Notes under the pieces: generated by a model
The model's database searches: none
What the model was told of the DNA's origin: nothing
The model's input: only the letters and a program-made list of their open reading frames with translations
NCBI RefSeq assembly: GCF_014489515.1
Contig: NZ_CP060782.1
Location: forward strand, 1,364,001-1,428,000
Reading direction: 5' to 3'
Length of the DNA stretch: 64,000 bases
From: Sphingomonas sediminicola
GTDB lineage: Bacteria; Pseudomonadota; Alphaproteobacteria; Sphingomonadales; Sphingomonadaceae
Part shown: positions 1-64,000 of the stretch, piece after piece
How positions within the stretch are numbered: the stretch's first letter is position 1
Layout of the letters: each line of letters begins with the position of its first letter
Program-made: the position numbers and the translations under genes

Positions 1-1295
1 CCGCCTCATCCATGTACATGACCTTGATGATCCGTAGGTAGTAATAGGCACCCACAACCGTGCCGACGATCGCTGCGACCGCCAAAGCGACCAATCCCGA
101 GCTCACTGCTGCCTGGAAAACGAGCAGCTTCGGCCAGAAGCCGAACAAGGGCGGAATTCCAGCCAGGCTGAACATGAAGATCGCGAATGCGGCCGCGAAA
201 GCCGGACGCGTCTGGGAAAGGCCTGAGAGTGAGGCGATGTCCTCGATCGGATCGCCATTCTCGTCGCGCATCCAGAGGACGCAAAGGAACGCTCCGAGGG
301 TCATCACGACGTAGACCGCCATGTAGAACAACACCGACGAAGCGCCCTGCGGAGTGCCCGCGGCAAGTCCGACCAGCGCGAAGCCGACGTTGTTAATCGA
401 CGAATAGGCCAGCAGTCGCTTGATGTTCGTCTGCCCGAACGCGGCGACCGCGCCGAGGAAGATGGACGCAAGCGCAGCGAAGATCACAATCTGCCGCCAT
501 GCATCGGTCGCCGGAGCGAGCGCATCAAGGCAGACGCGCGTTCCCAGCAAGACGGCGGCGACCTTAGGAGCAGACGCGAAGAAGGCGGTCACTGGCGTTG
601 GCGCGCCTTCGTAAACGTCGGGCGTCCACATGTGGAACGGCACGGCCGAGACCTTGAAGGCCACGCCGGCGAGGACGAATACGAGGCCGAAGAGCAGGCC
701 AAGCGAGCTTGTCCCATCGCGAGCGAAGGCTGCGGCGATGCCGTTGAAGTTCATCGTGCCGGTGAAGCCGTAAAGCAGCGAGATTCCGTAAAGCAGGATA
801 CCGCTCGCGAGTGCCCCAACACAAAGTACTTGAGGCCTGCCTCAGCCGAACGCTCGTCGGTCCGGCGGTAGGACGCCAGCACGTAGGAAGCGAGGCTCTG
901 AAGCTCGAGGCCGACGTAGAGTGTGACAAGGCTCGTCGCCGAGACCATCACTGCGCCACCAAGCGCGCTGAACAGGATCAGGACCGAATATTCGGCGCTA
1001 TGCTCGGTATCCCGCTCGAACCAGCCATAGGCGGCGATGATCGCGACGGCAGACGCGATGAAGATAATCGCCTTGCCGAACGACCCGAATAGGTCGGCCG
1101 TGATCAGGCCGCCGAACACGCCGCCTGCGTGGGACGGAGCGCCGATCAAAGCGAAAGTTGCTGCGACGAGGACCGCGACCGACGCCCAACTCGTGAATCC
1201 GCCGCTGCGACGCCCCCCCAGGCAGCGACCATCATCAGGACGATGCCGCTGACCGTGAGGATCAGCTCAGGGAGGATGGGTGCGAACTGGTTCAT
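1..1295 (-). CDS. nuoN: NADH-quinone oxidoreductase subunit N (partial, two frameshifts)
   Basis: Membrane proton-pumping (antiporter-like) subunit of complex I, last gene of the operon; its 3' end lies beyond the left edge. The ATG at 1295 overlaps the nuoM stop in TAATG, and the product begins [14 protein letters not shown]. The reading frame is broken twice. A C7 run at 1213-1219 (plus strand) and a CCCC run at 814-817 each need one more base to join the N-terminal helices, the segment ending GLKYFVLG, and the following ALASGILLYG segment. Downstream, the restored frame gives typical NuoN helices including VPFHMWTPDVYEGAPTPV. Both sites are homopolymers, so sequencing error is likelier than gene loss. 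Confidence 0.9.
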
Positions 1296-2827
1296 TAGTG
1301 TGCTGCCTCGGCTGCGTGCTGTTCAGCCTGCGGCTGCGGCTTGCCCGGAGTAAGGTTCATGTCGCCGGCCGGCGTTGCGCGCTCGACGCGCTCCAGGATC
1401 CGGCCGACGTCGTTGCGGAACGGGCGGATGAAGCTTTCAGGATAAATGCCCATCCAGAAGACGCCTGCTGCGATCGGTGCCAGCAGCCACCATTCGCGAG
1501 CCGACAGGTCGGTCATCAGTGCGGCTTCCTTCGTCCGCGCCTCACCGAAGGCGATCCGCCAGTAGAGCAGGAGCATGTATGCCGCGCCGAGAATGATCCC
1601 CGTCGTCGCCACGACCGCTGCCCAGCTTGAAACCTTGTACGTTCCGACCAGGCTCAGGAATTCACCGACGAAGTTGCTCGTGCCCGGAAGTCCCACACTC
1701 GCCATGGTGAACACCATGAACAGTAAAGCATAGCCCGGCATGTTGTTTGACAGACCGCCATACTTGGCGATCTCGCGGGTATGCAGCCGGTCGTAGACCA
1801 CGCCGACGCAAAGGAAGAGCGCACCCGACACGAGACCGTGGCCAAGCATGACCATCATCGCGCCTTCGATGCCCTGCCGGTTGAAAGCGAACAGGCCGAA
1901 CGTCACGAATGCCATGTGCGCGACCGACGAATAAGCGATCAGCTTCTTCATGTCGGTCTGAACCAAAGCGACAAGGCTAGTGTAGACGACCGCAATCCCG
2001 CTCAGGACGAAGACGAACGGCACGAACATCGCCGAGCCCTCGGGGAACATCGGTAGCGAGAAGCGGATGAAACCGTAGCCACCCATCTTCAGCAGCACGC
2101 CCGCCAGGATGACCGAGCCCGCCGTCGGCGCCTGAACGTGCGCGTCGGGCAACCAGGTATGGACCGGCCACATCGGCATCTTCACCGCGAAGCTCGCGAA
2201 GAAGGCTAGCCAGAGCCATTTCTGCGCGTCGACCGGGAAGTCGTGTGCCATCAGCACCGGGATCGAGGTCGTCTTCGCCTGGAGCACCATGTAGATCATG
2301 GCGATCAGCATCAGGACCGAGCCGAACAGGGTGTAGAGGAAGAACTTGTAGCTCGCCTTGATGCGCTCGGCGCCGCCCCAAATGCCGATAATCAGGTACA
2401 TCGGAATGAGGCCGCCCTCGAAGAAGACATAGAAGAGGAACAGGTCCTGCGCGGCGAACACGCCGAGCATCAATGCTTCCATCAGCAGGAAAGCCGCCAT
2501 GTATTCAGGCACGCGCTTGTCGATTGAGCGCCAGCTGGCCCCGATACAGATCGGCATCAGGAACACTGACAGCATGATCAGCACCAAGGCGATGCCGTCG
2601 ATACCGAGGTCCCAGTTGATGCCGGCGGCGAGCGGCAGATGCTCGACGAACTGCCACTGTGCTCCGTTCGGGTCGAACGCAGCCCAGAGGTAGGAGCCGA
2701 GAGCCAAGTCGATCAGGGTGGCGATCAGCGCGATCCAGCGCGCCGCGCTCGCGTTGACGAACAGGCACAGTCCGCCGGCGACGAGCGGAATGGCGACGAG
2801 CAGGGTTAACAAGGGAAGATTCGTCAC
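1295..2827 (-). CDS. nuoM: NADH-quinone oxidoreductase subunit M
   Basis: Antiporter-like proton-translocating subunit in the membrane arm of complex I. About 510 residues of almost continuous hydrophobic helices, with the conserved [20 protein letters not shown] stretch and the lysines of the proton channel region. I take the GTG at 2827 as the start because it overlaps the nuoL stop as GTGA. A GTG at 2839 in the same frame would add four residues inside the nuoL 3' end. The stop shares one base with the nuoN ATG. Length is normal and the frame is intact. Confidence 0.95.
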
Positions 2828-4860
2828 TTGCTCGCCCACCAGATCGCCCAGCTTGCCGCGCCGATCAGGCCGAGAAGCATCACGAGTGCATAAGAATAGA
2901 GGTACCCCGACTGGAGGCGGGCTGTGATCTTGTTGCCGACGCCCACCGCATAGGCCGCGCCATGCGGGCCAAAGCGGTCGATCGTGCCCTCGTCACCGCG
3001 CATCCAGAACAGTCGGCCGAACCAAAGCGAAGGCCGAATGAAGAGGCGGTCGTACAGCTCGTCGAAGTACCATTTGTTCTTCACGAAGCGGTAGATTCCG
3101 CCGAACTGCTTGACGAAGCCGGCCGCATCCTGCGGGTTTCGTATGTAATTGTTGTAGGCAATCGCGAGGCCAATCAGCATCACGACCGTCGCAGTGTACT
3201 TCACCCAGGTCGGAACGCCGTGCATCGCGTGAGCGAGGTGCTCGTTGAACGCGACGCTGCCGTTCCAGAATTCGGCTGATTCCAGGAAGTAGTGGCTGAA
3301 CGTGAAGCCGGCCGCGATTGCGCCGACAGCCAGCAGACCGATCGGAACCAACATTGTCAGCGGGCTTTCGTGCGGATGGTATCCTCCCGTGCCTGCCGGC
3401 GGCATGTCGTCATCATGCGAGCTGTCGCCATGCTCCGCGTCCGGATGATCGTGATCGCCATGGACGGCGTGCCGGATGTGCTCCGAGGCTCCCCAGCGCG
3501 GCTTGCCCCAGAAGGTCAGGAACATCAGGCGCCAGGAATAGAAGCTGGTGAGCAAGGCCGCGATCGCGCCTGCCCAGAAGGCGATCGTTCCGTGGACGGA
3601 GCCGCTCGCATAAGCGCTCTCCAAGATCGCGTCCTTCGAGTGATAGCCAGCGAACCCGACGCCGAGGATTCCGACGCCGGTGATCGCGAGCGTGCCGATC
3701 AACATCACCCAGAAGGTGAACGGGATTTCCTTACGAAGGCCGCCGTAGAAGCGCATGTCCTGCTCGTGGTGCATCGCGTGGATGACCGAGCCAGCGCCGA
3801 GGAACAGCAGAGCCTTGAAGAAGGCGTGCGTGAACAAATGGAACATCGCCGCGCCGTATGCGCCGACGCCTGCCGCGAAGAACATGTAGCCGAGCTGCGA
3901 GCAGGTTGAATAAGCGATCACGCGCTTGATGTCGTTCTGGGCTGTGCCAACCGTCGCCGCAAAGAAAGCAGTAGCCGCGCCGACGAAGGTCACGACCATC
4001 GTTGCCGTCGCGCTCTGCTCGAACATCGGGGACAGGCGGCAGACCATGAACACGCCGGCGGTCACCATCGTGGCCGCGTGGATCAGGGCGCTGACCGGTG
4101 TCGGGCCCTCCATCGCGTCCGGAAGCCAGGTGTGAAGGCCGAGCTGCGCCGACTTGCCCATCGCTCCGACGAACAGAAGCAGGCAGAGCAAAGTCATCGT
4201 GTCGACGTGCATGCCCGCGAAGCCGACCGTCGAACCGGCCATCGAGGGCGCTGCAGCAAGGATCGCCGGGATCGAAAGCGTTCCGAATACCCAGAAGGTA
4301 CCGAAGATGCCGAGCGAGAAGCCGAAATCGCCGACGCGATTGACGACGAACGCCTTGAGCGCCGCCGCATTGGCGGATGGTTTATGGTACCAGAAGCCGA
4401 TCAGCAGGTAGGACGCGAGACCGACCCCTTCCCAGCCGAAGAACATCTGGACGAGGTTGTTGGCCGTCACCAGCATGAGCATCGCGAAGCTGAACAGCGA
4501 CAGGTATGCGAAGAAGCGAGGCTGGCTCGGATCCTCGGCCATGTAGCCCCAGCTGTAGAGGTGAACGAGCGACGAGACGGTCGTGACAACGACCAGCATG
4601 ACCGCCGTCAGCGCATCGACGCGAAGCTCCCACGCGACCTGCAGATTGCCGGAGTTGATCCAAGACAGGACCTGGACGACCTGCTCCTGCGATCCGCCGG
4701 TCAAATAGCCGATGAAGATCGGCCAACTGAGCGCCGCGCCGATGAACAGCGAACCGGTCGTGACCACCTTAGACGGCGTCTGACCGATCCAGCGACCGCC
4801 AAGGCCCGCAATGATTGCGGCCAACAACGGCAGGAAGACGATGAAGATTACAGGGTGCAT
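2824..4860 (-). CDS. nuoL: NADH-quinone oxidoreductase subunit L
   Basis: Largest antiporter-like subunit at the distal end of the complex I membrane arm, 678 residues. It carries the family signature [20 protein letters not shown] and a C-terminal lateral helix region. A His/Asp-rich cytoplasmic-type loop near residues 460-490 is variable in the family. The ATG at 4860 overlaps the nuoK stop (TGATG), and the stop overlaps nuoM (GTGA). The frame is intact. Confidence 0.96.
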
Positions 4861-5165
4861 CAGCCGTGCATCCGGTTGACGTCGTCGACCGCGATCGAGC
4901 CGCGGCGACGGAAGAAAATGACGAGGATGGCGAGGCCGATGGCGGCTTCGGCGGCGGCGACGGTCAGGACGAACATCGCCATCACCTGCCCGACGAGATC
5001 GCCAAGGAAGGCGCTGAACGCGACCAGGTTGATGTTCACGGCGAGCAGGATGAGCTCGATCGCCATCAGGATGAGGATGACGTTGCGGCGATTGAGGAAG
5101 ATGCCAAGCACGCCTAGCACGAACAGGATCGCGGCAACGGTGAGGAAATGAGCAAGTGTAATCAC
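4860..5165 (-). CDS. nuoK: NADH-quinone oxidoreductase subunit K
   Basis: Small three-helix membrane subunit of complex I, 101 residues, the usual length. Two membrane glutamates sit where the family places them: [19 protein letters not shown] in helix 2 and [13 protein letters not shown] in helix 3. The start codon is GTG, read from the GTGA overlap with the nuoJ stop. Confidence 0.95.
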
Positions 5166-5770
5166 AGCTTCATGCCCTCGCCCACGGTTGGATTTTCAAG
5201 CTTGATGGCCTCGTCCGGGCGGCGATCAACCTGCTTCGAGACCTTCTGGCCGCGAACGTCGCCACGGCTGCGGTGCGTCAGGACAATCGCGCCGATCATC
5301 GCGACGAGCAGGATCAAACCGGCAATTTCGAATGGGTAGAGGAAGCGGCTGTAGAGTACCTGGCCGAGGGCCACGATGTTGGGTTCGACAGCAGTGTCAC
5401 GTGGCACCGCGCCGCTGAGCACCGGGCCGGCCTTCCACGCGCTGATCGCAAGCACCATCTCGGCGAGCAGGACGATGGCGAGGATAATCCCGAACGGCAG
5501 ATTCCTTGTGAAGCCGGACCGTAGCTCCGCGAAGTCGATGTCCAGCATCATGACGACGAACAGGAACAGCACCGCGACCGCGCCAACGTAGACGATGACC
5601 AGAAGCATCGCGATGAACTCGGCGCCGACGAGCAGCATCAGCCCCGCCGCGTTGAAGAACGCGAGGATCAGCCAGAGCACGCTGTGCACCGGATTGCGCG
5701 CGAAGATCACGCAGACCGCCGAGGCGATCATGACCGTCGCGAAGAGGTAAAAGGCAAGGAGTGCGATCAA
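5162..5770 (-). CDS. nuoJ: NADH-quinone oxidoreductase subunit J
   Basis: Membrane subunit of complex I, 202 residues with five predicted helices and a hydrophilic C-terminal tail. The motif [20 protein letters not shown], containing the family's pi-bulge helix, is present. The start is a TTG inside the TTGA overlap with the nuoI stop, so translation is probably coupled. Confidence 0.93.
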
Positions 5771-6276
5771 GTCTTGGACCCTGTTGCGGCGCGCTTATCG
5801 GTAGGGGCATCGGCGGCAAGATTGGCAGCAATCGCCCTCTCCCACCGGTCGCCATTGGCGAGCAGTTTCGCCTTGTCGTAAAGCAATTCCTCGCGCGTCT
5901 CGGTCGCGAATTCGAGGTTCGGTCCCTCGACGATCGCATCCACCGGGCAAGCCTCCGCGCACAGCCCGCAATAGATGCACTTCACCATGTCGATGTCGTA
6001 ACGTGTGGTCCGGCGGCTGCCGTCCTCGCGCGGTTCTGCCTCGATGGTGATCGCTAGTGCCGGGCACACCGCTTCGCACAGCTTGCAGGCGATGCATCGC
6101 TCTTCCCCGTTCGGGTAGCGGCGCAGAGCATGTTCGCCGCGGAAACGTGGAGACTGCGGCGCCTTCTCGTAGGGGTAGTTGATGGTCGCCTTGGGCTTGA
6201 AGAAGTACTTCAAGGTCAGCCAGTGCGCTTTCACGAACTCCCAGAGGGTGAATGCCTTGATGGTGCGCGAAATCAT
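5767..6276 (-). CDS. nuoI: NADH-quinone oxidoreductase subunit I (two 4Fe-4S clusters)
   Basis: Peripheral-arm ferredoxin-like subunit carrying clusters N6a and N6b, which pass electrons towards NuoB. Both cysteine motifs are complete: [12 protein letters not shown] and [13 protein letters not shown] start at the ATG at 6276, which overlaps the nuoH stop as ATGA and gives 169 residues ([14 protein letters not shown]). The open frame continues upstream but only inside nuoH. Confidence 0.96.
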
Positions 6277-7346
6277 GCCGCGCCTCCGTAGCGGGAGAAC
6301 ATGAGCCATCCAGAGATGATGACGACGAAAAGGATGCTGAGCGGCAGGAATATCTTCCACCCGAGCCGCATGAGCTGGTCGTAACGGTACCTCGGCACCG
6401 TCGCCTTCACCCAGCTGAAGACGAAGAAGAAGAAGCTCATCTTCAGGAACAACCAGAACAGACCGGTCAGCTCCGGCGTGAAGAAGAAGCCGTAGAGCGG
6501 TTTCCAGTTCACCGGCGGCAGCCAGCCACCCCAGAACAGGATGGCGTTGAGTGCGCACATCAGGATGACGTTGCCGTACTCGCCAAGCCAAAAGAGCGCG
6601 AAGGCCATCGAGCTATATTCGGTCTGGTGTCCGGCAACCAGCTCGCTCTCCGCCTCGACCAGGTCGAACGGCGTGCGGAAGGTCTCGGCCATCGAGCTGA
6701 TCAGGAACACAACCGCCATCGGGAAAAGCAGAGGGTTGAAGCCGTAGCCGTTCAGCAGGCCGAAAAGCTTGTGGCCCTGCTGGGCAAGCACGATCCCGCT
6801 CAGGTTGAACGTGTTCGAATAGAGCACGACACAGATCAGCACGAAGCCGATCGAGACCTCGTAGCTCACCATCTGCGCGGCCGCGCGGAGCGCCGAGAAG
6901 AAGGGATATTTGGAGTTCGAAGCCCAACCCGCGACGATCACGCCGTAAACGCCGAGCGAGCTTGCAGCGAGGACGTAGAGCAGCCCCACGTTGATATTCG
7001 CGAGGACGACGCCCGGAGCGAACGGGATCACCGCCCAGACGATCAGCGCCACCGTGAAGGTGATAATCGGCGCGATCAGGAACAGGCCGCGATTGGCGCC
7101 CGACGGAATGATCGTTTCCTTGAGGAAGACCTTGAGGCCGTCAGCGAAGCTCTGCAGCAGGCCCCACGGCCCAACCACGTTCGGGCCACGGCGAAGGGCA
7201 ATCGCCGCCCAGATCTTGCGGTCGGCATAGATGATCATCGCCACCGCCAACATCAGCGGAAGCGCGATGACGAGGATGCCGATGATCGTGGCGATGAACC
7301 ACGACCATTCGTAGGTCATGCCCCAGGATTGGAACCAGGCCGTCAC
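6273..7346 (-). CDS. nuoH: NADH-quinone oxidoreductase subunit H
   Basis: Membrane subunit at the quinone-chamber junction of complex I, 357 residues, eight helices. The conserved loop is seen as [20 protein letters not shown], followed by [14 protein letters not shown]. The GTG start at 7346 overlaps the nuoG stop (GTGA), and the stop overlaps nuoI. Confidence 0.96.
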
Positions 7347-9352
7347 TCGGCAGCCTCCTGCACGCGGCGGCCCTGTACGAGTTCTTCCGAACAGACATGC
7401 ATGGTCGGGCTGGAGCGGGTGATCGCGTTGGTCAGATAAAAGTCGCGAATCGGATAGACGACCGCACCCTCAGCCTTCGCGTCGGGCTTCGGCGGCGACC
7501 AATCGAACGCGATCAGGCCGTCGCGACCGAGCTGCGGATACTCCGCGACCATCTTCGCGCGAAGCTGGTCGAAACGGTCGAACGGCAAGGGCGAGCCGAA
7601 CAGATCGGACACGGCGCGGAAAATCGTCCAGTCCTCGCGAGCCTCGCCCGGAGCAAACGTTGCGCGCTCGCTGCGCTGAACCCGCCCCTCGGTGTTAACG
7701 TAGGTGCCGTGCTTCTCGGCATAAGCTGCGCCGGGGAGCACCAGATCGGCCTGCCGGGCGCCATTGTCGCCGTGGTGGCCGATGTACACCTTGAAGCTTC
7801 CCGCGAAGCGTGCCGGATCGACTTCGTCCGCGCCCAGGAGCAGCACGACTTCCGGTTTCGCCTTATCGATATCGGCGATGCCGCCCTTCTGCGCGTAGCC
7901 AAGGATCAGGCCGGCCATGCGCGATGCGCTTGTGTGAAGGACGTTGAAACCGTTCCAGCCGTCGCGGACGAGCTTGAGCGATTTCCCCAGGCCAAGCGCC
8001 GCGCCGAGCGCGTTGGCTGCAAGAGCGCCCGCGCCGACGATGACGGCCGGACGCTCGGCCTTGGCGAACGCATCAGCTACTTCCTTGGGAAGCTTCCCAA
8101 GCAGCTTCAGGTCGTTTCCGATCCACGCGACCTTCATGCCGAGGTCGACTTCAGGTCCGAGACCGAAGATCTTGGCTCCCTTGCGCTGAGCCTTGCGAAG
8201 CCGCGTGTTGACCAGCGGAGCCTCCCAGCGCGTGTTCGATCCAACGAGGAGGACGACGTCCGCATCCTCGATGCCGGCGATGGTCGAATTGAAGTTGATC
8301 GCGGCAAGGCTCGACACGTCGTAGGTCAGCCCGGTCTGGCGGCCCTCGAGCAGCGACGAGCCCTGCGCCTCCAGCAGCTTCTTCGCGGCGTACATTGTCT
8401 CGGCGTCAAGGAGGTCGCCGGCAATGGCAGCGACATTCGCACCGGCCTTCTTCAGACGCTTGGCGAACAGGTCGAGCGCCTCGCTCCAGCTTGCCTCGCG
8501 AAGCTTGCCCTTCTCACGAACCCACGGACGGTCAAGGCGATTGCGTACCAGCGCATCGACGTGGTGCCGCGTCTTGTCGCTGATCCACTCCTCGTTCACG
8601 TCGTCATTGACGCGCGGAAGTATGCGCATGACCTGCCGCTGGCGGACATCGAACCGGATGTTGGATCCCACCGCGTCCATGACGTCGATGCCGGGAACGC
8701 GGCGAAGCTCCCACGGACGGCTTTCGAACGCCTGGGGCTTCTGAAGCAGCGCCCCAACCGGGCAAACATCGGCCAGGTTGCCGGCCATTTCGGTAGTCAC
8801 GGCCTTCTCGAGGTAGGACGTGATCTGGCTGTCCTCGCCCCGATAAAGCATCCCGAGTTCGGGAACGCCCGCGACTTCTTCCGAAAAGCGGATGCACCGC
8901 GTGCACTGGATGCAGCGCGTCATCGCGGTCTTGATGACCGGGCCCATGTATTTGTCGTCAATGGCGCGCTTATTCTCGTCGAAGCGCGAGAACGGGCGGC
9001 CATAGGCCATCGCCTGGTCCTGAAGGTCGCACTCGCCGCCCTGGTCGCAGATCGGGCAGTCGAGTGGGTGATTGATGAGCAGGAACTCCATCACCCCTTC
9101 GCGGGCCTTCTTCACCATCGGTGTGTCGGTTCGGATCGTCTGGCCATCGGCGGCCGGAAGCGCGCAGCTCGCCTGCGGCTTGGGCGGTCCGGGCGCGACT
9201 TCGACCAGGCACATGCGGCAGTTGCCGGCGATCGACAGCCGCTCGTGATAGCAGAAGCGCGGGATCTCCTTGCCGGCGAGCTCACAGGCCTGCAGGACGG
9301 TCGCGCCCTGCGGGACCTCGATCTCAACCCCGTCGACGGTAACTTTAGGCAT
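7343..9352 (-). CDS. nuoG: NADH-quinone oxidoreductase subunit G
   Basis: Iron-sulfur subunit of the NADH-oxidising module, 669 residues. The N-terminal 2Fe-2S domain has [15 protein letters not shown]. The His-Cys4 motif region and 4Fe-4S ligands follow in [15 protein letters not shown] and [12 protein letters not shown]. The remainder is an inactive molybdopterin-oxidoreductase-like domain. The start [13 protein letters not shown] at 9352 is preferred over an upstream in-frame ATG at 9460, which would add a non-conserved basic stretch and run through the small gene upstream. Confidence 0.95.
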
Positions 9353-9485
9353 CGTCGCCGTTCTTTCGGTCTTCAGTTTCGCGCCGCCGTTCAATCGTCG
9401 TGATGCGCGGTCCACCGCCTCGCGCCACGAGAAGCGCAATGACTGCAACCACAGCGACAATGAGGATGATCGTCGTCGTGCTCAT
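9345..9485 (-). CDS. Small one-helix membrane protein inside the nuo operon
   Basis: A 46-residue open frame fills the nuoF-nuoG interval exactly. Its ATG at 9485 overlaps the nuoF stop as ATGA, and its TAA lies 8 bases inside nuoG. The product begins [19 protein letters not shown], a single N-terminal transmembrane helix, followed by a short charged tail rich in Arg, Glu and Asp. I know no family for it. The overlap at both ends and the lack of any other coding in the gap are the evidence that it is real. It could be an accessory subunit or assembly peptide, but that is inference. Confidence 0.6.
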
Positions 9486-10792
9486 TCGGCTGCCTCCAGC
9501 ATTCCACGGCCGGTGTGTTCGGCGATGCGGCGCTCCAGTTCCGGGCGGAAATGGCGGATCAGCCCCTGGATCGGCCAGGCGGCGGCGTCGCCGAGCGCGC
9601 AGATTGTGTGGCCCTCGACCTGCTTGGTGACGTCGTAGAGCTTGTCGATGCTCGCCACGTCAGCGTCGCCTTCGCGGAGGCGCTCCATCATGCGCCACAT
9701 CCAGCCGGTGCCTTCGCGGCATGGTGTGCACTGGCCGCAGCTCTCGTGCTTGTAGAAATAGGAGATGCGGCTGATCGCGCGAACGATGTCGGTCGACTTG
9801 TCCATGACGATGACCGCCGCGGTGCCGAGGCCGGAACCGAGCGCTTTCAGCCCGTCGAAGTCCATCGGCGCATCCATGATCTCAGCCGCCGGAACCAGCG
9901 GAACCGATGAGCCGCCGGGGATTACCGCCAGCAGGTTGTCCCATCCACCGCGAATTCCGCCTGCATGCAGGTCGATCAGCTCACGGAACGAGATCGACAT
10001 GGTCTCCTCGACCACGCACGGCTTGTTCACGTGGCCGCTGATCTGGAACAGCTTGGTGCCTTCGTTCTTCGGATTGCCGAAGCCCGCGAACCAGGTAGCG
10101 CCGCGCCGCAGGATCGTCGGGACGACCGCGATGCTCTCGACATTGTTGACGGTGGTCGGGCAGCCGTAGAGGCCCGCACCTGCCGGGAACGGCGGCTTCA
10201 AGCGCGGCTTGCCCTGCTTGCCCTCGAGGCTTTCGAGCATCGCCGTCTCTTCGCCGCAGATGTAGGCACCCGCGCCGCGGTGGACGAAAAGGTCGAAGTC
10301 ATAGCCTGAGCCGGCGGCATTCTTGCCCAGCAACCCGGCTTCATACGCTTCCGCAACTGCTTTTCGTAAAACCTCAGTTTCACGAATGAATTCGCCACGA
10401 ATGTAGATGTAGCCTGCCCGCGCCCGCATCGCGAAGCCGGCGATCAGCGCACCCTCGATCAGCTTGTGCGGATCGTGGCGGATGATCTCGCGGTCCTTGC
10501 ACGAACCGGGCTCGGACTCGTCGGCGTTGATGACCAGGAAGTTCGGCTTACCCGGCTTCGGCTCCTTGGGCATGAAGCTCCACTTCATGCCGGTCGGGAA
10601 GCCAGCGCCTCCGCGACCACGAAGCCCGGAGTCCTTGATCTCCTCGATAATCCTGTCCTGGCCGCGCTTCATCAGTGTGGCTGTACCGTCCCAGTCGCCC
10701 CGGGCACGCGCCGCTTTCAGCCACGGCTCCTGGAAGCCGTAGACGTTGGTGAAGATTCGGTCCTTGTCGGAGATCGGGGTGACGCTACCCAT
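9482..10792 (-). CDS. nuoF: NADH-quinone oxidoreductase subunit F (NADH/FMN site)
   Basis: Flavoprotein subunit that binds NADH and FMN and holds 4Fe-4S cluster N3; 436 residues. The Gly-rich nucleotide-binding segment [16 protein letters not shown], the FMN region [14 protein letters not shown], and the cluster motif [11 protein letters not shown] are all present. The ATG at 10792 lies 8 bases inside the preceding small gene. Confidence 0.96.
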
Positions 10793-10940
10793 TGCGCGGC
10801 CCCTCCAGCAGCTTCATTCCGCCGTAGACGACGAGGCCCGCGAGCGCGACGCCGATCGCGAGGCCGATCAGGCCCTTCAGGATCTTCCACGCCACGACGA
10901 TGATGATGATCGCAAGGACGATCTTCAGGACGCCTTTCAT
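10785..10940 (-). CDS. Small hydrophobic protein between nuoE and nuoF
   Basis: A 51-residue frame beginning [20 protein letters not shown], with two closely spaced hydrophobic segments and a Gly/Lys-rich end. The ATG at 10940 overlaps the nuoE stop as ATGA, and the stop lies 8 bases inside nuoF, so it is translationally coupled on both sides. An upstream in-frame start (10973) would add an Arg-rich stretch inside nuoE and is less likely. No family recognised; probably an operon-specific membrane peptide. Confidence 0.6.
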
Positions 10941-11631
10941 TGCGCGCCCTCCCCGGCCGAACCGGCGTTCCACTGGCTGCGATAATCGTAGTTACGCTCG
11001 GCCATTTTCTTGAGGCTGGTCGGACCTCCCTCGGGCAGCTCGTTTGCCGGTCGACCTGCGGCCCGGGCTTCGGCGTCTCGCCGCGAGCCAGCGCATCGAG
11101 GATCGCGCCCATGCTCTCCTCGGTCAGGTCTTCGTAATTGTCGTCGTTGATCTGGACCATCGGCGCGTTTGCGCAGGCGCCAAGGCATTCGACCTCGGTC
11201 AGCGTGAACAACCCATCCTCCGTCGTATGGCCCTTGCGCATGCCGCGAAGCTCACAGGCACGCAGCACGTCGTCCGAGCCGCGCAGCATGCACGGCGTCG
11301 TCCCGCAAACCTGCACATGGAAGCGGCCAACCGGCTGCAGGTTGAACATGGTGTAAAAGGTCGCGACCTCGAGGACGTGGATCGGCGCCATGTCGAGTTC
11401 GCGAGCGACGAATTCCATGACGGGCAGCGGCAGCCACCCCTGCGTGCTCGTCTCCGCTCCGACCTGCCGCTGGGCGAGGTCGAGAAACGGGATCGACGCC
11501 GACATCTGGCGCCCTTCCGGATAACGCGCGACGATCTCCTTCGCCTTGCGCGCATTCTCCGGCGTCCACTGGAAATCTCCCCAGCGCGCCCGGACTTCCG
11601 GATCGTCGATGATTCCAGCTTGGCCGGCCAT
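10937..11631 (-). CDS. nuoE: NADH-quinone oxidoreductase subunit E (frameshift near 3' end)
   Basis: Thioredoxin-like 2Fe-2S subunit (cluster N1a) of the NADH module. It starts at the ATG at 11631, sharing a base with the nuoD stop, and the product begins [16 protein letters not shown]. Cluster ligands lie in CGTTPCMLRG and CLGACANAPM. Around 11036-11046 one base is missing. After PGPQVDRQTS the frame must shift to read PEGGPTSLKKMAERNYDYRS and reach the TGA at 10937. With one base restored the length is 231 residues. This site is not a long homopolymer, unlike most other indels in the window. Confidence 0.9.
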
Positions 11632-12860
11632 CAGCGGTCGCACTCCCCAAAAACCACGTCGATTGCGGACAACACGGCCGTCACATCCGCCAGCATGTGG
11701 CCCTTCATCATAAAGTCCATGGCTTGGAGGTGGCTGAACGCCGTTGGGCGTATCTTGCAGCGGTACGGACGGTTCGTCCCATCGGCGACGAGGTAGACGC
11801 CGAACTCGCCCTTCGGGCTCTCCGTCGCGACATACACTTCGCCCTCGGGCACGTGATAGCCCTCGGTGTAGAGCTTGAAGTGGTGGATGAGGGCCTCCAT
11901 CGAAGTCTTCATCTCGGAACGGCTCGGCGGGAACACCTTCCGGTCTTCCGATCCGACTGGCCCCTTCGGCATCTCTTTGAGGCACTGGCGCATGATCTTC
12001 GCCGACTGCCGCACTTCCTCCACGCGGACCATGAAGCGGTCGTAGCAGTCGCTGTTGGTGCCGACCGGAATGTCGAAGTCCATCCGGTCGTAGACTTCGT
12101 AAGGCTGCGAACGGCGGATATCCCACGGAATGCCGGCAGCGCGGATCATCGGGCCCGAGAAGCCCCAGGCGATCGCGTCTTCCTTGCTGACGACGCCGAT
12201 ATCGACATTGCGCTGCTTGAAGATTCGATTGTCAGCGACAAGGCTGATCGCGTCCTCGAACAGGTGAAGCCGGTTATCGAGCCAGTCGCCAAGGTCAACG
12301 AGCATCTTCTCCGGCAAGTCGTAGCGAACGCCGCCCGCGCGGAAGTAATTGGCGTGCATGCGCGCGCCGGACGCCCGCTCGTAGAACTGGAGCGTGTCCT
12401 CGCGGACCTCGAACAGCCACAGGTTCGGAGTCATCGCGCCGACGTCCATGATGTGGCTGCCGAGGTTCAGCATGTGATTGGAGATGCGGGTCAGCTCCGC
12501 CATCAGCACGCGAATGTACTGGGCGCGGAGCGGCACCTCGAGGCCCATCAACTTCTCGATTGCCAGCACGAAGCTGTGCTCCATGCACATCGGCGAGCAG
12601 TAATCGAGCCGGTCGAAGTAGGGCAGCGCCTGCTGGTAGGTCTTGTACTCGATTAGCTTCTCGGTCCCGCGGTGGAGCAGGCCGATGTGCGGATCGACGC
12701 GCTCGACGATCTCGCCGTCGAGCTCCATGATCATTCGAAGGACGCCGTGCGCCGCAGGGTGCTGCGGGCCGAAGTTGATCGTGTAATTGCTGACGGTGTC
12801 GTCGCCAGCCGTGCCGGCGCCGACGTTTACCTCGACCGTGCGCGAACGGGTGTCGGTCAT
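11631..12860 (-). CDS. nuoD: NADH-quinone oxidoreductase subunit D
   Basis: 49-kDa type subunit that forms the quinone site with NuoB; 409 residues, related to the NiFe-hydrogenase large subunit but without metal ligands. The start [16 protein letters not shown] is followed by [17 protein letters not shown], the N-terminal quinone-site motif. The ATG at 12860 overlaps the nuoC stop (ATGA, once the nuoC frame is repaired). Confidence 0.96.
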
Positions 12861-13742
12861 GCAGCACCCCGGGCCTACGGCGGCCGGTGCTCTGCGGCTT
12901 CGGAGCGGCGGTCTTGCTGGCCTTGCTCACTTCCGACTTCGCCTTTGCGGTAGCCGGCTTACGGGCCTGCTTCTTTGCCTCCGCATTCGCCGGAGCGCCG
13001 GCACCCGTGTCGGCAGGCTTTTCGGTCGTCTTCGGCGTTGCGACAGGAGTCTTCGGGTTCACGGCCGCCGGCGCGTTCGGCGCGGGCGCGGGTGAAGGCG
13101 CTCCGGCCGCCTCGGCGGTCGCTTTTTCATCGCCTGGAAGCCTGTACTCCGGGCCTTCCCACGGCATCAGGAAGTCGAACGTTCGGAAATCCTGTGGAAG
13201 CTGGACAGGTTCGTAGACGACGCGCTTCTCGACCTCGGAATAACGAAGCTCGACATGGCCGGTCAGCGGGAAGTCCTTGCGGTTCGGGTATCCCTCGAAC
13301 CCGTAGTCGGTCAGGATCCGTCGCAGGTCGGGATGCCCCTCGAAGAGCACGCCGTACATGTCGAACACTTCGCGTTCGAGCCAATTGGCGACCGGCCAGA
13401 CAACCGTCGCAGTCGGCACCGGAGAAGTTTCGTCGGTCAGCACCTTCACGCGAAGGCGGCGGTTCTTTGTCAGCGACAGGAGCTGGTAGTTCACCTCGAA
13501 GCGCTCGGGGCGCTCGGGATAGTCGGCTCCGGCGATCTCCATTAGCTGCTGATATTCGAGACCAGGCGTGTCGCGCAGAGTGCGCAGCGCATCGACGACA
13601 CTGTCGCGGCGAACCGTCAGTGTGATTTCGCCGACATGATCCTTCACGTCGATAATCTTGTCGCCGAGAGCCTTCTTGGCGGCGTCGATGACCCCTCGTC
13701 CGATGCGGTCTTGGGGACGTGCAGTGCGAGTTTGACGGCCAT
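12857..13742 (-). CDS. nuoC: NADH-quinone oxidoreductase subunit C with long Ala/Pro/Lys tail (two frameshifts)
   Basis: 30-kDa type subunit of the complex I connecting module. The ATG at 13742 overlaps the nuoB stop (TGATG) and reads [18 protein letters not shown] missing G in the run at 13692-13695 then shifts the frame to [19 protein letters not shown]. The core ends near [14 protein letters not shown] and contains [20 protein letters not shown]. About 90 further residues form a low-complexity Ala/Pro/Lys/Thr tail. A second missing base in 12867-12870 prevents the natural end, which would overlap nuoD as ATGA. Repaired length is 295 residues. Confidence 0.9.
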
Positions 13743-14314
13743 CAGCGTGCGATCGTCCCCTCGCGGCGGATCTTCCGCTGGAGCTGGAGGATTCCGTAGA
13801 GCAAAGCTTCCGCGGTCGGCGGGCAGCCGGGAACGTAAATGTCGACCGGAACGATGCGGTCGCAGCCGCGAACCACCGAGTAGCTGTAGTGGTAATAGCC
13901 GCCGCCATTGGCGCAGCTGCCCATCGAAATCACGTAACGCGGCTCCGACATCTGGTCGTAAACCCGCCGGAGCGCCGGAGCCATCTTGTTGCAGAGCGTC
14001 CCGGCAACGATCATCACGTCCGACTGGCGCGGGCTCGCGCGCGGAGCGACGCCAAACCTTTCAAGGTCATAGCGTGGCATGTTCACATGGATCATCTCGA
14101 CCGCGCAGCAGGCGAGGCCGAAGGTCATCCACCACAGTGAACCGGTGCGCGCCCAGGTGAACAAATCCTCGGTCGTGGTGACCAGGAAGCCTTTTTCGTC
14201 CAGGCTCTGGCGCAACTCTTCGAGCTTCGCGCGGTCGATGTCGCCGGGAACGAGGCCCGCGAGACGCGCAAGCTCCTCCTCGGTCGGCATGCGATCGTGT
14301 CGGGGATCGAGCAT
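13742..14314 (-). CDS. nuoB: NADH-quinone oxidoreductase subunit B
   Basis: PSST-type subunit with 4Fe-4S cluster N2, the last electron carrier before quinone. Ligands are in [22 protein letters not shown] and VPGCPP. I use the ATG at 14314, which shares a base with the nuoA stop (TGATG) and gives 190 residues beginning [18 protein letters not shown] codons at 14323 and upstream are in frame but lie within nuoA. Confidence 0.94.
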
Positions 14315-14690
14315 CACTCCCATTCGAGGGCCCCTTCTTCCACGCATAGGCAAGGCCAAGGCCAAGCTCCGCGAGGAAGATCATCATAGCGATCCAGCCA
14401 GACAGCCTGGTGAAGTCCAGGCTGACCGCCCAAGGGAAGAGAAAGGCCGCTTCGAGGTCGAACACGATGAACAGGATCGCGACGAGGTAGAAGCGGACGT
14501 CGAACTGGGCACGGGCATCCTCGAACGCCGGAAAGCCGCACTCATATTCGGCCAGCTTCGCGGGATCCGGGCGGTGGGCACCGGTCAAGCGCGACACGAT
14601 CATCGGAAGCACGACGAAAGCGCTCGACAGCGCGAGCGCGATGCCGAGGAAGAGCAGGATCGGTAGATATCCGGCGGCTACGCTGGACAA
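14314..14690 (-). CDS. nuoA: NADH-quinone oxidoreductase subunit A (frameshift near 3' end)
   Basis: First gene of the nuo operon, a three-helix membrane subunit. The best start is the TTG at 14690 with a GGAG Shine-Dalgarno at 14697-14700. Further upstream in-frame sequence is not conserved. It contains [20 protein letters not shown] and [20 protein letters not shown], both family signatures. A missing G in the run at 14331-14334 diverts the C terminus. With the base restored it ends KKGALEWE at the TGA overlapping nuoB, 125 residues. Confidence 0.92.
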
Positions 14691-14735
14691 GCAAATCTCC
14701 GGGGTTCGAAAACTTGGCGGGGCTTTAGGCCAGCA

Positions 14736-14751
14736 GGTTGCGAGGGCAACC
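14736..14751. other. Short inverted repeat ahead of nuoA
   Basis: GGTTGC-GAGG-GCAACC, a perfect 6-bp stem in the 91-base gap between the phosphatase gene and nuoA. No U-tract follows on the minus strand, so it could be an attenuator, an operator or chance. Confidence 0.3.
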
Positions 14752-14781
14752 CGCCCGCCCTCACGAAAATGGCCAATTTTG

Positions 14782-15594
14782 CTAGCGCAAAGCACCGGCA
14801 ATCAGCTTCTGCAGGCGGCTGTGGATGGCGCCGGACGCGGCGATATATTCACGACGTTCAAAGATGCGGTCCGAGCCCCGATAATCGCTCACGAAGCCGC
14901 CAGCCTCGCGGACCAGCAGGACACCCGCGGCGGTATCCCACCGATCCAGATCGTCTTCCCAGAAACCGTCCATCCGCCCCGCCGCGACCCAGGCCAGGTC
15001 GAGCGCGGCCGAACCGAACCGCCGGACGCCCGAAACGTGCGGGGCGACAGCGCCGTAAATCTTCGACCATTCAGCCGGGACACCTCGACCACAGTGAGGA
15101 ATGCCAGTTCCAACCACGCAATCGGCCAGGTCGCGGCGAGACGAAGCGCGGAGACGGCGATCCTGAAGCCAGGCTCCCCTGCCTTTTTCGGCCCAGAAAC
15201 CCTCGTCCGTAAGCGGCTGGTAGACCAGACCGTGCGTAATCTCCGGACGACCGTCGGGTCTTTTCTCCTCAACGGCAATCGAGATGGAGAAATGCGGGAT
15301 GCCGTGAAGGAAGTTGGTGGTTCCATCGAGCGGATCAACGATCCAGCGCGGCTTGGAAGGATTTCCCTCCACCTCGCCGCCTTCCTCGAGGAGCAACCCC
15401 CAGTCGGGTCGCGCATTACGCAGCTCCTCGACAATTGTCTGCTCAGCGCGCTTGTCGGCCATCGAAACGAAATCGGCGGGCCCCTTTCGGCTGACCTGGA
15501 GCTGCTCAACCTCGCCGAAGTCGCGCCGAAGGCGCGGTGCCGCCTTGTGAGCGGCTCGCTGCATGACGGTGATCAGGCCGGAATGGGATACCAA
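14782..15594 (-). CDS. suhB: Inositol monophosphatase family protein
   Basis: Mg-dependent Li-sensitive phosphatase fold, 270 residues. The metal site motifs are [12 protein letters not shown] (DPxDGT) and WDTAAGVLL near the C terminus. The upstream acidic motif is [11 protein letters not shown], where many relatives have EES. The substrate (inositol phosphate, another sugar phosphate or a nucleotide) cannot be told from sequence, and the symbol follows the common family name. The predicted start is TTG at 15594, with an ATG ten codons in as the alternative. It follows efp by 11 bases and is probably co-transcribed with it. Confidence 0.85.
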
Positions 15595-15605
15595 TGATCG
15601 TCTAC

Positions 15606-16169
15606 TTAGTCGGCACGGCGAACATATTCGCGGCTGTACGTATCGACGACGATACGGGTTCCGCTCGCGATATGCGGGGGGACCATCACGCGGACGCCAT
15701 TGTCGAGAACTGCCGGCTTGTAGCTGGACGAGGCCGTCTGCCCTTTCACCACCGCGTCGGCCTCGACGATCGTCGCTTCGATCTGGTCCGGAAGCTGAAC
15801 GCTGATTGGACGCTCGTTGTAGAGCTCCATCACCACGTCCATGCCGTCCTGGAGGAAGGCCGCCGGATCGCCGATCAGGTCCTCGGCGAGCGAGACCTGC
15901 TCGTAATTCTCCTTGTCCATGAACACGAGCATGTCGCCGTCGTGGTAGAGGAACTGGAAGTCCTTGGTGTCGAGGCGGACGCGCTCAACGGTCTCGGCGG
16001 AGCGGAAGCGGACGTTGGTCTTGCGGCCGTCGATGAGGTTCTTCATCTCGACCTGCATGTAGGCGCCGCCCTTGCCGGGCTGCGTGTGCTGGATCTTCAC
16101 GGCGCGCCAGATGCCGCCTTCGTACTCGATGATGTTGCCCGGACGGATGTCCACGCCGCTGATCTTCAT
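15606..16169 (-). CDS. efp: Elongation factor P
   Basis: Three-domain tRNA-shaped factor that relieves ribosome stalling at polyproline, 187 residues, the usual length. It begins [20 protein letters not shown]. The modified-lysine loop is recognisable as [17 protein letters not shown] (PGKGGA). The C terminus is the OB-fold pair including [17 protein letters not shown]. Polyproline runs are common in this genome's envelope proteins (for example the barrel gene at 18071-19073), so EF-P is likely to matter here. Confidence 0.96.
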
Positions 16170-16199
16170 GATCGCCTACCTGCTAAGACTGATGAAAGA

Positions 16200-16230
16200 G
16201 CCGCCGCGGGTTGAACCGCGATTGGCGGCG
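16200..16230 (-). terminator. Hairpin downstream of the M23 peptidase gene
   Basis: GC-rich nested inverted repeat (GCCGC...GCGGC outside, CGCGG...CCGCG inside) just after the stop at 16234, followed on the minus strand by CTCTTTCATC. The T-tract is weak, so it is a possible rather than clear terminator. It also sits directly upstream of efp. Confidence 0.45.
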
Positions 16231-16233
16231 GCC

Positions 16234-16877
16234 TTAGCCGCTGGTCATTTTTCCGGCAAGAAGGGGGTAGGGATTGATCGGCGTGCCCTGCCACCATTTC
16301 TCGCCGGGCTTCATCTGGTTGATCGCGAAATGGAGGTGCGGACCTTCGGCGCTGGCGTTGCCGGTGTGGCCAACGCGGCCGATGAATTGCCCCGCTTCAC
16401 CTGCTGCCCTTCCGTGAGGCCCGGCGCGTAACCCTGCAGGTGCGCGTAATAGTAGGTCCAATGCTGATCGGGTGACCGGACGTAAGCCGTGATTCCACCA
16501 CCACCCGGCGAAAAGAACAGCTTCTCCACCGTTCCGTTGGTCGCCGCGAGCACCGGCGTGCCCTCCGCAGCCATGATGTCGATCGCATCATGAATCCTGG
16601 CACCGCCTGCCCGGGCCTGGGTGAAGGTGTCGGTCAACTGCTTTGCCTGGATCCCCTGCACGGGGATCGCCAGACCGGCGGGGCCGACCTCAACGCCTTC
16701 CGCAATGGCGACTGGCGGGCCTGATGCCGGATCGATGACTTCGACATCTCCGGCGGCATGCACCTTGCGAGCCGCGGCGGTCGGCAAGGCGCCGGTGTTG
16801 TAGGCGAATATCCAGAAGGCGCTGGTCAGGGTTGCGGTGACCACGGCGGTCGATGAAACCGTAAACGCCTTCCCCAT
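16234..16877 (-). CDS. M23 family metallopeptidase (LytM-type), frameshifted
   Basis: Envelope peptidoglycan endopeptidase-like protein. It starts MGKAFTVSSTAVVTATL with an AGGAGG site just upstream. One N-terminal transmembrane or signal-anchor segment leads into the M23 domain, with RIHDAIDIMAAEGTPVLAA and the Zn motif HLHF. The HxxxD part reads HDAID rather than the usual HxGxD. A missing G in 16390-16393 separates the two halves (KRG|QFIGRVGHTGNASAEGPHL). Repaired length is 214 residues. It follows the L,D-transpeptidase gene by 8 bases. Confidence 0.85.
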
Positions 16878-16885
16878 TGTTCCTC

Positions 16886-17953
16886 CTATGCGACGAACTT
16901 GGCCTGGAAGCCCGGCTTCATCATTCTCGAGAGGCGCATCACGTCCCAGTTCGTCATGCGCAGGCAACCATGGCTTTGAGTCTTGCCTATCAACTGCGGC
17001 TCGGGTGTCCCATGAATGCCGTAATGCTCCTTCGTGAGGTCGAGCCAGGCGACTCCGACCAAGCCGTTCGGACCCGGCGGAAGCTTATGTTCGGCCTTAT
17101 CGTCGGAGACATCCCAGAACAGGTCCGGCTGATAGTTGAAGGGCGGCAGGAACGAGAAGGTCGGCACCTTCCAGTTCCCCAAGGGCAACGGATCGTGACC
17201 CGATCCGGTCGTGACCGGAAATTGAGCGACCAGCTTGCCCGACGGCTTCGACGATCCCTTCGGAAGATCGCCTTGATAGACCTTGAGCGTCCCCTCGCTC
17301 TTGTCGACGACGACATAATCGCCTTTGGGCTGGTTGCCGTCGACGTTCAGCGCGGCGAGCAACGGTTCCTGCTTGTCGATCGCGCCCGAATAGTCTCGCG
17401 ACGACGGAGCCACGTTGGGGAGTGTTAGCGTCTGCCCAACGCCAATCCGCTTGTCGGCCCCATTCAGCGCAACGATCGTCTCGGGTGTCGTGTGATAGCG
17501 CTCAGCAAGCTTCTCCAGCATGTTCCGATAGCCGAGGAAGTCGAGCTTCTCCTGGTCTTCAGGCTTTTTCGGCATTGGAAAGGTGAACGGCCCACCGACG
17601 TCCTCCGGTGCCAGCTTCACCTCGAGCGTCGCGGGCCGGCTGTCGGGATTGAGCGCCTGCCTGGTCTGATCGTCCAGCTTGCCTGTGACAGTAAGACCGT
17701 TCGCCTGCTGGAAGCCCCGGATCGCTTTTGATTGAGAGGAACCCGCGCGCCCGTCGATGGGCCCGGGCGAGAAGCCGGCCTGGTCCAGCAGTACCTGAGC
17801 CTGAAGGAGGTCTTGATCGACCTTTGACCCCGGAGTTCCGGCCGCGGGTCCCACTGTGACGGCCTCGTTGCCGGCCGTTGTCGATTGGGCAATGGCGGCT
17901 CCGGCGATGAACGCGACGGCGGCCGCTGTGCTGAACAGGCGTTGATGGCGCAC
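16886..17953 (-). CDS. L,D-transpeptidase with peptidoglycan-binding domain
   Basis: Periplasmic YkuD-fold enzyme that forms 3-3 crosslinks or attaches proteins to peptidoglycan. An N-terminal signal segment (RLFSTAAAVAFIAGAAIA) is followed by a PG_binding_1-like repeat (LLDQAGFSPGPIDGRAGSSQ), a LysM-like stretch, and the catalytic domain with GIHGTPEPQ and SHGCLRMTN, where Cys is the nucleophile. I prefer the GTG at 17953, which has GGAGAG at the right distance. A TTG at 17965 is the alternative. Confidence 0.88.
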   Translation of the reverse strand: MRHQRLFSTAAAVAFIAGAAIAQSTTAGNEAVTVGPAAGTPGSKVDQDLLQAQVLLDQAGFSPGPIDGRAGSSQSKAIRGFQQANGLTVTGKLDDQTRQALNPDSRPATLEVKLAPEDVGGPFTFPMPKKPEDQEKLDFLGYRNMLEKLAERYHTTPETIVALNGADKRIGVGQTLTLPNVAPSSRDYSGAIDKQEPLLAALNVDGNQPKGDYVVVDKSEGTLKVYQGDLPKGSSKPSGKLVAQFPVTTGSGHDPLPLGNWKVPTFSFLPPFNYQPDLFWDVSDDKAEHKLPPGPNGLVGVAWLDLTKEHYGIHGTPEPQLIGKTQSHGCLRMTNWDVMRLSRMMKPGFQAKFVA

Positions 17954-18013
17954 GCAACTCTCCAATTCGAATCTGTCCGATCACGAACGATGCAGCGCCG
18001 AACAGTTTCCCAA

Positions 18014-18050
18014 AGAAAATCCCGGGCGAAGCACGCGCTTCGCCCGGGAT
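18014..18050 (-). terminator. Rho-independent terminator of the outer-membrane protein gene
   Basis: Perfect 14-bp stem (18019-18032 with 18037-18050, loop of 4) about 20 bases after the stop at 18071, followed on the minus strand by TTTTCTTT. Confidence 0.85.
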
Positions 18051-18070
18051 CACACGCAACTTGAAGTCGC

Positions 18071-19073
18071 TTATCCGCGCTCTGGCGCCGGCGGCGGAGG
18101 CGGAGGCGGAGGCGGCGGGCCGGGCAGGCCTCGGTCGCCAGGATCACCGTGCCGTCCGGGCAGGTCTGCGTCGCCGGAGGCGGCGGAGCCGGAGGCGGCG
18201 GGGCGGCGGAGGCGGAGGCGGCGGAGCCGCTTCTGCACCACCGAAGTTGAAGATCAGGCTGGCCATGAGACTGTGCGAACGGAACTTCTGTTCGAAGTTG
18301 GTGAACGCGGTCGCGTTCGTCGTCACGACCACAGGAGCCGTGGCGCCCACGGGGAGAACCGTCTCCGGGTTGCCCGAAAGAGCGAAGCCCGTGTCGTCCG
18401 ACATGTCGAGCTTGCCGGTCGAGAAGTAACGATACTTCAGGCCGAAATCGATGTTGCGGCTGAGCGCGTAACGGACACCGGCAATGCCCTGCCATGCCCA
18501 TGCGCTGTCGCTCTGACCGAGCGACTTGACGCGAGCACGACCGAAACCACCACCGCCGTAGAAGGACAGGCCGTCTTCGTTGCCGAAGTCCAGCAGCGCA
18601 TTGATCATTCCCGATAGGACGCTGACGTGACCGCCAAGGTCGACGTCGGTAGCAACCAAGGCCGGCAGCGGATCGACCGGATCCGGAGCCACGTCGCGGT
18701 CAGGACGGTTCAGTGCCGTATTGATCGCGGCGAGGTCGGTGGAGTCGATTTCCAGGTCGTTGAGCTTGGCGCGCTTGTAACCAAGTTCGCCTTCTACCCG
18801 GAACATTCCGAAGTCGTAGCCGGCGATGGCGTCGACGTCGTAGCCCTTCTTGTAGTCGATGCCGAACGTGTTGCTGAACGTCGTGTCGGCGGGACCGACG
18901 ACGACCGGCGTCGCCGGCGTCTGGGTGGTCGTATAGTCGACGAAGAGATCGGCATCCTGATCCTTCGGGAACATGATGCCGCCTTCGACTCCGACATAGC
19001 CGGAACCATCGCGGGCGGCGGCTGGAGACGCCACCGCAGCAACCGCGACGGCGGCCAGGAGATATTTGTACAT
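18071..19073 (-). CDS. OmpA-like eight-strand outer-membrane barrel with polyproline tail (two frameshifts)
   Basis: Outer-membrane protein of the small beta-barrel (OmpA N-domain / OMP_b-brl) type. The start MYKYLLAAVAVAAVASPAAA is a clear signal peptide. Alternating strands follow, ending RSHSLMASLIFNFG. The 3' end is a CCG-rich repeat with two missing bases (gggg at 18200-18203, ggg at 18117-18119). Repaired, it reads a polyproline run, a short loop CPDGTVILATEACPAP with two Cys, a second polyproline run, then APERG and TAA at 18071, 334 residues. The peptidoglycan-binding OmpA C-domain is absent. Confidence 0.85.
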
Positions 19074-19184
19074 GGAGTCTTCCCTTGCTTGTTTGTCGCG
19101 CCCCAACTGGCCATGCCTGCGAAGGTTTCGTGAGAATGGCGGGCCGGCTTGATTAGGATTCGGAGTGATGCATTTGCGCCACAG

Positions 19185-19206
19185 TTTTCGCCAAGAATGG
19201 CGAAAA
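19185..19206. terminator. Inverted repeat between thiE and the Omp gene
   Basis: TTTTCGCCA-AGAA-TGGCGAAAA, a perfect 9-bp stem. It lies 30-50 bases after the thiE stop and upstream of the Omp gene, so it could end the thiE transcript or be an operator for Omp. The remainder of 19074-19235 holds no gene. Confidence 0.5.
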
Positions 19207-19235
19207 GCAGCCATTTCCAACAAGCGACAAGCTAA

Positions 19236-19910
19236 CTAATTCTTCGTGGGAATCTTCAGCAAGTCACTGAATTCGCAAACCACCTTCGTAGGTTCGGAAG
19301 CCGACCAGATTGCCTGGCATACGGCAAGGAAGTCTGCCCCTGCATCCACCAGGACCTTGGCGTTCTGCGGAGTAATGCCGCCGATCGCGACGCAAGGAAT
19401 TTCGAAGATCGACGACCACCAACTCAGGATCGAGGGATCAGGCCGGTAGGACGAAGGCTTGGTAATCGTCGGATAGAAAGCGCCGAACGCGACATAGTCG
19501 GCGCCGGCCTCGCCGGCGTCCATCGCGAGGTGACGGCTATCGTGACACGTGACGCCGATCTGCGCCTGAGGACCAAGGATAGCCCTCGCCTCCCGGACGT
19601 CGCCATCCTGCTGTCCGAGGTGGACGCCATCCGCGCCCAATCGCTTCGCCAGCGACACGCTGTCGTTGACGATGAACGCCGCCCCGGCATCGGAACAGAT
19701 GCGCTGAAGCGGCTCGGCGAGACGCGCGAGCTGATGCTCGGGCACATCTTTCACGCGCAGCTGGAACGCCGCGACCACTTCGTCGGCAACAACCGCTTTC
19801 AGTCGTTCAGGAAAGTCGTCCCCAACGTTCTGCGGCGAGATGAGATAGAGACGGCAAGGTTCAGTCCGCCTCGGCGGTTGAAACTCGGCCGGGTCGAACT
19901 CGTCGTCCAA
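19236..19910 (-). CDS. thiE: Thiamine phosphate synthase
   Basis: Joins the hydroxymethylpyrimidine and thiazole moieties to give thiamine phosphate; TIM barrel, 224 residues. Family signatures seen are DGVHLGQQDGDVREAR, VTCHDSRH and AIGGITPQN. It is the last gene of the tkt-to-thiE run, two bases after the aldolase gene, so probably co-transcribed. Thiamine diphosphate is the cofactor of transketolase at the head of the same run. The region after position 150 (PSSYRPDPSILSWWSS) is slightly unusual for ThiE. Confidence 0.88.
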   Translation of the reverse strand: MDDEFDPAEFQPPRRTEPCRLYLISPQNVGDDFPERLKAVVADEVVAAFQLRVKDVPEHQLARLAEPLQRICSDAGAAFIVNDSVSLAKRLGADGVHLGQQDGDVREARAILGPQAQIGVTCHDSRHLAMDAGEAGADYVAFGAFYPTITKPSSYRPDPSILSWWSSIFEIPCVAIGGITPQNAKVLVDAGADFLAVCQAIWSASEPTKVVCEFSDLLKIPTKN

Positions 19911-19912
19911 TG

Positions 19913-20812
19913 CTATGCGGCGACCTTCTCGGTCGAAGCCTCATAGATCTCGTCGATCGCCTCACCCAGATCGCGGTCGAAATCGGCCTCGCTCGTGTCG
20001 TGTCGAAGATCTTCGAGCAAGGCGCGCGAGAAGCTGGCGATCATGCCGGGGTTCTTTGCAAGCTCACGGCAAGCGTCGGTGCGCGAGAAGCCGCCAGAAA
20101 GAGCCACGACGCGAAGGACCCGCGGGTGTCTGACCAGCGCATCGAAGGTGCCGGGATTGGCTGGAATCGACAGCTTCAACATGACTTCGCTGCCCTCAGG
20201 AAGGCGATCGAGGTGGCGCAGAATTTCGTCACGCAACAACTCGTCCGCCGCGGCGCGCTCCGCGCTCTTGATGTTCACTTCCGGCTCGATGATGGGGACC
20301 AGCCCGTGGCTCAACACTTGGGCACCGACTTCGAATTGCTGGGCCACAACGTCGGCGATGCCCGCCGCATTGGCGAGATGAATGACCGAGCGCTCCTTGG
20401 TCCCGAAGATCCCCTTCCGGACAGCGTGTTCCAACAGGGAACCGAGATCCGGATTTGGCTTCATCAGCTGCACGCCGTTGGCTTCGTCGGCGAGGCCCTT
20501 GTCGATCTTCAGGAACGGGACGACGCCTTTGCTCCACAGATATTCCGGTACCGGCTTGCCATTGGCATCACCGTCCATCGTCCGCTCGAACAGGATCGCG
20601 CCGAGAACCTTGTCACCGTTGAACACCGGCGAGGAGATGATCCGAACGCGCATCTTGTGGACGAGGTCGTACATTTCGTCGTCCGACGACCATTCGTCGC
20701 CCTTGTAGCCGTAGCCCTTGAGCGCGCCCGGCGTGGATCCGCCGCTCTGGTCCAGCGCCGCGATGAACCCGTTCGCGCTCTTCACCTTCGTCAGCATTTC
20801 CTGGTTCGGCAT
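19913..20812 (-). CDS. fda: Class I fructose-bisphosphate aldolase
   Basis: Cleaves fructose 1,6-bisphosphate to triose phosphates by a Schiff-base mechanism; 299 residues, metal-independent class I form. Signatures are FIAALDQSGGSTPGALKGYG near the N terminus, the EVNIKSAERAAADEL segment, and the Schiff-base lysine in EVMLKLSIPAN. It sits beside pgk, gapA and tkt, consistent with glycolysis, gluconeogenesis and pentose phosphate flow. No class II aldolase gene is seen in the block. Confidence 0.9.
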   Translation of the reverse strand: MPNQEMLTKVKSANGFIAALDQSGGSTPGALKGYGYKGDEWSSDDEMYDLVHKMRVRIISSPVFNGDKVLGAILFERTMDGDANGKPVPEYLWSKGVVPFLKIDKGLADEANGVQLMKPNPDLGSLLEHAVRKGIFGTKERSVIHLANAAGIADVVAQQFEVGAQVLSHGLVPIIEPEVNIKSAERAAADELLRDEILRHLDRLPEGSEVMLKLSIPANPGTFDALVRHPRVLRVVALSGGFSRTDACRELAKNPGMIASFSRALLEDLRHDTSEADFDRDLGEAIDEIYEASTEKVAA

Positions 20813-20834
20813 AATCGTCGTCCTTATCCTTCAG

Positions 20835-21441
20835 CTAGCGCCGCGCCATCGACGCACGAATGTTCATTGCAACGGAAATCCGGTGACCGTCCCCTTGCCA
20901 CGGCTCGACGCTGTGCAACAGCCATGCGGGGAAAAGAACCATCAAGCCGCTCTTCGGTTCGATCGTGGTCCGCACGTCCGGTCCAGCGTCCTTGAAGCGC
21001 AAGCCCGGGGCATGCATGCGCAGGGCGGGCATGCGCGGGTCGTGGAGCACGAGCTGACCGCCCTCCCCTCGCCTGCCCGGACATAATAAACCGCCGACCA
21101 GTATGTACCGCCGTGGATATGCGGCATGTTGAAGCCGCCGCTCTCATTGATGTTCGCCCAGACGTCGACTGACCAGTTGGGTGGCGGACGATTGGGAGCG
21201 TGACCGGTATTTTCGGTCGCAAGGCGGACGGCATGCTCGATGATACGCTTGCCGGCGTCGCCTCCCCATTGCGGAAAATCCCGCTTGGACTGCCACCCGC
21301 CCGATTGGAGAGCTTTAGGCCAGAATCTCTTTGACGCTGATCGACTATCGCGGGCTCAAGTTCGCGATTGAGGTCTTCCGCGCCCTCCAACTCATCAATG
21401 ATGACTGGCGTAGGAAAGAAATGAAGGACGCGAGCGGTCAT
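20835..21441 (-). CDS. Putative 2OG-Fe(II) oxygenase (TIGR02466-like), frameshifted
   Basis: Starts MTARVLHFFPTPVIID at 21441. The frame breaks at two G runs (about 21296-21302 and 21065-21068 on the plus strand), each one base short. Repaired, the product is 202 residues: WANINESGGFNMPHIHGG, then YWSAVYYVRAGEG, then PKSGLMVLFPAWLLHSVEPW. This is the double-stranded beta-helix pattern of a putative 2-oxoglutarate/Fe(II) oxygenase. HIHG and LLHSV supply the likely metal histidines. The substrate is unknown. It lies between pgk and the aldolase gene with short gaps. Confidence 0.75.
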
Positions 21442-21449
21442 TGGTCCGC

Positions 21450-22649
21450 CTACTGCTCGAGCGCGGCAACGCCCGGCAGAGTACGCCCTTCCATCCACTC
21501 AAGGAATGCTCCGCCTGCAGTCGAGACGAACGTGAAGTCACGTGCGACGCCTGCGTGATTTAGGGCCGCCACCGTATCTCCGCCGCCAGCGACCGAAACC
21601 AGGCTGCCCTCCTTTGTCAGCGCCGCAGCAGTCTTGGCAAGCGCAACGGTCGCAGCATCGAAGGGAGGCGTCTCGAAAGCTCCGAGAGGCCCATTCCAGA
21701 CAAGCGTGCGGCAGGTTTTGAGCACGTCGGCCAGCGCTTCGATCGCGGCAGGTCCAACGTCGAGGATCATCTCATCCGACTGAACCTCGTGCACGTTCAC
21801 GGTGCGCATGCTTGCCGGATTTGGCGCGAACTCCTTTGCGACGACCACGTCGTAGGGGAGGTGGATCGTGCATCCCGCCTCATCCGCGCGATCGAAGATC
21901 GAATTGGCCTCGCCAGTCAGCTCGTGCTCGCAAAGCGATTTGCCCACGTCGACGCCGCGCGCGGCAAGGAAGGTGTTCGCCATTCCGCCGCCAATGATCA
22001 GGTGATCGACCTTCCCGACTAGATGGCCGAGCACGGCAAGCTTGGTGGAAACCTTCGCGCCGCCGACAACCGCCGCAACAGGACGCTCCGGATTGCCGAG
22101 CGCTCGCTCCAGAGCCTTGAGCTCGGTCTCCATCGCCCGCCCGGCAAAGCTCGGGAGCAAATGCGCAATTCCTTCCGTCGAGGCATGGGCGCGGTGCGCC
22201 GCCGAGAAGGCGTCGTTGACATAGTAGTCGCCGAGCGCCGCCATAGCCTTGGCCAACTCGGAATCATTCTTCTCTTCGCCCGTGTGGAATCGCGTGTTCT
22301 CGAGGATGCCAACGTTACCCGGCAGCATCGTGCCGATCGCCCGCTCGGCCTCGGGACCCTGGCAATCTTCAATGAAGCGGACCGACCGCCCTGTCAGCGC
22401 AGCCAGCGGCTTCACGAGAAGCGCCGTCGACATATCGGGCCGCACTTGGCCCTTGGGCCGCCCAAAGTGCGAAAGCAGCAGGACGATCGCTCCGCGGTCG
22501 GAAAGCTCTGCAATCGTCGGAACGGCGGCGCGAAGCCGCGTGTCGTCACTGACCGAGCCATCCTGCATCGGTACGTTGAGGTCGACGCGAACGAGCACCC
22601 GCTTGCCGTTCAGATCCTCCGGCAGATCGTCGAGAGTCTTGAAAGTCAC
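21450..22649 (-). CDS. pgk: Phosphoglycerate kinase
   Basis: Transfers phosphate between 1,3-bisphosphoglycerate and ADP; 399 residues. The N-terminal substrate site reads [17 protein letters not shown], with [12 protein letters not shown] and the nucleotide-domain GGGDTVAAL. The start is GTG at 22649, overlapping the MOSC stop (GTGA). The frame is intact. Confidence 0.96.
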
Positions 22650-23089
22650 GCGTCCTCGATCCTGATCTCGTCGCCGACGGATACGGTCCCGCCGCTTATC
22701 ACTTGGGCTCCGGCACCGCCCCGCCAGTCGACGGTAAGCGCCTGTCTCAGTCCCGGATGCAATTCCTCCATCCGGTCGCAGGGATCAATCTCGACTCTGA
22801 CCTCGAGAACCACGTCATCGCCTATCCGCAGGCGAACGCCCTCGCGCTGAGGCAGATCAAATCCTTCGACAAGGAGATTTGCTCGCCGCTCCCACCACGG
22901 AAGACTGCCGCCGACCTCTCGCATCGCTTGAGCCCAATCCTCGGCTTCGAGCAGCGACACCTGCCGGCGCTGCTTTCCGCCGTTGCGATCGCCTTCGACG
23001 CCGAACTCCGGGCTGACCCGGACGCTGGTCAGCTGCTCGATCGGCCCTCGCCGCTCGCTATGGCGTGCGATGCCGGCGATCTGGCCCAT
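22646..23089 (-). CDS. MOSC domain protein
   Basis: 147-residue single-domain protein of the MOSC (molybdenum cofactor sulfurase C-terminal) fold. It shows [29 protein letters not shown] and [13 protein letters not shown], where the Cys matches the conserved MOSC cysteine. MOSC proteins bind sulfur or metal-sulfur carriers; the role of stand-alone members is not settled. The ATG at 23089 lies one base after the repaired gapA stop, and its own stop overlaps pgk, so it is inserted into the glycolytic operon. Confidence 0.75.
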
Positions 23090-23090
23090 C

Positions 23091-24096
23091 TCAGCCGAGC
23101 TTGGCCATCGCTGCAGCGGTGTCGACCATACGGTTCGAGAAGCCCATTCATTGTCGTACCAACTGACGACGCGGACGAGCTTGCCTTCGAGCACGGCCGT
23201 TTCGAGGCTGTCGACGGTCGAGCTCGCCGAATTATGGTTGAGGTCGATCGAAACCAAGGGCTCGTCGGTGTAGGCGAGGATGCCCTTGAGGCGGCCGCTT
23301 TCGCTCGCAGCCTTCAGCGCACCGTTGACCTCTTCGAGCGTCGTGTCGCGCTTCGGCGTGAAGGTCAGATCGACGAGGCTTACGTTCGGAACTGGCACGC
23401 GGACCGCGGAGCCGTCGAGTTTGCCCTTGAGTTCCGGAAGCACCTCGCCCACCGCGCGGGCAGCGCCGGTGGTCGTCGGGATGATCGACATCGCCGCAGC
23501 ACGGGCGCGGCGGGGATCGGAGTGGATCTGGTCGAGGATCTTCTGGTCGTTGGTGTAGGCGTGGATCGTCGTCATCAGGCCGCGCTCAATGCCGATCGTG
23601 TCGTTCAGCACCTTGGCGACCGGCGCTAGGCAATTGGTCGTGCAGGACGCGTTTGAGACGATCTTGTGCTCGGCGGTCAGCTTGTCGTCGTTGACGCCGT
23701 AGACGACGGTCAGGTCGGCACCCTTGGCTGGGCCGAGATGAGGACGCGCTTGGCGCCTGCCGCGAGGTGCTTCTCGCCGCCTGCACGGTCCGTGAAGAAG
23801 CCCGTGCACTCCAGCGCGATGTCGACGCCGTTGGCTGCATGCGGGAGATTAGCCGGGTCGCGCTCCGCTGTGACGTGGATGCGCTTGCCGTTGACGATGA
23901 TGTCATTGCCGTCGGTCGTCACTTCACCTGGGAAGACGCCGTGCACGCTATCGCGCTTGAACAGCCAGGCATTGGCCTTCGCGTCGGCGAGGTCGTTGAT
24001 CGCGACCAGCTCGAGGCCGCTATCGGGCCGCTCGAGGATCGCGCGCGCTACCAGCCGGCCGATGCGTCCGAAGCCGTTGATTGCAACTTTGGTCAT
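23091..24096 (-). CDS. gapA: Glyceraldehyde-3-phosphate dehydrogenase (two frameshifts)
   Basis: NAD(P)-dependent glycolytic dehydrogenase. It begins [20 protein letters not shown] (Rossmann fold), and the catalytic Cys is in [16 protein letters not shown]. One base is missing in ggg at 23730-23732, which breaks [17 protein letters not shown]. Another is missing in ccc at 23143-23145, which breaks [17 protein letters not shown]. With both restored the protein is exactly 335 residues, the standard length, and ends at the TGA at 23091. These are probably sequence errors, as gapA is normally essential. Confidence 0.93.
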
Positions 24097-24112
24097 TGAA
24101 TGCCTCTCTGTT

Positions 24113-26092
24113 TCATGTGGCCGAGTACGCGCTCGGCAACTGCGTCAGGGTGAGCCCGAAGAATTCGTATGCGTCCTTGGCCGGAGCCGAGACGCCGAAG
24201 CGGTCGATGCCGATCCGAAGGCCGTGGAGCCCGGTGTAGCGCTCCCAGCCGAAGGTGGTGCCGGCCTCGATCGACACCCGGAGGATCTCGCGATTGCTGA
24301 CGTCTGGCAGGATGTCTTCGCGATAATCGGCGGACTGCTCGTCGAAAAGCTCGGTGGACGGCATGGAGACCACATCGGTGCCGATGCCCTGCCCTTCAAG
24401 GCGTTCGGCGGCGTCGAGAGCGATCTCGACCTCCGAACCGGTGGCGATGATGATGACCTTGCGGGCGTTTCCAGCCGCCTTGAGGCGGTAGGCGCCGCGA
24501 GCGCAAAGGTTGCCGTCGACGGCTTCGGTGCGGACCGGGCGGAGGTTCTGGCGGGTCAGCGCGAGAACGCTCGGCTCCTTGCTCGCCAGAGCCAAAGCCC
24601 AGCATTCGGCTGTCTCGACCGCGTCTGCAGGGCGATAGACATTGAGACCCGGCATCGCTCGGAGGCTCTGCAGATGCTCAACCGGCTGGTGGGTCGGACC
24701 GTCCTCGCCAAGGCCGATGGAATCGTGGGTCATCACGTAGATAACCTTGGCCTGCTGCAGCGCCGACAGGCGGATCGCCGGTCGGGCATAGTCGGTGAAG
24801 ACGAGGAACGTGCCACCGTACGGGATCACGCCGCCGTGCAGCGCCATGCCGTTCATCGCCGCGGCCATGCCAAACTCGCGGATGCCGTAATAGATGTAGC
24901 GGCCGCCGTAGTTGTCAGCCGTAAGCGGCTGAAGCGCCTTGGTTTTCGTGTTGTTGGAGCCAGTGAGGTCGGCTGAGCCGCCGATGGTTGCCTGCACCAC
25001 CGGATTGATCGCTTCGAGCGCCATTTCCGAAGCCTTGCGAGTGGCAACCGTCGGCCGGTTTGCAATCAGGCCATCGACGTAGGGCTTCAGCCAGCTGTCG
25101 TCGGCCTCGTTGGCGACCCGGCTGGTGAACTCGCCCTTGTTACTGTTGGCGTCGAGACGCTTTCTCCATTCGGCGCGGGCCGATGCGCCTCTGCTTCCAG
25201 CCTCACGCCACGCGCTGAGCACGTCTTCGGGAATCTCGAAGGCAGGCAGGTCCCAGTCGAGTTCGATGCGCGCTGCGGCGACTTCCTCTTTGCCGAGTGC
25301 CGAGCCGTGCGTCGCCGCCGTGCCCTGCTTGTGCGGAGCGCCGTAGCCGATGATCGTCTTGCAGCGGATCAGCGACGGGCGCGGGTCGGCTTTCGCCTCT
25401 TCAATGGCGCGCGAAACGTCGTCGGCATCGAGACCGTCGCACTCAGTCGTGTGCCAGCCACTGGCCTGATGGCGAGCAACCACGTCCTCGTTCCGCGACA
25501 GATCGGTCGAGCCGTCGATGGTAATTTCATTGTCATCCCAAAGAACGATCAGCCGCCCGAGCTTCAAGTGACCCGCAAGGCCCACCGCCTCGTGGTTGAT
25601 GCCTTCCATCAGGCAGCCGTCGCCCGCGATCACGTAGGTCCAGTGATCGACGAGGTCGTCGCCGTACACCGCGTTGAGGTGGCGCTCGGCGATTGCGGTG
25701 CCGACGGCCATCGCGACGCCTTGCCCCAGAGGACCGGTCGTGACCTCGACGCCGGGGAGCTCGAAATTCTCCGGGTGCCCGGCCGTCGGGCTGTGCAGCT
25801 GGCGAAAGTGCTCGATGTCCTCGATCGTCGGCCGCGCGTAGCCCGTCAGATAGAGCAGAGCGTAGATCAGCATCGATCCGTGGCCGGCCGACAAAATGAA
25901 GCGGTCCCGGTCCGGCCAATGTGGATCGGTGGGGTCGAATTTCAGATGGCGTGTGAAGAGCGCGGTCGCCGCATCGGCCATGCCCATCGGCATTCCTGGG
26001 TGACCGCTGTTAGCAGCTTCGACCGCATCCATCGCCAAGGCTCGAATGGCATTGGCAAGTCGGCGTTGAGTCGGCTGCAAGTCGCGCTCCAT
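24113..26092 (-). CDS. tkt: Transketolase
   Basis: Thiamine-diphosphate enzyme of the pentose phosphate pathway, 659 residues. The N-terminal [15 protein letters not shown], the cofactor motif [18 protein letters not shown], and the pyrimidine-domain [18 protein letters not shown] are all present. It heads the run tkt-gapA-MOSC-pgk-2OG-aldolase-thiE. The 141 bases upstream (26093-26233) separate it from the divergent zapA unit and should hold both promoters. I could not pick a clear -35/-10 pair there. Confidence 0.96.
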
Positions 26093-26233
26093 CTACGGGT
26101 CGGCCTGCACGCGAGATTCGGCGGGCCGGATTGCGGTGGCCCTTGGCGGGTGAGCGGTGAACCGTCAACCTTGAGCCCCGCGGCAAGCACTCGCGTCTTG
26201 CCGGGAACGCGCTTTGTGCTTAGCTAAAATTAT

Positions 26234-26409
26234 ATGGATGAGGGCGTCTGACTTCCGCGCTGGACAGAGCCGAGCGCGCTATCCTGCGCATCGAGCGCAC
26301 AATTTCGCAACCGAAGCGGCTCGAGGGACGCGACGACGAGCTTCGCGCCCGTGTTCGGGAAGCCGTCGCCGAGCTCGACCAGCTCATCCGAGCGGCGGAG
26401 AACGCCTGA
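26234..26409 (+). CDS. Small coiled-coil protein upstream of zapA (start uncertain)
   Basis: A short frame ending in TGA that shares a base with the zapA ATG (TGATG). It encodes a charged heptad-like helix: LDRAERAILRIERTIS, then ELRARVREAVAELDQLIRAA. The frame is open only from 26242, without an ATG. An ATG at 26234 (MDEGV) would fit if one base is missing near 26249, giving about 58 residues. Comparable small coiled-coil genes sit before zapA in related bacteria, as far as I recall. The function is unknown. Confidence 0.55.
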
Positions 26410-26723
26410 TGTCCGAGATCGACGTCTTCATTGCTGGGCGCGCTTACAAGGTCGCCTGCCGCGACGGCGAAGAGGATTCTCTGCGCAAGGCTGCATCGCT
26501 GGTCGATGCGAAGAGCCGGGAGGCGTTATCCGGGCTTGGGACTCTCTCCGAAGCCCGCCAGTTGTTGTTCGCTTCGCTGCTGCTCGCCGATCAGTTGGTC
26601 GACGACGGACGCACTCCGGTGCCAGTTCTTCCCGATCCCGCTCTGGCCGAGCGGGCCGAGAAGATCGCCGATCGGCTCGAATCGCTCGCTGCGGCACTTG
26701 AGGCGGAGGCCGTCACCGCCTAG
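26409..26723 (+). CDS. zapA: Cell division protein ZapA
   Basis: FtsZ-ring stabilising protein of about 104 residues. It starts MSEIDVFIAGRAYKVACRDG, the N-terminal FtsZ-binding head typical of ZapA. A C-terminal helix predicted to form a coiled coil follows (ERAEKIADRLESLAAALEAE). Position directly ahead of 6S RNA and fthC is the classic zapA-ssrS-ygfA arrangement. An upstream in-frame extension is Arg-rich and not conserved. Confidence 0.88.
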   Translation: MSEIDVFIAGRAYKVACRDGEEDSLRKAASLVDAKSREALSGLGTLSEARQLLFASLLLADQLVDDGRTPVPVLPDPALAERAEKIADRLESLAAALEAEAVTA

Positions 26724-26727
26724 ATTG

Positions 26728-26893
26728 GTTCTGACGGGTACTGCCCGGTACGAGCCTTTGAATATCCCTGAGGCTTATCGATCCAAATGGGAGCTGTCCC
26801 TGCCCGGACCCTGGTCCGACGCATATGGCGCCCACCTGACGTTTGTGGCGTCAGAGGATTTCCGGCAAACGGCCATGGTGGGCCCGTCACTTC
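26728..26893 (+). ncRNA. ssrS: 6S RNA (ssrS)
   Basis: The 150-base interval between zapA and the fthC start has no convincing coding signal but folds as a long rod. TGACGGG at 26732-26738 pairs with CCCGTCA at 26883-26889 to close the molecule. An internal hairpin TGACG...CGTCA lies at about 26837-26852. Alphaproteobacterial 6S RNA is encoded in just this place, between zapA and the 5-formyl-THF cyclo-ligase gene. It binds sigma-70 RNA polymerase in stationary phase. The exact ends are estimates, since the closing stem may extend a few bases further. Confidence 0.75.
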
Positions 26894-27462
26894 CCTTTGA
26901 CCTTTCCAAGGATTCCCTGCGCCGCACGGCGCTGGACGCGCGGAAGGCGTTCGCCAGCACCTTGGACGATGGTCACAAGGCCATTCTTGAGCGGAAGCTG
27001 GCGGAACATCTGACTTCACTCTGTGCGCATTCGTCTGTCGTCGCCGGCTATGCCCCGATGGGCAGCGAAATCAGCCCGATGCTGGCGATGGAGGAAGCGC
27101 GAGCAGTGGGCCGAATCGTCGCCTTCCCCGCCTTCTCAGATCCAGCAAAGCCGTTTCGCTTCCTTGCCGGCGATCCAGCGGAACCAGGTCCGTTTGGGTT
27201 CCTCCAACCGAAGCGTCGCGCACCCGTCGTGGAGCCAGATCTCATTTTCGTGCCGCTGATTGCCGTTGATGCGAAGGGAACGCGCCTCGGCCGGGGCAAG
27301 GGTCACTACGACCGCGCTCTTGGACGCCTGAAGAAGACCGGCGCCAAGCTGATCGGTGTGGGCTGGTCGATGCAACGTCTGGATACGATCATCCCAACCG
27401 ATCCGTGGGACATCCCGCTACACGGCTTCGCCAGCCCCGACGGCGTTGAGGAATTCTCCTGA
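26875..27462 (+). CDS. fthC: 5-formyltetrahydrofolate cyclo-ligase
   Basis: ATP-dependent conversion of 5-formyl-THF to 5,10-methenyl-THF, about 195 residues. The C-terminal signature GRGKGHYDRALGRLK and the substrate region YAPMGSEISPM are present. The first start codons in the conserved frame are ATG 26875 and GTG 26878, both inside the 3' arm of the 6S RNA, so the mRNA either starts within or is processed from the same transcript. It is followed by DUF2842 with TGATG coupling. Confidence 0.88.
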   Translation: MVGPSLPFDLSKDSLRRTALDARKAFASTLDDGHKAILERKLAEHLTSLCAHSSVVAGYAPMGSEISPMLAMEEARAVGRIVAFPAFSDPAKPFRFLAGDPAEPGPFGFLQPKRRAPVVEPDLIFVPLIAVDAKGTRLGRGKGHYDRALGRLKKTGAKLIGVGWSMQRLDTIIPTDPWDIPLHGFASPDGVEEFS

Positions 27463-27689
27463 TGCAGCCGAGTTGGAGACGTGGCGCCGGAATCGCGGCG
27501 ATCCTGCTTCTGATCGTGCTTTGGGCGGTAATCGTCGCGAGCTTCTCGAGGATGGTCGGGCAATGGCCGGTTCTCGTTCAGGCTCTGTTTTATCTAATTG
27601 TAGGAATAGCTTGGATCGCGCCGTTGAAACCGTTGCTGAGATGGTCCCAAACGGGACACTGGCGACAAGGGCCTAACGTCCGCGATTGA
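27462..27689 (+). CDS. DUF2842 membrane protein
   Basis: 75-residue protein with two transmembrane helices (IAAILLLIVLWAVIVASF and LFYLIVGIAWIAPLKPLL) joined by a short loop; matches the alphaproteobacterial DUF2842 pattern ending in PLLRWSQTG. The ATG at 27462 shares a base with the fthC stop. No function is known. Confidence 0.75.
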   Translation: MQPSWRRGAGIAAILLLIVLWAVIVASFSRMVGQWPVLVQALFYLIVGIAWIAPLKPLLRWSQTGHWRQGPNVRD

Positions 27690-28816
27690 AGCGAGCGTAT
27701 TATTTCACTATATCACCGCGTCCCGTGACTCAGACCATCGCCTTGAACGCCGCCCGTTTTTGGCGCGAGCGCCCGCAGGAAGTACTCCTGGCGGGAGTCG
27801 TTGCGCTCGCCGGAATTGTGGCGCTCGCGGGATCGGCCGATTCGACGCCGAGTCTGTCAGGCGTTGGGTCGAATAAGGTTGCTGAAGCGCCACCTGCGCC
27901 CCCGCCGATGCTCATTCGTCAGCTTCCCGTCGACCAGGCACTGGCGATCAACCAGGGCATTGCACTCGATACGGGTCCAAACCCTGCTGCCAGGCCCTTT
28001 TCGCTTGGCAAGGTCGATGCGGCGACGCGCTCGCGTGCACTCGAATGCCTTACCAGCGCCGTCTATTACGAAGCGGGCCAGGAAAGCACAGACGGACAGC
28101 GTGCAGTCGCGCAGGTCGTTCTGAACCGCGTCCGCCACCCCGCCTTCCCCGCAAGCGTCTGCGGCGTTGTCTACGAAGGCTCGACGCGCGCGACGGGTTG
28201 CCAGTTCACCTTCACCTGCGACGGTTCGCTCTCTCGCGGTCCGGCTCTCGACGCCTGGCGCCGCGCAAAGTCGGTCGCCGAAGCCGCGCTTGCCGGCTAC
28301 GTCTACAAGCCGGTCGGGAACGCGACCCACTATCACGCCGACTATGTCGTTCCCTATTGGGCGTCGACCCTCACCAAGAATGCCGTCATCGGCGCGCATA
28401 TCTTCTATCGCTGGGCAGGCGACTGGGGACGTTCGACGGCTTTCTCGCAAGACTATTCGCACCGTGAAGCGAACGTCGACGCTCTGCGTGCGGCGGCATT
28501 GCTCGCCGAACAGCGCGACATCGCGACACGAGGGCAGTCCTCAGAGGTCGCGGAAGCGGTGGCTGAGATCCCTGGCGCCCAGGCGCTCGCTCCCTCAATG
28601 CGTGGTGACAAGCGCGTCGCGATTCGCTTCAACATGACGGCGCGCAAGGCGGCCGACGAAGCAAAGCACACCGACTATGTCGAGCAGGTGAAGGCGTCGG
28701 ATAACCTCCGCTGGTCTCTGAATGGCGGCATGGCTGCGGCTGACGAAAAGCCTTTCGGCAAGGCGGCCACGCAATCGCCTTCAGCCACCGGCACTGCGAG
28801 TGGCTCACCCGAATAA
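27686..28816 (+). CDS. Cell wall hydrolase, SleB/CwlJ family
   Basis: Envelope lytic enzyme of the Hydrolase_2 family, up to 376 residues. The N terminus has a signal-anchor helix (EVLLAGVVALAGIVALAGSA) and a Pro-rich linker. The catalytic domain around 115-245 has CLTSAVYYEAGQESTDGQRA, with the presumed catalytic Glu, and then VVLNRVRHPAFPASVCGVVY, GCQFTFTCDGSL and NATHYHADYVVPYW. The C terminus is low-complexity. The TTG at 27686 overlaps the DUF2842 stop (TTGA). GTG 27725 is an equally possible start. Confidence 0.82.
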   Translation: MKRAYYFTISPRPVTQTIALNAARFWRERPQEVLLAGVVALAGIVALAGSADSTPSLSGVGSNKVAEAPPAPPPMLIRQLPVDQALAINQGIALDTGPNPAARPFSLGKVDAATRSRALECLTSAVYYEAGQESTDGQRAVAQVVLNRVRHPAFPASVCGVVYEGSTRATGCQFTFTCDGSLSRGPALDAWRRAKSVAEAALAGYVYKPVGNATHYHADYVVPYWASTLTKNAVIGAHIFYRWAGDWGRSTAFSQDYSHREANVDALRAAALLAEQRDIATRGQSSEVAEAVAEIPGAQALAPSMRGDKRVAIRFNMTARKAADEAKHTDYVEQVKASDNLRWSLNGGMAAADEKPFGKAATQSPSATGTASGSPE

Positions 28817-28850
28817 GCGGCCTTTCCAGGCCCACTGCGAATTCCAGGAA

Positions 28851-28927
<77 letters not shown>

Positions 28928-28947
28928 GTTTTTGGCGTGGCGGCGAA

Positions 28948-30144
28948 CTAGGTGGCAGCCCGCGGGGTGTCAACATCGCCAGCGTCTTTTTCCGCGTCTT
29001 CCTCGCCGGCGTGGGTCAACGTGCCGTGCTCGAAGAGGAAACCGGCGATGTCGGGGGTACCCGCCGCGGAGAAAATCGTCTTCATGATGATCAACAGCGG
29101 AACGGCCAGAAGCGCTCCGGTCGTCCCCCAGACCCATGACCAGAAACTCAGCGAGACCAGGATCGCGAGCGGGCTGATCGTCAGGCGCTTGCCGACAATC
29201 ATCGGCGTAATCAGGTTGGCTTCAACCAGATGAAGCCCGACAAAGACGAGGGCGGAAGCAAGGCCGACCAGACATCCGGGAAGGTCATCAGCCCGCCGAA
29301 GAAGAGCAGCAGCGCCGATCCGATCGGACCCAGATAGGGAATGAAGTTCAGCACCGCGACGATGCCGCCCCACATGATCGGCGAATCCATTCCAAGCTGC
29401 CACAGCACGAGGGCAGTGAGAGCCCCCAGCGTGACATTGATGAGCGTGATGGTGCCGATGTAGATCGACGTTGCGTCCACGACCTGTTGGATCACGCGAG
29501 CAGTTGTAAGCGCCCCTCGAAGCTGCCTCGGCTGACGATCGTGCGCTTGCGCATGGACGTCCAGCCGGCGAGGAAGAAGAAGATCACCAGCAGCGAGAAG
29601 AACAGCTGGATGAGGAGGTGCGGCGCGGACGTAGCCAGCAGCCCGAAAGGGAGTTTGGAGTTTCGATCCGCACTGTCCGGCCCTGCTCAGGCGAGATCGT
29701 GATTTGCGAGAAGATCCGCTCCACGAACTTGTCGAACGACTTGTAGAGGTCGAGAACCGGGCCGAGCGCTGCTTTCGCCTTCGGAATGCGCTCGGGAATC
29801 AGCGCAACCCAATCGATCGCCGGAAGGACAATCGAGCCGAGTGCGAAAGCAGCCAGCAGAATAAAGAAGATGATGCAAAGCCCGGCAGCGAGACGCGAGG
29901 GCACCCCTCGACGCTCCAGCCACTCCAGCATCGGCACGAGGGTGATCGCGACGACCAGCGCGGCAGTTACCGGCAGGAAGAACTCGGCTCCCGCCCTGAG
30001 CGCGAACGGCACCCCAAGCAGAATGCCCAAGCCCGCGATAAGGGCGATTGAAGCCAGCAGTCGGTCGCGCTTGGTACTGCTTTCAATAAAAGCGTGCGGC
30101 ACTTCGACCGGAGGCGGCGCCTTCTTTCTGGTCCGAGCATCCAT
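28948..30144 (-). CDS. AI-2E family transporter (three frameshifts)
   Basis: PerM/TqsA-type inner-membrane permease, about 399 residues when repaired, starting MDARTRKKAPPPVEVPHAF. Hydrophobic blocks match the family: LLASIALIAGLGILLGVPF, FLPVTAALVVAITLVPMLE, then NFIPYLGPIGSALLLFFGG and ISPLAILVSLSFWSWVWG. Bases are missing near 29657 (CC, restoring ETPKLPFGLLATSAP), in cccc 29513-29516 (restoring SFEGALTTARVIQQ), and near 29250 (restoring SALLPALVFVGLHLVEANL). Substrates in this family range from AI-2 to ions and cannot be assigned here. Confidence 0.82.
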
Positions 30145-30198
30145 AAGATGACGATATCCGCCCGAACGCATACCCGCCAGCGGCTTGCGAAGAAATCA

Positions 30199-30283
30199 TG
30201 GTGCCCCTGGTCCGACTCGAACGGACACTCCGGTTAGGAACTCGATTTTGAGTCGAGCGCGTCTACCATTCCGCCACAGGGGC
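30199..30283 (-). tRNA. tRNA-Leu (CAA)
   Basis: 85 bases on the minus strand with acceptor stem GCCCCTG/CAGGGGC, a long class II variable arm, anticodon stem-loop CTCGA-CTCAAAA-TCGAG giving anticodon CAA, and encoded CCA at 30199-30201. Confidence 0.94.
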
Positions 30284-30335
30284 CCCGTAGCGGGCTCTAG
30301 CTAGCGAGCGCCCGCCGGAAGGACAACCGCGGCGT

Positions 30336-30782
30336 TCAGCCGGCAAATGAGAATGCTGTCGGCGCCGCGCCGTAGCGGTTAGGAATCGTCGAGCCCTTCT
30401 TCATGAAAAGCGTAAGAAGATTGGCAAACGCGAGCACCGTGATGCCAAGGTAGCCGAGCGCGACGATCTGCGGCAGCGCTCCCCGGAATGCGAAAGCCAC
30501 CGGCACGAGGAGCAGCATCACGCAGGGCACGATCAGCTCGCGGCCCGTCTTATTGACGTCGTGGAGACGCCTGACACCCACGGCCAGCTGCGGAATCAGC
30601 AGCAACACGCCGACCGCTCCCGCAAGCAGCGGCCCTAGGGCCAGGAGCGTTCCGACAAGGCTGGCAACTGCACTCGCAATGATCACGAAAACGAAGAAGA
30701 GCCAGAATTCCTCGCGCGAAGCCCGACCGGAGAAATCAGCATATTTCTTCAGCGTATAAAGCGCGCATTCGAACAGCTTCAT
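30336..30782 (-). CDS. DUF805 membrane protein (copy 1)
   Basis: 148 residues starting MKLFECALYTLKKYADFSGR. DUF805 hallmarks are the N-terminal YADFSGRASREEFWLFF and VGVRRLHDVNKTGR between helices, with four predicted transmembrane segments. The function of DUF805 (YhaH-like) proteins is unknown. A second member follows at 30964-31461. An in-frame ATG further upstream is not conserved. Confidence 0.82.
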   Translation of the reverse strand: MKLFECALYTLKKYADFSGRASREEFWLFFVFVIIASAVASLVGTLLALGPLLAGAVGVLLLIPQLAVGVRRLHDVNKTGRELIVPCVMLLLVPVAFAFRGALPQIVALGYLGITVLAFANLLTLFMKKGSTIPNRYGAAPTAFSFAG

Positions 30783-30963
30783 GGTGACCCCCTCGATACG
30801 CGGCAGGTCGCTAGACGGTTGAGCACCGCTACCCACGCGCTTCCGAAAGTTTCGCTGAATTGCTGTTAAATATCAATTACGAAGGTTTGGTAATCCAGAA
30901 ATTCACGTTTCCTTCTCGTAGGTTGAGGCGGGCCGCCGTCGAACAGCGGCCCGCCTCCTAACT
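30783..30963. other. Intergenic region between the two DUF805 genes
   Basis: About 180 bases without coding potential. The half next to copy 1 is AT-rich (around 30860-30910) and probably holds its promoter. A 12-bp stem, GAGGCGGGCCGC (30925-30936) with GCGGCCCGCCTC (30946-30957), follows the stop of copy 2 at 30964 and may terminate it, though no T-run follows. Confidence 0.5.
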
Positions 30964-31461
30964 TCAGACGGTCGCAGCTGCGGTGCCACCGGCGTACGGG
31001 TCGGGTCCGTAGCTATTTTCGCCCTTGGTTCCCGGAAGAACCATGAAAACCAGCAGCGCAATCCCACCGACGAGAGCCAGCAAGCCGAGCAGCATCGTCG
31101 CGCCTGCGAGCGCCATCATGCTTCCCGAGGCAATCGCCGCGCCGGCCGCGAGTGCGAAGATGAGGTAGGGCACGATCGCGATCAGCAACCACCAGCCGCT
31201 GCGGTTGGTGTCGTGCAGGCGCCGCACGCCGACAGCGATCGACGGAACAAGTGTTCCAAGCATCAGGAGAATGCTGAGGAAACCGTACGGACCGACCGTA
31301 TGGTCGAGGCCGACGATGTTCTCCACGATGGAAATGACGATGTAGGCAACGACCAGAGCGAGCGTGAACCACCAATATTCCGCCCGAGGCGCGCGGCCCG
31401 AGAAATCGGCATATATTTGCAACGGGCGCTTCGCCCAATCGATCGGCGTCAGTTCAGTCAT
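30964..31461 (-). CDS. DUF805 membrane protein (copy 2)
   Basis: 165 residues, four transmembrane segments, with QIYADFSGRAPRAEYWWFTL and AVGVRRLHDTNRSGWWLLIA matching copy 1 at the family motifs but diverged elsewhere, so an old duplication or separate paralogue. It begins MTELTPIDWAKRPLQIY. Function unknown. Confidence 0.85.
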   Translation of the reverse strand: MTELTPIDWAKRPLQIYADFSGRAPRAEYWWFTLALVVAYIVISIVENIVGLDHTVGPYGFLSILLMLGTLVPSIAVGVRRLHDTNRSGWWLLIAIVPYLIFALAAGAAIASGSMMALAGATMLLGLLALVGGIALLVFMVLPGTKGENSYGPDPYAGGTAAATV

Positions 31462-31514
31462 GTATTCCCCTCTGTTGAAGACCGAGATGCTAGCCCGTCA
31501 TTTCCCAACCGCAA

Positions 31515-31645
31515 CTAATTCCGGGGTGCCTGCCGCCGGTAGCTGAGCGCCTCCGCCAAATGCACCCAGCGGAAAGCTGGACCTGGACTTCGATGGGCCG
31601 GGCTTCGAGCCCGAGGTACGCAACCGTGGCGACCGTGGCGGTCAT
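31515..31645 (-). pseudogene. comM: Remnant of comM/yifB (Mg-chelatase-like ATPase), ends only
   Basis: From an ATG at 31645 the sequence reads MTATVATVAYLGLEARPIEV and on to VQVQLSAG, which is the N terminus of the ComM/YifB family. Some 50 bases later, in another frame, it reads VHLAEALSYRRQAP and stops at TAG 31515, the usual C terminus. The roughly 460 residues in between, including all AAA+ motifs, are absent. This is an internal deletion, not a homopolymer error. ComM is a branch-migration helicase that helps integrate DNA in natural transformation. Confidence 0.8.
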
Positions 31646-31765
31646 TCGGCCCCGCCACAATGGGCTAAGCAGACACCCCTAACTCGGCGGGATGCTGCTA
31701 GCGCGATGGCGCGACACACACTGCAAGTCCTTGCGAGGACAGGCGCCTCGCCCCACATCCGTTCG

Positions 31766-32122
31766 ATGATTACCAGGGAACAGTGGCGTAAGTTTATCGA
31801 CCAGCCCGCAGTCGAATGGACGATCTTCGTCCTCGGAATCCTGTTCATGATCGCGGCCATTCCGGTCGGAGCGCTTCCCGGACCGGGCGGTGTCTTCGTC
31901 TTTGCGATCGGCCTTGCGATGGTGCTCAAGACGAGCATGTGGGCGAAACGCCGCTACGTGCGGTTCAAGCGGTCCAAGCCGAAGGCGGGCAGCTGGGCCG
32001 ACTGGGCACTTCGCCGAAGGAGCGCCCGGCGCCGCAGCAAGCTTCAGAAGGAGCGCGAGGCGGAGGCACTCACCACCTCACCAAGCGAAACCATCGCGGG
32101 TCCGGAGCGCAGAGCCAATTGA
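31766..32122 (+). CDS. Small membrane protein upstream of rpmH, PGPGW-like
   Basis: 118 residues starting MITREQWRKFIDQPAVEW. Two hydrophobic segments (TIFVLGILFMIAAIPVG and VFVFAIGLAMVLKTSMW) flank LPGPGG, which resembles the PGPGW transmembrane family. A strongly basic C-terminal tail follows (ADWALRRRSARRRSKLQ). An upstream in-frame ATG at 31706 adds a non-conserved stretch. The function is unknown; it precedes the rpmH cluster on the same strand. Confidence 0.65.
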   Translation: MITREQWRKFIDQPAVEWTIFVLGILFMIAAIPVGALPGPGGVFVFAIGLAMVLKTSMWAKRRYVRFKRSKPKAGSWADWALRRRSARRRSKLQKEREAEALTTSPSETIAGPERRAN

Positions 32123-32203
32123 CTTCCAGCCGCCCCTCCCTTATCGGCCCGCTGCAACAGCGGCTGCCGGAATGGCGGCCCTTTTCATTTAGATTTTGAG
32201 AGA

Positions 32204-32668
32204 ATGAGCGATGAAGCGCACCTTCCAGCCGAGCAACCTCGTCCGCAAGCGCCGGCACGGCTTCCGGTCGCGCATGGCAACCGTGGGCGGTCGCAAGGTG
32301 CTGAACGCCCGCCGCGCGCGCGGCCGCAAGAAGCTCAGCGCCTAATCATCCTTCGGAAACGCTCGGACTTCCTCGCTGCGAACGCCGGTCGGCGCGCTGC
32401 GACGCCTGGCTTTATCCTTCTCGTCCGCGATCGTAAGGACGGCGATCCCTCCAAGCGCGTCGGATTCACCGTCAGCAAGAAGGTCGGCGGCTCCGTCGTG
32501 CGGAATCGCATGAAGCGCCGCTTCCGTGAACTCGCCCGCGAAATCATACCGGCGGGTGGACATTGCGGCTCCGACCATGTGATGATCGGCCGCTCCGGCG
32601 GAATTGAACGCGAGTTCGACGCTCTGCGGACCGATCTGGCCAATGCGCTGAAAAAGATGCGCCCGTGA
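32204..32668 (+). CDS. rnpA: Ribonuclease P protein component (start unresolved)
   Basis: Protein subunit of RNase P for tRNA 5' processing. The conserved body starts about 32350 ([11 protein letters not shown]), with [10 protein letters not shown] and the RNR motif [19 protein letters not shown]. The puzzle is the start. In this frame the only ATG, GTG or TTG upstream of the body is the ATG at 32204, seven bases before rpmH, so a normal initiation would nest rpmH inside rnpA as described for Thermus. Alternatives are a rare AUC start at 32347 or 32350, just after the rpmH stop, or a base error. The stop overlaps yidD (GTGA). Confidence 0.85.
32211..32345 (+). CDS. rpmH: 50S ribosomal protein L34
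   Basis: 44-residue, very basic ribosomal protein of the large subunit. It begins [20 protein letters not shown] and ends RKKLSA. GAGAG lies eight bases before the ATG, the right spacing for a Shine-Dalgarno. It sits at the head of rpmH-rnpA-yidD-yidC-engB and lies wholly inside the longest rnpA reading frame, in a different frame. Confidence 0.96.
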
Positions 32669-32876
32669 TCGCCAAGCTGCTCATCCTGATCGCGCGCGGC
32701 TGGCAGAAGGGTCCCTCCCGAGTGCTTCCGCCAAGCTGCCGTTATCAGCCGAGCTGTTCGGCCTATGCGATCACTGCACTTCAACGCTATGGCGCTGCCC
32801 GCGGCGGATGGCTCGCTCTCAAGCGGATCATGCGCTGTCACCCCTGGGCGGCCAGGGCCCCGACCCCGTACCCTGA
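32665..32876 (+). CDS. yidD: Membrane protein insertion efficiency factor YidD (frameshift)
   Basis: Small amphipathic inner-membrane-associated protein assisting YidC. It starts with GTG in the GTGA overlap with rnpA. It contains PPSCRYQPSCSAYAITAL and RIMRCHPW, both YidD signatures. A base missing in ggg at 32846-32848 removes the expected GGQGPDPVP ending and fuses the frame artificially to yidC. Repaired, it stops at the TGA at 32874 after 70 residues. Confidence 0.9.
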
Positions 32877-32889
32877 TCGAGGATCACAA

Positions 32890-34587
32890 GTGAACGACAA
32901 CAAGAACCTGATCCTCGCGGTCGTGCTGAGCGCGCTTATCCTGCTCGGCTGGAGCTTCCTGTCGAACAGGTTCATCCCGCAGAACCCGCCGCCAAAGGTC
33001 GAGAAGGGTAAGATCGAACCGCAGATCCAGCCGCAGAGTGGTCCGGTGGCAAACGCACCATCTCAACTGCGCGATCGCAACCTGGTCCTGCGCGAAACGC
33101 CGCGAGTGCTGATCGAAACACCGGCGCTTCGCGGTTCGATCAACCTCAAGGGCGCACGGATCGACGATCTGTGGATGCTGAAGCACCACGTCACCTACAA
33201 GAATAGCTCCTCTCCGGTAGCACTGCTCAACCCGCAGGGAACCGCGGCGTCGTCCTTTGTCGGCTTCAGCTGGAATGGGCCGAACGCGCCGAACGGCAAC
33301 ACCGTCTGGACGGCCAGTTCGCGAGTCCTCACGCCGGGCAAGCCGGTGACGCTCAGCTGGACCAGTCCAGCGGGCCAAACCTATCAGCTCGTCATTTCGG
33401 TCGACGATCTCTACCTCTTTACGGTCGAGCAGCGCGTCACCAATGGATCGACCCAGCCGGTCGCTGTCCAACCGTATAGCTATTCCAGCCGTGCAGGCCG
33501 TTCCGCCGACATTTCGAGCTACACCGTCCACGTCGGCCCCATGAGCGTCCGCGACGGCAAGGCCGATTACGAAACCAAGTGGCAAACAGTGCGCGAGGCC
33601 GGCCCGAACGGCCTGAATTACGACCCGTCGAAGGGCTGGATCGGCTTCACCGACAAATATTGGCTAACGGCCCTTGCCCCTCAGGGAACGACGCGGGATT
33701 CTTTCCGCTACTCCGCATCAGGCTCCTACCAGGCCGACGCGGTTGCGCCCCAATCCGTCGTCGCGCCGGGCCAGACGACCAGCTTCACGACTTCGGTTTT
33801 CGCCGGAGCCAAGGAAAAGGCCGCACTGGACCGCTACGAGAATGCGGGCATCACCAAGCTTTCCAAGTCGATCGACTGGGGCTGGTTTGAATGGTTCATG
33901 CGTCCGATCTTCGACCTGCTGAACTGGCTGTTCCACCAGATCGGCAACTTCGGCGTCGCGATCATCTGTCTGACGCTGATCGTTCGCGGCCTCATGTTCC
34001 CGATCGCCCAGAAGCAGTTCCAGTCGATGGCCGCGATGCGCAAGCTGCAGCCGAAAATGAAAGCGATTCAGGAGCGCTACAAGGACGACAAGCCCAAGCT
34101 TCAGCAGGAGATGATGAAGCTATACCAGCAGGAGAAGATCAATCCTGCCGCGGGCTGCCTGCCGATCGTGCTCCAGATCCCGATCTTCTACGCGCTCTAT
34201 AAGGTACTGATGGTCGCCGTCGAAATGCGGCACCAGCCTTTCGCTCTGTGGATCAAGGACCTTTCGGCGCCGGACCCGCTGACGCCGATCAACCTTTTCG
34301 GCCTGCTGGACTTCGCGCCTCCGCACTTTCTTGCGATCGGCGTCCTGCCGATCCTGCTTGGCGTGACGATGTGGCTGCAGTTCAAGCTGAATCCGGCCCC
34401 GATGGACCCGACGCAGCAGCAAATCTTCGCGATCATGCCGTGGATCATGATGTTCGTGATGGCGCCATTTGCGAGCGGTCTGCAGCTCTACTGGGTCACC
34501 AGTAACGTCCTGACGATTCTGCAGCAGTGGTGGCTGTACAAGAAATATGGCCTGCACTTCTCCGACACGCATCCGGCGACGACCTGA
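32890..34587 (+). CDS. yidC: Membrane protein insertase YidC
   Basis: Oxa1-family insertase for inner-membrane proteins, 565 residues. The start is GTG (NDNKNLILAVVLSALILLGW, first helix) with GAGG just upstream. The large periplasmic P1 domain spans about 60-340. The C-terminal five-helix insertase core includes FGVAIICLTLIVRGLMFPIA, the cytoplasmic hairpin QPKMKAIQERYKDDKPKLQQ, and GCLPIVLQIPIFYALYKVL. Confidence 0.96.
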   Translation: MNDNKNLILAVVLSALILLGWSFLSNRFIPQNPPPKVEKGKIEPQIQPQSGPVANAPSQLRDRNLVLRETPRVLIETPALRGSINLKGARIDDLWMLKHHVTYKNSSSPVALLNPQGTAASSFVGFSWNGPNAPNGNTVWTASSRVLTPGKPVTLSWTSPAGQTYQLVISVDDLYLFTVEQRVTNGSTQPVAVQPYSYSSRAGRSADISSYTVHVGPMSVRDGKADYETKWQTVREAGPNGLNYDPSKGWIGFTDKYWLTALAPQGTTRDSFRYSASGSYQADAVAPQSVVAPGQTTSFTTSVFAGAKEKAALDRYENAGITKLSKSIDWGWFEWFMRPIFDLLNWLFHQIGNFGVAIICLTLIVRGLMFPIAQKQFQSMAAMRKLQPKMKAIQERYKDDKPKLQQEMMKLYQQEKINPAAGCLPIVLQIPIFYALYKVLMVAVEMRHQPFALWIKDLSAPDPLTPINLFGLLDFAPPHFLAIGVLPILLGVTMWLQFKLNPAPMDPTQQQIFAIMPWIMMFVMAPFASGLQLYWVTSNVLTILQQWWLYKKYGLHFSDTHPATT

Positions 34588-34588
34588 G

Positions 34589-35229
34589 GTGGAGCAGGAA
34601 CACGAAGATATTGTCGAGCAGGCCCGCAAGCTGTTCTCCGGCCTGTCGACTTCCTGAAGTCGGCGCCGACCCTGAAATTCCTGCCTGACCCGGAGTGCCC
34701 TGAGATCGCCTTTGCAGGCCGTTCGAACGTCGGGAAGAGCTCGCTTCTCAACGCGCTCACCAACCGCAAGGGACTGGCGAGGACATCCAACACGCCTGGC
34801 CGGACTCAGGAGCTCAACTTCTTTGACGTGGGCCGCCCGCCGCAAATCCGACTAGTCGACATGCCCGGTTATGGCTTTGCGGAGGCGCCCAAAGACCTCG
34901 TGAAGCGCTGGCGTTTCCTGGTGAATGATTTCCTGCGTGGCCGTGCCGTCCTTCGCCGAGCCTTCGTACTCGTCGACTCCCGGCACGGGTTGAAGCCTGT
35001 GGACCTCGAGATCATGGATATGCTCGATTCCGCCGCAGTGAACTATCAGCTCGTCCTTACGAAAGCGGACAAGATCAAGCCCACCGAGCTCGCCGTGGTC
35101 CTGGAGCAAACGACGGCCGAGTCGGCCAAGCATGCTGCCGCACATCCGCAACTGATCGCGACGTCGAGCGAAACCGGCTCCGGCATTACCGAGTTGAGAG
35201 CAGCAATCCTCGAAGCTGCGACGTCGTAG
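34589..35229 (+). CDS. engB: Ribosome biogenesis GTPase EngB/YihA (frameshift near 5' end)
   Basis: GTPase needed for 50S assembly. From the GTG at 34589 it reads [18 protein letters not shown]. One base missing in cc at 34642-34643 then breaks [17 protein letters not shown]. The GTPase motifs are G1 [16 protein letters not shown]2 TPGRTQ, G3 DMPGYGFA and G4 LTKADK. Repaired length is 213 residues. It starts two bases after the yidC stop. Confidence 0.92.
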
Positions 35230-35239
35230 GGAGATCGAC

Positions 35240-35908
35240 TTGATCAAGCTCATCATCGGCAACCGCGCCTATTCGAGCTGGTCGATGCGAGGCTGGCTTG
35301 CGGTGAAGCACTCGGGCGAAGAGTTCGAAGAGCTCGTCGTGCCGATGTTCGACGAAGAGTGGGAAAAGCGGCGCGAGGGCGACGAATTCGCGCCATCGCT
35401 CGGGAAGGTGCCGATCCTGTGGGACGGCGCCTGCGTCGTCTGGGACAGTCTCGCCATCGTCGAATTCCTCGCCGACCGGGTAGGCAAGGACAAATATTGG
35501 CCGCAGGACGAGTCCGCCTGTGGAATGGCGCGCTCCATGGCCGCGGAAATGCATTCCGGGTTTGCCAACCTCCGGCGCGAATTGCCGATGAATGTCCGCA
35601 AGACCTTCCCGTTCAAACCGATATCCGAAGAGGTCCGCAACGAGATCGAGCGGATCCTGCAGCTTTGGGCACAGGCTCGGGCGCGGTTCGGCGGCAGCGG
35701 CGGCGACTTCCTGTTCGGGAACTGGTGCGCGGTTGACATGATGTACGCGCCGGTCGTGACGCGCTTCATCACCTATTCGGTGCCGATGCCACCGTTCGCC
35801 GAGCTCTACATGAAGGCCGTTCTGTCACACCCCGATGTCGGGGAGTGGATCGACAAGGCACAGGACGAGCCCTGGGTCATCGAGCATTACGAGCACGAGC
35901 CCGCCTAA
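35240..35908 (+). CDS. Glutathione S-transferase family protein
   Basis: Soluble two-domain GST, 222 residues from a TTG at 35240. The thioredoxin-like N domain has LIIGNRAYSSWSMRGWLAVK, with the catalytic-position Ser, and VPILWDGACVVWDSLAIVEF. The helical C domain includes FGNWCAVDMMYAPVVTRF. The substrate is unknown. It is the last gene of the rpmH-engB run and its stop overlaps the converging cupin gene by 4 bases. Confidence 0.85.
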   Translation: MIKLIIGNRAYSSWSMRGWLAVKHSGEEFEELVVPMFDEEWEKRREGDEFAPSLGKVPILWDGACVVWDSLAIVEFLADRVGKDKYWPQDESACGMARSMAAEMHSGFANLRRELPMNVRKTFPFKPISEEVRNEIERILQLWAQARARFGGSGGDFLFGNWCAVDMMYAPVVTRFITYSVPMPPFAELYMKAVLSHPDVGEWIDKAQDEPWVIEHYEHEPA

Positions 35909-36351
35909 TAAGGCGATCCGTCCTTGTGGACGTAAGTGCCTTCGGGCGTGAATCGCAGATCGATATCCGAATAACCGCCGCCGGTGTTCGTCCCTCCGCC
36001 GAAGGCAAGAAAGGTGCAGTCTTCGGCGCTTTCATTGATCAGGTGATGGCCGTTCCCGGTCCCCTTGGGCCAGGCCGCGAGATCGCCCGCGTGGAGAAGC
36101 GTCCGGCCTTCGTCCTCGACCAGCACCGCCTCCCCGGACAGCATCACGACAAATTCGTCCTCTCCATCGTGCCAATGGCGTTGGCTGGACCAGGCCCCGG
36201 GCTTGAGCGTGACATGGCTTACCCCGAAGTCGGTCAGGCCCGTCGCAGGAGCCAATCGCCGATACCAGCGCCCGGCCACCGCCTCATTGTGCGGCGGCGG
36301 ATAGCCGGTCCGGTTGATCTGCTCGATGCTTTCAAGGTCGACCTTGGGCAT
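35905..36351 (-). CDS. Cupin domain protein
   Basis: 148-residue single cupin barrel beginning MPKVDLESIEQINRTGYPPP. Cupin motif 1 is seen as WSSQRHWHDGEDEFVVMLSG (HxHx...E) and motif 2 as PKGTGNGHHLINES, so the metal-binding His/Glu set is complete. The substrate is unknown. The frame stays open far upstream, antisense to dapE; I cut it at the ATG before the conserved region. Confidence 0.78.
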   Translation of the reverse strand: MPKVDLESIEQINRTGYPPPHNEAVAGRWYRRLAPATGLTDFGVSHVTLKPGAWSSQRHWHDGEDEFVVMLSGEAVLVEDEGRTLLHAGDLAAWPKGTGNGHHLINESAEDCTFLAFGGGTNTGGGYSDIDLRFTPEGTYVHKDGSPY

Positions 36352-36378
36352 GCCCTCTTCCTTTGCTACGCCGCTGCA

Positions 36379-37503
36379 ATGTCCGCCGACCCAATCGCCC
36401 TTGCGCGAGACCTTATCAACTGCCCGAGCGTCACTCCCGCCCACGGAAACGTCTTCGACGTTCTCGATGCAGCGCTGACGACGCTCGGTTTCACCGTCCA
36501 TCGCTTCGTGCTTGGCGAGCCGCCCGACGGGCCGACGGAGAATATGGTTGCCATCCGTGGCGAGGGAGGTCCGCACTTCGGCTTCGCAGGTCACCTCGAT
36601 GTTGTCCCTCCAGGCGACGGCTGGAGCAGCGACCCGTTCCAGACGCTGATCGAGGACGGCGTTCTTACAGGGCGCGGCGCGGTAGACATGAAAAGTGCAA
36701 TCGCCGCATTCGTCGCCGCCGTTTCGCGTGTCGAGCAAGGCAAGGGGACGATTTCTTTCCTGATCACCGGCGATGAGGAGGGATATGCGACCTACGGCAC
36801 GCCCAGGATCATCGACTGGCTGAAGGAACGGTCGATCCGCCCGGACATGATCCTCATCGGCGAGCCGACGTCGGTCGATCGTCTTGGCGACACGGTGAAG
36901 ATTGGCCGCCGCGGCTCGGTAAACATGTGGATCGATGTGCCGGGCACGCAGGGACACGTCGCCTACCCGCACCGCGCGGACAATCCGGTGCCGAAGCTGG
37001 CAAGGGTCGTGGCAGCACTGAACGCCGTCCACCTGGACGACGGGACGGAAGCTTTCCCGCCCTCGAATCTCGAATTCACGGCGGTCACGACACCGACGCA
37101 GGCGAGCAACGTCATACCCGCGTCGGCGACAGCTCAGCTCAACATCCGCTTCAACAATCTGCAGCACGGTGCTGACCTTGTTCGAATGGTCGAGGAGATC
37201 GCCGAGCGCGAGGCCCCCGGCTCGACGGTGCGTGCGCGTATCTCCGGCGAAGCGTTCCTGACGCCGCCTGGCCCGCTCTACGACGTGATCGTCGCGGCTA
37301 TCGAGGAAGAAACGGGCATTGCCCCGGAACTCTCCACGAGCGGTGGAACTTCCGACGGCCGTTTCCTGATCGAGCTGTGCCCGGTCGTCGACTTCGGGCT
37401 TCCCAACGCGACCATGCACAAGCTCGACGAGAGCGCTGCCGTGGAAGACATCCACGCCCTCTCACGGATTTATGAGCGGATTTTGCGCAAGGTTGTCGCT
37501 TAG
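36379..37503 (+). CDS. dapE: Succinyl-diaminopimelate desuccinylase
   Basis: Di-zinc M20-family hydrolase of the lysine/meso-diaminopimelate pathway, 374 residues. It starts MSADPIALARDLINCPSVTP at 36379. Metal and catalytic residues lie in FAGHLDVVPPGDGW, GRGAVDMKSAIAAF, TGDEEG, IGEPTS and FGLPNATMHKLDE. The protein supplies DAP for peptidoglycan. The promoter must lie in or near the 27-base gap from the divergent cupin gene, since the in-frame sequence upstream is not conserved. Confidence 0.93.
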   Translation: MSADPIALARDLINCPSVTPAHGNVFDVLDAALTTLGFTVHRFVLGEPPDGPTENMVAIRGEGGPHFGFAGHLDVVPPGDGWSSDPFQTLIEDGVLTGRGAVDMKSAIAAFVAAVSRVEQGKGTISFLITGDEEGYATYGTPRIIDWLKERSIRPDMILIGEPTSVDRLGDTVKIGRRGSVNMWIDVPGTQGHVAYPHRADNPVPKLARVVAALNAVHLDDGTEAFPPSNLEFTAVTTPTQASNVIPASATAQLNIRFNNLQHGADLVRMVEEIAEREAPGSTVRARISGEAFLTPPGPLYDVIVAAIEEETGIAPELSTSGGTSDGRFLIELCPVVDFGLPNATMHKLDESAAVEDIHALSRIYERILRKVVA

Positions 37504-37510
37504 GACGACC

Positions 37511-37753
37511 TCAGAGAATTTGGGCAAGCTCGGCCCAATTGACGTCCAGTACGGGATCGTAAGGCGGGTAGAACCGGCCATGACCGCTGTAGAGACCGTA
37601 AATCCAAGCAAATGGCGCGCCGTAAATTTCGGGCAGCGGGGCTTTCACCGCTGAATTCCACTTCCGGTGGGGGTCGTGCGGAACGGATGCCAGATCAAAC
37701 GGCTTTCCGTCGGATGTAAGTCCGGCCGACCGGGTCTTGGAATCGACGATCAT
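37511..37753 (-). CDS. Hypothetical protein, 80 residues
   Basis: Frame from ATG 37753 to 37511 between the GGDEF-EAL gene and dapE. It begins MIVDSKTRSAGLTSDGKPFD and has an aromatic-rich second half (FAWIYGLYSGHGRFYPPYDP). No signal or transmembrane segment and no family I recognise. The interval is otherwise empty, which supports it. Codon third positions are less GC-rich than its neighbours, which weakens it. It could be co-transcribed with the gene upstream. Confidence 0.45.
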   Translation of the reverse strand: MIVDSKTRSAGLTSDGKPFDLASVPHDPHRKWNSAVKAPLPEIYGAPFAWIYGLYSGHGRFYPPYDPVLDVNWAELAQIL

Positions 37754-37773
37754 CCGGGTTGAAGCAGCCGGAG

Positions 37774-39482
37774 CTAAGCGACGATACGGGACGAACCGGC
37801 GTCGCGGGTCCAGCCGAGGTACTCGTCCTCAAACATCGGCTCGGCGAAGACGAAGCCCTGGATCGTGTGGCATCCCATCGCGCGGAGGATATCCGCCTGG
37901 GCCGACGTTTCGACCGCCTCGGCGACGATCTCACAATCGACGCCCTTGATCAGCTGGATCACCGCCTGGACGATGACGCGGGCCCGCTCGCTCTGCTCGA
38001 TATCCGCGATCAGCGACGGATCGAGCTTCACCCGGTCGAGCGGAAGCGTGCGCAGCCGCGATAGATTCGAATAGCCCGTCCCGAAATCGTCGATAGAGAT
38101 TCGCACTCCGTCGGCACGAAGCGCTGCGATTTCGACGACTACGGCTTCGCTGGCCCTCATCGCCGCAGTCTCGGTGAACTCGAGTTCGACCATCGAGAGC
38201 GGGACGCCGTTGTCGGCAAGCGCATGGCGGAGCCGGCTGAAGAAATCGACGCGGTCGAGCTGCCGCGGGCTGACATTGAAGGCAACCCGCCGATCGAAGC
38301 CGTCGCGGTGCCAGTTCCCGAGCGTCGCCGAGATCTCGCCGATCACCCAGTCGCCGATTTCCGAAATCAGGCCGGTGCTTTCGGCGACCGGAATGAAGCT
38401 GCCGGGCAGGCAGAGACCGTCGCGCGGGTGGTTCCAGCGCAGCAGGGCCTCGGTGCCGACCAGCTCGCCGGTGACGAGACTGAGCTGTGGCTGGTAGGCG
38501 AGCACGAACTCGCCCCGCTGGACCGCTTCGGTGAGCGCCTTCTCAATATCGATCTTGCGCTGATGGTCCGCCGCGAGCTCGTCGTTGAACAGGCAATGCT
38601 GCCCGCCCCCGAGCGCCTTTGCACGATACATCGCGATGTCCGCCGCGCGCATCAGCGATTCTATGCTGCTGCCATGATCGGGACTGATCGCCACGCCGAT
38701 GGAAGCGCCGATATCGACGCTATGTCCGTAAAGCTCGAACGGCTCGGAAATGGCGAGGGCGATCCGTCGCGCAACCCGCTCGACGTCGCTAACCGAAGTG
38801 ATCTCCGGGAAGAAGAGCGTGAATTCGTCGCCGGCAAGGCGCGCGAGCAGCGGCCTCTTTCCGGGGCCTTCGGCGACTTCCGCGGTGACTACGACCCGGA
38901 GCCTGTTCGCCACCATGATCAACAGCTGGTCGCCGCGTGCGTGGCCCAGGCTGTCATTGACCATCTTGAAGCGGTCGAGGTCGACGAAAAGCATCGCGCA
39001 GCTGCTCCCCGCCGCAGCCCCGCCCAGAAGCTTGTCGGCTTCGGAACGGAAATGAAGGCGGTTGGGCAGCGACGTAACCGGGTCGTACATGCCGAGCGCC
39101 TGCGCATTCTCGATCGATGCGCGAACCTCCGCGAACAATGTGTCCACGGCCGCTGCAAGTTTGGGCATGTTCTGCCGAACGATCGCGGGCGGCGGCGAGA
39201 CAAGGTCGCCGTCCTCAACTGCGAGAAGCCTGTCTCCGAGCGCGGTCAACGCGCGGGCGCTTTCGCTGTTGGGCCGTTCCGAGGCGATGTAGCAGATGAG
39301 CAGGCAGAAGGCGCCGGCAACGATCGATGCGATGATCTGATCGTTCAAGTTCGTGATGTAGAGGAAGGCGCACAGCGAGAAGACGAACGAGGCGACCCCG
39401 CCGCGCCCGAGAGCAGGGCGTTGCTGAATTTCTGGGCAGTGCCTGCTTTCATCGAATTGCGTAGCGCCCCGAGCGTCGGCAC
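37774..39482 (-). CDS. Membrane-anchored GGDEF-EAL protein (c-di-GMP turnover), frameshift near N terminus
   Basis: Two N-terminal transmembrane segments (FSLCAFLYITN and IASIVAGAFCLLICYI) lead to a GGDEF domain and an EAL domain. The cyclase motif is AGDEF (RLAGDEFTLFF). The EAL domain is complete: GTEALLRWNHP, FNVSPRQL, DDFGTGYSNL, KLDPSLI and IVAEAVET, so phosphodiesterase activity is likely. A base missing in cccc 39396-39399 separates the GTG at 39482 (VPTLGALRNSMKAGTAQKF) from the main frame. Repaired length is 569 residues. An ATG ten codons in is an alternative start. Confidence 0.85.
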
Positions 39483-39538
39483 CTTGCCGATTGGCCAGAC
39501 CTAAACGGGCAGGGTTAACAATCCGTGCAGAGACGACG

Positions 39539-40078
39539 TTACCGGCGCCGGAGCACGATATAGAGGCTACCCCCTCCGCCGTGGCGCGGATGAGCGCCTC
39601 GAACCGCAGCGATACGACCTGCGTGCCGCGATACCGCAAGCCAGTCGTGAACCGCCGCGCGAATGCGGCCGCGCTGGACCGGTGGCTCGCCCGGCCGATG
39701 GTGCCCGGTTATTAACAAAAGCACCCTGTCACCCGCGACTTCCGCACGTTCCAGCGCAAGGTCGATCGCCCGCCAGGCACCGTCGAGATTCAGGCCGTGG
39801 AGATCGATGATGCGGTCAGGCTGGATCGAACCGGAGCGCAACTTCCGGTCCCAGGTGCCGTCGAGCGTTATGCCCGGCCTGGGCGGCGGAGGAGGAACCG
39901 CTGCCCTGCGAGGGGCCGGGCCCTTCGGCTTCGTCGGCGGCGCCACAGGAGGCGGAGCAGCCTCGGCCTTGGCAACTGGAATAGGTCCGTCCGTGAGCGG
40001 CTCGCGCGATAGCGGACGGATGGTTGCGGTTACCCGAGCCCAGAGCTCGGATTCTTCAGGGTTGAGCGCGCGCGACAC
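39539..40078 (-). CDS. Smr/MutS2-domain protein
   Basis: 179 residues. The N-terminal half is Pro/Ala-rich, and the C-terminal Smr domain carries IIDLHGLNLDGAWRAIDL (DLHG), LLLITGHHR and HGGGGSLYIVLRR. Smr domains are nucleases acting on branched DNA or on RNA in stalled-ribosome rescue; which applies here is unclear. The GTG at 40078 lies 23 bases inside the 3' end of mltA. Confidence 0.82.
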   Translation of the reverse strand: MSRALNPEESELWARVTATIRPLSREPLTDGPIPVAKAEAAPPPVAPPTKPKGPAPRRAAVPPPPPRPGITLDGTWDRKLRSGSIQPDRIIDLHGLNLDGAWRAIDLALERAEVAGDRVLLLITGHHRPGEPPVQRGRIRAAVHDWLAVSRHAGRIAAVRGAHPRHGGGGSLYIVLRRR

Positions 40079-41237
40079 TCGCGGTGCCCTTCGGCACCAG
40101 GATCAGCGCCACGCCGTTCGCGGACATTCCGCCCGCAACCTGCGTCGCCTCGACCCTGCCCCCAGAACGTGTCGAACCTGTTCGCGCCCTTGATCGCGCC
40201 GCCCGTGTCCTGCGCAATCCAGAAGCCGTAAGCCTCCGGCCGATCAAGCGCGAGGAACACCGGCGCGCCGAGCGGAACGAACTTCGGGTCCGCTGCCACC
40301 GTCGCGCGAGGCGAGACAGGCACGTTGAGAGCGCCGAGCGGTCCCGGGCCCGTCAGCTCACGGAAGAAGATATAGGACAGATTTTCCCGCATCAGCGCCT
40401 TGCCCTGATCGGGGTTGGCCCGCATCCAATCCTTGATCGCCTGCATGCTGGCGCCGCCGGGAGGAAGGATTCCGCGCTCGCGAAGCAGGCGCCCTATCGC
40501 AACATATTCGCGGCCGTTCTGGTCGGCATAGCCAAGCCGCATGACGCTTCCATCCGGGAAGCGAACGCGGCCCGAGCCCTGGATTTCGAGGAAGAACAGG
40601 TCGACCGGGTCTGCCGCCCAGGCGATCTCCAGCCCCTTCCCGGCAAGGATGCCGTCCTCGATTTCCGCGCGGGTGTAGTAGAGGGCGCAGGTCCCGGTTT
40701 CGTCGATGCGTCCCCGGCCAGTCTGGCCATCTGCCCGCGTGCACCGGATCAAATCCGCAGGGACTTTGTAGATCGGAATGTATCCGGGTTGCGGAGTGCG
40801 TGATCCGGCAATTTCCGGTTCGTAGTAACCGGTCGCAAAAGCCTTGCCCTGGCCGACCGAGACCCAGTCGAAGCGGTCACGGAAGAAAGCCGCCGCGTTG
40901 GCGGGCGCAACGGTCGCAGCTTCCGCGCAAACCGCTGCCCAGTCCTGGGCTCCGGTCAGTCCGGACTGGTCCTGTCGCTTGAGGAGCACCGGGCAACTGG
41001 TCCGGAATGCCTGGAGCGCCCGGCTCGCATCGAGTTGCGTGATGAACGAGGGCGCTGCGGCGAGAGTGACGCCGGCGGCAATCGCATTCGCGGGAGGCGG
41101 CGGAACGACCGGCGCTGGCGCGGGAATTGTGGCCAGCGCAGGGGCTGAGTCGTTGCCGGCGCCTCGATCGGACGCGTAGCGCAGGCGGACAGAATGATGA
41201 AAGTCGCGAGCGCTAGCGCTCTTGCGGAGCGCGTCAC
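40056..41237 (-). CDS. mltA: Membrane-bound lytic murein transglycosylase A (two frameshifts)
   Basis: Lipoprotein-type lytic transglycosylase. From the GTG at 41237 (overlapping the Tim44-like stop) it reads a signal with lipobox FIILSACATRP. One base is missing in gggg 41141-41144, in a Pro/Ala linker. The MltA core has ATGYYEPEIAGSRTPQPGYI, DLFFLEIQGSGRV, and the catalytic Asp in WIAQDTGGAIKGANRFD. One extra base in ccccc 40159-40163 shifts the last 40 residues, which repaired end VAGGMSANGVALILVPKG. Unusually this second indel is an insertion. About 393 residues. Confidence 0.9.
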
Positions 41238-41887
41238 TCTTCCTCGTCGGTCTCGATCAAGAGCCAGTTCGGGTCGCGGGAACTTATCTGACGCCGGAAA
41301 GTCCAGAGGTCACGGGTCTGTACCGCGTCGCTCATCGAGCCGGCAACCACTTCGCCTTCCTTGTTGCGCGTCACTGCAGCAATATCGGCTTCGAAGCGGA
41401 CGGTTACGACGGCAAGATCGTTGTCGCCGGACGCAGCTGTGATCAGCGCCTGCTCGACCTGAACCAGGCGGTTGTCGAGGATGAGACCGTCCTTCTCACG
41501 CTGCTTTATCGCGGAGTCGAACGTCTCGAAGACATGGTCGTCGACGTACGGACGAAGACCGGCCGCATCGCCCTTCCAATAGGCTTCGAGGACCATTCGG
41601 TAAGCCGACTTGGCGCCTTCGAGGAAGCGCGCGACGTCGAAGGCGGGGTCCGTCGCAAGAAGTGCGCGGACTCCGGGTCCGGCCGTCGGCAGGTATGCCA
41701 GATCGCCAGGGTCGGTCGCAGACGGCTGGACGACCGAGGGCCGATTCACTCGCGGCTCAACGACTGCTTCGGGGTCCGCAGGCTTCAGGATCGGCTGTTG
41801 CTCATGTCCGGTCCGCTCGCCGAGCACGCTGTAGAGCCTGAGGCCGATGAACAATGCCACCAATGCTAGGATGACGATTACAGTCAA
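41234..41887 (-). CDS. Tim44-like domain protein
   Basis: 217 residues from a TTG start. An N-terminal membrane helix (VIVILALVALFIGLRLYSV), a Pro-rich linker, and a Tim44-like domain (FLEGAKSAYRMVLEAYWKGD, then LVQVEQALITAASGDNDLAV). Alphaproteobacterial Tim44-like (TimA) proteins commonly sit between mltA and the divergent secB, as here. They are linked to envelope protein handling, but the exact role is unproven. Confidence 0.85.
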   Translation of the reverse strand: MTVIVILALVALFIGLRLYSVLGERTGHEQQPILKPADPEAVVEPRVNRPSVVQPSATDPGDLAYLPTAGPGVRALLATDPAFDVARFLEGAKSAYRMVLEAYWKGDAAGLRPYVDDHVFETFDSAIKQREKDGLILDNRLVQVEQALITAASGDNDLAVVTVRFEADIAAVTRNKEGEVVAGSMSDAVQTRDLWTFRRQISSRDPNWLLIETDEEE

Positions 41888-42070
41888 CGCTTAGATTCCG
41901 ATCCTTCCAGTTTCGCCGCAAACATAGTGCGCGAAACCTTTCAATTCAAAGCCCACTTCACCATGCCGCCGCCATTGCGCGCCCGTTGGGCGACTGCTAG
42001 TCGGCCAACTCGAAACGCTCGCGGCCCAAGCGGGTCCGCTACTCCCAAATCGATCGAAGGCGAAGAACAA

Positions 42071-42619
42071 ATGGCCGATCAGGATATGCTCACGCCCGGA
42101 AACGGCTCCGGCGACCCAGCCGCAGGCCCGCAGGCCGCGACTTTGGCGCAATATATCAAGGATTTGTCGATCGAGAATCCGAACGCGCCTCAGGTCTTCC
42201 AGTGGACTGACCAACCCCGCGTAGACGTCCAGTTCAACATCAATGTCGACCGCGTTTCCGACGACGTTCACGAAGTCGTGATCAAGCTGGAGGTTTCGGC
42301 TCGTTCCGACAGTGGCGTCCAGTTCATGATCGAGCTGAGCTATGCTGGCCTCTTCGGCCTTCGTAACTTCCCGGAAGAGGCGCTTGGCCCGTTCCTCCTG
42401 ATCGAGGCACCTCGTCTGCTCTTCCCGTTCGCGCGGCAGATCATTTCCGAAGCGACGCAGAACGCCGGCTTCCCGCCGCTCCTGCTCGACGGGATCGACT
42501 TCGGCGCGGCCTATCTTGCGCAGCTTCAGCAGCAGGCCCAGGAATCGCAGACGAACGGCGACGGTAGCGAGGGTGCTTCGGAGCCCGCGACGCCGCCCGA
42601 AGGCTCAGACCAAGCCTGA
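42071..42619 (+). CDS. secB: Protein-export chaperone SecB
   Basis: Tetrameric cytosolic chaperone delivering preproteins to SecA, 182 residues from the ATG at 42071. Conserved blocks are LAQYIKDLSIENPNAP, EVVIKLEVSARSD, ELSYAGLFGLRNFPEE and LLFPFARQIISEATQNAGFP. The Gly/Ser/Glu C-terminal tail is variable. The 183-base gap to the divergent Tim44-like gene (41888-42070) shows no other gene and must hold both promoters. Confidence 0.94.
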   Translation: MADQDMLTPGNGSGDPAAGPQAATLAQYIKDLSIENPNAPQVFQWTDQPRVDVQFNINVDRVSDDVHEVVIKLEVSARSDSGVQFMIELSYAGLFGLRNFPEEALGPFLLIEAPRLLFPFARQIISEATQNAGFPPLLLDGIDFGAAYLAQLQQQAQESQTNGDGSEGASEPATPPEGSDQA

Positions 42620-42648
42620 TTTCGCTCTAATCAACGCGGGATCGGCGC

Positions 42649-44208
42649 ATGAACCTGCTTAAGGCGACTGGAACGATCGGTGGGCTGACGATGGTCAGCC
42701 GCATTGCGGGCTTCGGCCGCGAAATGCTCATGTCGCGCGTGATGGGCGCGAGCTGGCAGGCCGACGCATTCTTCGTCGCATTCCGGCTACCCAACACGTT
42801 CCGGCGGCTCTTCGGCGAGGGCGCCTTCTCGGCGGGCTTCGTACCGCTCTACAGTCAGCGGCTGCAAGGCGAAGATGGCGAAGCGAAGGCCAAGCGCTTC
42901 TCCGAGGAAGTGCTGGCGGTTTTCGTCCCGACGCTGATCGTCTTCACTTTGGTCTTCGAGATCATCATGCCGCTCTTCGTTGCGGCGATTTCGGGCTACT
43001 CCGGTGACAAGCTCGGCCTTGCGACTTTCCTGACCCGGATCACCTTTCCGTATCTCCTGCTGATCAGCCTAGTCTCGCTATTCTCGGGTATTCTCAACAG
43101 CCTCGCGCGGTTCACGGCCGCGGCGTTCGCTCCGGCCCTACTGAACCTGGCGATGCTCACCGCGCTGATCTTCGTGCCGGTCGGTGGAACGATCACCGCG
43201 ACGGCGCTTTCGATCGCGGTGACATTGGGAGGCGTTCTGCAGCTCGGATTGCTGCTCTACGCCTGCAAGCGCGCAGGCGTAGTCCTGAAACTGAAGCGGC
43301 CGAAGATGACCCCGGGCGTACGGCAGTTCATCCGGGTGGTCGTGCCGGCAACGCTCGGCGCGGGCGTCTATCAGATCAGTGCCTTCATCGACACGTTCTT
43401 CCTTGCCCGCCTCGGCACCGGGTCGCTCAGCTATTTCAACTATGCCGACCGCCTCAACCAACTCCCGCTCGGAGTCATCGGCGCGGCGCTGGGAACGGCC
43501 ATTCTCCCGCAGGTCAGCAAACATGTCGGCGCCAACGAGCCCGACAAGGCCGCCAAGGTGCAGGGCCAAGCAGCCGAGCTCGCAATGTTGTTGTGCCTTC
43601 CAGCCGCGCTTGCCCTCGCCGTTAGCGCTCTCCCGCTCGTGTCCGCACTTTTTCAGGGTGGCCGCTTTACGGCCGAGGACGCACGCCTCACCGCGCTGAC
43701 CCTCTCGATCGTCGTGCTCGGCCTGCCCGCCTATGTCCTCGTGAAGGTGCTGACGCCCGGCTTTTACGCGAGACAGGACACGGCAACGCCGGTGAAGATT
43801 GCGGCGCTGGTGCTGGTCGCGACCGTCCTTCTCAATTTCATCCTCATTCCGCCGTTCGGGATTGCCGGGCTCGCTTCCGCGATCGCGATCACATCATGGC
43901 TCAACTGCCTGCTGCTCTACGTCATTCTGCACCGTCGCGGGCATTTCCGGATCGAGGGCTGGCTGGCTTCACGCGTCTTCCGGCAACTCCTCGCCGGCGC
44001 GTGCATGGTCGCAGCACTCTATGGAATCCGTACATTGCTCGGAAGCTGGTTCGAGGGTTCGGTCGGCCATCGCCTCGTGGGTGTCACCGCTCTCGTAGGC
44101 GGCGGAATGGCGGTGTATTTTCCGGCAGTCTGGGTCTTCGGCGGAACCGACCGCGACGAACTGAAGTCCTTGTTCCGTCGCAGGAGGCCGTACACCGATG
44201 TCGGCTAA
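42649..44208 (+). CDS. murJ: Lipid II flippase MurJ
   Basis: MVF-family polytopic membrane protein of 519 residues that flips lipid II for peptidoglycan synthesis. N-terminal [20 protein letters not shown] and [20 protein letters not shown] are the family signature with the functionally important Arg residues. About 14 hydrophobic segments. Its 3' end overlaps trpS by 11 bases. Confidence 0.95.
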
Positions 44209-45211
44209 CCCCAGCATGCGGGTCGTTTCGGGTATCCAGCCGACTGGCGGGCTTCACCTCGGCAACCTGCTGGGCGCCATTCTGCGCTGGGTCCGGATGC
44301 AGGAAGAGGCCGAGTGCCTGTTCTTCCTCGCCGATCTTCACGCGCTGACGATCGACGTCGATCCGCAGGAGCTTCGTTCGAACATCCGCGAGATGGCGGC
44401 AGCGTTGATCGCCAGCGGGATCGATCCAAAGAAGTCGATCCTTTTCCAGCAAAGCGCGATCCCGGCCCATGCGGAGCTAGCCTGGATCCTCCAGTGCACC
44501 GCTCGTGTCGGCTGGCTGAATCGAATGACGCAGTTCAAGGAGAAGTCCGGCAAGTCGCGAGAAGGCGCCAGCGTCGGTCTCTACACCTATCCGGTCCTGC
44601 AAGCCGCGGACGTGCTGCTCTATCGCGCCACGCACGTGCCGGTCGGCGAGGACCAGAAGCAGCATCTGGAGCTGGCCCGCGACATCGCGATCAAGTTCAA
44701 CACCGATTACGATGTGGAGCTGTTCGTGCCGCCCGAACCGTACATCCCGGCCGGGGCCGCGGCTCGCATCATGAGCCTTCGTGACGGATCGGCGAAGATG
44801 TCCAAATCCGACCCGTCGGACATGAGCCGCATCAACCTGACCGACAGCGACGACCAGATTTCGCAGAAGATCCGCAAGGCCAAGACCGATCCGGAGCCGC
44901 TTCCCGACGATCCAGCTCTGCTGGATGGACGGCCCGAAGCGAAGAACCTCGTTGGAATTTACAGCGCAGTGACCGGTGAGTCCGTCGAACAAGTCCTGTC
45001 GCGATTTGCCGGCCAGGGCTTCGGCGCGTTCAAGCCGGCGCTTGCCGACGCGCTCGTGGCCCTGCTGCACCCGCTGCGCTCGCGGCTCGAAGAACTGCGC
45101 AACGATCCGGCTGAGCTGGATCGGCTGCTTGCTGACGGCTCCGCGCGCGCGGCCTCGCTCGGCCAGCCCGTTCTGAAGCAGGCTTACAGCGCGGTCGGCC
45201 TGCCGCGCTGA
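44198..45211 (+). CDS. trpS: Tryptophanyl-tRNA synthetase
   Basis: Class I aminoacyl-tRNA synthetase, 337 residues. The HIGH-type motif is [14 protein letters not shown] and the KMSKS motif reads [13 protein letters not shown]. Overlap with murJ suggests co-transcription. The frame is intact. Confidence 0.96.
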
Positions 45212-45293
45212 CACCTCGCTTCATCGACAGTTCAGCACTGCCGGTGATATAAGGGCCCGAACCCAAACGGGTTTTCGGGAATCGAGGTGTAAC

Positions 45294-46016
45294 ATGCGTA
45301 TTCGCAATCTTGTGGCCGCCGCCTTCATTGGCGTGGCGGCACTTGGCGTATCTGGCTGCGCCACCAGCCTTCCGACGAAGGTCACTCGCTATTCTGTTGC
45401 CATTCCGCAGGGGCAGAGCTTCTACGTAGTCCCGGGCCAGGGCGTCCAGTCCGGCCTTGAGTTCAACCGCTATGCGGCGCTCGTCGCCGAGCAGATGGCC
45501 GCGCGCGGTTATCAGCAGGCTGCAAGCACCGCTGCGGCCGATATGCTGGTCAAGGTCGGCTACGGCGTCGACAACGGCACCAAGGAAATCTCAGTCGATC
45601 CGTTCGCGCGGTCCCGTTACTACGACCCGTTCTATCGCGGCTTCTATGACCCGTTCTACGGCGGCTATTTCGGCCGGCCATACTGGTCGCGCTACGGTTA
45701 TTACGGTTACCGCTCGCCCTTCTACTGGGGCTGGGACGATCCGTTCTGGTATAACTCGCCCTACTCCGGCTTCGGCGCCGATCCGATCCGGGAGTACACG
45801 GTCTACAAGAGCGAACTCGACCTCGACATCGTTCGGCGCGTCGACAACGCGCCGTTGTTCGATGGCAAGGCGGTTGCCCGTTCGCAGACCGATGAGCTTG
45901 GAACGCTCGTTCCGAACCTGATCGAAGCGATGTTCACCAATTTCCCGGGCGAGAACGGGAAGACCGTGAAGATCACGGTTCCGGGCCGAAAGCGCCCCGC
46001 CACCGCGACACGCTAA
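45294..46016 (+). CDS. DUF4136 lipoprotein with aromatic-rich central segment
   Basis: 240 residues. The signal ends in a lipobox (GVAALGVSGCATSL), so it is an envelope lipoprotein. DUF4136 features flank a central insert of about 55 residues that is almost only Tyr, Phe, Trp, Gly, Pro, Arg and Asp, with near-repeats such as YYDPFYRGFYDPFYGGYFGR. The end, ELGTLVPNLIEAMFTNFPGE, is family-typical. Function unknown. Confidence 0.8.
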   Translation: MRIRNLVAAAFIGVAALGVSGCATSLPTKVTRYSVAIPQGQSFYVVPGQGVQSGLEFNRYAALVAEQMAARGYQQAASTAAADMLVKVGYGVDNGTKEISVDPFARSRYYDPFYRGFYDPFYGGYFGRPYWSRYGYYGYRSPFYWGWDDPFWYNSPYSGFGADPIREYTVYKSELDLDIVRRVDNAPLFDGKAVARSQTDELGTLVPNLIEAMFTNFPGENGKTVKITVPGRKRPATATR

Positions 46017-46051
46017 AAAGAAAGGCCCGGCTGGTTTTCGCCAGCCGGGCC
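46014..46051 (-). terminator. Rho-independent terminator of dnaA (possibly bidirectional)
   Basis: Perfect 11-bp stem GGCCCGGCTGG/CCAGCCGGGCC (46024-46034 with 46041-46051, loop TTTTCG). On the minus strand it is followed by TTTCTTTTT, fitting termination of dnaA 40 bases earlier. It lies right after the DUF4136 stop and may serve that gene too. Confidence 0.85.
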
Positions 46052-46093
46052 AGTTCTTCGGCCGTTGGGGCGACCGAGTACCCCCTCCCGGAA

Positions 46094-47494
46094 TCAGCCT
46101 TCGAGTTGCCTCGTCAGCAGGCGGATGTCGGCGTCGAGCTCCGCATCGCTCGCGCGAAGCTTTTCAATCTGCCGGACGGCATGGATCACGGTCGTATGGT
46201 CGCGGCCACCGAAGCGCCGGCCGATGTCGGGAAGCGACTTCGGAGTCAGCTGCTTCGAAAGGTACATCGCGACCTGGCGCGGACGAGCCACTTCACGAGC
46301 GCGGCGAGCCGAAGTCATCTCCGCCTTGCGGATGCGATAGTGCTCGGCGACCTGAGCCTGGATCTCGTCGATCGTGATCCGCCGCTGGTTGGCGCGGAGC
46401 ACATTGGCGAGAACCTCCTCGACGAAAGCAACGTCGATCGCGCGGCCAGTCATCATCGCGTAGGCGGCGATGCGGTTGAGCGCACCTTCGAGTTCGCGGA
46501 TGCTCGACGTGACGCGGCGCGCAAGGAACTCGACGACGTTGCGCGGCATATCGACGGCCGGAAGAGCCGCCAGCTTGGTCTCGATGATATTGAAGCGAAG
46601 CTCGAAGTCGGCCGCGTTGATGTCGGCGACCAGACCCCACGACAGGCGCGACAGAATGCGCGGCGCAATGCCGTCCAGATCCTGCGGAGCGCGGTCCGAC
46701 GTGATCACCAGCCGGCGGCCGGCCGTAATGATCTCGTTCATCGTGTGGAAGAATTCTTCCTGCGTCGAATCCTTGCCGGCGATGAATTGAACGTCATCGA
46801 TCAGCAGGAGGTCAGCGCTCCGCAGCCGCTGCTTGAACCCGATCGTGTCGTTTTCCTTCAGGGCGCGGATGAACTCGACCATGAACTTCTCGGCCGACAT
46901 CGACACGACCTTCGCCGAGCGGTTCTGCGCCAGGAAAGCGTGGCCGATCGCGTGCAGCAGATGGGTCTTGCCGCGGCCGGTTCCACCATGGATGAACAGC
47001 GGGTTGAAGCTGACCGATTTGGCAGTGGCGAGCGTCTTGGCGGCGGTCGCGGCGACTTCATTCGCCTTGCCGATCACGAAGGTCTCGAACCGATAGCGCG
47101 GATCGAAATTCGGGATCGAAGGATCACGGCCGCGGGCTGCTGGCTCCGGAGCTTCTTCAAGAATCAGGAGCGGCGTCGGACGGGGACCGTCGGAGCTCGC
47201 GACAACCCGGACTTCACGGACCAGCGGAAGCGTCGTTTTCCACGCGAGCGCGAGTCGATCACCGAAATGCGACCGCACCCAATCGGCCATGAACTGGCTC
47301 GGCATGACGACGTCGAGCGCGCCCATTTCCGGATCAAAATTGCCGAGCGCTGCCGGCTTGAGCCAACCGTCGAAAGTGCGGGCGCCGAGGTCACGGCGTA
47401 GTCCGGCCCGGATCGAGTCCCAGGCGGCCTCGAGCGGTGCGGCGACCTGCCCTTCAGTCCGCTCCTGGCACGAGTCCGAACGTTCTGCCTGCAC
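46094..47494 (-). CDS. dnaA: Chromosomal replication initiator DnaA
   Basis: AAA+ initiator binding DnaA boxes at oriC. Domain I reads LEAAWDSIRAGLRRDLGART. The Walker A motif is GGTGRGKTHLLHAIG, with Arg where Leu is usual. Walker B is LLLIDDVQFIAGKD. The domain IV helix-turn-helix is PDIGRRFGGRDHTTVIHAVR. I choose the GTG at 47494 (QAERSDSCQER), giving 466 residues. In-frame codons up to 47650 encode a non-conserved Arg-rich stretch. Confidence 0.93.
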   Translation of the reverse strand: MQAERSDSCQERTEGQVAAPLEAAWDSIRAGLRRDLGARTFDGWLKPAALGNFDPEMGALDVVMPSQFMADWVRSHFGDRLALAWKTTLPLVREVRVVASSDGPRPTPLLILEEAPEPAARGRDPSIPNFDPRYRFETFVIGKANEVAATAAKTLATAKSVSFNPLFIHGGTGRGKTHLLHAIGHAFLAQNRSAKVVSMSAEKFMVEFIRALKENDTIGFKQRLRSADLLLIDDVQFIAGKDSTQEEFFHTMNEIITAGRRLVITSDRAPQDLDGIAPRILSRLSWGLVADINAADFELRFNIIETKLAALPAVDMPRNVVEFLARRVTSSIRELEGALNRIAAYAMMTGRAIDVAFVEEVLANVLRANQRRITIDEIQAQVAEHYRIRKAEMTSARRAREVARPRQVAMYLSKQLTPKSLPDIGRRFGGRDHTTVIHAVRQIEKLRASDAELDADIRLLTRQLEG

Positions 47495-47656
47495 TGAGTG
47501 GCGCCTCCTCACATTCCTCAAGAGCCAGAGACAAAAAGGGACCGTCGCGACCGACCGAGTCGGGCGCCCAAGGTTGCTTTTCTCTCTAGCCCCCCGACGC
47601 GGATTCGCGTCTGGAAGAATGGTTTTGGAAGCGTGCGGCGAGTCATTCAAGCGCGA

Positions 47657-47665
47657 TTTTTCACA
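47657..47665 (+). promoter_or_regulatory. Possible DnaA box upstream of dnaA
   Basis: TTTTTCACA matches the relaxed DnaA-box consensus TTWTNCACA in the dnaA-rpsT intergenic region, where autoregulation would act. It is a single site; no cluster that would mark oriC was seen nearby. Confidence 0.3.
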
Positions 47666-47802
47666 AGAACGAAATAATCAGCCTTGACAGCGCAAACGCG
47701 GGGATTTTGGCAGGAATTGGCGGATTTCTGGGGATTCCCTGTTTACTTTCCCGTTAACCGGAGCGCGAATCGCGGTAATTGCTGCATTTTTTTTACAGGC
47801 AG

Positions 47803-47836
47803 AAAAACGAAGGGCCGCCGGCAATGCCGACGGCCC
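47803..47836 (-). terminator. Rho-independent terminator of rpsT
   Basis: Stem GGGCCG/CGGCCC plus CGGC/GCCG with loop AAT at 47812-47836, 30 bases after the rpsT stop, followed on the minus strand by CGTTTTTC. The rest of 47495-47800 upstream of dnaA is non-coding, with T/A-rich stretches near 47740-47795. Confidence 0.8.
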
Positions 47837-47865
47837 GTATCGTTGCGGGACTGCAGCCCTCGAAA

Positions 47866-48129
47866 TCAGCCGAGAGCGGCGACTCGCTTGGCCAGCCGCG
47901 AGAACTTCCTGGAAGCCGTGTTCTTGTGAAGAACGCCGCGAGCGACGCCGCGCGCCATCTCTGGCTGAGCCTCACGAAGTGCCTTTGCAGCCTCATCCTT
48001 CTTGCCCGCGTCCAGCGCCGACTCGACGGCCTTGATGAAGGACCGGATGCGGCTGACGCGGCTGTGGTTGATGGCTGCGCGCCGATCATTGCGGCGGATG
48101 CGCTTCTTGGCTTGCGGCGTGTTCGCCAT
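47866..48129 (-). CDS. rpsT: 30S ribosomal protein S20
   Basis: 87-residue basic helical protein starting [20 protein letters not shown], binding 16S rRNA. The body [20 protein letters not shown] and end [15 protein letters not shown] are typical. It lies between mutM and dnaA on the same strand, the usual alphaproteobacterial order. Confidence 0.96.
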
Positions 48130-48236
48130 GAATGTTCCTCTAAAACCCTGTGGCTCAATGAAAAAGCGGCGCGTAGCCAAGAGGCCGCGCCGATGCGAGC
48201 GATCCCCTAACGGGAGAGGTCCGAATCGTCAACCTG

Positions 48237-49043
48237 TCACCTCTGGCAGGCAGGACAATAGAACGTCGAGCGGCCGCCCTGCACGAATCGCTTGACGGTT
48301 CCCCCGCAACCGCAGGGCTGTCCCTCACGGTCATAGACGGCAAAGGTCTTCGAGAAATAGCCCAGTTCGCCATCGGGGCTGGCAAAATCACGCAGCGTCG
48401 ATCCGCCCGCCTCGATTGCCTCGTCGATCACTTCCCTGATGGCGGCGACGAGCCGCTCGAGCCGGGCCAGCGACACGGATCCGCCTGCCCGCTTCGGGTG
48501 GATGCCCGCGCGATACAGCGCCTCGCAGACGTAGATATTGCCGAGGCCGGCCACGATGCCCTGGTCGAGGAGGAGCAATTTGATGGCCGCGCTCCGACCG
48601 GCCAGCCGCCGCTTGACGTCGCGAGCCTCGAGTTCGAGCGGCTCCGGGCCGAGCGCCGCGAAGGCGGGCCATTCATCCAGCTCGCCGGTCGGAACCAGGT
48701 CCACCGACCCGAATCGCCTCGGATCGTTGAGTGCGAGACGCGTCCCCTCCTCCGTCTCGAGCAGCAGGTGATCGTGCTTCTCCAGTTCGGAGCGGTTGAT
48801 CCGCCAGCTTCCCGACATCCCGAGATGGAAGATCATCGTGTCGTCGCGGTCAGTGTGGATGAGGCCGTATTTCGCGCGTCGGCCAAGGCCGGTGACCTTA
48901 GCGCCGGTCAGCCGCTGGCCGAGATCCTTCGGAAATGACCGCCGGAGATCGGCACGCCGCGCTTCGACGCTGGTTATCCGCCTGCCCTCGAGAACACGCG
49001 CGAGACCGCGGACAGTGGTTTCTACTTCGGGAAGTTCAGGCAT
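48237..49043 (-). CDS. mutM: Formamidopyrimidine-DNA glycosylase
   Basis: Bifunctional base-excision glycosylase/AP lyase for 8-oxoguanine and FaPy, 268 residues. The N terminus [13 protein letters not shown] supplies the catalytic Pro and Glu once Met is removed. The H2TH region is [20 protein letters not shown]. The C-terminal zinc finger [10 protein letters not shown]...YCPACQR is complete. Confidence 0.96.
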
Positions 49044-49091
49044 GGCTGGCGATATGGCGGACCGGCCCCAACCCCGCTAGAGGCCCGCCCC

Positions 49092-49832
49092 ATGTCCGAC
49101 AGAAGTGCAAAAGTCAGTTTCGGCGAAGAGCTTGTCAGCCCCGAAGAGAAGACGCGTCGTGTAGGCGAGGTCTTCAGCTCCGTCGCCCGCCGTTATGACG
49201 TGATGAACGACCTGATGTCAGGCGGCTTGCACCGGCTGTGGAAGGACAGGTTCGTCGCCAGGGTGAAGCCGCGGCCGGGCGAGCACATCCTCGATATGGC
49301 CGGCGGCACCGGCGACATTGCTTTTAGGATGGTGCAGCGCGGCGCCGAGGTGACCGTCTCCGACATCAATGCCGACATGCTCGCGGTCGGCGAGCAGCGC
49401 GCGGGGAAGCGCGGTCTCAAGGGGCTGACCTGGCAGGTTCAAAATGCCGAGAAGCTATCATTCGCCGACAATAGCTTCGATGCCTACACGATCGTTTTCG
49501 GCATCCGGAACGTCACCCACATCCCTCTTGCTTTGAAGGAAGCGCATCGCGTCCTGAAGCGCGGCGGGCGCTTCTTCTGCATGGAATTCTCGCGCAGCGA
49601 CTGGCCCGGCTTTTCCGAGCTGTACGACGCTTGGTCGAAGAACGTCATTCCAAAGCTCGGTAAGGCGATCGCGGACGACGAGGCGAGCTACAAATACCTC
49701 GTCGAATCTATCCAGCGCTTCCCGCGCCCCGAGAACTTCCGGGCCATGGTGACGGAAGCCGGGTTCGTCCGGACCGCGGCCGAACCGATGCTGGGCGGCC
49801 TCGTGACGATCCACAGCGGGTGGAAGATTTGA
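49092..49832 (+). CDS. ubiE: Demethylmenaquinone/ubiquinone C-methyltransferase UbiE
   Basis: SAM-dependent C-methyltransferase of ubiquinone synthesis, 246 residues. Signatures are YDVMNDLMSGGLHRLWKDRF, the SAM motif ILDMAGGTGDIAFRM, and the UbiE motif 2 region RNVTHIPLALKEAHRVLKRG. Divergent from mutM with a 48-base gap. It overlaps the ubiB start by 13 bases. Confidence 0.95.
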   Translation: MSDRSAKVSFGEELVSPEEKTRRVGEVFSSVARRYDVMNDLMSGGLHRLWKDRFVARVKPRPGEHILDMAGGTGDIAFRMVQRGAEVTVSDINADMLAVGEQRAGKRGLKGLTWQVQNAEKLSFADNSFDAYTIVFGIRNVTHIPLALKEAHRVLKRGGRFFCMEFSRSDWPGFSELYDAWSKNVIPKLGKAIADDEASYKYLVESIQRFPRPENFRAMVTEAGFVRTAAEPMLGGLVTIHSGWKI

Positions 49833-51360
49833 CAACAACCGTCACCCACCTGTGGCGTCTGTTGAAGTGGGGCCGGACGCTGGCTCGCCACGGCGCTTTG
49901 CGCGGGATCGAAAGCGACCCGCTCACGCCGCCGCAGGTGAGAAGATTGGCGAAGATCGCTCGCTTTGGAGCGCGGATCCCGCCGACGCCGGATTACGCGG
50001 CAGCGCTTCAGGAGATCGGACCGGCAGCGATCAAGCTGGGACAGGCCTTGTCGACCCGTCCCGACCTGGTGGGTGCCAAGGCGGCCGAGAACCTTTCGCG
50101 GCTCCAGGATAACCTGCCCCCTGCCCCCTTCGACGCAATCCGCAGGGTCGTCGAGGCATCGTTCGGAGCGAAGCTCGAAGAGCTCTACGAGAGTTTCGAC
50201 CCGGAACCGATCGGCGCCGCTTCCATCGCGCAGGTCCACAAGGCCGTGACCAGCGAAGGCCGCGTCGTCGCGGTCAAGGTCCTCCGCCCCGGCATCGAGG
50301 AAGAGATCGCAAGAGCAATCGAGACCTATGAATGGGCGGCGGTGCACGTCGAAGCGATAGGCGGTGAACCGGCTCGCCTGAGACCTCGGCAAGTCGTTGC
50401 TCAATTCAAGCAATGGACCGCGCGCGAGCTGGACCTGCAGCGCGAGGCGGCATCCGCGTCCGAGCTTCGCGAGAACATGGTCGCCGAGCCGGGTTACTAT
50501 GTCCCTGAAATCGACTGGCGGCGCACTGCGCGGCGCGTGCTCACGCTCGAATGGCTTGATGGGATCAAGCTCAACGACCGCGACGCGCTGATCGCCGCTG
50601 GCCAGGATTGCAACGCGCTCGCTTCGACACTGGTCCGGGCATTCCTTCGGCAGGCCGTGGTCGACGGCTTCTTCCACGCCGACCTGCACCACGGGAACCT
50701 GTTCGCGCTGAAAGACGGGCGGATCGCAGCAATCGACTTCGGCATCATGGGCCGCATCGACCGCCGCGCCCGCATGTGGCTGGCCGAGATCCTCTATGGT
50801 CTTATTACCGGCGACTATCGCCGCGTGGCCGAGATCCACTTCGAGGCGCAGTACGTCCCTCCACACCACAGCGTCGAGGAGTTCGCGACTGCGCTCCGCG
50901 CGGCAGGTGAACCGATCCGCGGCCTGCCGGTGAAGGAAATTTCCGTCGGCCGAATGCTCGAGAGCCTGTTCTCCATCACTCGGGACTTCGACATGCCGAC
51001 GCAGCCGCACCTCCTGCTTCTTCAGAAGTCGATGGTGATGAACGAGGGCGTCGCAACCGCGCTCGATCCCGACATCAATATGTGGGAAACCGCCGAGCCC
51101 TTCCTCCGCGACTGGCTGCGCGCCGAGCTCGGCCCCGAGGCCTATTACGCCGATCGCATCATCGAGCTGGTCCGCGCGGCCAAGCTCGTTCCCGAACTCA
51201 TCAAGCGGATCGACCAATATTATCCGCCGTTCGGTGCTGCTCCTCCGCCGCCCCGCTGCCGGAGATCGCGGTGATCGAGCACCGTCACTGGCTGGGCTAC
51301 GGTGTGATTGCAGCGCTGGCTGCAGCGGCCGGCGCGGCCGCCGTTCTGCTGATCGGCTAA
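49820..51360 (+). CDS. ubiB: Ubiquinone biosynthesis kinase-like protein UbiB (frameshift near 3' end)
   Basis: Atypical protein-kinase-like ATPase (UbiB/ADCK family). Motifs are AIKLGQALSTRPDLVG (the KxGQ inhibitory motif), GAASIAQVHKA (Ala-rich loop replacing the Gly-rich loop), AVKVLRPG, HADLHHGN and AIDFGIMGR. A base missing in cccc 51251-51254 truncates the frame at 51274. Repaired, it continues LPEIAVIEHRHWLGYG to a C-terminal membrane helix ending VLLIG at 51360, 513 residues. It starts at GTG 49820 or TTG 49829. Confidence 0.92.
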
Positions 51361-51456
51361 CCGGTCCTTTTCCACGTCGAATCAGGCGCTTCGTGAGAAT
51401 TCTCCTCGCCATGCGCTAGTCGGATGCGGCGGCACGCCAAGCGACATGCCCGGACC

Positions 51457-51481
51457 GGAACGGCCATGATTCCCGCCCGTT
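51457..51481 (+). promoter_or_regulatory. EcfG-type general stress promoter (GGAAC-N16-CGTT)
   Basis: GGAAC at 51457-51461 and CGTT at 51478-51481 with 16 bases between, an exact match to the alphaproteobacterial sigma-EcfG consensus. It lies 50 bases before the ATG of the SWFGD protein. The remainder of 51361-51530 shows nothing else. Confidence 0.7.
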
Positions 51482-51530
51482 GGATCGCCGTGGCCCAATG
51501 CCCCGATTCCCACGGAAAAGGAGGCCTGTA

Positions 51531-52484
51531 ATGGCGAGAGGATATAGCGAACCCGTCGGCAACGAATATGGCGCTGACGACAACAACCGCGATCGATGGC
51601 TCGACAGTGACCGCGAACGGTCCAACTGGCGTGACCGTGACGACAGCCGCGGATTTTTCGAGAAAGCCGGCGACGAGGTCCGGTCCTGGTTCAGCGACGA
51701 TGATAATCGTGACCGTAATCTGAGAGGCTCCAGTTCGAGCTGGGATCGCGATCGCGAGTTCAGCCGAAGCGGCGCGCCGCGCAGCCCGTCCTGGGACCGG
51801 AACATGGACCGCAGCTCGTTCCCGGAACCGGGCAGGAGCCGGAACTTCGGACGCGAGGATCTCAGCAGCTTCGGCGGAATGGCGCAAAGCGGCTACAGCG
51901 GCCCGAGCGGCAGCTTCAGCCGCGAACGCGACCGGTTCGGGTCGTCGGAAAGGGGCTCCGGTGGCTTCCGCGACGAAAGAAACTTCCGCAGCCAACAGCG
52001 CAGCCACCCCCAAAGCTGGGGCGAAGCCAACCGTGGCCAGAGCAACTGGGATCGCGATCGTGAGCGCAACCTCGGTGACTCGCATCTAGGTTACGGCGAT
52101 TTCAGCGGAACACTCGGAGGCTTCGGCAATCAGACCTTCGGATCCAGCGAGCACGACCACTATCGGAACTGGCGAGATCGCGAGATGGCGAAGCTGGACA
52201 GGGATTATGACGACTACTGCCGCGAGCGCGAGCAGCAGTTCAACCAGGACTTCGACAGCTGGCGCCGCAATCGCTCGAGCCAGAGCCAATCGAATGCCGA
52301 TCTCGGCACAAGCTCGAACGCAGGCGTCGGGACCACGACCGCATCGATGACCGGGACCGCCGGAAGCGGCTCCGCGATCGGAAGCGCGACTGGCACGGGC
52401 GGGTCGATCCAGTCCGATACGACCGGCTCGACCGAAACCGCGGACGCCGGGACTGGCCGCTCGAGCTCACGTTCGCGCAGCTAG
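51531..52484 (+). CDS. SWFGD-type disordered stress protein
   Basis: 317 residues, start MARGYSEPVGNEYGADDNNR with an AGGAGG site. Nearly all Asp, Arg, Ser, Gly, Glu and Asn, so probably disordered. Two ordered patches: GFFEKAGDEVRSWFSDDDNR, which matches the SWFGD motif with Ser for Gly, and DHYRNWRDREMAKLDRDYDD, the helical motif seen in such proteins. The C terminus is a Gly/Thr/Ser repeat-like tail. No signal peptide. The EcfG-like promoter fits a stress role. Function unknown. Confidence 0.78.
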   Translation: MARGYSEPVGNEYGADDNNRDRWLDSDRERSNWRDRDDSRGFFEKAGDEVRSWFSDDDNRDRNLRGSSSSWDRDREFSRSGAPRSPSWDRNMDRSSFPEPGRSRNFGREDLSSFGGMAQSGYSGPSGSFSRERDRFGSSERGSGGFRDERNFRSQQRSHPQSWGEANRGQSNWDRDRERNLGDSHLGYGDFSGTLGGFGNQTFGSSEHDHYRNWRDREMAKLDRDYDDYCREREQQFNQDFDSWRRNRSSQSQSNADLGTSSNAGVGTTTASMTGTAGSGSAIGSATGTGGSIQSDTTGSTETADAGTGRSSSRSRS

Positions 52485-52507
52485 GCGAACAATTCATCAC
52501 GCGAGGA

Positions 52508-52536
52508 GGCGGGGTCCGCAAGGGCCCCGCCTTTTC
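52508..52536 (+). terminator. Rho-independent terminator of the SWFGD gene
   Basis: GGCGGGG (52508-52514) and CCCCGCC (52525-52531) followed by TTTTCT, 24 bases after the stop. Confidence 0.88.
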
Positions 52537-52601
52537 TGTGTCGGCTTGCGCGACGCACGCGGAGCTATAACCTCCGGCGCCAAACATTGGGGGACCGGTC
52601 G

Positions 52602-54269
52602 ATGCTTCGATTTGCCTTGGCGCTTGCCATCTCGGCCATTGCCGCGCTGCCCGCTTCGCCCACGAAGGCGGCAGATGCGCCCGCCTCAACCCATCAGAAA
52701 CTGGTGAGCCTGTTCGCCGATTGGCGGACACTCAACCGGGCCGAGCTGGTGAATGGGCGCCCCGACTACGGGCCGGCTGCCATGAACCGGAAGGCCCGGA
52801 ACCTCGCCGACCTTATGCTGCAGATGTCGGGCATCGGGACCGAGGGTTGGACTGGCTCCCAAAAAGGCGACTACCGGCTCCTCCAGGCCGAGATGAACGG
52901 TCTCGATTTCTACTTCCGGGTGCTCAAGCCCTGGGCTCGCGATCCCGGCTTTTACCAGACCGTCTTTCCCGAGATGAGCGACGTGCCGGCGCATGAAGGC
53001 ACCTATGCCGAGCCGGTCATCGACCTGTTCGTATATCGCTGGCCATTGAATGCCGCTGACCAGAAGAGCCTTGCGAAGCAGCTGGCGACCATCCCGCCGC
53101 TCCTGACCGATGCGCGCGCCAATCTTGCCGGAAGCAATGCGCACGATTTGTGGGCCTATGGCGACCGCGCCTTTCGCGAGCAGGCCGAGGCCCTCGCCGC
53201 GCTCGAAGCGGGGACACTCAGCCTCAATGATCTCGACGGCCGCCGAACCGCTTCTCTCAAGGGAGCCTCGCCGGAACTTAAATCGGCAGTAGCGCGGGCG
53301 CGCGAGGCAACCCTCTCCTTCGCCGACTGGATCAAGTCCGAGACGCCGAAGCGCAACGGGCCGTCCGGCGTCGGCAAGGACAATTACAATTGGTACCTGA
53401 AGAACGTACTGCTCAGCCCCTACGACTTCGACCAGCAGGTCACGTTGCTCCGGCGCGAGCTAGACCGTTCGCTTGCGTCGCTCAGGCTCGAGGAGGTGCG
53501 CAACCGCGAGGCGCCCCCGATTGCCGAGATCAAGGACCCGGCCGCCTACAAGAAGATGGCGCTGGCGCGGGAGGAGCGCCTCTACCGGCTGCTCGTCGAC
53601 GGCGGGTTCATCACTGACAAGCCTTATTATCGCTCGGCACTGTTCGGACAGCTGGGCGACTACACACCACCCGACCAGCGCAACTTCTTCACCCATGTCA
53701 CGGCGCTCGACCCGCTGCCTTTGTCCAGCCACCAATTCCACTGGATCGAGCTTGCACGTCTTCGGCACGAGCCGCACCCGAGCCCGATCCGCCAAGTCCC
53801 GCCCTTGTTCAACATCTACGCGGATCGCTCGGAAGGTTTAGCGACGGCGATGGAAGAGGTGCTGATGCAGGCCGGGCTCTACGATGACGAGCCGCATGGC
53901 CGCGAGCTGGTCTGGATCATGCTCGCCAATCGCGCCGCACGCGGTCTGGCGTCGCTGCGGGTCCAGGCGAATGAGATCGGGCTCGACGAGGCCGGGAAAT
54001 ATCACGCGAGCTGGACTCCGCGCGGCTGGTCCGACGCCAACAGCCGGCTGGTCGGTTTCGAGCAGCTGCTGTACCTCCGCCAACCCGGCTACGGGCCCAG
54101 CTACATCATCGGCAAGACCCAGTTCGACCGCCTGCTGGCGAAGGCATCGCATCAGGCAGAGCTCGACGGCAAGCCCTTCTCCGCCGGCGATACATTCGCG
54201 GCCATCTGGGCGTCGGGGATCGTTCCGCCATCGATCATCGAGGACGAGTTCCTTCAGCCGGCAAAGTAG
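52602..54269 (+). CDS. DUF885 family exported protein
   Basis: About 555 residues. The signal peptide MLRFALALAISAIAALPASP is followed by a long helical DUF885-type domain. The family's typical zinc-like HExxH-type region is not obvious: the expected position reads QAGLYDDEPHGRELVWIMLA. The end of the domain, GYGPSYIIGKTQFDRLLAKA, is characteristic. DUF885 proteins are thought to be distant metallopeptidase relatives; activity here is uncertain because of the missing motif. Confidence 0.75.
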   Translation: MLRFALALAISAIAALPASPTKAADAPASTHQKLVSLFADWRTLNRAELVNGRPDYGPAAMNRKARNLADLMLQMSGIGTEGWTGSQKGDYRLLQAEMNGLDFYFRVLKPWARDPGFYQTVFPEMSDVPAHEGTYAEPVIDLFVYRWPLNAADQKSLAKQLATIPPLLTDARANLAGSNAHDLWAYGDRAFREQAEALAALEAGTLSLNDLDGRRTASLKGASPELKSAVARAREATLSFADWIKSETPKRNGPSGVGKDNYNWYLKNVLLSPYDFDQQVTLLRRELDRSLASLRLEEVRNREAPPIAEIKDPAAYKKMALAREERLYRLLVDGGFITDKPYYRSALFGQLGDYTPPDQRNFFTHVTALDPLPLSSHQFHWIELARLRHEPHPSPIRQVPPLFNIYADRSEGLATAMEEVLMQAGLYDDEPHGRELVWIMLANRAARGLASLRVQANEIGLDEAGKYHASWTPRGWSDANSRLVGFEQLLYLRQPGYGPSYIIGKTQFDRLLAKASHQAELDGKPFSAGDTFAAIWASGIVPPSIIEDEFLQPAK

Positions 54270-54313
54270 GCGGAACTCGACTCTCCACCGCACACAGGGC
54301 TAAGCCGCGCGCA

Positions 54314-54859
54314 ATGGCCAAGGTGCTGCTGATCGTTGGCGGGGGAATCGCCGCCTACAAGTCGCTCGAGCTTGTTCGGCTCTTCAAGAAGGCGGGTCAC
54401 GAGGTCACGCCCGTGCTGACCCGAGGCGGCGAGCATTTCGTCACGCCGATGGCGCTCGGCGCCCTTGCGCAGAGCGAAGTCCACACGTCGCTCTGGGAGC
54501 TCAAGGACGAAGTGGAGATGGGCCATATCCAGCTTAGCCGTTCGGCCGATTTCATCCTCGTCTGCCCGGCGACCGCGGACCTTCTCGCGAAGATGGCGGC
54601 GGGCATCGCCGACGATCTCGCAACGACCCTGCTCCTTGCGACCGACAAGAAGGTCGTCGTCGCCCCGGCCATGAACGTCCGCATGTGGCAGCATCCGGCG
54701 ACAGAGCGGAGTGTCGCCCAACTGAAGATCGACGGCGTGACCGTCATCGATCCGGACGAGGGCGAGATGGCTTGCGGCGAGTTCGGCCCCGGCCGCCTGC
54801 CCCAGCCTGACGCGATCGTCGATTTCCTTACCAAGAACGGGTTCCTCGGCACCAAGTGA
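54314..54859 (+). CDS. coaC: Phosphopantothenoylcysteine decarboxylase domain (CoaC)
   Basis: FMN-dependent decarboxylase step of coenzyme A synthesis, 181 residues. It begins [20 protein letters not shown]. It carries [16 protein letters not shown] (the PAMN motif) and [13 protein letters not shown] (active-site Cys). The gene ends in TGA overlapping the coaB GTG as GTGA, so here CoaC and CoaB are separate, whereas most bacteria encode one CoaBC chain. One missing base at the junction (after GTK) would fuse them, so the split may be an artefact. Confidence 0.88.
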
Positions 54860-55490
54860 GTCTCATCGGCAAGCATGTTCTGGTCACTGCCGGGCCGACG
54901 CACGAGCCGATCGATCCCGTGCGGGTGATCGCCAATCGTTCCTCAGGGCGACAGGGCTTCGCAATCGCCGCGGCGGCCGAGGAGCTTGGAGCGCACGTGA
55001 CCCTGATCGCAGGTCCCGTTTGCCTCGAGACGCCACGGGACGTGAAGCGCGTGAACGTGGAGACCGCAGAGCAAATGGCCGATGCGGTCATGGCCGCTCT
55101 TCCCGCAGACGTTGCCATCTTCGTTGCTGCAGTGGCGGACTGGCGGGTCGAACCCTCGGCGACAAAGCTGAAGAAGGGCGAAGGGCCGCCGAAACTCCAG
55201 TTCATTCCGACCCGCGACATTCTCGCCGAGATCTCCAGTCACGAGCAGCGGCCTCACCTCGTTGTGGGCTTCGCTGCGGAGACGGACCGGGTCGTCGAGA
55301 ACGCAATCGCCAAGCAGGTTGGCAAGGGCGCCGACTGGATCGTCGCCAACGACGTGTCGGGCGATGTCATGGCGGACACAGGAACCGGGTGCACCTCGTC
55401 ACCGGCGATTCGGTCGAGGACTGGCCCGAGGATTCCAAAGAAGAAGTCGCGCGGCACCTGATCCGCCGCGTCGCACAGGAGTTTGCATGA
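54856..55490 (+). CDS. coaB: Phosphopantothenate-cysteine ligase domain (CoaB), frameshift near 3' end
   Basis: Forms phosphopantothenoylcysteine for CoA synthesis. It starts [20 protein letters not shown] and [12 protein letters not shown], both CoaB signatures, and the lysine loop follows ([14 protein letters not shown]). One base missing in the gg at 55371-55372 shifts the end. Repaired, it reads [20 protein letters not shown] and ends [13 protein letters not shown] at the TGA overlapping dut, 211 residues. Confidence 0.9.
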
Positions 55491-55923
55491 TTGAAATCAA
55501 GCTTACCCGGTTGTCGCACGGCGCCGGGCTGCCCTTGCCGAAATACGCAACCGAACATGCCGCTGGCCTGGACGTGGTCGCTGCCGAGGACCTGACCTTG
55601 CAGCCGGGCAAGCGCCACGCCGTTGCAACCGGCTTCGCGATCGAGATTCCGCACGGCCATGAGGTGCAGGTACGCCCACGCTCGGGCCTCGCACTCAAGA
55701 ACGGCATCACCTGCCTCAACACGCCCGGCACGATCGACAGCGACTATCGCGGCGAAGTGAAGGTCATCCTCGCGAATCTCGGCGATGAGCCTTTCGAAGT
55801 CCGCCGCGGCGAGCGCATCGCCCAGCTTGTGCCGGCGCCCGTCCTGCGCGCCCATTTCACCGAGGTGCACGAGCTTGAGGAGACGGCGCGCGGCAGCGGG
55901 GGTTCGGAAGCACCGGGCGGTGA
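55487..55923 (+). CDS. dut: dUTP diphosphatase (frameshift near 3' end)
   Basis: Trimeric dUTPase, removes dUTP and supplies dUMP. Motifs: 1 [15 protein letters not shown], 2 [15 protein letters not shown], 3 [17 protein letters not shown], 4 [14 protein letters not shown]. Motif 5 needs one more base in ggggg 55898-55902, after which it reads ARGSGGFGSTGR and stops at 55921. The ATG at 55487 overlaps the coaB stop, and the stop overlaps moeB (GTGA). 145 residues. Confidence 0.92.
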
Positions 55924-56677
55924 CCGACCTCAGCGAGGACGAACTCGAACGCTACGCCAGGCACATCGTTCTTCCCCAGGTTGGCGGCGTCGGTCAGCGC
56001 AAGCTGAAGGCCGCGAGCATTGTGGTGGTCGGTGCCGGAGGCATCGGCAGCGCGGTGTTGCCGGCAATGGCCGGCGCTGGCGTGGGCCGGCTGACGATCA
56101 TCGACGATGATATTATCGATCGAACCAATTTGCAGCGACAGCCGATCTTCCGCGACGATCAGATCGGCCAACCGAAAGCCGTTCTGGCATCCGAGTTCGT
56201 CCGCAACCTGAACCCGTACGTGGAAGTCGAAGCAGTGCAGCAACGGCTGACGGCCGAAAATGCCGAGACACTCCTCAGCGGCTACGACCTCGTTCTCGAC
56301 GGCTGCGACAATTTTGCGACGCGGCTGGTCGTTGGTGACACGCTCACGCGCCTCCACATCCCGCTCGTTTCGGCGGCCGCGGTCCAGTTCCAGGGCCAGG
56401 TTGGGCTCTTCCGGGTTGGGAGGCCGACAGGCCCTGCTATCGCTGCTTCGTCGGGGACGCTTTCGACAGCAACGATTGCGACACCTGCGCCGAACAGGGC
56501 GTGCTCGGAGCGCTTACGGCGACCGTCGGCGGTTTCGCGGCGCTGATGGCGATCCGCGCGACGGTCGGCATCGGCGAGGACGTCGCCGGAAGCCTGTTCC
56601 TGTTCGACGGAGCCGCGCTCGACTGGCGGAAGATTTGCCTGCCGAAAGACCCGAATTGCCGGACCTGCTCGGCCTAG
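55920..56677 (+). CDS. moeB: HesA/MoeB/ThiF-family adenylyltransferase (frameshift)
   Basis: E1-like enzyme that adenylates the C terminus of a ubiquitin-like sulfur carrier such as MoaD or ThiS. The nucleotide site is [20 protein letters not shown] with [17 protein letters not shown] base missing in ggg 56413-56415 breaks [20 protein letters not shown]. Afterwards [20 protein letters not shown] and the last zinc pair NCRTC follow, so CYRC plus CRTC can bind zinc. 252 residues. Whether it serves molybdopterin or thiamine cannot be decided. Confidence 0.85.
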
Positions 56678-59148
56678 GCTTTTTTCTTCCGGGCCGGCTT
56701 CCTTTTGCCCTTCGCCGACGGCCCCTTCGCCGCCTTTGCATCGATCCATTCGAGCGCCTGCTCCAGCGTCACCGACTTCGGATCCGAGCTTTTCGGCAAG
56801 GTCGCATGGGTCGTGCCGTCGCTGACGTACGGACCGTAGCGGCCAGCCATCACCTTGATTTCCTTGCCGCTGCTAGGGTGCGCGCCGAGCACGGCAATGG
56901 GCTCACGCGATGCGCCTTCCCGGCGGCCAGCACCTGAAGCGGCGTCCGCGAGTTTCACGACAGCGGCGTTCATGCCGGTCTCGAAGACTTCGGCGGTCGA
57001 GGCCAGGCGCGCATATTTGCCGTCATGCTCGAGATACGGGCCGTAGCGCCCGATCGAGGCCTTGATCGTCTTGCCCGTCTCCGGATGCGGACCAATCTCG
57101 CGAGGCAAAGACAGCAGGCGCTCGGCCATTTCCGCATCGACGTCCGCAACCGGCACGTCCTTCGGGATCGATGCACGCTTGCCTTCGCGCTCCAGATACG
57201 GGCCGAAGCGGCCGGACTTGAGCTCAATGCCGTTGCCGAGGTCCTGCGGGCCTTCGCTCGCCTGGCCTTCCGCACCGCCCTGGCCGAACTTCTGCGTGTA
57301 GCGACACTCGGGATAGTTGGAGCAGGCGACGAAAGCACCGAACTTGCCGCCACGGAGCGACAGCCGTCCGTTGCCGCAAGCCGGGCAGACGCGCGGGTCC
57401 GAACCGTCCTCGCGCGGCGGATAAAGCCATGGTGCGAGGAACTCGTCGAGCGCCGCTGTGACCTCGGACGGCTTCTGCTCCATCACCTCGCCCGCCTTGG
57501 GCCTGAAATCATGCCAGAATTCTTCCAGCAATTTCTGCCAGTCGAGTCGGCCACCTGAGACGTCGTCGAGCTCTTCCTCAAGCTCGGCCGTGTAATCATA
57601 GCTGACATAGCGCTCGAAGAAGCGCTCGAGGAACGCGGTGACGAGCCGGCCGCTCTCTTCCGGGATGAAGCGCGCCTTGTCGACGCGCACATATTCGCGG
57701 TCCTTCAGCGTCTGGAGGATCGACGCGTATGTTGACGGCCGACCGATCCCCAGTTCCTCCAGGCGCTTTACAAGGCTCGCCTCGGAATAGCGCGGCGGCG
57801 GCTGGGTGAAATGCTGGGTCGCCTCGACGCCGGTCTTCGCTGGAGCATCGCCTTCGCGAAGCGCGGGCATACGGGCGCCCTCTTCGTCCTCCGCCTTCTC
57901 GTCGCGACCCTCTTCGTAGAGCGCGAGAAAGCCCGGGAAGAGGACGACCTGGCCGGTCGCGCGGAGGACTGCCCTGCCTGCTCCGTCGGTCAGCTCCACG
58001 GTGGTGCGTTCCAGGCGAGCAGACGCCATCTGGCTTGCGAGCGCGCGGTTGTAGACCAGCTCGTAGAGGCGCGCATGATCGCCGGATGCAGCGCGCGACT
58101 TGCTGAAGTCGGTCGGACGGACTGCCTCGTGGGCCTCCTGCGCGTTTTTCGCCTTGCTCGTGTAGCGGCGCGGCTTGTCGGGCACGTAGCCGCCGTCATA
58201 GCGGTTCGCGATCGCCTTGCGGGCGGCGCTGATCGCCTCCTCCGCCATGTCGACGCCGTCGGTCCTCATGTAGGTGATCAGCCCGTCCTCGTAGAGCGAC
58301 TGGGCGACCCGCATGGTGTGGCTGGCCGAGAAGCCGAGCTTGCGCGCGGCCTCCTGCTGCAGCGTCGAAGTGGTGAACGGCGGAGGTGGGTTCTTGGCGA
58401 AAGGTTTTGTCTCTACCGACGAGACGGTGAAGCGTCCGGCTTCGACCATCGCCTTGGCGGCGTCGGCCTCACCCTTGCTGCCGATCGACAGGCGGTCGAG
58501 CTTCTTGCCGTCGAGCTGAACGAGACGACCCGTGAACTGCTGGCCGTCCGCTTCGAACGTCGCGCTGACCAGCCAATATTCCTGGGTCTTGAAGACCTCT
58601 ATCTCGCGTTCTCGGTCGACGATGAGGCGTAGAGCAACGGACTGGACACGACCGGCCGATTTGGCACCGGGCAACTTGCGCCACAGGATCGGCGAAAGCG
58701 TGAAGCCGACGAGATAGTCGAGCGCCCGACGCGCCCTGTAGGCGTCGATCAGATCCTCATCGAGCTCCCGCGGATTGCGCATCGCCTCGGTGACTGCGGC
58801 ATTCGTGATCGCATTAAAGGTGACGCGCTGCACGCTCGCGGGAAGCGCCTTCTTCTGCCGAAGCACCTCCTGCACGTGCCAGCTGATCGCCTCGCCCTCA
58901 CGATCGGGGTCGGTGGCGAGGATCAAGGTATCGGCCTTCTTGGCCTCGTCAGTGATCAGCTTCAGCTGCTTCGACCGGTCCGGCGAGACCTGCCACTGCA
59001 TGTCGAAGTTTTGTTCGGGATCGACCGAGCCATCCTTCGGCGGAAGATCGCGCACGTGCCCGTAGCTGGCGAGCACTCGATGCCCTCCGCCCAGATACTT
59101 CTCGATGGTTTTCGCCTTCGCGGGCGATTCAACGACTACCAGCTTCAA
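56674..59148 (-). CDS. topA: DNA topoisomerase I
   Basis: Type IA topoisomerase, 824 residues. The Toprim domain is MKLVVVESPAKAKTIEKYLG with LATDPDREGEAISWH. The catalytic Tyr is in GLITYMRTDGVDM. One classical zinc finger follows (CPACGN...CSNYPEC) and then repeated C-terminal GPYLE-type modules (SGRFGPYLER, IGRYGPYLEH, MAGRYGPYVSD). A Lys-rich end. Its TAG overlaps the moeB stop, the two convergent stops sharing CCTAGG. Confidence 0.96.
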   Translation of the reverse strand: MKLVVVESPAKAKTIEKYLGGGHRVLASYGHVRDLPPKDGSVDPEQNFDMQWQVSPDRSKQLKLITDEAKKADTLILATDPDREGEAISWHVQEVLRQKKALPASVQRVTFNAITNAAVTEAMRNPRELDEDLIDAYRARRALDYLVGFTLSPILWRKLPGAKSAGRVQSVALRLIVDREREIEVFKTQEYWLVSATFEADGQQFTGRLVQLDGKKLDRLSIGSKGEADAAKAMVEAGRFTVSSVETKPFAKNPPPPFTTSTLQQEAARKLGFSASHTMRVAQSLYEDGLITYMRTDGVDMAEEAISAARKAIANRYDGGYVPDKPRRYTSKAKNAQEAHEAVRPTDFSKSRAASGDHARLYELVYNRALASQMASARLERTTVELTDGAGRAVLRATGQVVLFPGFLALYEEGRDEKAEDEEGARMPALREGDAPAKTGVEATQHFTQPPPRYSEASLVKRLEELGIGRPSTYASILQTLKDREYVRVDKARFIPEESGRLVTAFLERFFERYVSYDYTAELEEELDDVSGGRLDWQKLLEEFWHDFRPKAGEVMEQKPSEVTAALDEFLAPWLYPPREDGSDPRVCPACGNGRLSLRGGKFGAFVACSNYPECRYTQKFGQGGAEGQASEGPQDLGNGIELKSGRFGPYLEREGKRASIPKDVPVADVDAEMAERLLSLPREIGPHPETGKTIKASIGRYGPYLEHDGKYARLASTAEVFETGMNAAVVKLADAASGAGRREGASREPIAVLGAHPSSGKEIKVMAGRYGPYVSDGTTHATLPKSSDPKSVTLEQALEWIDAKAAKGPSAKGKRKPARKKKA

Positions 59149-59199
59149 AATTTGCCCTCACGCATACGCGTATAACGTGGGGTCGACGGATTCGGCTCG

Positions 59200-59862
59200 T
59201 CAAGCGGGTCGAAGACTGACCTTTCCACCCGCATGTCGGTCGAGGCACCCGGCGAGGTCCAGCTCACGGAGGGCCATCTGCACCGCGCCAGTCGGAGCAC
59301 GGACAGGCGGATGATCTCGTCGACCGGTACGGGCGCAGGGCCGAGCAGTTCCTCGACAAGCCCGAGCGCGCCGGCATCGCCGTCCATCCATCGCGGCTCA
59401 GCGGGCTCGTAGGTGGCGCGGGGCGATGCGAAGCCAGGCTGGATCGGCCGAACCGCCTCCAGCACGTCCGCCGCGTTCTGGACGAGAGTTGCGCCCTACC
59501 GGATCAGCTGGTTTCAGCTGGGCTCCCGGATCGAGGGGCGGTCCGGGGACGGCCATGACCTCCCTGCCCGCTTCCGCGGCAAGCCGCGCGGTGATCAATG
59601 AGCCAGACTTCGGAGCGGCTTCGACAACGACTGTGCCGAGGCTGAGGCCGGCGATGATCCGGTTGCGATAAGGGGAAGTGGCGTGCGCGCGGCTCTGTCC
59701 CCGGCAGCATCTCCGCGATCACCAACCCGCACTCGAACATCGCTTCCTGCCGCGTCTGATTTTCCGGCGGATAGAAGACGTCGATCCTCAGCTGGCGGTA
59801 GGTAACGGCCCGATGCCGGGCGAACGGACCAGCCGGAGCCGGTCGACCAAATCATTACTCAC
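59200..59862 (-). pseudogene. dprA: Degraded dprA/smf (DNA processing protein A)
   Basis: Starts normally with a GTG overlapping the plsY stop (VSNDLVDRLRLVRSPGIGP), then TYRQL is joined directly to IDVFYPPENQ. The intervening part, expected to hold the start of the Rossmann-like domain, is missing (about 130 residues by comparison with family length). Downstream pieces [40 protein letters not shown] and [19 protein letters not shown] are clear DprA. A TGA replaces the Cys of GCNQLIR, a TAG follows LIR, and at least three more indels occur before LDLAGCLDRHAGGKV. This gene is not functional. Confidence 0.85.
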
Positions 59863-60449
59863 TCGGTCTTTTTTCCTACCTTCGGTTCGGTGCCCGCCCG
59901 CAGGCGCGCGATGTTGGCCTTGTGCTTCCAGACGACGAGAAGCGCGAACGCCAGGAGCATCGGAAACAGGAGTTGATCGCCCAGAATGGCCGCGCTGACC
60001 GGAGCGCTGAGGGCCGCAATCATGCCGGCCACCGACGAAATCCGAAGGGTAAGCAGAAGGCCGATCCAAACGACCGCGTAAATGAGGGCCCCAACCGGCA
60101 GCAGCGGGATCAGGACACCGAGCAATGTGGCAACCCCCTTGCCGCCCTTGAACCTGAGCCAGACCGGGTAGAGGTGCCCGATCAGCGCCCCTGCCGCCGC
60201 GAAATTCTCAGTGCCCGGCCAGAGCTGGCGGACTAGCAGGATCGCTGCAGTCGCTTTCAGGCAGTCGAGAATGAGCGTTGCAGCGGCGAGCAGCTTGCTT
60301 CCGGTCCGAAGAACATTGGTCGCGCCTATGTTGCCCGACCCGATATCACGCACGTCGCCTTTGCCCGCGAGGCGCGTCAGTACCAGCCCGAACGGGATCG
60401 ATCCGAGGAGATAGCCGAGCGCAAGCGCAAGGAGCAGTTCGCTTCGCAT
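59859..60449 (-). CDS. plsY: Glycerol-3-phosphate acyltransferase PlsY
   Basis: Membrane acyltransferase using acyl-phosphate to start phospholipid synthesis, 196 residues. Motifs are GSIPFGLVLTRLAG, GSGNIGATNVLRTGSK and FKGGKGVATLLGVLI, which form the active site loops. The ATG at 60449 starts MRSELLLALALGYLLGS. Longer in-frame starts are not conserved. Order plsY-dprA-topA is typical for alphaproteobacteria. Confidence 0.95.
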   Translation of the reverse strand: MRSELLLALALGYLLGSIPFGLVLTRLAGKGDVRDIGSGNIGATNVLRTGSKLLAAATLILDCLKATAAILLVRQLWPGTENFAAAGALIGHLYPVWLRFKGGKGVATLLGVLIPLLPVGALIYAVVWIGLLLTLRISSVAGMIAALSAPVSAAILGDQLLFPMLLAFALLVVWKHKANIARLRAGTEPKVGKKTE

Positions 60450-60523
60450 GAAACGCGGTTGGTAGCACAAGGACGAACGCCTGCAATTGCGTGCGCCCAA
60501 TTCGCGTGCAAAGCCGCGCAGCC

Positions 60524-61312
60524 ATGGACGCGAACTCGCCCCTCTTGTTCTTCGATTCCGGTGTCGGTGGCCTGTCGGTCCTGGAGCCGACGCGAAAGCT
60601 GCTTCCCAACGCTCCGATCGTCTACGTCGCTGACAACGCCGGCTATCCGTACGGCAAGCGAAGCGAGGCGGAGATCGCCAGCCGGGTGCCTGCATTGCTT
60701 GGCCGGCTGGTCGAGCGCTTCCATCCGCGCCTTGCCGTGATCGCCTGCAACACGGCTTCGACCATCGCGCTCGATCACGTCCGCTCGGCGCTCGACCTGC
60801 CGGTCGTTGGAACGGTCCCGGCGATCAAGCCGGCCGCGGAGATGTCGAAGACCCGGGCGATCGGCGTCCTCGGAACGGAAGCGACCGTCCGCCAGCCCTA
60901 TGTCGACAACCTCGCCGCCGAATTCGCGGCCGATTGCACGATCATCCGCCATGGCTCGCCGGAACTCGTCGATCTCGCCGAGGCCAAGCTCGCTGGAGAA
61001 GAAATCACCGTCGACGCAGTTCGCTCGGCAGCGCAGCCCATGTTCGATGCGCCGGGCGGTGACCGGATCGACGTGGGTGTCCTCGCCTGCACCCATTTCC
61101 CGCTCCTTCGGACGGAACTGAGCCAGGCATTTCCCGGCGTTCAATGGATTGACGGCGGACCGGGCATCGCTCGTCGCATCGCCTACCTGACCCGCGAACA
61201 GCCGTGGCCAACCGAGCCATCGGAAGGCGTCATGGTCTTCACTGCCGAACCTAGATCGACATTGTTGAGCACCCTCGCCCACTACGGAATCGGGGAAGTC
61301 CAAACGCTCTAG
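60524..61312 (+). CDS. murI: Glutamate racemase
   Basis: Makes D-glutamate for peptidoglycan, 262 residues from the ATG at 60524 (MDANSPLLFFDSGVGGLSVL). The two catalytic cysteines are in VIACNTASTIAL and VLACTHFPLLR. An upstream in-frame start at 60491 is less likely. Confidence 0.94.
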   Translation: MDANSPLLFFDSGVGGLSVLEPTRKLLPNAPIVYVADNAGYPYGKRSEAEIASRVPALLGRLVERFHPRLAVIACNTASTIALDHVRSALDLPVVGTVPAIKPAAEMSKTRAIGVLGTEATVRQPYVDNLAAEFAADCTIIRHGSPELVDLAEAKLAGEEITVDAVRSAAQPMFDAPGGDRIDVGVLACTHFPLLRTELSQAFPGVQWIDGGPGIARRIAYLTREQPWPTEPSEGVMVFTAEPRSTLLSTLAHYGIGEVQTL

Positions 61313-61431
61313 TTGCGAGTCGTTCGCAATGGAAATCCGGTGGACCGAACGGTAATGGCGCGGGATACAGGGCAAGCCTAGGGGAATTTCCCTAGTCAAG
61401 TTTGGTGCCGGCGTCGGATAGACAGAACATA
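61313..61431 (+). promoter_or_regulatory. hemA upstream region with two inverted repeats
   Basis: Right after the murI stop, TTGCGA-GTCGT-TCGCAA (61313-61329) forms a perfect 6-bp dyad. Closer to hemA, CTAGGGGAATTTCCCTAG (61378-61395) is an almost perfect palindrome. Neither is followed by a T-run, so they look more like operators than terminators. I do not recognise FnrL- or Irr-type consensus in them. Confidence 0.4.
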
Positions 61432-62646
61432 ATGGACTACGACAGCATCTTCAGGGCCGCGATCGACCGGCTTCACGAGGAAGGGCGCTACCGCGTCTTC
61501 ATCGATATCCTGCGCACAAAGGGCAATTACCCCAACGCGCAGTGCTTCGCCGGTCACAACGGCCCTAAGCCGATCACGGTGTGGTGCTCGAACGATTATC
61601 TATCGATGGGCCAGCATCCGACCGTCGTCGAAGCAATGGAACGCGCTCTTCACGAAGTCGGAGCAGGCGCCGGCGGGACCCGCAACATCAGCGGCAATAC
61701 CCACTACCACATCGAGCTGGAGGCCGAGCTCGCGGGCCTTCACGGCAAGGAAGCCGGCCTGGTCTTCACGTCCGGCTACATTTCGAACGAAGCCACCTTG
61801 TCCACGCTCGGCAAGCTACTTCCGGGCTGCGTGATCTTCTCGGACGAGCTCAATCATGCCTCAATGATCGCGGGGATCAAGAATTCGGGCTGCGAGAAGC
61901 GAGTCTTCCGCCACAATGACCTCGAACATCTCGAAGAGCTGCTGGCGGCCGAAGACCCGGAGACGCCGAAGCTGATCGCGTTCGAGAGTGTCTATTCGAT
62001 GGATGGCGACATCGCTCCGATCGTGGAAATCTGCGACCTCGCGGACAAATATGGAGCGCTGACCTATCTCGACGAAGTCCATGCCGTCGGCATGTACGGC
62101 GCCCAGGGCGGCGGTATTTCGGAACGCGACGGTGTCGCGGACCGGCTGACCCTGATCGAGGGAACGCTTGGCAAGGCGTTCGGAGTGATGGGCGGCTACA
62201 TCACCGCTTCCAAGACGATCGTCGATTGCATTCGCAGCTACGCGCCGGGCTTCATCTTCACGACCTCGCTCTCGCCGGTGCTCGTTGCCGGCGCGCTCGC
62301 GAGCGTCCGCCACCTCAAGGCTTCGTCAGTAGAGCGCGACGCGCAGCAGGCGAAAGCAGCCCTCCTGAAGGCGAAGTTCACAGAGTTCGGGCTGCCGGTG
62401 ATGCCGAGCGTGACGCACATCGTCCCGCTGCTGGTAGGTTGCCCAGTCAAGGCGAAGCGGATCAGCGACATTTTGCTCGCCGAGTACGGACTCTACGTAC
62501 AGCCGATCAATTTCCCGACCGTCCCACGCGGCACGGAGAGGCTGCGATTCACGCCGGGCCCGTCCCACACCGCCGAGATGATGGACGAGCTGACATCGGC
62601 GCTAATCGAGATCTGGGACCGGCTGGAGCTGAAACTGGCCGCTTGA
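61432..62646 (+). CDS. hemA: 5-aminolevulinate synthase
   Basis: PLP enzyme condensing glycine and succinyl-CoA, first step of haem synthesis by the Shemin (C4) route characteristic of alphaproteobacteria; 404 residues from [20 protein letters not shown]. Signatures are [44 protein letters not shown] and the PLP lysine in [15 protein letters not shown]. Confidence 0.96.
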
Positions 62647-62699
62647 GCCTTCCACTTTCGTGCATTGCGGACCTTCCTGCCCGGCGATTACATGTCGTC

Positions 62700-63032
62700 A
62701 TGGGTGTTCAGGGAAGCTGCCACTGCGGCAACGTGCGGATCGAGCTGCCAAGCAAACCCGAGTGGGTCGCAGACTGTAACTGCTCCCTCTGTCGCCGGCT
62801 TGCATGGCGTACTGCCTATTTCCCACCGGACCAGGTACGCATTTCCGGTGAGACGACAGCCTATGTCTGGGGCGATCGAATGATCGGCATTCACCACTGT
62901 CCGGTCTGCGGCTGCGGCACACACTGGGAGTCTCTTGGCGAAGATTTCGGCAAGATGGGCATCAATGCACGCTTGCTCGACGATTTCGATGAAAGCGCCG
63001 TCGAGGTCAGGAAAGTCGACAATGCCGGGTGA
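62700..63032 (+). CDS. GFA-family zinc protein (Mss4-like fold)
   Basis: 110 residues starting MGVQGSCHCGNVRIELPSKP. Zinc ligands are in SCHCG, CNCSLCRR and HHCPVCGCGTH, the pattern of the glutathione-dependent formaldehyde-activating (GFA) family. Most members have no proven activity. The start is the ATG just before the conserved region, and the open frame upstream runs inside hemA. Confidence 0.82.
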   Translation: MGVQGSCHCGNVRIELPSKPEWVADCNCSLCRRLAWRTAYFPPDQVRISGETTAYVWGDRMIGIHHCPVCGCGTHWESLGEDFGKMGINARLLDDFDESAVEVRKVDNAG

Positions 63033-63232
63033 TCGGGTTCGGCGCTAAAGTCCGCTTTCGACCCAAAGCTGCCATTATGGTTTACTCAACGGTCGGCTGT
63101 TGCCTCAGCCGCTTGGGTTCCCAGCTAACTAAAGACAAGCTCACCAGTCTTCCGATCGAGATTATTCAAGAGGTTGCGAGGTGCGCTGCTCGATTAAGTC
63201 TCGGGCCACGAGGGTACCGAAGGAGACAAGGC
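63033..63232. other. Non-coding interval with a possible interspersed repeat
   Basis: 200 bases without a supported gene. AAGTCCGCTTTCGACCCAAA at about 63048-63067 and the bases just after resemble an intergenic repeat I associate from memory with sphingomonad genomes. Only one copy occurs in this window, so it cannot be confirmed here. AGGAG at the right edge serves the next gene. Confidence 0.3.
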
Positions 63233-63721
63233 ATGAAGACTTCATTCCCCTCACTCGTCCTCCGTTCAGGGGCAATCGGCTTGTCTATTTTGGTGTCAAT
63301 TGGGCCGCAACGGGCCGTTGCCGAGGTGCAGACGGATGCCACGTGCACAAGCGACTCGAAGCTCCTCAATGGCGGACCGACGGAAGTCTTCGGGGACGGC
63401 CCTGGCACATATTGGAACCTTATCGAGGCTGGTCTGCAATCCGCATTCGGAGACGACGAAGCGGCAAAGATACAATACTTGAGCGGCGTGTTCGGCCAGC
63501 AGTTCACGACGCTGGGCGCTGCGCGGGATTACAACCTGCAAGTCCTCAGCGACGCCTTCGACAAGAACCAGGACGGACTGGTCTGTGTCTACGATCTGCG
63601 GGGGACGCGAGCCAATCTCAGGGACCCGTACAGCAAGTACACTTATTTCTCGGTGAGTGACGACAAGATCACGAAGAAGGCCGATAACGCGCTGCAGTTC
63701 CGCAGTGCTCCAGGTCAGTGA
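63233..63721 (+). CDS. Exported protein with EF-hand-like calcium loop
   Basis: 162 residues from the ATG at 63233, preceded by AGGAG. The signal sequence SGAIGLSILVSIGPQRAVA is followed by a short domain with two Cys and, near the C terminus, DAFDKNQDGLVCVYDLRG, which has the D-x-N-x-D-G spacing of an EF-hand or Excalibur-type loop. Related to no characterised protein that I recognise. The frame is open upstream to 63029 but without conserved content. Confidence 0.65.
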   Translation: MKTSFPSLVLRSGAIGLSILVSIGPQRAVAEVQTDATCTSDSKLLNGGPTEVFGDGPGTYWNLIEAGLQSAFGDDEAAKIQYLSGVFGQQFTTLGAARDYNLQVLSDAFDKNQDGLVCVYDLRGTRANLRDPYSKYTYFSVSDDKITKKADNALQFRSAPGQ

Positions 63722-63889
63722 GACGTCCAGCTCCGGATTCAGCACTTGATCGCTGGGCCTAGCTACATGGCCCGCCAGCCGATTGTGCGGCTCAGTCAAG
63801 TCAGTCACCCTCGCGACCGAGATTGATCCTCGGAGCCTTGCGATGCGGTGACGGTGGCGCGTCGAGAACTTGCACGCTAGGAAACTGGC
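63722..63889. other. Intergenic region before rpiB
   Basis: 168 bases with no gene, repeat or clear terminator seen; presumably holds the rpiB promoter. Confidence 0.5.
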
Positions 63890-64000
63890 ATGCGCATTGC
63901 CCTTTCCGCTGACCATGCCGGATACGTTCTGAAGGACCAACTCGCGAGCTGGCTGGTCGAGCAGGGTCATGAAGTCGAGGATCTCGGAACCAATGGTCCC
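63890..64000 (+). CDS. rpiB: Ribose-5-phosphate isomerase B (5' end only)
   Basis: The first 37 codons before the window ends: [20 protein letters not shown], with SADHAG being the RpiB/LacA signature that carries the phosphate-binding residues. It interconverts ribose 5-phosphate and ribulose 5-phosphate. An antisense frame covers the same bases and is rejected. Confidence 0.88.

Follow-up and report, generated by a model that had tools for sequence, protein, structure and literature searches.

Internal deletion of comM in a Sphingomonas sediminicola genome in which dprA and comEC are also cut

Insertions into comM and its decay to a pseudogene are well documented for Acinetobacter and further genera (PMC4774983; PMC11472951). 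In Acinetobacter baumannii the gene is inactivated by AbaR and other islands, and its loss is tied to reduced transformation, while pathway genes other than comM rarely explain variation in transformation (PMC11472951). Recent, independent defects of competence genes are described for the Pasteurellaceae, among them deletions and, in comM, a 17-kb insertion (PMC1626085); each defective genome there has one to three affected genes, most of which persist in damaged form. Insertions in comM orthologues of several genera and the disruption of competence genes by mobile elements are described in PMC4774983, and PMC12955456 describes comEC of Piscirickettsia salmonis as interrupted by transposable elements. 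Nothing was found on Sphingomonadales natural transformation together with comEC, or on Sphingomicrobium together with comEC, in a literature search from which subscription journals were mostly absent.

The locus described here resembles the A. baumannii case in the gene affected; it differs in having a clean deletion without an island, and in that dprA and comEC are also cut. Like the Pasteurellaceae, the genus has defects of comM and further uptake genes that are confined to particular lineages (PMC1626085); here, however, each losing lineage has three or four pathway genes absent or damaged, many of them gone. Widespread loss of a central transformation gene is shared with P. salmonis, whereas the gene and the mechanism are different (PMC12955456). 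The insertions treated in PMC4774983 have counterparts in the relatives G063, G009, G001 and perhaps G059, not in the scar analysed here.

The window, the whole stretch of 64,000 nucleotides that was analysed, lies within a single contig of 2,757,025 bases (genome G000). The comM remnant occupies positions 31515-31642 on the minus strand and consists of 27 N-terminal codons joined out of frame to the last ~16 codons. The locus has the following features:

31562..31642, minus strand: comM 5' remnant, with the start codon (31640-31642) and codons 1-27, reading MTATVATVAYLGLEARPIEVQVQLSAG (tblastn)
31515..31565, minus strand: comM 3' remnant, (V)HLAEALSYRRQAPRN and stop, in another frame than the 5' remnant
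31562..31566, minus strand: comM deletion junction, with zero inserted bases and a short GG-containing overlap of the two sides (by eye)
31706..32122, plus strand: divergently transcribed neighbour, a 138-aa small protein with no Pfam match
30964..31461, minus strand: DUF805 gene (PF05656), just downstream of the comM stop
30336-30836, minus strand: second DUF805 gene (PF05656)
32345..34587, plus strand: genes that we take to be rnpA-yidD-yidC, used as the synteny anchor for finding the locus in relatives

With the 502-aa ComM of the relative G085 as the tblastn query, the match in the window was confined to residues 1-27, at 96% identity; the C-terminal remnant was paired by eye with the end of the G085 protein, ...AEALSYRRQAPRN-stop. 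Beyond codon 27, the joined frame continues with unrelated residues. Since comM of G085 has 502 codons, with start and end as in the window, ~460 codons are gone. The 5' and 3' remnants overlap by ~4 bases, and thus no DNA was inserted at the junction. In comM of Sphingomonas daechungensis (G010), GCCGGAT is seen by eye on both sides of the future junction, and at the junction in the window the common bases, also read by eye, come down to GG and a few neighbours. This arrangement would fit a deletion between short matches and does not prove it.

S. daechungensis is the closest genome found, with 80% DNA identity here, followed by G085 with 75%. The DNA alignment blocks flanking the junction are separated by 1,463 bases in the former and by 1,449 bases in the latter, and in both this interval is the site of comM. 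The intact comM of both relatives (unbroken in G010 by tblastn) adjoins the same divergent gene, for which a tblastn match was obtained in 50 of the 50 loci compared, and rnpA-yidD-yidC. In the window the same interval also contains the tandem DUF805 pair (30336-31461, minus strand) beside the comM remnant, and the aligned stretch of G085 has neither gene. The two DUF805 genes have no common DNA match longer than 11 bases; a DUF805-like frame, identified by eye, also follows the broken comM of G054. A plasmid collection held no match to the comM locus.

A ComM/YifB protein (TIGR00368) comprises a ChlI-like N-terminal domain, an AAA+ Mg_chelatase core with Walker motifs and Mg_chelatase_C in a single frame of ~500 aa. 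An open frame of ~500 aa with all these domains is absent from the window, where only the ends remain. A genome-wide search yielded no Mg_chelatase_C domain match that would point to a second comM, and the sole match to TIGR00368 was partial, located elsewhere and scored 20.4 bits against a cut-off of 362.4. The locus therefore carries a comM pseudogene formed by internal deletion, as evidenced by its orthologous position, two recognisable ends and an intact orthologue at that position in the relatives. The first-pass annotation had proposed that an internal deletion of ~1.4 kb left ~27 and ~16 residues of comM out of frame; reading of the remnants and comparison with G010 and G085 bear out both the figures and the event.

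A remnant of dprA, likewise reported at first pass from the same window, was also recovered, with residues 1-20 and 168-362 preserved:

59803..59862, minus strand: dprA 5' remnant, residues 1-20 (tblastn)
59203..59785, minus strand: dprA 3' remnant, residues 168-362 in four tblastn pieces

At 59787, ~422 bases are gone. The dprA gene of G085 is intact, and that of G010 is of full length but has frame breaks. For comEC, no Competence domain match was found in G000. Its locus (G000 C1 974-994 kb) has a deletion at ~982,950, where positions 7529 and 9317 of G085 L203 are joined across 26 bases; G010 agrees (positions 7877 and 9667), the region being present in G010 and absent in G000. The comEC frame of G085 occupies L203 7400-9577, so both ends of the gene are kept in G000 and ~1.8 kb is gone. 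An open frame for comF is located at G000 C1:712051-712647 (E 3e-25); this match is below the curated cut-off, as are the comF matches in all 71 genomes searched. Because comF is open, the pathway is not wholly gone.

The earlier suggestion that this lineage has lost transformation, for which the state of comEC and comF was a check, thus agrees with the gutting of comEC by an internal deletion of its own, comF with its open frame being the exception. Loss of natural transformation in the lineage is supported as a prediction from the gene content, because comM, dprA and comEC are cut and a second comM was not found.

Codon-position counts were compared for the genes that remain. The dprA remnant of G000 has a ratio of 25:23 (positions 1+2 : 3), compared with 591:1403 for the same branch in 22 control ORFs (P 0.001); it is not different from the 19:30 of dprA in G085 (P 0.22), and the count for G010 is 30:27. 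This is a weak indication that the remnant is relaxed relative to the control ORFs, not relative to dprA of G085. For comF the corresponding ratios are 35:36 in G000, 15:28 in G010 and 28:40 in G085, and the G000 ratio exceeds that of the 22 control ORFs.

The best explanation, to which we assign a probability of roughly 0.9, is that comM became a pseudogene through one clean internal deletion of ~1.38 kb (~460 codons), as one of the steps by which the transformation pathway of this lineage has been decaying. The deletion, which probably arose by slippage or illegitimate recombination at short matches, removed the AAA+ helicase core and left the ends adjoining the neighbour genes; these ends may survive because the event is recent and because they lie beside the promoters of the neighbours. 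Similar internal deletions in dprA and comEC, with comF still open, would belong to the same decay. ComEC is the inner-membrane DNA channel, and the roles of the Com proteins are established. Without ComEC no import of transforming DNA would be expected, and without DprA and ComM no efficient RecA loading or heteroduplex extension; the transformation phenotype has presumably been lost.

The genus search comprised 71 genomes, including S. daechungensis (G010), S. alba (G042), S. edaphi (G049), S. caseinilyticus (G047), S. cremea (G014), S. rhizophila (G059), Sphingomicrobium astaxanthinifaciens (G006) and Sphingomicrobium nitratireducens (G058). Fifty-three were regarded as good (completeness >=90%, contamination <=5%), and among these, domain matches were obtained for the comM C-terminal domain in 47, for dprA in 49 and for comEC in 47, some of the matches being remnants. 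All three genes are missing or broken in six of the 53 (G000, G049, G054, G019, G064, and G086). A strong comF match is absent from three of the six (G049, G064, and G086); comF has a stop within the match in G054 and is open in G000 and G019. The dprA lesion of G054 amounts to no more than a frame break, at residue 160. The five triple losers other than G000 have a completeness of 99-100, and general incompleteness is therefore no explanation for them.

On a tree of 50 genomes based on six proteins (49 of the 53 good genomes and G010, with G001, G012, G062, and G069 left out), the triple losers occupy five branches and the triple loss needs 5 parsimony changes; G049 and G086 are sisters (support 99), while several deep nodes are weakly supported and the placement of G054 has a support of 58. 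The naive chance of such co-loss is <1e-12, a figure that ignores relatedness and is not a real probability. The comM lesions differ among the losers wherever pieces remain: residues 1-82 are joined in frame to 447-502 in G019, residues ~1-40 are joined to a C-terminal piece in G086 (by eye), and only residues 267-437 are left in G054. No comM pieces were found in G049 and G064. In G019 comEC is reduced to residues 46-128 and 660-720. Gene decay of this kind is already known and is now seen here as well. Among 41 genomes searched, two from other genera of the order (G032 and G039) likewise gave no comM domain match.

Five further good genomes have a broken comM, through loss of the ATPase core in one and through insertions in the other four, bringing the total to 11 of 53 (G069 and G062 not counted); the 10 of these genomes that are on the tree need 9 parsimony changes. 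In four of the five (G021, G063, G009, and G059) comM is the damaged gene, and comEC, dprA, and comF give near-full matches (dprA also by tblastn in three). In G021 residues 190-350 are gone in frame, which removes the nucleotide-binding part. The comM of G063 contains a 3.4-kb IS1595-family element (L191:12475-15908) whose inverted ends are similar and which is bordered by a 10-base direct repeat. In G009 an island of ~14 kb (L159, L218; C1 ~150-165 kb) is located inside comM just before the Walker A motif, LMSGPPGAGKS; it encodes an Eco29kI-type nuclease and a cytosine methylase (restriction-modification), an RES/Xre pair and a serine recombinase, and is comparable to the A. baumannii islands in carrying a restriction-modification system. 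The comM of G059 has a 1.77-kb insert (L186) near the gene start, between residues 33 and 31; two long plus-frame ORFs of the insert have no Pfam match, and a one-frame scan matched comM domains only. In G001 residues 1-338 and 337-502 are on two contigs (L266:1-2617, L267:1-926) and run into 2.6 kb and 0.9 kb of non-comM sequence, the latter, on the 3' side, encoding a serine recombinase; the break point is unlike those of the other broken comM genes, and the comEC match is in two pieces.

In G069 (L270:3-728) and G062 (L269:4660-5397), two fragmented assemblies that have comEC and dprA matches, comM residues 1-242 and 1-246, respectively, run into contig ends. These ends lie close to the site of the G063 element (240-244), and a repeated element at them would explain the breaks.

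The splitting of comM by elements or inserts in G063, G009, G001, and G059, together with its standing elsewhere as an insertion target (PMC4774983; PMC11472951), raises the question of whether comM in the window was first broken by a mobile element that subsequently departed through an imprecise deletion, in which case the remnant would be a scar left by element-host conflict. Disruption by a mobile element is evident in G063, G009, and G001; the junction in the window, however, shows neither inserted bases nor a remnant of an element nor a duplicated target, and there is no positive sign of an earlier insertion point. The deletion reaches within ~80 and ~50 bases of the comM ends, so that any inner insertion point would have been erased. 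We consider such a history unlikely.

The partial states found in the genus could be arranged in a sequence in which transformation collapses repeatedly along one path, with comM broken first, by elements or by deletion of the core, followed by comEC and dprA, and by comF last. We put this forward tentatively, at somewhat less than an even chance. G009, G021, G059, and G063, with their large comM lesions beside near-full matches to the other three genes, speak for it. No large lesion of comEC or dprA beside an intact comM was present among the domain matches examined, comEC lesions being judged within the matched domain; the exceptions are frame breaks, possibly sequencing errors. Frame breaks also occur in comM of G006 and G008, and broken matches without large lesions were obtained for dprA in G008 and G055 and for comEC in G001, G024, and G045; all of these may be errors or early decay. 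Shorter open frames of comEC are found in G007 (619 aa), G006 (635 aa), and G008 (436 aa). Because of these frame breaks and short comEC frames, the order with comM first is only suggestive.

It is very unlikely that comM is in fact intact and that ~1.4 kb of it was collapsed or omitted during assembly, although some properties of the assembly point that way. Its completeness of 90.61 is low for the genus (97-100 for most other good genomes), and a three-way alignment with G010 and G085 contains 17 deletions and 19 insertions of one base specific to the window, for which reason small indels in the window are not to be trusted. Several clean deletions are also absent from both relatives within the ~140 kb compared; those that remove genes affect comM, dprA, comEC, a DUF72 gene and a phospholipase-D-family gene. 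The fourth of these left a scar within the window:

17965..18011, strand not assigned: deletion scar of the DUF72 gene, with the whole 260-aa gene of G085 gone and the sequence also present in G010

The DUF72 gene of G085 matches PF01904 (E 1e-71). Against an assembly artefact, three of the five gene-removing deletions affect com genes, the only ones known in the stretches compared being comM, dprA, and comEC, and random loss would not select one pathway; moreover, joint loss or breakage of these three genes recurs in the five other genomes of completeness 99-100. The cuts in three com genes and the independent parallels in the genus make an assembly error behind the comM deletion unlikely.

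Other differences between these assemblies were recorded. A glyceraldehyde-3-phosphate dehydrogenase gene (Gp_dh_N; window 23710-24096, minus strand) has been shortened to 128 codons; at 23731 it lacks one base that G010 and G085 have, which is probably a sequencing error. The phospholipase-D-family (cardiolipin-synthase-like) gene, of 478 aa, is cleanly gone at G000 C1 ~1,025,000 (L237); it is present in G085 and has a homologue in G010. Other length differences include those at 11634, at 46000 and beyond 62650 in the window, and at ~1,007,000-1,009,000 and ~1,032,800-1,041,800 of G000 C1. In G010, the assembly of which is 86% complete with many one-base deletions, frame breaks divide comEC into four tblastn pieces and dprA into three; they possibly represent errors or shared early decay, which are not separable in an assembly so incomplete and noisy.

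That the comM remnant has been preserved because it acts in its own right, as a small peptide or as a promoter or leader for its neighbours, appears highly improbable. The ends do adjoin the divergent gene (start 31706 or 31766) and the downstream gene (start 31461), and replacements on this branch are few in the N-terminal remnant (1 at codon positions 1+2, 4 at position 3), but these counts are tiny, the frame after codon 27 reads unrelated residues, and other losers retain different comM pieces or none that could be found.

Recipients of the Rhodobacter gene transfer agent need com homologues, yet the idea that the com genes here served uptake from such agents rather than of free DNA, and were lost after the agent, can be practically dismissed, since the single marker tried, GTA_TIM (PF13547), was not found in any of the 71 genomes, whether com-positive or not (it was detected in 1 of 14 control genomes, Caulobacter). 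Gene transfer agents are therefore unlikely to be the reason for com genes in this genus, and the link was rejected.

Two further markers of uptake were considered. The ComEA-type HHH_3 domain was dropped as a marker: it matched in 47 of the 71 genomes, in 16 over the cut-off, mostly in frames of ~417 aa or >900 aa. PF00437 (T2SSE, a family that covers pilus and secretion ATPases) was matched in every one of the 53 good genomes and shows no visible link to com loss; loss of the outer uptake machine is thus not seen.

Overall, this mostly environmental genus has core transformation genes that most good genomes retain and that have been lost jointly on five branches or more. The tightness of the co-loss and the absence of the gene-transfer-agent marker suggest that the com genes are maintained in the genus for transformation itself. 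The intermediate states found within it could serve to test explanations for the retention or loss of transformation, and, if the path beginning with comM is true, the living species would form a ready-made series of stages for testing mobile elements as drivers of transformation loss.
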